From assembly GCA_013361075.1 (NCBI GenBank), contig JABWAJ010000002.1, positions 1 to 36,648 on the forward strand: 36,648 nt of DNA. The letters run 5' to 3'. This stretch comes from Saprospiraceae bacterium. Its GTDB lineage: Bacteria; Bacteroidota; Bacteroidia; Chitinophagales; Saprospiraceae. Shown here in pieces: positions 1-36,648 of this stretch (within the stretch, counting starts at the first letter, position 1; each line of letters begins with the position of its first letter). The notes under the pieces are model-generated. The model saw nothing but the letters and a program-made list of their open reading frames with translations, was not told where the DNA came from and made no database searches. Made by a program: the position numbers and the translations under genes.

Positions 1-1205
1 GCCTGTTGAAGTTCCTGATTGACAAAATCAGACGGGAGCCGGTCAGCCTGAAGGGAACACTGAATGATCGCGATATCCGGAACGGCACCAAGGAAGCCGT
101 CAATACGCTTACTATTTATTTTGAAAAAGAGCATTCGGAAGCACCCCGGCAAAAAGGAAGTTCGGAATCAGACGAAGCAAATATAGAAACAGGCGTGGAG
201 CTGACCTGGTATGGGTCTTTGACCAAATCCGGATTTGAACCAGACGAAATTACAGAAGCCAGCGCGTTTACAGATTTTGATAACATCATCTCTGCGATTG
301 ACAAACAACTCAAACGGGAAGAGCCTTCCAGCTTGCCTGTCCTCGTTTATTACCGTTGCGACTATGCAACCGATACGCCTGCCGCCAATGGGGAAATGAT
401 TAGTACGGAGGCTTTTAATGCCTATGATCATGCTTTATCCACCCGTTCTTTTGATTTCAGGCAGTTTTCCGAATGGTACAAATGGCGGGAAGATTTAGCA
501 AGGGATACAAAAAACGGACGGGATCGGCTCCGGGAAATTACTGAACAAGCAGTTTGTACGCTGTTGAGCGACAAAAAAAATAAATTTACTCTACTAAGAA
601 CTAAGGCATTGACAACGGGTATAGGTTACGAATTAACCGTTAGCAAAAATGGAGATCCCCTAAGTGTCAATCAATTTTCATCCGGTGAAAGAATGCTCTT
701 CGCCTTAGTCGCCGACCTCGCACGGCGCTTAGCGCTTGCCAACCCCGGAGTAGAAAAGCCACTCGAAGGTAACGGCATTGTCCTTATAGACGAAATAGAC
801 CTGCACTTGCACCCGGGTAAGCAGCAGGAGGTATTGCCTAAATTATTGGAAATTTTTCCGAATGTTCAATTTGTGGTGACAACGCATAGTCCGGTGGCCA
901 TCAACAACCTCGACCCTGAAAAGTCGAGTGTCTACATGCTGAATGATACTTCCACGGTGCAGTTGGAGCATTTTGCCGGGCGTAATATTGCCGAATTGAT
1001 GTACGAATATTATGGCATAAAATCCAGGCCGGAAGGTGTGCAGAAAGATATTGACGAACTATTTTCACTTATTGAAAGTGAAGATCCCAAACAAATCAAA
1101 CAGGCCAAAACAATGCTCAATCGCCTGAAAAAACGGCTTGGAGAAGAAGATAGCGCCGTAATGGATGCGGCAAATTCTATAGAACTATTAGAAGAGATAT
1201 TATGA
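1..1205 (+). CDS. AAA family ATPase, PtuA-like (Septu or retron-associated), 5'-truncated by the window edge
   Basis: The frame is open to the left edge, and the listed start is a TTG at 6. ABC-type signature FSSGERMLFALVADLARR, Walker B IVLIDEIDLHLHP, and H-loop VVTTHSP. The Walker A region is outside the window. Overlaps the HNH gene by ATGA. Confidence 0.8.
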   Translation, partial: LLKFLIDKIRREPVSLKGTLNDRDIRNGTKEAVNTLTIYFEKEHSEAPRQKGSSESDEANIETGVELTWYGSLTKSGFEPDEITEASAFTDFDNIISAIDKQLKREEPSSLPVLVYYRCDYATDTPAANGEMISTEAFNAYDHALSTRSFDFRQFSEWYKWREDLARDTKNGRDRLREITEQAVCTLLSDKKNKFTLLRTKALTTGIGYELTVSKNGDPLSVNQFSSGERMLFALVADLARRLALANPGVEKPLEGNGIVLIDEIDLHLHPGKQQEVLPKLLEIFPNVQFVVTTHSPVAINNLDPEKSSVYMLNDTSTVQLEHFAGRNIAELMYEYYGIKSRPEGVQKDIDELFSLIESEDPKQIKQAKTMLNRLKKRLGEEDSAVMDAANSIELLEEIL

Positions 1206-1939
1206 TTTTTATCAAGAAAAATCCGGAACCGCCAGGGCTAAAGCAGTATAAATCAGATATAAAGCACCTCGGCAGAACACCTTTATGGGAACAATTTTCA
1301 GGCGAAAACAGTGACAGGACATACGAGTCAGCATTTGAAGAACTTAGAATCTCACTTGTTAAAGAACAACGATCTGTTTGTTGTTATTGCCAACAGAAAA
1401 TTGCCTTCAAATCTGCTGAAACAGGGAAGTTGCTCATGAAAACTGAGCATTTTTTGCCTAAAAAGGGAAAACATGCCGTACCGGACAAGCAACTTGATTA
1501 TGGCAATTTGCTGGCAGTTTGCTTTGGAAACAGTGATACAGAACAGGAAAAGCATTGCGATTCCCATAAACTCGGCAATATTCTTCAGGCTATCCCAAAT
1601 CCATCAGAAGGAAAACAAAAGGATTTCAGGCCTTTTCTCAAGTATAAAGTTCAAATAAACCAACAAGAAGTGCTGGTGCTGCCAATGAGAAACGACGAAC
1701 GGCTGGAGGATGACATTAATAAGGTACTAAATCTGAACGAACAATCATTGCGTTCAAAAAGGTTTAGCGCATGGGAATCTGTATCGAGACTAATCAAAAA
1801 AAAAGATGGTACCTTTAAAGTCCAACGGATCAGGGAACTTTTGGAAATTTATACGCCTGCCGAGCAAAAAGAATATATGCCCTTCTGTGATTTTATTACT
1901 TCGTGGCTAAGGGAACATTTGAGAGAGATCGAAGGATAA
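1202..1939 (+). CDS. HNH endonuclease-like protein, PtuB / TIGR02646-like
   Basis: CCYCQQKI...KTEHFLPK...YGNLLAVC...KHCDSHKLGN matches the HNH/zinc-finger pattern of TIGR02646-type proteins. ATGA overlap with the upstream ATPase. Confidence 0.75.
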   Translation: MIFIKKNPEPPGLKQYKSDIKHLGRTPLWEQFSGENSDRTYESAFEELRISLVKEQRSVCCYCQQKIAFKSAETGKLLMKTEHFLPKKGKHAVPDKQLDYGNLLAVCFGNSDTEQEKHCDSHKLGNILQAIPNPSEGKQKDFRPFLKYKVQINQQEVLVLPMRNDERLEDDINKVLNLNEQSLRSKRFSAWESVSRLIKKKDGTFKVQRIRELLEIYTPAEQKEYMPFCDFITSWLREHLREIEG

Positions 1940-1981
1940 GGTAAGGTGTCGGACACTTTTGGAAGTGTCCGACACCTTACC
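1940..1981. repeat. Perfect inverted repeat, 19-bp arms and 4-nt loop, between convergent genes
   Basis: ggtaaggtgtcggacactt-ttgg-aagtgtccgacaccttacc read directly. Confidence 0.95.
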
Positions 1982-2012
1982 GTCTACCGTCCACCGTCCA
2001 CCATCCACCACT
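1978..2012. repeat. Degenerate heptamer tandem run (TACCGTC/CACCGTC/CACCATC)
   Basis: TACCGTC TACCGTC CACCGTC CACCATC CACCACT, running into the stop codon of the convergent gene. Confidence 0.85.
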
Positions 2013-5007
2013 AAAACAAATACCGCACGCCAAACTGGAACTGCCGCGGCGGCGATGCCGAAAACAGGCGGTACGTATTCGACGATTTTGGTCCGATCTG
2101 GCTCAGGTTGCTGACCGTGCGGGTGGTGTTGTAGCCCGACCAGTTTTGCGCGTTAAAAATATTAAAAATATCGGCGCTGAATTCCAAGAGGTGTGTGCCT
2201 TTCAGCTTCAACTGGTAGCGCACCGAAAGATCGAAGGTTGTTGCCCAGGGCAGGCGGTCGCCGCTTTTTACCTCGCCCGGCCAGCGGTCGGCGGGCAAAC
2301 CAAAGCTTTCTCCGTCGCCATTGAGGTCGGTGGTGCCAAATACGGTGGCATCGGCAACGCGCGTCACGGGTTGGCCGCTTTGAATCAGGGCCGTTGGTGA
2401 AATGAGCAGGCCGCTCAGGGGCTCGTACAGCAATACGGCGCTGATGACGTGCCGCCGGTCGTTTTCATCCCAGGCGTATTCCGCATCAAAGTTGTTGGAG
2501 TCCTGGGCGCGGGTATTGATGCTGCTGGTATTGCTTTTCGTCCACGACAGGGTATAGAGCAGGCGGTACCCGATTTTATTGTCGCCGATGGATTTTTGCA
2601 GCATAAAATTAAACGCGGTATACCGGGCAATGCCTGCTGTTTCGGTCACAAAAACGTTGCGGGCAATGCCCCGCAGGGTGTCGTTGCCTTCCGCAACGGC
2701 GTAAAATCCGACAGCGTCGCGGTAAATCGGCACAACCCGGGTGGAGTCGGCGCTGGCTTGCGGGCGCACTTTGAAATCAGCAGGATTGTCGAACACCCAC
2801 GGCGTGGGCGCATTCAGGTTGCGGATGATGTACAGGTTGTTGGTGCGGGTGTGTACGGCATCGAAAAGAAACAAATGCTCGTCGGTCAACTTGCGCTGGT
2901 ACCCCAATGAAAACTGATGGGAGTAGGGATTCTGGAATCCATTGGGGTTCATGATGCGCAGGTTGGTGGTGAATTGCGATTCGCGGCGAACCTGAAGCTC
3001 CTCCGGAGAAGGGCCGTTGGGGAAGGTGACGCCTGGTGCCGTTGCGCGGATGTTGCCGGGAAAGGTAATGCGGTCAAGATCGGCATTGGCATCGAGTACC
3101 CCGGCCCGTTGGAGTTCGGCCAGCTGCTTTTTGAAATCTTCCGAATTGCTGCTGAATTGAAGGTTGTCGCTGTACACAGAATATTTGATCTTGTCGTAAT
3201 AAATGCCGTATCCTCCGCGAATGACGCTGCGGGGGTCCAGCTTGTAATTAAAGCTTGCACGCGGCCCGAGGTTGTTAAAATCGCCTTTGGTGCCGCCTCC
3301 TTTCGACAGGTTGTCGTAATCCCAGCGCAAACCGAGCGACAGGTTTAGCCGGTTGTTCACCGACCATTGGTCTTCCAGATAGGCGCTGTACACATTCTGG
3401 ATGGCCCCAAAAGTGGTTGGCCGCAATTCCACATCGTAAGTGCGCACGTTCACATTCGCCGGAATGTGCTCTACATTCAGTGCCGACCCGAGGTTCAGGT
3501 TGCGCATGTCGGTCAGTTGCTGATCGGTCAGGCGAACCGTATAAGTGCCGTAGGGGTTGCCGCCGCCGAGCAGCTGAAAATCGGAAGTGATGAACTCAAG
3601 TCCGGCTTTGAACTGGTGTCTGCCGCTGCGGTACAGCCACTTGCTCTGTACCTGGTGGGTGTATTCAAAATCGTCGAAAATAGCACCCGATTGCCCGACA
3701 ATGGCGATAGCAGTACCCGCCGGATTCTGGATGGTGACGGAAGGGGTGGTTTCGTTTACCGGCTGGCGGTAGTTCCAGCGGAAAAAGCTGTGCTGGTAAT
3801 TTAATTCCCCGTTGATTTTGTTGCCGATTTTGTACTGGTTGCGCAAGGCCAGGAGGTAGGTTTCATTGTCCTGTGCAGAACTGGCCGATGGAAACAAAAT
3901 GCCGCCTTCCAAACCGCCGCCCTGGCGTTGGTTGTAGAAACGACCCACCTGCGCCCGCACAGAAGTGCGCCACGATGGCGACCAGACGTGGTCAAGTTTG
4001 GCAGAAGCATACGTGAAGCGGTTTTCTCCGCGCACAATCTCATTTACACCGAGTTGCGCAACGTTGAGCAGGTTGTCCTTATAGTCGTAGGTTTGTTCTA
4101 CGTTTACATAAAAGAAGGTTTTGTCTTTTTTGATGGGGCCGCCCACGGATGCACCGACCTGGTGGCGCTGAAACCCGTCCTTAACCGGATTGCCGTAGAG
4201 GTCGAGGGTGGCAAATGCCGACGGGGCGTCAACTGCTGCACCGGGACGGGTAAGGTAGAAGGCCTCTCCAGTCCAGTCATTGGTGCCGGAACGCGACAGC
4301 ACGTTGACGATGCCGTTGCTGGTGTTGCCCCATTCTGCAGAATAGTTGTTGGTGAGTACGGTAATGTTTTCCACAAAACCAACGGGCGTATTGAATTTCA
4401 TGTTGCCGAGAAAGCGCTCGTTGTTGTCCATCCCGTCTATCAGGTAGTTGGTAAAAATGCCATTCAACCCATTGATGCTGATGTTAGGTCCTTCGGCGTA
4501 ACCAAGGATGGCAACCGTCACGTTGGGCAGGCGGAAAAGCGATCGCGTTACATCCCGGCCCTCGATGGGCAGGCGTTGCAATTCTTCTTTTTTCATTTGC
4601 CCCGATACTGCGGCGTTTTCTGTATTCATCCGGACCAGCGAGGTGCTGGAAATCAGGATTTCACCAACAGAGGCTACTGTGTGGCTCGGCAAGTTCAGCA
4701 CCGCATTTAACACGCCTTCTTTAAGGCTTAAACCGGTCAGGATTCCGGCCTGGTATTGGGTGTCATCCAGCGCGTAAACCGAATACGTCTTTCCGGCAGT
4801 CAGGTTTTCAAAAACGGCCAAACCTTTGGCATTGGTTTGCATGGAGTCGAGCACCCTAGGGTCGTTGTCGCCGGTCAGGTAAAGCCACTTGCTGGCAATG
4901 GGAGTGTCGTCAAGCAGGGAGGCGACCTGCACCCGAATGCTGCTTTGGGCAGACAACCCGGTAAAGGCCATCAAAGTCAGGAGAATGAGGAGTAGGCAGT
5001 TTTTCAT
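2011..5007 (-). CDS. TonB-dependent receptor (Oar-like, N-terminal carboxypeptidase-regulatory-like domain)
   Basis: Signal peptide MKNCLLLILLTLMAFTGLSAQ; plug-like NISINGLNGIFTNYLIDGMDNNERFLGNM; beta-barrel repeats; C-terminal FQFGVRYLF. Confidence 0.88.
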   Translation of the reverse strand: MKNCLLLILLTLMAFTGLSAQSSIRVQVASLLDDTPIASKWLYLTGDNDPRVLDSMQTNAKGLAVFENLTAGKTYSVYALDDTQYQAGILTGLSLKEGVLNAVLNLPSHTVASVGEILISSTSLVRMNTENAAVSGQMKKEELQRLPIEGRDVTRSLFRLPNVTVAILGYAEGPNISINGLNGIFTNYLIDGMDNNERFLGNMKFNTPVGFVENITVLTNNYSAEWGNTSNGIVNVLSRSGTNDWTGEAFYLTRPGAAVDAPSAFATLDLYGNPVKDGFQRHQVGASVGGPIKKDKTFFYVNVEQTYDYKDNLLNVAQLGVNEIVRGENRFTYASAKLDHVWSPSWRTSVRAQVGRFYNQRQGGGLEGGILFPSASSAQDNETYLLALRNQYKIGNKINGELNYQHSFFRWNYRQPVNETTPSVTIQNPAGTAIAIVGQSGAIFDDFEYTHQVQSKWLYRSGRHQFKAGLEFITSDFQLLGGGNPYGTYTVRLTDQQLTDMRNLNLGSALNVEHIPANVNVRTYDVELRPTTFGAIQNVYSAYLEDQWSVNNRLNLSLGLRWDYDNLSKGGGTKGDFNNLGPRASFNYKLDPRSVIRGGYGIYYDKIKYSVYSDNLQFSSNSEDFKKQLAELQRAGVLDANADLDRITFPGNIRATAPGVTFPNGPSPEELQVRRESQFTTNLRIMNPNGFQNPYSHQFSLGYQRKLTDEHLFLFDAVHTRTNNLYIIRNLNAPTPWVFDNPADFKVRPQASADSTRVVPIYRDAVGFYAVAEGNDTLRGIARNVFVTETAGIARYTAFNFMLQKSIGDNKIGYRLLYTLSWTKSNTSSINTRAQDSNNFDAEYAWDENDRRHVISAVLLYEPLSGLLISPTALIQSGQPVTRVADATVFGTTDLNGDGESFGLPADRWPGEVKSGDRLPWATTFDLSVRYQLKLKGTHLLEFSADIFNIFNAQNWSGYNTTRTVSNLSQIGPKSSNTYRLFSASPPRQFQFGVRYLF

Positions 5008-5193
5008 AAAGAGTGATGTTTAGGTTTTGATAAAAAACGCAGGACAGCCTGTGCCGGATAGAATTCCCCAAAGGGATCAGCAACCCGGAGCAGGGGCCGT
5101 GAATGACCTGCATAAAAGAAAGCAATACAGTACCTTAGCAGATAACCTGTACCGCCATCATGAATAACTTGATGAATTGGAACGGATCAATGG

Positions 5194-5934
5194 TCAGGTG
5201 CACATGGGGGGTGCGCGAAGCCCTTTTGAAAAGCGGATGCTGCGGGCGATGAAGGAAAATTCGACGATGAATATTCCTGCCGGTTTTTCAGCAATCAGGG
5301 CATGAAGGAGCGTTCGTAATTTATTCAAAACGCAGCGTGCCGGGTGTTTCAGCCAGCGGCGTATGCTATCTGCGTGGTCGAGGTCGGCCAGGTGCCTGAG
5401 CAGGCTCGGTTGTGGTGCGCCGCGCTTAAAAAGTAAAGTAAGCAGGGATTGAAAAAGCCTGGGGGTGCACCAGGGAAGTTCCTCCCAGGTTTCCGGACAA
5501 AAATTCTTTTGGTGGATGCCGATGAGGTAAGCGCCCCCGTCGGTAGAAGGGCCAAGTACGCTGTAGCCTGACTCAAGCCGGGCTATTGCCTTTTCAAGGT
5601 CGCTGTGGCTAAGGTCCGGACTGTCATTGCCCACCACCAGTACCGATTCGAACCCACAATCAAACACTTCAGCGAGTGCATGGGTGATGCGTTTGCCGAA
5701 GCCAGTTTTGGTTTGATTGGATTCGTTGGAATGAAAAACAGGAAGGCCTGTTTCCCGGAGCAACGCCGCTGTTCGTTTGTGCAAAATGCCGAAAGCACTC
5801 CGGAAAACGGGTGCCAAATGCCGGGGAAACCGCTGTGCTTTTTCATCAGCAAGCGGGTCTTTTGCAAAAAAGAGTATGGCAGTTCGTTGCGTCAAGCGGT
5901 TAAAAGGATTGTTTCCAGTAAATATACGTAGCAA
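5194..5934 (-). CDS. DUF2064 / TIGR04282-like glycosyltransferase family protein
   Basis: RTAILFFAKDP...FESVLVVGNDSPDLSHSDLEKA...SVLGPSTDGGAYLIGI is the DUF2064 pattern. Confidence 0.75.
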   Translation of the reverse strand: MLRIFTGNNPFNRLTQRTAILFFAKDPLADEKAQRFPRHLAPVFRSAFGILHKRTAALLRETGLPVFHSNESNQTKTGFGKRITHALAEVFDCGFESVLVVGNDSPDLSHSDLEKAIARLESGYSVLGPSTDGGAYLIGIHQKNFCPETWEELPWCTPRLFQSLLTLLFKRGAPQPSLLRHLADLDHADSIRRWLKHPARCVLNKLRTLLHALIAEKPAGIFIVEFSFIARSIRFSKGLRAPPMCT

Positions 5935-6173
5935 CCGGCAATCCGGATTTGCGCCAAAGGTAGTAGCATGAAGGTATTTAAACTGTCCGTGATACTACGT
6001 TTCAGTTCATCTTTTATAAGAGCAGGAAAAGCCTGAATCCTGCTTTCCCGGAAGGAAAGATAGTATAAAAAAGAATAAATTCATGCAGGTGAGCAAACTG
6101 GTGCTGGCTGCACTATATTTGAACTTAATATTGCAATCATTCAGGACAGCCAGTTCCTGTTCAACCCTTCTTT

Positions 6174-7289
6174 ATGCGGAACATCTTCATTGCGGCTTCC
6201 GGACAGCACGTCGGAAAAACGACTACCACACTCGGATTGGTTTCTAATTTGCGGAAAATGGGCTACAACACCGGATATTGCAAACCCGTTGGCCAGCAGT
6301 TTGTAGATGTAAACGGAGCGGTCGCGGACAAAGATGCGGTCTTGTTTGCCGATGTAATCGGCTTTCGGGTGGTACCCGAATGGCATAGTCCCGTTGTGAT
6401 TGGGTCCGGGGTCACCCGCCAGTATTTAGATGACCCTACCCAGTTTCATTTTAAGGAGCAGATACAGGCTGCTGCCCGGTCGCTGGATCCGCTGTATGAT
6501 ATTGTCGTTTATGAAGGGACCGGTCATCCGGGAGTTGGCAGCATTGCCGATGTGTCGAATGCCCAGGTGGCAAAACTGCTGGGCTGCGGGGTTATCCTGG
6601 TGGTGGAAGGGGGGATTGGCCGTACCATTGACCGGCTGAATTTGTGCCGCGCCATTTTTAAAGAACAGGACGTACCGATCGTAGGCGTTATTGTGAACAA
6701 GGTGGAAATGACTAAAAAAGAAGAAGTTACGCACTATGTAGGCAAGGCGCTCAACCACATGGGGATCCCGCTGATGGGGGTTATTCCTTATGACAAAACC
6801 TTGCTTTTTCCGATCCTTGAAACCATTCGCCAGGCAGTGAATGGTGCCTGTATTCTGAATGAGGACCGCCTCAACAACCGGGTTGAAGACATCGTTGCCG
6901 GCTCATTGGTGGACATAGAGGAGTTCAATACCTTTGAAAATATATTGCTGGTGGTTAGTTTCAAACGGGTAAAAGAAGCCGTGAAAAAAATCAAACGGAT
7001 TTCGCAGATCAAAAAATTAGAGCGTTCCCCGCTTTCCGGCGTTATCGTCACCGGCGACGGGCGTCATGCCAAATGGCATACCGAAGAGGATCTCTACCAC
7101 CCTTACTTTGTGGAACACCAGATTCCCGTCATTGCTACTTTGCTGGATACGTACGGGTCTGTGCTGAAAGTCAACCGGATTGAAGTAAAAATCAATACCC
7201 AAACTCCCTGGAAAGTTTCCCGCGCCATTGAGCTGATTCGCCAGCACCTGCATTTTGAACAACTGGTTGATTACCTGAAAAGTACCTGA
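6174..7289 (+). CDS. P-loop protein, BioD-like AAA domain plus DRTGG-like region (Pta N-terminal-like)
   Basis: Walker A AASGQHVGKTTTTLGL; BioD-like VVYEGTGHPGVGS; ILVVEGGIGRTIDRL. Confidence 0.7.
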   Translation: MRNIFIAASGQHVGKTTTTLGLVSNLRKMGYNTGYCKPVGQQFVDVNGAVADKDAVLFADVIGFRVVPEWHSPVVIGSGVTRQYLDDPTQFHFKEQIQAAARSLDPLYDIVVYEGTGHPGVGSIADVSNAQVAKLLGCGVILVVEGGIGRTIDRLNLCRAIFKEQDVPIVGVIVNKVEMTKKEEVTHYVGKALNHMGIPLMGVIPYDKTLLFPILETIRQAVNGACILNEDRLNNRVEDIVAGSLVDIEEFNTFENILLVVSFKRVKEAVKKIKRISQIKKLERSPLSGVIVTGDGRHAKWHTEEDLYHPYFVEHQIPVIATLLDTYGSVLKVNRIEVKINTQTPWKVSRAIELIRQHLHFEQLVDYLKST

Positions 7290-7392
7290 TTCAAAACTGA
7301 GCGGAAATGTTAATGTATCTGGGTTGCATGTTGTTTTGTGAGCGACAGCCGTAATTTTATCTAAAAAAATAACGTTTATTGGAAATGAAGTT

Positions 7393-7421
7393 TTGAACGA
7401 ACCAGATGTTTTGTAATTTTG
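7393..7421 (+). promoter_or_regulatory. Candidate Bacteroidota-type promoter (TTG - 18 nt - TAATTTTG)
   Basis: TTG at 7393-7395 and TAnnTTTG match TAATTTTG at 7414-7421, upstream of the ORF at 7501. Confidence 0.45.
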
Positions 7422-7500
7422 TTCTACCAACACCGGGTGCTTCGCAAGAGCAGCACTTGTCATCAAACACCGATTTTGCTAACCAAATCGCTTAAAGGTC

Positions 7501-7740
7501 ATGATCAGAAGAACGATCGCGTCGAGGCTTACACAAGCTAAGATTACTTTGAGTCAAACCATGGAAAGTATATTAGACATTAACCGCCGGAGAAAAACCT
7601 TACCATCCGACCCCTCTATAAAAAAAGACCAGGAACAAGCGCTCAGTGAAGAACTCAAAATACTCAATAAATTGGCCGAACAACAGGCGGTGCTCATTCG
7701 TAAATACGAAACGGCGCTGACCAAGCAGCCTTCTTCCTAA
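7501..7740 (+). CDS. Small hypothetical protein, predicted helical
   Basis: 79 aa, Lys/Glu/Gln-rich, with a candidate promoter upstream. Internal Met at 7561 is an alternative start. Confidence 0.55.
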   Translation: MIRRTIASRLTQAKITLSQTMESILDINRRRKTLPSDPSIKKDQEQALSEELKILNKLAEQQAVLIRKYETALTKQPSS

Positions 7741-7760
7741 ATCAATTTAAGAGGGGTGTG

Positions 7761-7886
7761 AGGGGCAAAATGCAAAAGACAAGGGGCAAAAACCAAAATG
7801 GTATAATTGTCAACTATGGCAATTTACATAATTATTGACTTTTGCCCCTTGCCAACTTGCCTTTTGCCAATTTGCATCTTATACCA
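7761..7886. repeat. Intergenic repeat element with 15-nt units and an imperfect inverted organisation
   Basis: Right part GCCCCTTGCCAACTT (7844-7858) and GCCTTTTGCCAATTT (7859-7873). Left part AGGGGCAAAATGCAAAAGACAAGGGGCAAAA (7761-7791) in opposite sense. TGGTATAA (7799-7806) and TTATACCA (7879-7886) are an 8-bp inverted pair. Confidence 0.75.
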
Positions 7887-7903
7887 AAACATCTGACAAC
7901 GCA

Positions 7904-8365
7904 CTACGGGACAACTTCTGCGGGCAAAAACGGGCTGGCATCTCCGCCCCCTTTGATGATTTCCCGAACGATGGTTGAGCTGATGTGCGAATAGGCCGGA
8001 TCGCTGATGAGGAAAATGGTTTCCAAGCCCCCACCGACGATGTGGTTGAGTTGGGAGATGGTTTTTTCGTAATCGAAATCAGAGGCGTTGCGCAAGCCGC
8101 GCAGGAGGTAACGGGCACCAATGCGCTTGCAGTAGTGTGCGGTCAGGTTTTCAAACCAATCTACCCGAACTTTGGGTTCGTCTGCAAAAACATCCTTGAT
8201 CCACGTCATGCGCTGCTCCAGAGAAAAAAGGGTCTGCTTTTGAGAGTTAACGCCGATGGCGACAATTATTTGGTCGAATAAGGGCAACGCACGCCGCACC
8301 AGATCAGCATGACCGGTGGTAATGGGGTCGAAAGAACCTGGAAAAACAGCAATGTGGGACATCAT
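7904..8365 (-). CDS. coaD: Phosphopantetheine adenylyltransferase
   Basis: AVFPGSFDPITTGHADLVRRAL; YLLRGLRNASDFDYE; SDPAYSHISSTIVREI. Start chosen at MMSHIAV (8365 or 8362), not at the longer ORF start 8461. Confidence 0.95.
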   Translation of the reverse strand: MMSHIAVFPGSFDPITTGHADLVRRALPLFDQIIVAIGVNSQKQTLFSLEQRMTWIKDVFADEPKVRVDWFENLTAHYCKRIGARYLLRGLRNASDFDYEKTISQLNHIVGGGLETIFLISDPAYSHISSTIVREIIKGGGDASPFLPAEVVP

Positions 8366-8607
8366 TTTTAGGTTTGCCCCAAATGTAATCTTTATCCCCG
8401 CTACTGCGATACAGCCCGGTACAGAAAAACGGGGTCTGAAAAAAAAACTGCTTTTTTGCAACCTTTTTCTGTTTCAACCCGTCTTTGGTTTCGATTGCCG
8501 GTGTTACTGCGTCCGGTTTCCAAAACCTTATGGGTTTAAAAGGGCCGTTCGTCGAAAAGTGCAGCAAAACTGGCAATTATTGCCTAATTTCACCCGACTG
8601 TTTAAAA

Positions 8608-8865
8608 ATGAAAAAACTCAATGCCATGACAAAATCCAATACTCGGTTAGTTTTGGTAATAATTTTGGCAGCAGCGAGCTTCGCTTCATACCTCTACCTG
8701 AATTCACTCAGGTACGATAATCCTTCTACCCGCATCCCCGCACCGACGGCTGAGGAAGAAGAAGCACAAGCTGAACTCAACGCCCCGGGAAATGCCATCC
8801 TTCCGGATGTCTATCTGCTGAAAAAAGCGGTAGAGGCAGGGAAGAGGCTGATGCCGTATCAATAA
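8608..8865 (+). CDS. Small membrane-anchored hypothetical protein (85 aa)
   Basis: MKKLNAMTKSNTRLVLVIILAAASFASYLYLNSLRYD gives one hydrophobic segment; a strong terminator follows. Confidence 0.5.
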   Translation: MKKLNAMTKSNTRLVLVIILAAASFASYLYLNSLRYDNPSTRIPAPTAEEEEAQAELNAPGNAILPDVYLLKKAVEAGKRLMPYQ

Positions 8866-8890
8866 AGACCTATGCACTCAGAGGAGTGTA

Positions 8891-8928
8891 AAATACCGCA
8901 GGTATCCGTGCCTGCGGTATTTTTTTTT
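8891..8928 (+). terminator. Rho-independent terminator
   Basis: aaataccgcagg-tatccgtg-cctgcggtattt followed by a T run. Confidence 0.85.
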
Positions 8929-8933
8929 GCTAC

Positions 8934-9836
8934 TTACCCCACCTCCCACAAAATAATACTCCGGTCGTCGCTGCACGAAACGAGCCGCCTGGTTGCTTCC
9001 AGATAAAGCAGGGCATTGACCGAATTAATGTGGCAACCACTTCGGATGGTGTCCATGACTTTCAGCAATTGAAAGGTTTGGGCATCCCAGATTTTGATGG
9101 TTCGGTCCCGGCTGGCTGTGGCAAATTTATCATCCGACAAAAAGCAAATGTCGTTGATGGTGAACAGGTGCGCAGGCTGGTTAGAAAGAGGAGAAGAAAG
9201 CCGGTCCAAATCCCAAACTTTCAGGTGAGCGTCGCGCCCGCCGCTGAGCAACCCTGGGGCTCCTGGATGATAGCGCACCGCAAAAACCGAGTTGTTGTGT
9301 GCTTGTACCAGCGTTTGCCGGATCTCAAAAGTATCGGCGTCGAGCAGGTAAATATTGTTATCGCTGCCACCGATGGCCAATTCGTTCCGCGCTTTCGAGT
9401 AGTCTATGCAGCGCAGGCTTTGGTTGCTCAGGTGCAGGCTTTCTAAGCTTCGGCTTTCCGGGGCTGACCACCGCGTGAGGATGCCGTCGCCGCCAAGGGT
9501 GAAAACAAAATCACCGACTGGTAAAATGCTGAAGACGCCTTTTCCGTGGTGGGCGATGTTGCGGGTGCGCTCCGGCTTCAGGAGGTCAATCCAGTGTACG
9601 CCGCCATTCATATCGCCGGCTACAATTACCTGCTGCTCTGGCAGGTAGGTCATGGAAAAAACCTGGGTGTCCGTTTTTGCCAGCAGACGACCCATTTCCG
9701 GGTTTTGTACCTGCCAGGCCACCAGCCAGCCATCACCTGCTCCGGAGAGAAAAGTACCTGTTTCCGGGCCTTTGCAAAGCGCGAAGACGGAGGCGTTGTG
9801 GCCGGTGAGTTGAGCGTGTTTGTTTATGCTTATCAC
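8934..9836 (-). CDS. WD40 repeat protein
   Basis: Repeated blades such as GGRDAHLKVWDLD, TASRDRTIKIWDAQTF, SCSDDRSIILWEV. Confidence 0.9.
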   Translation of the reverse strand: MISINKHAQLTGHNASVFALCKGPETGTFLSGAGDGWLVAWQVQNPEMGRLLAKTDTQVFSMTYLPEQQVIVAGDMNGGVHWIDLLKPERTRNIAHHGKGVFSILPVGDFVFTLGGDGILTRWSAPESRSLESLHLSNQSLRCIDYSKARNELAIGGSDNNIYLLDADTFEIRQTLVQAHNNSVFAVRYHPGAPGLLSGGRDAHLKVWDLDRLSSPLSNQPAHLFTINDICFLSDDKFATASRDRTIKIWDAQTFQLLKVMDTIRSGCHINSVNALLYLEATRRLVSCSDDRSIILWEVG

Positions 9837-9846
9837 GGAAGCTCTT

Positions 9847-10695
9847 TTACTTCCCCGAAAAATGCTTCAGCATGATCACTTCCCGGTCGGTGAGCTTGCG
9901 GAAAAAGCCACGGGGCAGGTCTTTTTTAGTGAGGCCGCCGAGGTACACGCGATCGAGGCGCTCAACGGTATAACCCAGGTGCTCGAAGATGCGGCGCACG
10001 ATGCGGTTTTTGCCAATATGGATTTCGACTCCCAACTCGGTATGCTTGGTGCCTTCTACGTAGTCTACGCCATCCACCACGGCGATTCCGTCCTCTAGCT
10101 GAATGCCTTTTCGGATTTTCTCCAGGTCAACATTCGGAAGGGAGCGATCCAATTGCACGTGGTATATTTTTTTTACCCCGTGACTCGGGTGGGTCAGTTT
10201 TTCAGCCAACTCGCCGTCGTTGGTCAGCAGCAGCAGGCCCGTAGTGTCGCGGTCAAGGCGCCCGACCGGGAAAACGCGTTCGTGTACCTTTCCTGCCAGG
10301 AGGTCCATCACCGTTTTGCGGCCCCGCTCGTCTTTGGCGGTTGTGATGACGTTTTTCGGTTTGTTCATCAGAATGTACACCTTGCGGGCTTCAGGCTTGA
10401 CGGGTTTGCCTTTTACGGCAACGACATCGTTGGGTTTCATCTGGTAAAAAGGTTCGAGCATTTGCTCACCATTCACGGTGACACTGCCTTCCTTAACCAA
10501 GTCGGCCGCCTGACGGCGCGAACAGACGCCGCAATAAGCGATGTATTTATTGAGGCGCATGCCCTCGATAGACTCAGTTTTGTCGCTGTCTTCACGCGGC
10601 TTTTTGGGCCGGGAAGAAAAGTCTGTTTTGGGAGCCGACTTTTTATTCCGGTCATTTGACCTGCCCTTTGAGGGTTTTGAATTTTCTTTTTTCAT
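9847..10695 (-). CDS. rluB: 23S rRNA pseudouridine synthase, RluB family, with S4 domain
   Basis: MRLNKYIAYCGVCSRRQAADLVKEGSVTVNG (S4); VFPVGRLDRDTTGLLLLTNDGELAEKLTHPSHGVKKIY. Confidence 0.88.
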   Translation of the reverse strand: MKKENSKPSKGRSNDRNKKSAPKTDFSSRPKKPREDSDKTESIEGMRLNKYIAYCGVCSRRQAADLVKEGSVTVNGEQMLEPFYQMKPNDVVAVKGKPVKPEARKVYILMNKPKNVITTAKDERGRKTVMDLLAGKVHERVFPVGRLDRDTTGLLLLTNDGELAEKLTHPSHGVKKIYHVQLDRSLPNVDLEKIRKGIQLEDGIAVVDGVDYVEGTKHTELGVEIHIGKNRIVRRIFEHLGYTVERLDRVYLGGLTKKDLPRGFFRKLTDREVIMLKHFSGK

Positions 10696-10780
10696 GATGC
10701 AGTATTACCAATTGCGGTGCAAAAGTAAGGAAAAACCCGGCAATTCGAATTTGAAATGCTGCGGGGGGTTACCTTTGGGG

Positions 10781-10853
10781 AAGTTGTCAAGGGGCAAGTT
10801 GTCAAGGGGCAAGTTGTCAAGGGGCAAGTTGGCAAAGGGGCAAGTTGGCAAAT
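10781..10853. repeat. 15-nt tandem repeat array (AAGTTGTCAAGGGGC)
   Basis: Three identical copies (10781-10795, 10796-10810, 10811-10825), a 16-nt variant (10826-10841) and a partial copy (10842-10853). Confidence 0.95.
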
Positions 10854-10912
10854 ATGAATTTTCGTTCTTGACCCTGGCCATTTATTAAACAAACTCAAAA
10901 TATCCATCAGTA

Positions 10913-11608
10913 ATGCCCAATCCATTCGAGATTTTGTTTGAAGACGAAGCGATGATTGTGATCAACAAGCCGTCCGGGATCTTGGTGCACCGAACAAAAA
11001 TCAGTGAAGACCAGGTCTTTGTGCTGCAACTGTTGCGCAACCAGATCGGGCAACGGATTTATCCCGTTCATCGCTTAGACCGGGGTACTTCAGGGGTATT
11101 GGTCTTTGGGAAAAGCAGCGAGATGGCCGGTGCTTTGTCAGAACAGTTTCGCGATAAGGGCGTAGAAAAAAACTACCTCGCCATAGTGCGCGGTTACGTA
11201 GAAGAGCAGGGCATCATTGATTCCCCTTTGCCACACCCGCGATCCGGAGAACCCCGGGAAGCATTAACCAGGTACACCAGATTAGAACAAACCGAGCTTC
11301 TGACACCCGTTGGCCGGTACGCAACAGCGCGTTATTCTCTGGTAGACATTGTGCTGGAAACAGGCCGAACCAACCAGATCCGGCGGCATTTTTCGCACAT
11401 CCGCCACCCGGTTATCGGGGATAAAAAGAATGGCGATTGCAAGCACAACAAGTATTTTGAAACCGAACTGGGTATTTCCCGGCTTTTGTTGCACGCCAGC
11501 CGTTTCGCATTTTTTCACCCGCTTCATGGCGGGCGCATTACACTGGCCGCGCCGCTTGATGAGGCATTTGGAAAAGCGATGGAAACTTTAAAACTGGGAA
11601 ACAGGTGA
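10913..11608 (+). CDS. truC: Pseudouridine synthase, TruC-like
   Basis: VHRLDRGTSGVLVFGKS; TGRTNQIRRHFSHIRHPVIGDKKNGDCKHNKYF. Confidence 0.8.
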   Translation: MPNPFEILFEDEAMIVINKPSGILVHRTKISEDQVFVLQLLRNQIGQRIYPVHRLDRGTSGVLVFGKSSEMAGALSEQFRDKGVEKNYLAIVRGYVEEQGIIDSPLPHPRSGEPREALTRYTRLEQTELLTPVGRYATARYSLVDIVLETGRTNQIRRHFSHIRHPVIGDKKNGDCKHNKYFETELGISRLLLHASRFAFFHPLHGGRITLAAPLDEAFGKAMETLKLGNR

Positions 11609-11667
11609 AAAGCATGGTTATGGACTGACAGGCATTTTGAATTTATGATGGTCGAATCGGAGCTGCT

Positions 11668-12618
11668 TTAAACCAGGCCCTGTTCCTGTAAAATACTGGC
11701 GACCTCCTCGTTACTAATCCCTGTAATGGCCGCTATTGTCGCCAAATCAAGTCCCAGACGATGGCTGTTTACAACAACGGAAATGGTTTTTTCTTTTTGA
11801 CCTTCTGTTCTGCCTTCTGCTTTTCCTTCGGCCTTTCCTTCTGCTTTTCCTTCAGCCTTTCCTTCTGCCTTTCCTTCAGCTTTCCCTTCAGCTTTAGCCG
11901 TCTCCAGAACTCCATAAGAAATCGCTAACTCCTTTTGGTGGGCATCGTACAGCGTTTTGGCACTTGCATCCATATTGTCGTAATTTAATAGTTGAGCAAC
12001 CTTGTCTAAACCCGGTGCACTGTAATGCTCCGGCAGGCTGTTGTTTTTTAGATAATAGATCCACTCATCCAGTGAGTCTTTGGCCACATCATTGAATTTA
12101 TTGACTTTAATGATGTAGTATTCGGGATAAACCTCATAGGCCGAAGCAATGCCGAATAATTCCTTTTGCAGGGCATTCACCTGCAAAGTGTCATTGGTGT
12201 GAATGCCTTTAAACTCGGTCATTCCATGGTACACATAGTCATTCCCCTGGCCCAGATCAAAATAGACAATATTGATGGAATATACCTTGCGTACCTGATC
12301 ATAAGTATAACCCTGGCTCATGTAATCGGTAATAATTTTGCTGGCACCGAATAACATTCGCTGAAAGTAATCATGCTCACTATTGTATTGCAATTCAATC
12401 AAAATGAGTTCTTTGTGTTCGTTTTCACAAAGAATATCCACTTTGTTGATCTTGTCATCTGCCTGGTCGCTGTTTCCCTCCGATTCGGGAATGTTCACAA
12501 TTTTGATGGGTTTGCATAACAACACCGTCAAAAAACCTTCAAGCACATCATAGTTAGCTTTTTGTCGGAGCAACTTTTTGATGGCCCAATCGAAGCTCAC
12601 AAGGGGGCGCGCTTTCAT
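11668..12618 (-). CDS. Rpn family recombination-promoting nuclease / PD-(D/E)XK nuclease family transposase
   Basis: FDWAIKKLLRQKANYDVLEGFLTVLL...KVDILCENEHKELILIELQYNSEHDYFQRMLFGASKIITDYM; C-terminal (KAEG)n repeat. Confidence 0.9.
   Translation of the reverse strand: MKARPLVSFDWAIKKLLRQKANYDVLEGFLTVLLCKPIKIVNIPESEGNSDQADDKINKVDILCENEHKELILIELQYNSEHDYFQRMLFGASKIITDYMSQGYTYDQVRKVYSINIVYFDLGQGNDYVYHGMTEFKGIHTNDTLQVNALQKELFGIASAYEVYPEYYIIKVNKFNDVAKDSLDEWIYYLKNNSLPEHYSAPGLDKVAQLLNYDNMDASAKTLYDAHQKELAISYGVLETAKAEGKAEGKAEGKAEGKAEGKAEGKAEGRTEGQKEKTISVVVNSHRLGLDLATIAAITGISNEEVASILQEQGLV
11801..11896 (-). repeat. 12-bp in-frame tandem array (8 units) encoding (K/R)(A/T)EG repeats
   Basis: Plus-strand units: ccttctgttctg, ccttctgctttt, ccttcggccttt, ccttctgctttt, ccttcagccttt, ccttctgccttt, ccttcagctttc, ccttcagcttta. 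Confidence 0.93.
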
Positions 12619-12896
12619 CCGTTTTTTTACAAAAATACAGTGTTCAGGGCATTATTGCAACTGCCGGGCCACAACAATCCGCTACGTAGTCTGTATTCGT
12701 TTTCCTGTCGTTAATTGCGTGAACCTGGGTGAAGAAGTAGTGAGTAATTTTGGCTTACTTCCAGTTTTTTGAATGGATATTGGCCGTGCAATGCTTACAA
12801 ACCCGATCAGCCTGGGCAATACTACCCGCCCTGATTTTCGTTATCTGGAATCTATTGGCTTTCTTTGCAACACGATTCATCCTAAATAGTTTTTTC

Positions 12897-15221
12897 ATGA
12901 GCAACAGATTGATTTACCTGACTTTTATAGCCATCATTACCTTTCCGATTGTCGGGGCAGCCCAAAAAGTACCGTCGCTGCCGAAAAAAGAAATCAGCGT
13001 CATTCCGGTGCCGCAAAGTGTAAAATTTGAACAGGGAGATCTGAAAGTGGCAGATCTGACCCATATTCGCCTTCCATTGCAAGCTGATTCGGCACTGGAA
13101 GCAACCGTCACTTTTTGTGCAGCATACATCAAATTGGTCACAGGTAAAGAATTGGCCATTCGCCGCGGAGGCTACAAAGGGCGCAATGCCATTGTGATTG
13201 CAGCCCGAACCGATACCATGCCGGTCAAACCTGAACAGGCAGGCGCTTACCGGATGGAGGTACTTGGCTCTCAGATTTATATCAAAGCAGCAGACAATGC
13301 GGGTATTTTTTATGCCTTTCAAACCCTCCTTCAATTAATGCCCAAAGGCTTTATTCCCAACATGAAAATCGAAGATGCGCCCCGTTTCCGCTACCGGGGC
13401 CTGCACTTAGATGTTGGCCGTCATTTCTTCCCGGTGGATTTTATCAAAAAATACATTGACCTGATGGCGATGTATAAAATGAATTATTTCCACTGGCACC
13501 TGACGGAAGATCAGGGCTGGCGCATCGAGATCAAGCAGTATCCCAAGTTGCAGGAAATTGCTGCTTTTCGCAAAGAAACCCTGGTGGGCCACGGTGGAAC
13601 GAAACCTTACCAATTCGACGGCACGCGTTACGGCGGCTATTATACGCAGGATGAAATACGGGAAGTGGTGCGCTATGCCGCCCAGCGCTTCATCACCATT
13701 ATCCCTGAAATAGAAATGCCAGGCCATGCGCAGGCTGCTGTAGCGGCTTACCCCGAATTGGGGTGCACGGGACAAAACATAGAGGTTGCCACTCGCTGGG
13801 GGGTATTTGAAGATGTGTTTTGCCCAAAAGAAGAGACGTTTACTTTTTTGGAAAACGTACTTTCTGAGGTCATTGAGCTTTTCCCCGGTCCCTATATCCA
13901 CATTGGCGGCGACGAATGCCCCAAAACACAGTGGAAAAGCAATGCTTTTTGTCAGGAATTGATCAAAAAAGAAGGCTTGAAAGACGAACATGGCCTGCAA
14001 AGCTATTTCATCAAACGCATCGAAAAATACTTGAACAGCAAAGGCAAACGCATCATTGGCTGGGATGAAATTCTGGAAGGCGGTCTCGCTCCAAATGCGA
14101 CGGTCATGTCGTGGCGTGGCGAGAAGGGCGGAGTAGAGGCGGCGAAAAGCGGTCATGAGGTGATCATGACCCCAACAGACAATTGCTATTTAGATTATTA
14201 TCAGGCCCTTGGAAAAGATGAGCCTCTGGCCATTGGCGGCTACTTGCCCTTAGAAATGGTTTATGGCTACGAGCCGGTCCCCGTTGAGCTCACGGAAAAA
14301 GAAAGCAAGTTGGTACTGGGCGCTCAGGGAAATGTCTGGACAGAGTACATGAAAACCCCTGAACACGTCGAGTACATGGTTTTTCCACGGGCCATTGCCC
14401 TGGCTGAAGTGGTGTGGTCGCCTAAAGCAAGCCGGAATTTCAAAGATTTTGGCCGTCGCCTGGCCATCCACATTCCGCGCCTGAAAGCAGCCGGAGTGAA
14501 CGTAGCCAACCACCTCTACGACGTTCGGATGAGTGTTCAGTCGGGCGACGGAAAAGGAGTATTTCTGGAATGTGCCAACCTCGCCGGGCTAGGGGTAGTG
14601 CGCTACGACGACAGCGGCAAAACGCCAACCGCCAACAGTGTGATTTACAACAATACTCCCGTCCAAATTACGGGGTTTACAGATGTGCAGGCCCAAACAT
14701 TCCTGAAAGGGGAGCCGATTGGCAAAAGTGCGGCTTTGTCTTTCCTCTGGCACCTGGCGGCAGGGAAAACGATTGCCCTCACGAATGCCCCGCATCCTAA
14801 ATACGGGGCCGGTGGAAAAGGTGCCCTCATCAATGCCGTGATGGCAAGCGAAGAGCGCCATAGCGACAAAGAATGGCTCGGATTTAGCGGGAAAGACCTG
14901 GAAGCAGTGATTGATCTGGGAGAAGCTACAGCGGTAAAAGAAGTAACCCTCCGGTTTTTTAACGGCCCCGGACAGTGGATATACCCACCAAAACAAGCCT
15001 CTGTAGCCGTTTCTGCAGATGGCAAGACCTACGAACAGGCTGTGGTAAAAGAGGTTCCTGCTGCAATCACAGATAAAATAGTCCAGGTAAAAATCGGCCT
15101 GACTGGCAAAACACCGCGCTACCTGAAGGTAAAAGCCCAAAATTTCGGCATCATTCCGGATGGCAAGCAAGGTGCCGGAAATCCTGCCTGGTTGTTTGTG
15201 GATGAAATTACCGTCAAATAA
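12897..15221 (+). CDS. Beta-N-acetylhexosaminidase, GH20
   Basis: FRYRGLHLDVGRHFFPVDFIKKYIDLMAMYKMNYFHWHLTEDQGWRIEI; IHIGGDECPKTQW; GWDEILEGGLAPNATVMSWRG. Start placed at the signal peptide MSNRLIYLTFIAIITFPIVGAAQ. Confidence 0.94.
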   Translation: MSNRLIYLTFIAIITFPIVGAAQKVPSLPKKEISVIPVPQSVKFEQGDLKVADLTHIRLPLQADSALEATVTFCAAYIKLVTGKELAIRRGGYKGRNAIVIAARTDTMPVKPEQAGAYRMEVLGSQIYIKAADNAGIFYAFQTLLQLMPKGFIPNMKIEDAPRFRYRGLHLDVGRHFFPVDFIKKYIDLMAMYKMNYFHWHLTEDQGWRIEIKQYPKLQEIAAFRKETLVGHGGTKPYQFDGTRYGGYYTQDEIREVVRYAAQRFITIIPEIEMPGHAQAAVAAYPELGCTGQNIEVATRWGVFEDVFCPKEETFTFLENVLSEVIELFPGPYIHIGGDECPKTQWKSNAFCQELIKKEGLKDEHGLQSYFIKRIEKYLNSKGKRIIGWDEILEGGLAPNATVMSWRGEKGGVEAAKSGHEVIMTPTDNCYLDYYQALGKDEPLAIGGYLPLEMVYGYEPVPVELTEKESKLVLGAQGNVWTEYMKTPEHVEYMVFPRAIALAEVVWSPKASRNFKDFGRRLAIHIPRLKAAGVNVANHLYDVRMSVQSGDGKGVFLECANLAGLGVVRYDDSGKTPTANSVIYNNTPVQITGFTDVQAQTFLKGEPIGKSAALSFLWHLAAGKTIALTNAPHPKYGAGGKGALINAVMASEERHSDKEWLGFSGKDLEAVIDLGEATAVKEVTLRFFNGPGQWIYPPKQASVAVSADGKTYEQAVVKEVPAAITDKIVQVKIGLTGKTPRYLKVKAQNFGIIPDGKQGAGNPAWLFVDEITVK

Positions 15222-15268
15222 TGCCGCTGCATGTTAATTCAGTATTCATTGTTTAAAAAAACCTCAAG

Positions 15269-16237
15269 ATGAAAAAACAAAACTGTTGCCGGTCGCTGAC
15301 CGCTTTCTTGTTGATTATTCCAGCGCTTCTTTGTGCACAGGACGGCTCTGAAGCCCTCCGCTATCTGGAGCAAATCAATGCCGAACACAACGCCGTTACG
15401 GCCCGAAATCTGGAATACATTCAGTACTCGGTGCACGTAGAAGACTTTGTTGAAGTCGAAAAAAAACGGTTAGAAGTTTTGCGCCAAATGGATGAAACCA
15501 TCAAGCGGACATCAGCTATGCCTGCTTTTCAGGGCAAGTCAACCATGCGCGATGAAATGCTGGCCACCGTAAAAAGTTACCGCGAATCTTTTACCATAGA
15601 ATTCAACGAAATCAACCTGTTGAAAAAAGAAAGCAAGGCGTCTTATGAAGCGATGGAAGCTTACCTGAATGCCCAGGATGCAGCTGAAAAGAAGCTGGGG
15701 CAAGCCTCCACGCGCTTTTACAATGCCCAGACAGCATTTGCCAAAGAACACAACATTCGGCTGACCAAGGCGGCTGAAAATTCCGAAGTGGATCAGATCA
15801 ATCAGGTAAATGCCTACAACCGGGCTGTTTTTCTGAAGTATTTCAAAGTGTCAAAACACAATGCAGTCTTCATGGAAGCACTGGGCAAAGAAGATCCAAA
15901 AGAGATGGAACGAGCCCGCATTCTGTTGTCAAACGACGCGGATGCTGCCTTGCTGGTACTGCGCAAAATGCCCGGATTTAAAGGTGATGTGGCTTACCGG
16001 GATGCGGCCATCAAACTCATAGAGTTTTATGACCAACTGGCAGACGACGGGTATAAAAAAATAACAGCCATCAAACGGAAAAAGGAATTAACGCAGGAAG
16101 ATGTGGACACATTTAACAGTGTGATCGAACACTACAACGGAAATGTGGACAGCCTGCTGAAAAACTACAACGATTCGCTGAACCAGTTGCTTCGGAACAA
16201 CATTCCAAAGCCGCCTACGAGCACAAAGAGAATCTGA
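15269..16237 (+). CDS. Secreted hypothetical protein, helical (possibly LIC11966-type surface protein)
   Basis: Signal peptide MKKQNCCRSLTAFLLIIPALLCAQ followed by a long helical region; family name tentative. Confidence 0.7.
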   Translation: MKKQNCCRSLTAFLLIIPALLCAQDGSEALRYLEQINAEHNAVTARNLEYIQYSVHVEDFVEVEKKRLEVLRQMDETIKRTSAMPAFQGKSTMRDEMLATVKSYRESFTIEFNEINLLKKESKASYEAMEAYLNAQDAAEKKLGQASTRFYNAQTAFAKEHNIRLTKAAENSEVDQINQVNAYNRAVFLKYFKVSKHNAVFMEALGKEDPKEMERARILLSNDADAALLVLRKMPGFKGDVAYRDAAIKLIEFYDQLADDGYKKITAIKRKKELTQEDVDTFNSVIEHYNGNVDSLLKNYNDSLNQLLRNNIPKPPTSTKRI

Positions 16238-16272
16238 AGCCTATTAGCTTGTGTTTGCGAAAATATTTCATG

Positions 16273-16320
16273 TTGCGAAATTATTGCCTTCCCGAAGGGT
16301 GGGCTGGTTTCGCAATTTTA
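16273..16320. terminator. Possible bidirectional terminator hairpin between convergent genes
   Basis: TTGCGAAA (16273-16280) and TTTCGCAA (16308-16315), with a T-rich flank. Confidence 0.35.
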
Positions 16321-16349
16321 TTTTATTACACAACTTCAGGAGCAAATTC

Positions 16350-16694
16350 CTAAGCAACAGCGTACCCTGTGTATTGACGGTATTGAGTTGGGTGAAATCC
16401 CAACACAATGTCCGTCTGAGGAATTCCTTTTTTTAGTAATTCTTCGGTAATGGGGATATCCGTATTGTTTTCCAATAACCAGATTTTGCCATCTGTTGCA
16501 ATGTGAAAGTGAAATATAATTTTGTGCAAAAAAAGGCTGGGGGTTTCCCATCCCATCCTGATGAGTTGGTAGTAGCGTTTCTCTTTATCTGCTAAAACAA
16601 TATCCTCTACATCACTATCTGGCCGAATGATTTTTTCAGCTTCCAAGACATCCAGGATCGCCTGTTCGTATGTTTTAATTTTATGATGGCTCAT
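16350..16694 (-). CDS. XisI family protein (fdxN element excision controlling factor-like)
   Basis: YEQAILDVLEAEKIIRPDSDVEDIVLADKEKRYYQLIRMGWETPSLFLHKIIFHFHIATDGKIWLLENNTDIPITEELLKKGIPQTDIVLGFHPTQYRQYTGYAVA. Start at 16694 gives an ATGA overlap with XisH. Confidence 0.9.
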   Translation of the reverse strand: MSHHKIKTYEQAILDVLEAEKIIRPDSDVEDIVLADKEKRYYQLIRMGWETPSLFLHKIIFHFHIATDGKIWLLENNTDIPITEELLKKGIPQTDIVLGFHPTQYRQYTGYAVA

Positions 16695-17119
16695 TTTACC
16701 CATTTTGTAATGTTTTGATGATCAGGATTAAAGACGATAATCCGCAAGTTGACTTTTGCTATAATCCGGCGAAAAAATTCCTGATTTTCGAGCTTATCAT
16801 AAGAAAGTTCAGGTATTGCAACAAAAAGAACCCGGTCAGGTTCTTGGGCATCCAACCCAATCTGATAATTCATAAATTGCCCAACTAAATTGTGGAGGTC
16901 ATAGATTAGAGAAGGTCCAAGTAAACTTTTGACTTCAACTGCAATTTTTTCCTTGTCTTTGTATGCAGCAATGAGTTTTTCTGCGCCCAAATCAACTTGC
17001 ATTCTCGAATCGAATAACTCCAGAACATCAGTCTTTATCTCATACGGATCATGAGTAATTCTCCATTCCTCTTTTTCAAGTGCGACCCGGACGGTATTAT
17101 GAAAAAAATCTTTTGCCAT
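16691..17119 (-). CDS. XisH family protein, PD-(D/E)XK-like
   Basis: MAKDFFHNTVRVALEKEEWRITHDPYEI...MQVDLGAEKLIAAYKDKEKIAVEVKSLLGPSLIYDLHNLVGQFMNYQ; D...ExK motif. Confidence 0.9.
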   Translation of the reverse strand: MAKDFFHNTVRVALEKEEWRITHDPYEIKTDVLELFDSRMQVDLGAEKLIAAYKDKEKIAVEVKSLLGPSLIYDLHNLVGQFMNYQIGLDAQEPDRVLFVAIPELSYDKLENQEFFRRIIAKVNLRIIVFNPDHQNITKWVK

Positions 17120-17154
17120 ACGCGCTACTTACCAACGATTTGAGGAATTTGATT

Positions 17155-17463
17155 CTAATCATCCCCGCCCTCAATAACTGCCGACAGGCCACGCTCAACC
17201 AGTGCATCTTTTTTCGGCCTCAACTCGCGTTTAGGCGCTGTTTTAACGGTTGCTTTTCCTTTGAAATGGATGAGCAGCGCTAATTGTTCAGCCTGGGTAT
17301 GTGCGTGATCGAGTACTTCAATGAAGCACTCGATCACCCATTCAAAGGTATTGACATCATCATTGTAAACGATGAGCTGGGCGATTTCTCCGGTTCCGGT
17401 TTCGTCCACTTCGTCTTCCACGAGGACTTCTTCCAATTCTTCGATAGCGTGATAGTGGATCAT
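17155..17463 (-). CDS. clpS: ATP-dependent Clp protease adaptor ClpS
   Basis: AQLIVYNDDVNTFEWVIECFIEVLDHAHTQAEQLALLIHFKGKATVK. Start placed at MIHYHAIEE. Confidence 0.85.
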   Translation of the reverse strand: MIHYHAIEELEEVLVEDEVDETGTGEIAQLIVYNDDVNTFEWVIECFIEVLDHAHTQAEQLALLIHFKGKATVKTAPKRELRPKKDALVERGLSAVIEGGDD

Positions 17464-17497
17464 AGTTGTTGAATCTTTGCCTGCTGAAAATCCTCCC

Positions 17498-17968
17498 TTA
17501 ATTAAGTTTTGAAAGGGTTTCCTGCATGGCCTCAAAATTAGGCAAATCGCCGGCAGATTCCAACACTTCCGCATAACGAATAGCGCCTTCTTTGTCAATA
17601 ATAAAAGCTGAGCGCTTCGATACACCTTTCATCCCGAAAGCAAACTCTTCATACAAAGATCCATAAGCTTTGGATACTTCTTTGTTAAAGTCGGAAAGAA
17701 GGGGGAAATTCAGATTTTGATCGGTTTTGAACCGGTCAAGGGTATACAAAGAATCTACTGAAATGCCCAGCACTTGTGCATTCAGACGTTCATAGACATT
17801 CATGTTGTCGCGCATGGAACACAATTCAGCAGTACAAACGCGGGTGAAAGCCATCGGAAAAAAAATCAACACCACGTTTTTGCCCCGGAAATTTTCCAGC
17901 GCTACCAATTCTTTATTGGTGTTGTAAAGGGAGAATACAGGGGCTTTATCGCCTGTTTTTACGGACAT
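17498..17968 (-). CDS. Peroxiredoxin (AhpC/TSA family)
   Basis: GDKAPVFSLYNTNKELVALENFRGKNVVLIFFPMAFTRVCTAELCSMRD. Start placed at MSVKTGDKAP. Confidence 0.9.
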   Translation of the reverse strand: MSVKTGDKAPVFSLYNTNKELVALENFRGKNVVLIFFPMAFTRVCTAELCSMRDNMNVYERLNAQVLGISVDSLYTLDRFKTDQNLNFPLLSDFNKEVSKAYGSLYEEFAFGMKGVSKRSAFIIDKEGAIRYAEVLESAGDLPNFEAMQETLSKLN

Positions 17969-18090
17969 TGTTGCTTGTTTTAACGTTAGGTGTAATCTTG
18001 TAGCAATGCTTCTGGCTGGCGGCCTATTGTTCATGAAAGCCTGTCAGCACAAAAAGTACCCAAAGCTAAACTTCTGATTAAAATAATGGT

Positions 18091-19371
18091 TCATTCTTTC
18101 AATAATTTCAACACCGCCTCTTTTTCAGGTATCAGAATCCCTGCTGATTCCAGCCATTCTATATCAGACAAAACGTATTCGTTGAATTGCCATTTCCGGA
18201 ATATTTTTTTGTCGGCATAGCGGAGGTAAACGGGTTCGGCTTCTTTGAAACGCCCTGTCAGCAGCCAGTAATGGGCGAGATTTTTGTTGAGTGCCGTACT
18301 TTCCGGGTATTTCCCCAGGCCCTCATACAGCACTTTCCGGGCAACTTCGTTTTGTTTGGACAACAGCAGGAACCATGATGCCCAATAGAAATTTTCTTCT
18401 TCCGTTTCCGCCAAACTCAACAGTTCCTGGTATTTTTGGGCCAGCCCTTTGTAGTCTTTTATGGCATTTAAGCCGTTGATTTCGGCTTCGATGGCACGCG
18501 CACGGGCTTTGGCATTGCTTTTGTCGGCATATCCCGACTCGTTCAGGCATTGTTGCCGGACGCTTTGAAGCCGATAGTTTTTTTCAGAAGGCGACAAACC
18601 TTTCCAAACCGAAGGCCGGTATTCGCCCGCAATGCGATCGCGGGTACAATGGCAAACGTTTTCGGCAGCCTCATCCTTTCGCACAAATTCAGCCATGCAA
18701 TCCTGAAAAACTTCTTCTTTGCCTCCGGATGCCCATTCATCTATATATTCACGGGTTTCTACAATCGCGGCTGCCTCAAAATTGACAAAAGCGCCTTCTG
18801 TAAGTGCTGAATTGTTGAAACACAGATAAAGGGTGCCACTTTTTACAGCGTCTATGCGAATGGCACCATCTTTCCCGTTTTGTACCGAGCCTTCCTCGTA
18901 GTAGCGTTTCGGGCGATCGTAGGTCCAGGCGGCCCCCATGTATTTGGTTTCAAAAAACTGATTGCGTCCTTCCAGATCGGTCAGCCATACATCGCACACT
19001 GCTACCCCTGAAGGTTTTACAATTTGCCCAACCACACTTGCTGCCATGCCCACAACACTCGATTTGAGCAAACCTTTGCCCACAAATTGCACCAATTGAC
19101 CGGCCAGCTGGATTTTATCGCGCGCACCCGAACTTCGTTCGTTTTCGGCAGTTGTAAAAACATAATACCATTCTACCGTATTAGGAGGGAGGTCTATCCT
19201 GACCGCGTGCCGGGGTTTTCCGCCAAGGCTCATGCTGCTGTTGAGGTAAAAGGTATGCTCATTGTGCAAAGGCACAACTTTTTGTACGGTGCGGTATTGT
19301 TGTGCAAAAACCGGGATCGCGTTGAAACACAGCGACAGGAACACGACTGGGAGTATGGATGAAAACTTCAT
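18091..19371 (-). CDS. Secreted hypothetical protein with C-terminal TPR-like helices
   Basis: Signal peptide MKFSSILPVVFLSLCFNAIPVFAQ; C-terminal ARKVLYEGLGKYPESTALNKNLAHYWLLTGRFKEAEPVYLRYADKK. Confidence 0.75.
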   Translation of the reverse strand: MKFSSILPVVFLSLCFNAIPVFAQQYRTVQKVVPLHNEHTFYLNSSMSLGGKPRHAVRIDLPPNTVEWYYVFTTAENERSSGARDKIQLAGQLVQFVGKGLLKSSVVGMAASVVGQIVKPSGVAVCDVWLTDLEGRNQFFETKYMGAAWTYDRPKRYYEEGSVQNGKDGAIRIDAVKSGTLYLCFNNSALTEGAFVNFEAAAIVETREYIDEWASGGKEEVFQDCMAEFVRKDEAAENVCHCTRDRIAGEYRPSVWKGLSPSEKNYRLQSVRQQCLNESGYADKSNAKARARAIEAEINGLNAIKDYKGLAQKYQELLSLAETEEENFYWASWFLLLSKQNEVARKVLYEGLGKYPESTALNKNLAHYWLLTGRFKEAEPVYLRYADKKIFRKWQFNEYVLSDIEWLESAGILIPEKEAVLKLLKE

Positions 19372-19451
19372 ATATCAGATATTATACCGCAATTTAGGAC
19401 GGGCCGCTCAAAATTAAGAAAGCCTGTTATTAATTTTGTTCTTTTACAGGC

Positions 19452-20360
19452 ATGAACGCTTTAAGAAACGCCTATATCGAATTGCACATTGCTGTATTGC
19501 TTTTTGGCTTTACGGCCATTCTCGGCGACCTGATCCAGCTGCCTGCGCTGGCGCTTGTCTGGTGGCGCGTACTTTTTACCACCCTTAGCTTACTGCCGCT
19601 GGCACAAATCCGCTACATCCGCAACGAGCTTCCCCGAAAAACTCTGCTGGCCTACGCCGGCGTTGGTGCGCTCGTAGGTTTGCATTGGATTGCATTTTAT
19701 GGTGCCATCAAGCTGTCCAACGCTTCCATCGCCCTGGTATGTATGGCCACGACTTCATTTTTTACAGCCATTGTAGAGCCTTTGTTCATGCGGCAGCGAC
19801 TCAAAGGATATGAACTGTCACTGGGAGCGTTGATCGTGCCGGGCATGGTTCTTATTGTTGATGGTGTTCGAATTCCAGTCCTGTCGGGCCTGGTCGCAGG
19901 ACTTGCTGCTGCCTTTCTGGCTGCATTGTTTGCCACACTGAATAAAAAGATCGTTGGCCGTACGGATGAAAAAAGTGTCACTTTTGTGGAAATGGGCAGC
20001 GCATGGATGTTTTTGAGTGTAGCAGGCCTGGTAGTTGTGGCATCCGGGAACGGCAAGGATTTTGCTTTTTGGCCGCCAACCCTGCGCGACTGGTTTTACC
20101 TGCTCGTGCTGGCACTGGTGTGTACCACACTGGCTTATGTTTTGGCGTTGCGCGCGCTGAGGCATTTGTCGGCATTTACTTCCAACTTAGCCATCAATCT
20201 GGAACCAGTTTACGGCATCGCGCTGGCCTGGCTCATTTTAAAAGAAAACAAAGACTTAGACAGTAATTTTTACTGGGGTGGGGCAATTATCCTGTTGATG
20301 ATCTTTGTACATCCCCTGCTGCGTCGTTATTTTGAAGCCGGTAAAATAGCTCAATCATGA
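19452..20360 (+). CDS. EamA/DMT family transporter
   Basis: Multiple TM segments; ALVWWRVLFTTLSLLPLA; NLAINLEPVYGIALAWLILKE. Confidence 0.9.
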   Translation: MNALRNAYIELHIAVLLFGFTAILGDLIQLPALALVWWRVLFTTLSLLPLAQIRYIRNELPRKTLLAYAGVGALVGLHWIAFYGAIKLSNASIALVCMATTSFFTAIVEPLFMRQRLKGYELSLGALIVPGMVLIVDGVRIPVLSGLVAGLAAAFLAALFATLNKKIVGRTDEKSVTFVEMGSAWMFLSVAGLVVVASGNGKDFAFWPPTLRDWFYLLVLALVCTTLAYVLALRALRHLSAFTSNLAINLEPVYGIALAWLILKENKDLDSNFYWGGAIILLMIFVHPLLRRYFEAGKIAQS

Positions 20361-20935
20361 ATCCAATTGTTATTGCCACCAACAACCCTAATAAAATCAG
20401 GGAAATACACGCCATTCTGGATGGTGCTTTTGAAGTCAAAGGACTGCGGGATATTGGATGCACGGAAGAATTGCCGGAGACAACCGGAACCATTCCGGGC
20501 AATGCCGTGCAGAAAGCGCAATACGTATTTGACCATTACGGAGTAGATTGTTTTGCAGAAGATACCGGGCTGGAAATAGATGCGTTAAACGGCGAACCTG
20601 GTGTAGATACGGCCCACTATGCAGGGCCTGAACGCGATCCGATAGCCAATATGGACCTTGTGCTTCGCCAGTTAGATGGCCGTGATGACCGCAGTGCCCG
20701 TTTCAGGACGGTAATTGCCTTGATTATGGGCGGAGAACTTCATCTGTTTGAAGGGGTAGCAGAAGGCCGCATTGCTTACGAACGCACCGGGCAGGGAGGC
20801 TTCGGATACGATCCTGTTTTTATTCCGGAGGGATATGACCAGTCATTCGCTGTATTGCCTTCAATTGTAAAACAAACCATCAGCCATCGCGCCAAAGCAG
20901 TGGAAAAATTGAAGACCTTTTTAATGAAGAGGTGA
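20357..20935 (+). CDS. rdgB: Non-canonical purine NTP pyrophosphatase (RdgB/HAM1)
   Basis: IVIATNNPNKIREIHAIL; CFAEDTGLEIDALNGEPGVDTAHYAG; GFGYDPVFIPEGYDQSFAVLPSIVKQTISHRAKA. ATGA overlap with the transporter. Confidence 0.95.
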   Translation: MNPIVIATNNPNKIREIHAILDGAFEVKGLRDIGCTEELPETTGTIPGNAVQKAQYVFDHYGVDCFAEDTGLEIDALNGEPGVDTAHYAGPERDPIANMDLVLRQLDGRDDRSARFRTVIALIMGGELHLFEGVAEGRIAYERTGQGGFGYDPVFIPEGYDQSFAVLPSIVKQTISHRAKAVEKLKTFLMKR

Positions 20936-20959
20936 ACTGAAGTTTAAAACAAGCAGGAT

Positions 20960-21889
20960 ATGAGCCGCAAAACACTAATTTTTCTGCTCCTCACGGCAGG
21001 AGTGCTCTATGGCGTGTCGCGGCTGTTATGGCCGGGCAAAAGGAGCAACCTGTTCACTACTGAATTGATTCAGGTGGATACTGCTTTGCTTGACCAGTTG
21101 ATTCTTTACAGTGGCGACCACGCGTTTTCACTTAAGCGCGAACAGGAAGGCTGGATCGCTTCCAAAGGCACACTGCACCTGCCCGCAGTACAGGCTGCCG
21201 TTAATGAGTTATTGGCCGGGCTTTCCGGCTCGATCCAGGCACACGGCGTAGTTACTCAAAACCCTGAAGAATGGCGCAAATACGGCGTAGAAGAAGCCGG
21301 GGGTGTGCGGGTACAGTTGTTCAGGTCAAAAGCCAGGAAGGAGGATTTTATCCTTGGCGGACAGCCGGGAGGGCCTACCTATTTGCGCTTCAGCGGGCAA
21401 CGTGGCGTTTACGAAGTGGAACCACTCCCCCTCAACCTGATTGGAATGGATTTTTCAGCTTATCGCAACCCTGTTTTGTTGGAAATAGCTGAAAACGAGA
21501 AAGTTGTAGGGTTTGAGTGGCGTTTCCCGGATACAACCTACGCTTTCACAAAAATTGAGAACAATTGGGTTTGCAATGGTACCACCCTGGATTCTTCCAA
21601 AGTAACCCGTTATCTGAGTGGATTGCGAAACCTCACAAGCCGGACTTTTGCCGATGATTTTGACGAAGTGGAGGCCAGCCGCTATGCTTTCTGCTCCCTG
21701 CACCTCGCCAGCAACCAGAGAGAAGAACCTTATACCATTGAATGCTTTCGGGATTCTTTGCGCAAGCCAGTTTATTTTTTCAGGTCCGGTATGCAGGACG
21801 AGGTCTTTTTCGCAGAAGACTCAACAGGCTTGTACCGCCGGTTGTTTAAAAACCTGACAGATTTCATCACCGAAACTTCACGCCAATAA
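20960..21889 (+). CDS. DUF4340-like domain protein
   Basis: N-terminal TM; ALLDQLILYSGDHAFSLKREQEGWIASKG; WRKYGVEEAGGVRVQLFRSKARKEDFILGGQPGGPTYLRFSGQRGVYEV. Confidence 0.75.
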   Translation: MSRKTLIFLLLTAGVLYGVSRLLWPGKRSNLFTTELIQVDTALLDQLILYSGDHAFSLKREQEGWIASKGTLHLPAVQAAVNELLAGLSGSIQAHGVVTQNPEEWRKYGVEEAGGVRVQLFRSKARKEDFILGGQPGGPTYLRFSGQRGVYEVEPLPLNLIGMDFSAYRNPVLLEIAENEKVVGFEWRFPDTTYAFTKIENNWVCNGTTLDSSKVTRYLSGLRNLTSRTFADDFDEVEASRYAFCSLHLASNQREEPYTIECFRDSLRKPVYFFRSGMQDEVFFAEDSTGLYRRLFKNLTDFITETSRQ

Positions 21890-21890
21890 T

Positions 21891-22397
21891 ATGGACGTTG
21901 CACTGCACACTTTTCAGCCACAACACACAGAAAATCAACTCGGTTTATGGCTCGGGCTCCTTGCCGGCGCCCTCGCTCTGGCTGGTATGCTCTACCTGCT
22001 GAGAACCAAAACCGGCGACCAGAACCGGCGCTTGTTGGGCGCTATGCTCTTGTTTTTTGTGTGTACCATCTCTGCCGGAACTGCTTTTTTCAGTTGGTTG
22101 ACCATGAGGAAAATCGGACCAGTGAACCTGTACGCAGATGCCATAACAACCCCATACGGCAAATTATCTTTCGATAAAATCCGCAGCATTTACATTAAAG
22201 AAGAAAGAGAAAAATCCCTGCTGAAGCCGGAAGGCAGCAGTGAAAGCATTCGCCTCCTGGTGCTTGAATCCAGGGAGGGCAAAGTACATGTCTTATCCGA
22301 TAAAAATTACAACATCCAGGCAATTCTTGGATCCTTGAAAGAAACCATAGATGCCTCGAAAGGTAAATCTTCTTCGGGTAAGGGAGAAAGTCAGTAA
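21891..22397 (+). CDS. Hypothetical membrane protein
   Basis: Two TM segments and a soluble C-terminus; starts immediately after the DUF4340-like gene. Confidence 0.65.
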   Translation: MDVALHTFQPQHTENQLGLWLGLLAGALALAGMLYLLRTKTGDQNRRLLGAMLLFFVCTISAGTAFFSWLTMRKIGPVNLYADAITTPYGKLSFDKIRSIYIKEEREKSLLKPEGSSESIRLLVLESREGKVHVLSDKNYNIQAILGSLKETIDASKGKSSSGKGESQ

Positions 22398-22419
22398 TCA
22401 ATAGGGCTGAAAAAAGGAT

Positions 22420-22776
22420 TTATTCTACTGCGATCGTTTTGCGGATGACACCCGTGAAGGAACGCAGTTCTACCTCAAATGTTCCTGTGCCGTATTGGCT
22501 CAGATCCAGTTCGTAGATGGTGTTGACAGGAAGATCAAACACGTCATCTTTAAGTAGCACGGTGCCTTGATTGTTTTTGAGGATGATTTCACTCAAATTC
22601 ATTCTAAGGTCTTCAAAATCAATGTAGTAAATTTTTTCGTCGCCCCCGGTGTACAAAGATTGGTCTTCGGTGACGCCTTTCGGAGTCAGGTTTTCGACGG
22701 AAGCTTGTTGTGAGAAGGCAGATGTAGCAGAACAAAAAAAGGCAATCAGAATCGAAAAGTAAATTTTACGCTGCAT
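22420..22776 (-). CDS. Secreted hypothetical protein
   Basis: Signal peptide MQRKIYFSILIAFFCSATSAFSQ and a short beta-rich domain. Confidence 0.65.
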   Translation of the reverse strand: MQRKIYFSILIAFFCSATSAFSQQASVENLTPKGVTEDQSLYTGGDEKIYYIDFEDLRMNLSEIILKNNQGTVLLKDDVFDLPVNTIYELDLSQYGTGTFEVELRSFTGVIRKTIAVE

Positions 22777-22904
22777 TTCAGTGAAGTTTAGATATGTTGT
22801 AGGATTTTACGCGTGCAAAGTTAAAATAAAATAACTTCCACAGTTTGATTTTTATTTTGCGGCGTGTTAATGTCATGCAATGTACATTTTGGGGTGGTAT
22901 TCGT

Positions 22905-22946
22905 TGAGCTGCCGGCTGGCTTCGACTCCGCTCAGCCAGCAGCTCA
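22905..22946. repeat. GC-rich REP-like hairpin
   Basis: tgagctgccggctg (22905-22918) and cagccagcagctca (22933-22946), 13/14 pairing; 14-nt loop gcttcgactccgct. Confidence 0.85.
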
Positions 22947-22970
22947 GCCAGCAACAAGTTGCCAATCCCG

Positions 22971-23426
22971 CTATTCCCCAATAATCTCCGCATCCAGCAG
23001 GATAAAATTCATCTTGTAAGGGTCGCTGTCGTTGAGTTTCAGTTTGCCCCTGACGGTAATGATCTGGTCATTGAGCAGGCGGCGCGGTTTATTGGCCAAT
23101 TCCACTTCTGCAATGGTTTCCGGGCCGGATGCTGCGCAAAAAAAACAGGCTTTGGAAGGAAAGCGCGACAAGATTACATTCAGGCGGATGTAGGCATCGA
23201 GGATGATGACATGGCCGCGCAGGGTAATTTCCTGACCTTCCATCATTTTCATGCCTTTATCAAACTTAGGTTTTTGCCAGGAGATGCCCTGTTCTTCAAG
23301 GAAAACTTCCTCAAAAGGAACGCCCTCAAACAAGTTCCAGCCCTGCATGCCGCCCATACCGCGTTGTGCGCTCAACGATCCTGAGAAGAAAGTGAGCAAA
23401 GCCGCAGTCAAAATTCCGTATTTCAT
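22971..23426 (-). CDS. Secreted hypothetical protein, possible OB-like/DUF3299-type domain
   Basis: Start MKYGILTAALLTFFSGSLSAQ; GQEITLRGHVIILD...CFFCAASGPETIAEVEL...LLNDQIITVRGKLKLNDSDPYKMNFILLDAEII. Confidence 0.6.
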   Translation of the reverse strand: MKYGILTAALLTFFSGSLSAQRGMGGMQGWNLFEGVPFEEVFLEEQGISWQKPKFDKGMKMMEGQEITLRGHVIILDAYIRLNVILSRFPSKACFFCAASGPETIAEVELANKPRRLLNDQIITVRGKLKLNDSDPYKMNFILLDAEIIGE

Positions 23427-23498
23427 AGCGTTTTTTATGTTTTGCAATAGAAACGCGCAAAGTTGAAAAAAAGCTTAGAAGTCACTGTACTATTTAGA

Positions 23499-24173
23499 TC
23501 AAACCCGCTCCTTTGCCAGAATTTGCTCCAATGGTGCATCCCGTTCGTTGAGGTAAATAGGCCGATGAAAATGATCAAGTTTTTGAAGCAGGTAGAACAA
23601 CTGTTGCTTTTCCAAATCCGTGAGGTTGCCGCTGACTAATTTTGCGATGGTACGAAGTTCATCGAAAACACCGTACAGCACCTCCTGCCCTTTTTCTGTA
23701 ATAGAAATTATTTTACTGCGCCGGTCAGAAGGATGTTCTGTTTGAACAATCAATCCGGCATTCAGCAGCCGCTTGATGACTTCCATGCCGGAAGTTTTCT
23801 CGTGGATGTTTTCTTCGATTAACTCAGTTTTACTTAAAAAGCCTTTCTCAGCTAACGCAGCGAGGTAACTAAAGTCGTCAGGCGTAGTCAGGGGCGTTTT
23901 TTCAAACGCCTTTTTAAGGTAAATCCTGGCGTAGCGATGCATAAAACCGACCAGCTTGCTAATGCCTACCTCCAGTGTCTCGTCTGTTTGATTCCAGGAG
24001 CGCTTGTCCGCTTCCTTTGTTTTATTGGCGGAGGACAACTTCATGCTGAGCCATGCAGAAAAATGCTCCAGCGTCAGTTGTTCCGGATTCAAATGATGCT
24101 GCTCGAATTCTTCAGACACATTCATCAGTTGCCGATAAAAATTGTAGTGCATGAGGCAATTTATTTTCAACAA
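23499..24173 (-). CDS. MarR family transcriptional regulator
   Basis: FSYLAALAEKGFLSKTELIEENIHEKTSGMEVIKRLLNAGLIVQTEHPSDRRSKIISITEKGQEVL winged-helix pattern. Confidence 0.88.
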   Translation of the reverse strand: MLKINCLMHYNFYRQLMNVSEEFEQHHLNPEQLTLEHFSAWLSMKLSSANKTKEADKRSWNQTDETLEVGISKLVGFMHRYARIYLKKAFEKTPLTTPDDFSYLAALAEKGFLSKTELIEENIHEKTSGMEVIKRLLNAGLIVQTEHPSDRRSKIISITEKGQEVLYGVFDELRTIAKLVSGNLTDLEKQQLFYLLQKLDHFHRPIYLNERDAPLEQILAKERV

Positions 24174-24217
24174 AGATAAGACGATTAAAAGAACGAAAAC
24201 AGACTTTTAACTATTTT

Positions 24218-24239
24218 TTAGTATAAAAAAGTACTAAAT
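24218..24239. promoter_or_regulatory. Candidate MarR operator (TTTAGTA-N8-TACTAAA)
   Basis: Perfect 7-bp inverted repeat within actattttttagtataaaaaagtactaaatagt, in the divergent marR/ABC region. Confidence 0.55.
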
Positions 24240-24242
24240 AGT

Positions 24243-24273
24243 TTGTTTTTAAAACAATCTCGTCTTATTTTTG
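24243..24273 (+). promoter_or_regulatory. Candidate Bacteroidota-type promoter (TTG - 20 nt - TATTTTTG) for the exporter operon
   Basis: TTG at 24243-24245 and TAnnTTTG match at 24266-24273, 31 nt before the ATG at 24305. Confidence 0.5.
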
Positions 24274-24304
24274 TCTCGTTGATTTGAAAACATACTAAAA
24301 GGCA

Positions 24305-25030
24305 ATGATCCAGGCACAATCAAAACCCATTGTAGCAGAACTGCGCGGCGCCGGTAAGGAATACAAAACTGGCGATCAAACCATTACAGCCCTGTATCCA
24401 ACAGATTTCCAGTTACTTGGAAGGGAATTAACCCTGATCATCGGGCCTTCCGGCAGCGGCAAAACGACCTTGTTGTCTTTACTTGGGTGTGTTATTTACC
24501 CAACTCAGGGCGATGTCATCCTGAATGGCCAGAGTATCTCAAAACTCAACCAGCGTCAATTGGCACATTTGCGCCTGCATAACATTGGTTTTGTATTCCA
24601 AAGCTTTAACCTGATCCAGCCGCTTACCGCAGAAGAAAATGTCATGCTTCCTCTCAAACTCCAGGGGATTGGCTTAGCCGAAGCCCGAAACCGCTCTCTG
24701 GAAGCAATTGAGAAAGTTGGGATGGCTGATCGCAGGAAGCAATTGCCCAAAATGCTTTCCGGAGGACAACAGCAACGCATCGCCATTGCACGGGCGTTAG
24801 TCACCAATCCTCCAATGATGCTTTGTGATGAACCTACGGCTTCACTCGATCCGCGCTCGGTGTCGATTGTCATGGAAGAACTCAAAAAACTGGCCAATGA
24901 TGGCATTGCCCTGGCAGTCGTGACCCACGATCAGCGACTCAGGCCTTTTGCAGATCGCATCATTTATGTAGATGACGGGCGTGCTTCTTCCCAGCCTCCG
25001 TCAGGCGAAAATTATGAAACAGCTCATTAA
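24305..25030 (+). CDS. ABC transporter ATP-binding protein (DevA/LolD-like)
   Basis: GPSGSGKTTLLSLLG; LSGGQQQRIAIARALVTNPPMMLCDEPTASLD. Confidence 0.95.
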   Translation: MIQAQSKPIVAELRGAGKEYKTGDQTITALYPTDFQLLGRELTLIIGPSGSGKTTLLSLLGCVIYPTQGDVILNGQSISKLNQRQLAHLRLHNIGFVFQSFNLIQPLTAEENVMLPLKLQGIGLAEARNRSLEAIEKVGMADRRKQLPKMLSGGQQQRIAIARALVTNPPMMLCDEPTASLDPRSVSIVMEELKKLANDGIALAVVTHDQRLRPFADRIIYVDDGRASSQPPSGENYETAH

Positions 25031-25054
25031 TCATCATCGGAAAATCAATACGGC

Positions 25055-25996
25055 ATGAATAAGGCTTTTGTATTAATTGCATTGGTTACCCTGGCTGCCT
25101 GCGGGGCAAAGGAGGAACCTAAAGAAACTGCCCGGCCCGTCAGGTATGAAGGCGCGCCGCAACAAGTATCAGAAGTAATCGGAATTGGAAAAGTAGAGCC
25201 GGAACTGGACCTCGTCCGGTTGGCAACCAACGACGGAGGGGTCGTGACCCGGGTTCATGTCAGGGAAGGCGACGCGGTACGCCCAGGCATGGTCATTCTG
25301 GAATTAGAAAATTCAGTGGCTGCCGCCAAATTGCCGCAGGTACGGGCCCGCCTGACGACTCAGGAAGCTCAGATCGCCGCCGATCAAAAAACAGTGGCAG
25401 AAGCAGAAACCCGACTGGCTAATTTGGAGCGAACCTTAAACCGGAACGAATCCCTGTACACCAAATCGGCGGAAACATTGGAGAGCCTGCAAAATGCAGA
25501 ATCGGAAGTCCGCCTGCAAAAATCAGTCATCGAACGGCTTCGCGCCAATGTGCAGGTAAGCCGCAACCGCCTTATCGAAATCCGCAGCGACCTGGCCATC
25601 GCGGAGCGGGAACTGGCCCTGAAAACCGTCAAAGCTCCCATTGCCGGTACAATTCTGAACATTTCGGCTACACCAGGGAGTGCTGTTCCGCCACAAACTT
25701 CATTCGCTGAATTGGCCCCCGATGGCAATACCATCGTGCGCTGCGAAATTGACGAACTGTTTGCCGATCGAGTGAAGAAAGGCCAGCAGGCATCCATCCG
25801 CCAGATTGGCGTTGGGAAGGCGCTTGCGGAAGGCAAAGTGATCTATACAGCACCGTTGCTCAAGAAAAAATCGCTTTTCAGTGAAACGGCAGGCGAAAAA
25901 GAAGACCGGCGGGTTCGCGAAGTGAAAATTCTGCTTAACAACGCAGGCAGCCTGTTGCTGAACAGCCGGGTAGAATGCGTCATTTCTATCCAATAA
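25055..25996 (+). CDS. HlyD-type periplasmic adaptor lipoprotein (DevB-like)
   Basis: Lipobox-like LVTLAACG; biotinyl-lipoyl-like VTRVHVREGDAVRPGMVILELE; coiled coil; TVKAPIAGTILNISATPGS. Confidence 0.92.
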   Translation: MNKAFVLIALVTLAACGAKEEPKETARPVRYEGAPQQVSEVIGIGKVEPELDLVRLATNDGGVVTRVHVREGDAVRPGMVILELENSVAAAKLPQVRARLTTQEAQIAADQKTVAEAETRLANLERTLNRNESLYTKSAETLESLQNAESEVRLQKSVIERLRANVQVSRNRLIEIRSDLAIAERELALKTVKAPIAGTILNISATPGSAVPPQTSFAELAPDGNTIVRCEIDELFADRVKKGQQASIRQIGVGKALAEGKVIYTAPLLKKKSLFSETAGEKEDRRVREVKILLNNAGSLLLNSRVECVISIQ

Positions 25997-26004
25997 TCTA
26001 TGCC

Positions 26005-27135
26005 ATGTTAAAGGAAGCCATTCGGTTCATTCAGTATGACAAAGCCAAAAGCATCGGCGTTGTGATTGGCATTGTTATCAGTACTTTTTTGATTGGACAG
26101 CAAATCGGCATTGCGACGTTTCTCACGAGCCTGATGTCGGGTATGGTAGACAACTCTACCGGGGATATCTGGGTGGTGGACTCCAGAACCACCGACGCCA
26201 ACTCGCTGGGCAAACTCGATGTGCGCAAGGTTCGGGAAATTCGCAGCATCGAAGGAGTAGCGGAAGCTTATCCCATGGTGCTCACGGGAGGTACGGCTAC
26301 GTTCCCCAACGGCAAATCTACCGGGATCATCCTCGTAGGCTCGGAAGCCCCTGCCTTTGCCGCCGGCCCCTTACCGGAAAAGATCCTTCAGGGTAGTTTG
26401 GAACGCTTGCAAACCGAAGCTGCCGTAAGCGCCGATCTTTACGATGCGCCAACCTATGAAATTGAGACCACCCCGGGCACAGAATTTGAAATCAACGGCA
26501 AACGAGCAGTCATTGGGGCCCAAACGAATAACCTGCGCGGCTTCGGCGGCTCCATGATGTACACCACGCTCGAACGGGCCAGGTACTTTGGAAACAGCAG
26601 CACAACCGATATTTCAGCGGTAGTGGTCAATGTCAAGCCCGGATACACGCCGCAACAAGTGCGGAATCAGATCAATCGGGGCGTCTATGGCCTTCGCGCC
26701 TGGGTACGCTCAGATTTTTCAAAATCCACGGTGAGCTATGTCTTGGGAACCAGCGGCATAGGTGCCAGCACCGGCACGCTGGTTGTTTTTGCTGTAATTT
26801 CCGGGTTTTTTATCATTGGCCTTACGATGTACTCCTCTGCCCTTGACCGCATCCGGGATTACGGTACCCTGAAAGCTATTGGTGCCAGTAATGGCTACAT
26901 CCGGCGATTGATCCTGCTCCAGGCTGCCATTTTTGCTTTGGTGGGATTTGCCATTGCTTTTGCCTTGCTTGAAGGATTCCGCCAGGGGGTGCAGCGCACA
27001 GGGTTGATTTTCGGATTTTCCTGGCCGGTTATTGCCGGCATTTTTGCTGTAACCCTTTTTATTGCGCTGTCGGGAGCCATTTTTGCCCTGCGGCGGATTA
27101 CAGGATTGGAGCCAGCTGCTGTATTCAGAGGTTAA
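26005..27135 (+). CDS. ABC transporter permease (DevC/FtsX-like)
   Basis: Periplasmic MacB-like region; C-terminal DRIRDYGTLKAIGASNGYIRRLILLQA. Start placed at MLKEAIRFIQYDKAKS. Confidence 0.92.
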   Translation: MLKEAIRFIQYDKAKSIGVVIGIVISTFLIGQQIGIATFLTSLMSGMVDNSTGDIWVVDSRTTDANSLGKLDVRKVREIRSIEGVAEAYPMVLTGGTATFPNGKSTGIILVGSEAPAFAAGPLPEKILQGSLERLQTEAAVSADLYDAPTYEIETTPGTEFEINGKRAVIGAQTNNLRGFGGSMMYTTLERARYFGNSSTTDISAVVVNVKPGYTPQQVRNQINRGVYGLRAWVRSDFSKSTVSYVLGTSGIGASTGTLVVFAVISGFFIIGLTMYSSALDRIRDYGTLKAIGASNGYIRRLILLQAAIFALVGFAIAFALLEGFRQGVQRTGLIFGFSWPVIAGIFAVTLFIALSGAIFALRRITGLEPAAVFRG

Positions 27136-27139
27136 TTAG

Positions 27140-27276
27140 GTCTGTCTTTATAGTCTGATAGCTGCGTTATGCGAAGGGCCAAAATTGGTCATTTACGCGA
27201 GCAAACTTCCACTTTTTGCCCTTCGCATGCCTTGCTCTCGAACTCTAAAGAACAAACACTGACTATCAAGACAGAC
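27140..27276. repeat. Nested inverted repeat between the permease and TolC genes
   Basis: Outer arms GTCTGTCTTTATAGTC (27140-27155) and GACTATCAAGACAGAC (27261-27276), 15/16 pairing. Inner arms ATGCGAAGGGC (27169-27179) and GCCCTTCGCAT (27218-27228), 11/11. Confidence 0.85.
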
Positions 27277-27317
27277 ACGAGAATAAGTGGAGTGACACTA
27301 ATTAAAAAAAGTAAATC

Positions 27318-28676
27318 ATGAAATTTTCGATCCGCATAATTCTTTTTCTGGGCCTTACACTACCTGTGGGTGCGATTGGGCAAAATTTGCAAAACCTGAC
27401 CCTGTCCGAAGCCATTCAAGTTGCTTTGGAAAACAAACCCGGGTTGAAAACGCTTGACCTGGATGCTCAACTTGTTGCTGCCAAAACGGAGGTTTTGAAG
27501 TTGAAACGCCAGCCCCAGGTGTCAGCAACGGTGGATATACAGCTGAATCCGGTGCTCCAAACAAGTGTTATTCCGGTGGGCGCTTTTAATCCTGCCCTGG
27601 GCAGTGATGCCACAGCAACAGTGCGTTTTGGGACGCTTTGGCAAAATGCGGCTGGCATTACGGCGGTGCAAACCCTATATGACCCTTCCATTGCTGCCCA
27701 GATTCGGGAGCAGGAGTTTCAACAACAATTGATTGTGGCAGACCGGGAAAAAACGGCTGCAGATCTAAGTCTGGAGGTAGCGAGAGCCTATTACGCTGTC
27801 TTAATTGCTACGGAAGAGCTGGCTTTCGCCAAAGCGGATTCGGCACGTGCGCAATTGTTTTATGAAGAAACCCGCAAACGGCAAGAAGGAGGGAAGCTAC
27901 TGCAAAACGAAGTCAACTCGGCCTCCATTTCCATGAACGCGGCTGCACTGAAGTTGGAACAGACCCGCCTGAACCGGCAACAATTGCTGAAAAACCTGTG
28001 CTTTCGTATGGGCGTTGACCCCGGGCGAGCTGCTGAAATTGCATTTTCCGGCAATTTGGCTTCTTCGCTGCAACAGATCGAAAGGCAAAACCTGGAAGCA
28101 TTTGATGCTGCTGCCCTGGTACAAAACCGACCTGAATTGCGGCAACTCTATTTAGACTCTGAGTGGCAAAATCTAAAAATTGAAGTAGAAAAAAAGCGCA
28201 CATCGCCTACACTCTCGGCAACTGCTTATGCCGGTGCCAACAACCTGTCAGACGACGCTCCTTTTTTTGCTGAAAATTCCTGGTTCGGCAATGTTTTTGT
28301 TGGCTTGAAATTGAATGTACCGATTTCCGCGTATTGGCAACACCAGCAGTATTTCCCCCAATACCGCCTGAAACAACAGCAAAATGTCCTTAAAGCAACA
28401 GCATTGAAAGATCAATATCAGAATGATTTTGAAAATGCCCGACTGAGCCATACCCTTGCTTTGCGTTCCATGGAGGCGCATGTGCGCGACCTGGAGCTGA
28501 CCCGACAAAATGTTCATTTGATCCGGGACCGCTTTAGCGAAGGGGTTGCTTTGGCATCCGCGGTACTCAATGCAGAAACGGCCGTACAGCAAACACAGTA
28601 CAATTACCTGCGCAGCGCCTATGACCTGTTGCTGGCCGATCTGGAGCTGCGGCGCATACTTGGGCGGATCAAATAA
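27318..28676 (+). CDS. TolC family outer membrane protein
   Basis: LTLSEAIQVALENKPGLKTLDLD; ARAYYAVLIATEEL; FSEGVALASAVLNAETAVQQTQYNYLRSAYDLLLADLELRRILG. Confidence 0.92.
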   Translation: MKFSIRIILFLGLTLPVGAIGQNLQNLTLSEAIQVALENKPGLKTLDLDAQLVAAKTEVLKLKRQPQVSATVDIQLNPVLQTSVIPVGAFNPALGSDATATVRFGTLWQNAAGITAVQTLYDPSIAAQIREQEFQQQLIVADREKTAADLSLEVARAYYAVLIATEELAFAKADSARAQLFYEETRKRQEGGKLLQNEVNSASISMNAAALKLEQTRLNRQQLLKNLCFRMGVDPGRAAEIAFSGNLASSLQQIERQNLEAFDAAALVQNRPELRQLYLDSEWQNLKIEVEKKRTSPTLSATAYAGANNLSDDAPFFAENSWFGNVFVGLKLNVPISAYWQHQQYFPQYRLKQQQNVLKATALKDQYQNDFENARLSHTLALRSMEAHVRDLELTRQNVHLIRDRFSEGVALASAVLNAETAVQQTQYNYLRSAYDLLLADLELRRILGRIK

Positions 28677-28755
28677 ACCTCAACGCTGTTGAACCAGGCC
28701 TGAAATGAATTAAAACCTTGCACCTTTTCTTATTTTCGCAAAAATTGTATTCATC

Positions 28756-29571
28756 ATGCCTGCGATCATTCGCCTGTCTGTTGTGGTTGTCGTCATCATT
28801 TCTTTGTTTTCGTCCTGCCGGACTGAGCCCGATCCATGGGTTTATGACCATACGATTGCTTTGAAAGACATTACGCCGGTCTGCGTCATTCCGGAAGGAG
28901 ACCATTTTTGGATAGCTGATGCTGACAACAACCGCCTTGTTAAAACAGATGCAGCAGGGAAATTACTGGACACCGTTTCCGGACTTAGCCGGCCCATGCA
29001 CATGGCTTTGCGCAATGGGACGTTGTACATCCCTGAATACGGAAACGATACCATTAGTTTGCTGTGGAGGGAGGTCAAAGACGTAGTTTGGTTGCCCGAA
29101 ACGCCGTCCGGGCCATCCGGGGTGGATAAAGACAAGAACCGCATGGTGGTTGCCGATTTTTACAACCATCGGGTCATCTACGTAGAAGGAGAACACAACC
29201 TTACTTTTGGGCATAAAGGCAAAGAAGCAGGGGCTTTTGGCTATCCGACCGATGTGCAGTTTGCACACGACAAAATTTTTGTGGCCGATGCTCACAACCA
29301 CCGGATTCAGGTTTTTGATTTAAAAGGCCAACACCTCAAAACCATTGGAGAAAAAGAAGGCATGAAAGTGGCCAACGGCATTTTTGTGAGCCAGGAGGCC
29401 ATTTTTGTAACCGACAATGACAACAGCAGGCTGCTGGTGTACGACCTCGAAGGGGTCTTGGTACAAATCATCACTGAGGGATTGAACAAACCCGCTGATG
29501 CCTGGGCCGACAACAAAAACCTGTATGTGGCCAACCAGCAGGGGCGGTCTGTCAGTGTGTACCGGCGATAA
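28756..29571 (+). CDS. NHL repeat lipoprotein
   Basis: Lipobox-like SLFSSC; repeats FGYPTDVQFAHDKIFVADAHNHRIQVFDLKG and VTDNDNSRLLVYDLEG. Confidence 0.85.
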   Translation: MPAIIRLSVVVVVIISLFSSCRTEPDPWVYDHTIALKDITPVCVIPEGDHFWIADADNNRLVKTDAAGKLLDTVSGLSRPMHMALRNGTLYIPEYGNDTISLLWREVKDVVWLPETPSGPSGVDKDKNRMVVADFYNHRVIYVEGEHNLTFGHKGKEAGAFGYPTDVQFAHDKIFVADAHNHRIQVFDLKGQHLKTIGEKEGMKVANGIFVSQEAIFVTDNDNSRLLVYDLEGVLVQIITEGLNKPADAWADNKNLYVANQQGRSVSVYRR

Positions 29572-29604
29572 CCATGCTGCGGCTTTCCGGCAATAAATGA
29601 AGGG

Positions 29605-31116
29605 TTACTTAAGCTTCGACAAAACAATTTCCCACAACTTTTCGTAAGGAATGATTTCCAGTTCATTCAATGCCCCGCGATAAGAAAAGGGATGGTCTGA
29701 AAGCCATTTCAAAGGTTTTTCTGCTCCGCTGAGTTCGTCGGGATGGTAACGGGCTTTACTCAGGCGCAGGAGGAGCCGAACAAATTGCATGGGGCGTTCA
29801 AATTCCTCTTTATTCAAATTCCGGTTGACGAAAGCTTTGATCAATTCTATTTTTTCAGTTGCCTGATTGAAATTGCGGCGTTGCAGCATAAAAAGCACCT
29901 GTAATATCATGACCAGCAGGTGGAACATCTTTTGCTCGCGGGGGTAGGAGGGGGGCGTTTCCAGAAAGCGGGACAACCTCGATGATTTACGGCGTTGTTT
30001 CATCACGAAATTGGGGTCTATGTCGCGGCTTTCTATCAAATACTGGATGTAAGCTTCGTAAATTGACCATTTTTCGCGAACGATGCCGTCTAATTTTCTG
30101 AAGCCGGGCATATTGCTGGCCTGATTAAAAATGGCCTGGGCCTGAATGTAATTTTCGGTATGGATGGCAAGCAACAAATAATATTCCATAAACTGAAACC
30201 AAACTTCGCTGCTTTCTGAAAAATCACGGAGGCATTTTTCAGCCGATTCTCTGCCGCGCCGGTAATCCTTGAGGTGGAGGTAAGCCGACATCTTTTTGGT
30301 GTAAAAAAGAATGTGTTGCTCTTCCTGATAGAAAGCAGGATTGTGTTCAATGTATTGTTCGGCCTGGTCACATACCTCCAGCATGGCACTGTACTCCCGT
30401 GCTATTTCGTAGCGCATGACCCAAACAATGTACATGTGAAAATTGATTACCGGAGACGGGTGCATTTCTGATAACTGAATCAGTTCATTGCAATAGCCAT
30501 CCAAACGCTTTTTGAAATCCTGTAGCTGATCGGTGGGCCGGTAATAGTACATCGTTGCCCGTTGATACAATTCTTCTGATCTGATTTCCGCACTAAGGAT
30601 TTTGCTGTAATTCAGGATGTAGGCGTCGTACTGATCAAAGGCTTTTTCGTTGGAGTCGAATGCTGCATATTCCCGCAAAATACGGGCGCAATTGACAATT
30701 ATTTCTGAAAAGTGGTATTTAAGGGCAGTGGTCAGGATTTGATGCGCCAGGTCGGCTGCCGGAGCCAGGCCTTTGTTCTGGAGTAAAATATTTACCAGTG
30801 CCCATTCTTTGTTGCAGGTAAAGTACGCCGTTGTATAGTCTGCCGAATCCGGCTTCTTGATGTCAATAAAAAAAAGAGTATTCAGCAACCGTCTTCTGAA
30901 TCTCGATTTAAGCTGGCGGTAGCGGGCATCACCGGGGTCGGCACCGTAGAGTTGGGCAGCAGCATCACGGTCGTTTTTGAATTGTCCGCTTTCGATGCCT
31001 TCATACATTTCCCTGAACTTACTGTTTTTCGCGTTCAGGGTAGCATCATCGAGGAGTTCAATCCGACTAGCCTTCCGGCGGGTAGCAATTTTTACAATTT
31101 CGATCAGATTTTTCAA
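29605..31116 (-). CDS. Hypothetical protein, alpha-helical repeat; probable TTG start at 31116 (listed ORF start 31161)
   Basis: Long ORF. The ATG at 31161 lies inside a terminator-like hairpin; TTG at 31116 gives LKNLIEIVKIATRRKASRIELLDD. Confidence 0.65.
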   Translation of the reverse strand: MKNLIEIVKIATRRKASRIELLDDATLNAKNSKFREMYEGIESGQFKNDRDAAAQLYGADPGDARYRQLKSRFRRRLLNTLFFIDIKKPDSADYTTAYFTCNKEWALVNILLQNKGLAPAADLAHQILTTALKYHFSEIIVNCARILREYAAFDSNEKAFDQYDAYILNYSKILSAEIRSEELYQRATMYYYRPTDQLQDFKKRLDGYCNELIQLSEMHPSPVINFHMYIVWVMRYEIAREYSAMLEVCDQAEQYIEHNPAFYQEEQHILFYTKKMSAYLHLKDYRRGRESAEKCLRDFSESSEVWFQFMEYYLLLAIHTENYIQAQAIFNQASNMPGFRKLDGIVREKWSIYEAYIQYLIESRDIDPNFVMKQRRKSSRLSRFLETPPSYPREQKMFHLLVMILQVLFMLQRRNFNQATEKIELIKAFVNRNLNKEEFERPMQFVRLLLRLSKARYHPDELSGAEKPLKWLSDHPFSYRGALNELEIIPYEKLWEIVLSKLK

Positions 31117-31134
31117 TGCTGACGGTTTTGAAAT

Positions 31135-31170
31135 AAAAAGGGTTTTGCACGTTCCGCGCAAAACCCTTTT
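31135..31170 (-). terminator. Rho-independent terminator-like hairpin downstream of the DUF2795-like gene
   Basis: AAAAGGGTTTTGC (31136-31148) and GCAAAACCCTTTT (31158-31170), perfect 13-bp arms; on the minus strand followed by TTTTTATTT. Confidence 0.75.
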
Positions 31171-31228
31171 CCGGTTGTATCAAAATGTACGCTTTCGAAT
31201 AAATGACGCAATTGCAGCGCTGGATAAA

Positions 31229-31483
31229 TCAGTATTCATCTTCATTAAACAGGAAGTCGTCTTTGCGGGGATAATCCGGCCAGATGTCTTCAATGCCTTC
31301 ATACATTTCGCCATCGTCTTCCATTTCCTGAAGATTTTCGATCACTTCCAACGGCGCGCCGGAGCGGATAACATAGTCAATAAGTTCGTCGCGCGTTGCA
31401 GGCCATGGCGCTTCTTCCAGATGGCTTGCCAGATCAAGTGTCCAATACATAATGTCGTTCAGGTTTAATGCTCTGATTTTCAA
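31229..31483 (-). CDS. DUF2795-like protein
   Basis: LASHLEEAPWPATRDELIDYVIRSGAPLEVIENLQEM with acidic tail. Confidence 0.75.
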   Translation of the reverse strand: MKIRALNLNDIMYWTLDLASHLEEAPWPATRDELIDYVIRSGAPLEVIENLQEMEDDGEMYEGIEDIWPDYPRKDDFLFNEDEY

Positions 31484-31661
31484 AAAAGATGATTTCTGCT
31501 CAGGAGTATCCAGGTTTGCGAAGACTCAGAACCTCCAATTTCCGGCAAATGTAATAAAGAAGTTGAATTATTGCGCCGCTATATACGGTTTTGTTATTCA
31601 AGATCAAATACAACCGGAAATTAATTCAATTGCCCCAAAAATCGGGCCACTTTTTCCTGGC

Positions 31662-32828
31662 CTATTTAAAGCTGCCAATTATCTCAAAAGGCTCTTTTTC
31701 ATAGCCTTCCGGGATGAAGCCTATTTCTGTCGAATTGACAGGCCCGGTGGGGTCGCAGATGAAAAAATCCCTGCCTTTGTGCTTCACGGCACTGCCCCGA
31801 AAACCCGGAATGGCAACCCCAACGGTGAGGTGATCGTGGTAGGCTACTACTACCATTGGCAGGTCAAGCAATGTTTTTACCAGATAATAAAACAAAGCGA
31901 CCCGATCTTCACAATCGGAGTGCGGATAATACAACACTTCATCAGGGATCATGGGCTTACTTCTGCCAAACGCTTCTTTATCTTCTTTATACAGAAAAGC
32001 AGACCGGGTAAACGACACCAGGCACGCAATCGCCTGGTCGTAGGTTCTGCCTTCAATCAATTCCCGGAGTTCAGGAATCAGGCTGGCTGCTGCTGTAGCG
32101 GTCAGGGGGGCTTCAATGTAGCTGCTTTCTGCAATGAGGGGATAGGACTTCATCAGTTGCACGACGTTTTCATCTGCTTGTACCATAATCTCACGCATCA
32201 ACCCCTCGTACATAAAATGCAGGGAGCGCGGCCGCAATCGCGGACTCAGGTTGGGAAGTTTGGTCAGATGAAAAGAAAAAGCTTTCCCCTTCGGTTGTGC
32301 CACAAAATTGAGCAGGTAAAGGGCTTGCTGACTGCGGGAGGCCTGGTTTAAGGCGGTGAGGTTGACGTAATTGCGACCGTTTTCTTCAATCATGGGGGTT
32401 TCGAATACCTCTTCTTTGGTGAAAACGTACACAAATACGCGATCGTCTAAATAAGTCAGCCGCGTATCGTAGCCCGATTGGGACAATAAAAACCAGCAGA
32501 CCAGTTCTTTCTCCAGGGCCTTTTTCTGGGAATAAATTTTATCCACTGCCCGCCGCATCAGGTCATAATACAGCCAGTCATTCAACTCCAATGCAGCTTT
32601 TTTGCGGTTCAGGTCGTCCAGCAATACACTGAAGTCCGTTTGTGTCAGCCGCTGATAATACCCGACTAAGCTTTTTTCCTGGATGCTCACCGAACTCGGG
32701 AAAAGCATGTCGGAACTGTAGGCAACAGTCAGTTGCTCTGAAAAAAACGGAATAGCAACCTCCAGTCGGCTCGATTTGGCAAGCCCGGGGCATAATAATG
32801 CGAGTATAAAGGGGATTGAAAAGCGCAT
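31662..32828 (-). CDS. Secreted hypothetical protein with transglutaminase-like C-terminal domain
   Basis: Candidate Cys-His-Asp triad: YPHSDCEDRVALFYYLVKTLL, YHDHLTVGVAI, FFICDPTGP; N-terminal signal-like sequence. Confidence 0.65.
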   Translation of the reverse strand: MRFSIPFILALLCPGLAKSSRLEVAIPFFSEQLTVAYSSDMLFPSSVSIQEKSLVGYYQRLTQTDFSVLLDDLNRKKAALELNDWLYYDLMRRAVDKIYSQKKALEKELVCWFLLSQSGYDTRLTYLDDRVFVYVFTKEEVFETPMIEENGRNYVNLTALNQASRSQQALYLLNFVAQPKGKAFSFHLTKLPNLSPRLRPRSLHFMYEGLMREIMVQADENVVQLMKSYPLIAESSYIEAPLTATAAASLIPELRELIEGRTYDQAIACLVSFTRSAFLYKEDKEAFGRSKPMIPDEVLYYPHSDCEDRVALFYYLVKTLLDLPMVVVAYHDHLTVGVAIPGFRGSAVKHKGRDFFICDPTGPVNSTEIGFIPEGYEKEPFEIIGSFK

Positions 32829-32838
32829 GGGGCAAAGA

Positions 32839-33375
32839 TCAATCTTTTTTGGGAGAAGTCTTTTCTGCTTTTTGGAAATTCAACGAAACGGAATTGATGC
32901 AATACCGCAATCCTGTAGGTTTAGGCCCGTCGTCAAATACGTGTCCCAAATGACCATCGCAGCGGGCGCACACCACTTCGGTACGGGTCATGCCATAACT
33001 GGTATCTTCGTGAGAAATGACATGTTGGGGCTTAATAGGCTCATAAAAACTAGGCCAGCCGGTGCCGGAATCAAATTTTGTTGTTGAATCGAACAATGGC
33101 AGCCCACAGGCAGCACAGGTATAGGTTCCGGCATCGTGGTTGTCCCAGTATTTACCCGTAAACGCCCTTTCTGTGCCTGCTTGCCGCAAAACGTGGTAAG
33201 CCTGTTCGCTGAGCTGCGCTTTCCATTCAGCGTTTGATTTGACTATTTTTTTGACCATTTCACCTGTAGCAACAGCTTCAGGCGGATTGCTTTTTTGGTT
33301 GTGCTTGGGTTGTGCGTGGTTGCATGACCAGACTAAAAGCGCAAGGGCAAACAGAAAAAAACGATTGTTTTTCAT
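32839..33375 (-). CDS. msrB: Peptide-methionine (R)-S-oxide reductase, lipoprotein/secreted
   Basis: [55 protein letters not shown]...[32 protein letters not shown]. Start placed at [18 protein letters not shown]. Confidence 0.95.
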
Positions 33376-33567
33376 AATGACATAGTTTTTGAATGGTGAA
33401 GACGCTGCCGCACTGGACAAGAACGATCTTCTGTTGATACAGATTGTATTCAGGTGCGACGGCATGTGACAGATCAATATACGATTGATACCGTGCTTTA
33501 GTTTTCCTGTACTCGCTCAACTGTAGCCGCCGCGACAATCGAAAGGCCCGCTGAATCCTGCTGCTTT

Positions 33568-33600
33568 TTGCAATGCTCTTCTTTTTTAGTAGCATTGCAA
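33568..33600. promoter_or_regulatory. Perfect 10-bp inverted repeat immediately upstream of the PepSY gene
   Basis: TTGCAATGCT-N13-AGCATTGCAA, ending 19 nt before the ATG at 33620. Confidence 0.6.
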
Positions 33601-33619
33601 TCTAAACAGATCATTCACT

Positions 33620-34183
33620 ATGCAGCAAAATACTGGTGCCATCGCAGAACGAACCCGCCTATACCGGAAATTACACCGGTGGGTGGCTGTGCCCTTGTTT
33701 GCCTTTATGTTCCTGATCGGCTTCACCGGATTATTGCTGGGGTGGAAAAAACAAACAAATCTGTTGCCGCCAACTGCCCGGGGCGCTTCTGCTGAACCAA
33801 GTGCCTGGTTGCCTTTGGACAGCCTCCGGCACATCGCACAAATTTACGCTACCGACAGCCTTCAAAAAAGTGACGCCATTGACCGAATCGACATTCGCCC
33901 CCAAAAGGGCATTGCCAAAATCGTTTTTGCCGATCATTTTTCAGAACTCCAACTTGATTGCACTACCGGCCAAATCCTAAGCGTCAATGCCCGTTATTCG
34001 GATATTCTGGAAAAAATACACGATGGTTCCATTCTCGATTATTGCTTCCATACCAGCAACGATCAACTCAAACTTGCCTACACAACGATCGTTTCCCTGA
34101 GCCTCCTCTTGCTGTCGTTCAGCGGCTTTTGGCTGTGGTATAATCCAAAACGCATCCGAAAGATGAAGGAAAGAAAGGGATAA
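33620..34183 (+). CDS. PepSY-associated TM helix domain protein
   Basis: RLYRKLHRWVAVPLFAFMFLIGFTGLLLGWKK; C-terminal TIVSLSLLLLSFSGFWLWYNPKRIRKMK. Confidence 0.8.
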   Translation: MQQNTGAIAERTRLYRKLHRWVAVPLFAFMFLIGFTGLLLGWKKQTNLLPPTARGASAEPSAWLPLDSLRHIAQIYATDSLQKSDAIDRIDIRPQKGIAKIVFADHFSELQLDCTTGQILSVNARYSDILEKIHDGSILDYCFHTSNDQLKLAYTTIVSLSLLLLSFSGFWLWYNPKRIRKMKERKG

Positions 34184-34521
34184 GAACGGGCAGAGAACGA
34201 AAATATCAGATCCCGGTATTGCTTCATTCGGAGCCTGCCCTGCTTCTTTACTACAGAAAATGCCTGGAGCTCCTTTCTAAGTCCATAGCAGGTTGAATCG
34301 TATGTAAAAAAATGATTTTCAGTTTTTTGAACTACAATCAGGTTTGATTTTCAGTTTAAGTCCAGCCCTTGATTTTCAGAAAAGCGCCACCTACAACACC
34401 CATCCGGGCACTACTTTCACAAACAGAATGAAAAATGGGTCAAAAACCGCCTCGGCACAACAAATTTGGAAACTCGTTGGCGAGGCGGCACAAAGTATTA
34501 AACAATAAAACTTAACAAATC

Positions 34522-36648
34522 ATGAAGAAATCACTACTCAGCCTTTTTCTGGCGGCAGTATGCACTATTGGTTTCGCTCAACGTGGTTCGGTCTCCGGCA
34601 TGGTCACCGATCAGGAAACAAAGGAACCTCTTATTGGCGCCAACATTTTTGTGAGCGGTGCCACATCCGGCACAGCCACAGACAATTCTGGCAAATATAC
34701 GCTCGATTTGCCTGCCGGTAATCAAAAACTGATTGTTTCCTATGTCGGGTTTAAGACCACAGAACAAAGTGTGATGGTTCCGGCCGGCGGCAATGTTACC
34801 CTTAATGTGGAACTCGAAAGCTCCGGCCTGTTGGGCGAAGAAGTGATTGTTTCGGTTTCGCGCAAAGCGGAAAAACTGACCAACGCCCCGGCTACAATTA
34901 CAGTGATTGGAGCGCAAGCCCTGAGCGAACAGCCTTCGTTTAATGCGGCTGAACTATTGGGGAGGCAAAAGGGTGTGGACTACGTGCGTTCAGGGGTATT
35001 GGGCATTGGGGTAAACGCCCGCGGATTCAACAGTGCATTTAACCCTAAAAACCTTCAAATCAACGATGGCAGGTTGTCTTCGCTGATTGCCACCGGGCTA
35101 CCGCTTGGCGCATTGAGCACAACGGTAAAAGAAGATATAGAACGGGTGGAAGTGGTTCTCGGCCCTTCTTCTGCGTTGTATGGCCCGAACGCACACAATG
35201 GTTTACTCAACACCATTACCAAAGACCCGCGCACTTCGCAGGGAACCACCATTGCACTGGGCGTTGGCAACCAGAGTGTGATTACCGGTCGGGTGCGTCA
35301 TGCCACTAAAATCAGCGATAAGCTGGCATTCAAAATCAGTGCAGAATATACGCAGGGCGAAGAATTTGATTTTACGGATACCGTTTATTTCAACTATACC
35401 GGATTTGACAGTCCGCTTTTTGGCGGCCCGGGCAATGGTTCGCAGATCATTCGCCACGCTGTGCCGGAACTCGAACTGGACCGGAAATTTAACTCGCTCC
35501 GCGGGGAAGCAGGCTTGTACGTTGCCCTGAACAGCAAATCTGACCTGATTTTTTCGGGTGGGTACAGCAAAAGCAACAACATCGGGAATACCAATGCTGG
35601 CCGGAACCAGATTAAAGACTGGACCATAGGCTGGGGACAGGTGCGCTATGTTTCCCCACGGCTTTTTGCGCAGTTATATTACACAAAGTCGGGTACGGAA
35701 GACACCTACGCGATGAACCAGCGCACCCAGAACTACCTGAGTTTTAAAGACGCCGGTTTCCCGGAAGCAGAAGCCCTGAGCCGTTCGTTTTCTGAACAGT
35801 GGTTTGGCATTTCTCCACAAGTGGGCATTGCCCTGAAGCGCGGAGCCGTTTTCAAAGACAATTCCAGCCGCATCAATGGCGAACTCCAGTACAACAACAA
35901 AGCAGGCAATCTTTTTGACTTCATCGTTGGTGTTCAGTACCAGGGCGACAAAGCCAATAGCGACGGCACTTACCTCCTGGACGCAGACGGTGCCATCAAT
36001 GTCGGCCAGATTGGCGGCTACCTGCAATTAGAGCGACAGTTTGGAGACCATTTCAAAGTCGTGCTGGCTGGCCGTGCCGATAACCATGATCTGTATGGGT
36101 TTAACTTCATTCCCAAAGCGGCGCTGGTGTATTTTAACAATACCGGTTCGGCACGCCTGACTTACGGAAAGGGCATTGCTGCACCTACTATTCTGAACCT
36201 CGAAGCCAATATTTTCGGAGGGGTATTGTTGGGCAACGGAGCAGGCTTTACGCTGTCAGACGGTTCAAAAATTGAGGCACTGACAGTAGAAACCATCGAA
36301 ACTTTTGAAATCGGGTACAAAGGCACGCTGGGTAAAAAATTGTTTTTCGACGCCAATGCCTACTACAACATTTCTCAAAACTTCCTCAGTCCGGCCATCA
36401 ATATTGCTACAAATGGCCGTACAGTAACACACCGCGGAGACCAGCCAATGAGCGAAGTAGTGCCCGGAACACCTGAAACAGGTGCAACACTGGTGCTGAC
36501 TTACCTGAATTTTGGAGAAGTGGACACTTATGGCGCAGACGTGTCGCTGAGCTACAGTTTCGCCGACGGCCTGCTGGGAACGCTCAACTACTCGTGGTTT
36601 GATTTCGACCTCAATGTCAATGACCTTGCCAACGACGGCAACCGGAAT
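34522..36648 (+). CDS. TonB-dependent receptor (carboxypeptidase-like N-terminal domain), 3'-truncated by the window edge
   Basis: The frame from ATG 34522 is open to the window end: MKKSLLSLFLAAVCTIGFAQRGSVSGMVTDQETKEPLIGANIFVSGATSGTATDNSGKYTLDLPAG...SALYGPNAHNGLLNTITKDPR. Absent from the supplied ORF list because no stop is reached. Confidence 0.9.
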   Translation, partial: MKKSLLSLFLAAVCTIGFAQRGSVSGMVTDQETKEPLIGANIFVSGATSGTATDNSGKYTLDLPAGNQKLIVSYVGFKTTEQSVMVPAGGNVTLNVELESSGLLGEEVIVSVSRKAEKLTNAPATITVIGAQALSEQPSFNAAELLGRQKGVDYVRSGVLGIGVNARGFNSAFNPKNLQINDGRLSSLIATGLPLGALSTTVKEDIERVEVVLGPSSALYGPNAHNGLLNTITKDPRTSQGTTIALGVGNQSVITGRVRHATKISDKLAFKISAEYTQGEEFDFTDTVYFNYTGFDSPLFGGPGNGSQIIRHAVPELELDRKFNSLRGEAGLYVALNSKSDLIFSGGYSKSNNIGNTNAGRNQIKDWTIGWGQVRYVSPRLFAQLYYTKSGTEDTYAMNQRTQNYLSFKDAGFPEAEALSRSFSEQWFGISPQVGIALKRGAVFKDNSSRINGELQYNNKAGNLFDFIVGVQYQGDKANSDGTYLLDADGAINVGQIGGYLQLERQFGDHFKVVLAGRADNHDLYGFNFIPKAALVYFNNTGSARLTYGKGIAAPTILNLEANIFGGVLLGNGAGFTLSDGSKIEALTVETIETFEIGYKGTLGKKLFFDANAYYNISQNFLSPAINIATNGRTVTHRGDQPMSEVVPGTPETGATLVLTYLNFGEVDTYGADVSLSYSFADGLLGTLNYSWFDFDLNVNDLANDGNRN

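Follow-up and report, generated by a model that had tools for sequence, protein, structure and literature searches.

We conclude that a nuclease gene of the Rpn family in a Saprospiraceae bacterium (assembly GCA_013361075.1) very probably carries a second start site, indicated by sequence evidence, from which its C-terminal tail would be made as a separate protein. By analogy with the Rpn proteins of Escherichia coli, this separate tail is most likely an antitoxin that restrains the nuclease. The full reading, that a single frame specifies two proteins, the DNase RpnL and a short RpnS that begins at Met216 and inhibits RpnL, is one that we regard as likely. The gene lies in a stretch of 36,648 nucleotides of contig JABWAJ010000002.1 (the window; Table 1). 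The first-pass annotation had pointed to a (KAEG)n stretch in this gene and to an in-frame ATG at 11973 before the repeats, which would give a 101-residue C-terminal product; repeats, ATG, and ORF were found exactly as quoted. The internal start that it proposed is strongly supported by the start context, the conservation of Met in a clade, selection on synonymous codons, the position at a domain boundary, and free-standing copies of the tail.

Table 1. Coordinates of the Rpn gene and its parts in the window
Feature	Position	Strand	Remarks
Full-length Rpn nuclease gene (RpnL)	11668..12618	minus	316 aa, PDDEXK_2 (PF12784)
Nuclease domain, residues 1-210	11989..12618	minus	structure model; D61...E75-x-Q77 intact
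Internal start codon ATG (Met216)	11971..11973	minus	start context; Met conserved in 23/24 clade rows; standalone copies open with this codon
A-rich stretch, start-site context of internal ATG	11974..11993	minus	A at -13 (11986) comes from TTA, the codon of Leu211
Predicted RpnS ORF	11668..11973	minus	306 nt, 101 aa, MDASAKTLYDAHQKELAISYGVLETAKAEG...
Four-residue repeats, KAEG x7 + RTEG	11800..11895	minus	residues 242-273; helix 218-263 and up to residue 273
C-terminal three-helix domain (RpnS core), residues 270-312	11683..11811	minus	structure model, 7TH0 match
Bacteroidota-type -7 box TATTTTTG of full-length gene	12630..12637	minus	GTTG 20 nt upstream; motif match only

An intact Rpn nuclease with an RpnS-like tail

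The assignment of the gene to the Rpn nucleases is borne out by a whole-protein match to PF12784 (PDDEXK_2; E 3.6e-23) and by a match to TIGR01784 (Rpn family) at 75.7 bits, for which the cut-off is 52.1 (E 5.1e-21). With a PD-(D/E)XK domain and intact catalytic residues, the protein is a member of the Rpn (COG5464/TIGR01784) nucleases, and D61, E75, and Q77 are almost invariant across 60 relatives. It does not match PF04754 (Transposase_31), the E. coli-type Rpn family. PADLOC assigned the Rpn protein to no defence family and, over eight proteins of the window, returned one marginal match only, to LmuB (E 0.00086). Promoters of Bacteroidota have the -7 consensus TTTG/TAnnTTTG. When this motif was sought with at most one mismatch near the internal ATG, none was found close upstream, the nearest being 434 nt away.

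In the predicted structure of the full-length protein (pLDDT 82.5), the nuclease domain extends to about residue 210 and is followed by helices at residues 218-263, 270-287, 292-299, and 303-312. Between helix 204-210 and helix 218-263 there is a gap, at the boundary of the nuclease domain and the repeat helix, and Met216 lies within it. Foldseek returned weak matches only for the full-length model, the top ones being mostly PD-(D/E)XK nucleases. When the 101-residue product was modelled by itself, the repeats were predicted poorly (pLDDT 65 overall); the C-terminal domain alone was predicted well. The C-terminal part of this product is homologous to E. coli RpnS: hhalign aligned the tail with RpnS at 96.4% (E 1.3e-9), and Foldseek placed the C-terminal domain on E. 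coli RpnA-S (7TH0) with an rmsd of 1.4 over 38 columns, 37% identity, and a probability of 0.92, at an E-value of only 0.7.

Four-residue repeats are present in the first RpnS helix, and length in the clade of close relatives changes largely in four-residue steps; the repeat region of a paralog in the same genome (L002) is 12 residues (three units) shorter. All nucleotide differences between the seven KAEG units are synonymous, which suggests that the unit sequence has been kept by selection and is not the result of recent expansion alone. It is conceivable, if quite unlikely, that the start and the short protein are real in relatives and that the gene or the nuclease of this species is inactive. 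Such a view draws on the decayed copies in the source genome (two stop-bearing Rpn fragments on contig C419) and on the stop carried by some relatives' standalone copies (L243), but the window gene has an intact frame, retains D61, E75, and Q77, and has repeat units that vary only synonymously, and the frame of paralog L002 is intact too. The source genome has at least three intact Rpn members, counting L002 and L003. Decayed or contig-end fragments of the same gene were seen at G000:C419:7544-7730 and G000:C204:5295-5387 of the source genome.

The internal ATG has the start context of its genome

Met216 is the sole ATG, GTG, or TTG within codons 179-291. To score its surroundings, we built a start model from about 393 kb of the source genome, with 93 unambiguous gene starts set against 1,309 internal in-frame ATGs; the score is a log-odds over the upstream 20 nt and separates true starts from internal ATGs with an AUC of 0.90. 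The true starts are A-enriched at -14 to -10 and their early codons are A-rich, and no G-rich peak of a Shine-Dalgarno (SD) signal was seen over the 93 starts. Nor was an SD sequence found before the ATG at 11973. The context upstream of Met216 scores 5.3 bits, above 99.5% of the 1,309 internal ATGs and 74% of true starts, and outscores the start codon of the Rpn gene itself; the equivalent Met of paralog L002 lies at the 99.2nd percentile. Although a lone internal Met would be unremarkable, a context at the 99.5th percentile argues against chance.

The A-enrichment of the source genome's starts and of Met216 resembles that of SD-independent initiation in Flavobacterium johnsoniae, where it occurs at -14 to -11 and an A at -12/-13 is a positive determinant (PMC6847099). 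There the signal is known for gene starts, whereas the Met216 start lies inside a gene. As for mRNA folding, most of the gene is more structured than the start region, but the region is only weakly less structured than synonymous shuffles (mean 0.67), and because this last difference is weak, folding was kept out of the main evidence. Another ATG, out of frame at 11915, opens a 48-residue basic peptide; its upstream score is good, but it was weaker overall and was set aside.

Met216 is conserved in one clade and its surroundings are under synonymous selection

Relatives were gathered as 110 distinct sequences, later 156. A tree of the nuclease domain gave a 24-row Bacteroidota clade (support 91) with Met at column 216 in all rows but one; the next Met columns of this clade, 88 and 237, have Met in 13/24 and 10/24. 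Across all 110 rows, column 216 holds Leu in 57, Met in 43, and Cys in 9. As this column is hydrophobic and lies at the start of a helix, Met216 could be partly structural, and to part start-site selection from protein constraint we tested synonymous choice alone, taking the expectation from each gene's own Leu codons.

The wobble base of Leu211 occupies -13, the most informative position of the start model. This codon is A-ending in 18/22 of the clade versus 7.0 expected (p=5e-7), with both TTA and CTA occurring, and the bias is absent in the rest of the family (18/84 A-ending versus 23.2 expected). In an enlarged set of one sequence per 75% identity cluster (n=24), none of the 241 columns is more A-enriched than codon 211 (19/23 versus 7.6 expected, p=5.5e-7), and columns 217, 218, 219, and 221 (+5, +8, +11, and +17) are among the top ten as well. 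Four-fold codon identity averages 0.27 in this set, so synonymous sites are near saturation. A combined start-footprint statistic ranked codon 216 first of 266 positions, at 7.24 versus a largest permutation value of 4.54 (0/300). The association also held in sequences added after the first result, where Leu211 is A-ending in 11/12 with Met216 versus 6/32 without (p=1.6e-5); Bacteroidota that lack Met216 show no A-bias at codon 211 (9/34 versus 7.8 expected).

A phylogenetic independent-pairs test had 5 contrasts only and did not reach significance; with no more than about 8 changes of Met216 over the tree, its power is low. When all 43 Met216 sequences were scanned, non-Bacteroidota included, the signal was diluted, as the Met216 sequences outside the clade do not share it. 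Leu column 147 has a weaker raw association with Met216 (p=8e-5), and in control scans single columns elsewhere reach p about 5e-5. Away from known starts, A-ending codons are enriched at column 204 in Bacteroidota without Met216 (p about 5e-5), and they are enriched in the Met216 clade at column 280, where there is no known start (p about 7e-5). An alternative start at Met214, considered for the relatives with that residue, gave no synonymous signal in only 8 sequences and was dropped.

These results bear on the view that there is no internal initiation at all, with Met216 kept for structure and its A-rich context arising incidentally from the codons of a helix cap (Asn, Asp, Tyr, and Lys) and from AT-rich codon use. 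The residues encoded around Met216 are indeed AT-rich, and column 216 is always hydrophobic. However, the start-footprint test used within-gene synonymous choice only (z=7.2), relatives with Leu216 lack the A-bias, and standalone tail genes (see below) begin at the Met216-equivalent codon, so that we consider this view very unlikely.

Still more improbable, to the point of being nearly dismissible, is another internal start near the E. coli position. The sequence AAAAGGAG at window positions 11929-11936 (minus) stands six nt before ATT (Ile233), where E. coli rpnA has its SD sequence, and the spacing of AAAAGGAG-TTAGCG-ATT equals that of AAGGAG-AGTTTA-ATG in rpnA; some relatives have an ATG at column 237. 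ATT, however, is a very poor start codon, the starts of the source genome have no SD signal, Met at column 237 is confined to the minority of the clade given above, and neither 233 nor 237 has a synonymous start signature. Since ATT follows AAAAGGAG and SD sequences are not used by this organism, we regard AAAAGGAG as a coincidence.

Free-standing copies of the tail begin at the same codon

A profile of the Met216-to-end product (A3) was searched against 14 genomes for standalone tails. Short ORFs lie directly downstream of full-length Rpn genes at three loci, L171 (G147:C76) and L174 and L217 (two loci of G189); each is 2-12 nt past the stop of its parent and has an ATG that corresponds to Met216, with a further ATG two codons before it in L217. 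After this ATG, L171, L174, and L217 share 58/60, 55/60, and 56/60 nucleotides with their parents, respectively, versus 13/30, 12/30, and 5/30 before it. Homology to the parent thus starts at the ATG, and the copies begin at a start codon. The same beginning is found in a solitary tail copy (L225, G242:C144) and in one with a premature stop (G242:C220); the copy in G147:C110 begins 8 codons farther upstream and has the Met replaced.

The profile search found no standalone tail copy in the source genome itself. Candidates in G052:C83, G052:C191, and G054:C4 were set aside as cut by contig ends, and a tail in G229:C107 was left uncounted, its ATG being at base 1 of the contig. Also found was a second class of free-standing, short RpnS-like ORFs, which start with M(S/T)TYDxxxxxG (L226, L228, L230, L239, and L240, in G256, G189, and G147). 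In these ORFs, as in E. coli, the ATG precedes the repeats by only some 8 residues, and several of them lie directly 3' of more distant Rpn genes.

Comparison with E. coli Rpn and a proposed mechanism

The closest known system is the intragenic toxin-antitoxin of E. coli (RpnA/B/C/D/E and RpnP2; Zhong et al. 2023, PMC10327210), with which the window protein has in common a PD-(D/E)XK nuclease with a D...E-x-Q pattern (read also in the E. coli RpnA sequence), a C-terminal repeat helix with a three-helix domain, four-residue repeats of varying number, and an in-frame internal start that would yield the tail alone. E. coli RpnS binds RpnL in a 2:2 complex and blocks cleavage, with partners matched by repeat number (PMC10327210). 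Standalone downstream copies have a counterpart as well, ypaA beside rpnE in E. coli (PMC10327210), although here they occur in the related genomes G147 and G189.

The two systems differ in several ways. The window protein belongs to PF12784 and E. coli RpnA, B, C, and E to PF04754. The internal start signal is A-rich and SD-less in the window gene and AAGGAG in E. coli, where RpnS of rpnA, B, and E begins at Met244 behind an SD sequence. The distance from start to repeats is 26 residues, outside the published 8-20 of E. coli Rpn, and the earlier start adds a conserved helical segment, giving a predicted product of 101 residues versus 49-60. Internal transcripts are reported in E. coli (PMC10327210); in the window gene, no promoter-like match within one mismatch was found close upstream of the internal start. 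We conclude that the window gene very probably represents the known arrangement, with its start shifted and its start signal specific to the phylum.

The start-site and standalone-gene evidence would suit any C-terminal subunit that is made separately, and the Met216 start may thus be real with the short protein serving the nuclease as a structural component or an activator, in the manner of Cas11d with Cas10d (a precedent cited in PMC10327210), instead of as an inhibitor. We think this unlikely, although it is the most credible of the alternatives, given that the homologous RpnS of E. coli acts as an inhibitor of RpnL in genetic tests and RpnA-S prevents cleavage in vitro (PMC10327210), and that the C-terminal domains are homologous. 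Since the architecture is that of E. coli Rpn, inhibition of RpnL by RpnS is the best explanation. One mRNA with two starts would then give RpnL, a PD-(D/E)XK DNase of 316 residues read from the full-length start, and RpnS, a long KAEG-repeat helix with a three-helix domain, made by a second ribosome entry at Met216 that is marked by the A-rich signal of the phylum in place of an SD sequence. Through the repeat helix, RpnS would pair with the same C-terminal region of RpnL and keep the nuclease inactive, as homology with E. coli suggests; repeat number would set which RpnL and RpnS partners match, and some infection cue would free RpnL. By the same analogy, we infer production of the short protein in this organism, toxicity of RpnL and its inhibition by RpnS, and a role of the pair in phage defence.

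Members of the family annotated "Rpn family recombination-promoting nuclease/putative transposase" (TIGR01784/PF12784, PDDEXK_2) match the window protein over its whole length, but in Bacteroidota most of them have Leu at 216 and no synonymous start signature, in contrast to the Met216 of the window clade. The start may be a labile, clade-specific trait, fixed in one Bacteroidota lineage at a domain-boundary Met by an SD-independent, synonymously selected signal and more than once duplicated as an rpnS gene of its own, while most Bacteroidota Rpn lost it or never had it and are restrained otherwise or not at all. We judge the chances of this scenario to be about even.

Other features of the window

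Between two divergent pseudouridine synthase genes, at 10777-10852, a 15-bp unit, GGGCAAGTTGTCAAG, is repeated in tandem about five times, and a sixth related copy is at 7848-7862 (chance expectation, 0.13 matches). At the edge of the window (6-1939, plus strand), a gene for an AAA_21 ATPase (with an AbiEii-toxin-like Pfam description) has a four-base overlap with a 245-residue ORF that has no Pfam match; the two possibly form a defence-like gene pair.

Significance

Experimental evidence of intragenic antitoxins comes from E. coli and from one C. difficile gene. On the basis of sequence, the present analysis carries the arrangement into a phylum in which SD signals are not used. As a measurable trace of the internal start is seen at synonymous sites, and free-standing copies have their boundary exactly at this start, such starts should be findable in other genomes without ribosome profiling. 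The start signal also points to telling mutations, a synonymous change of TTA to CTG at codon 211 and a conservative M216L, by which the putative second start of this nuclease gene may be probed.
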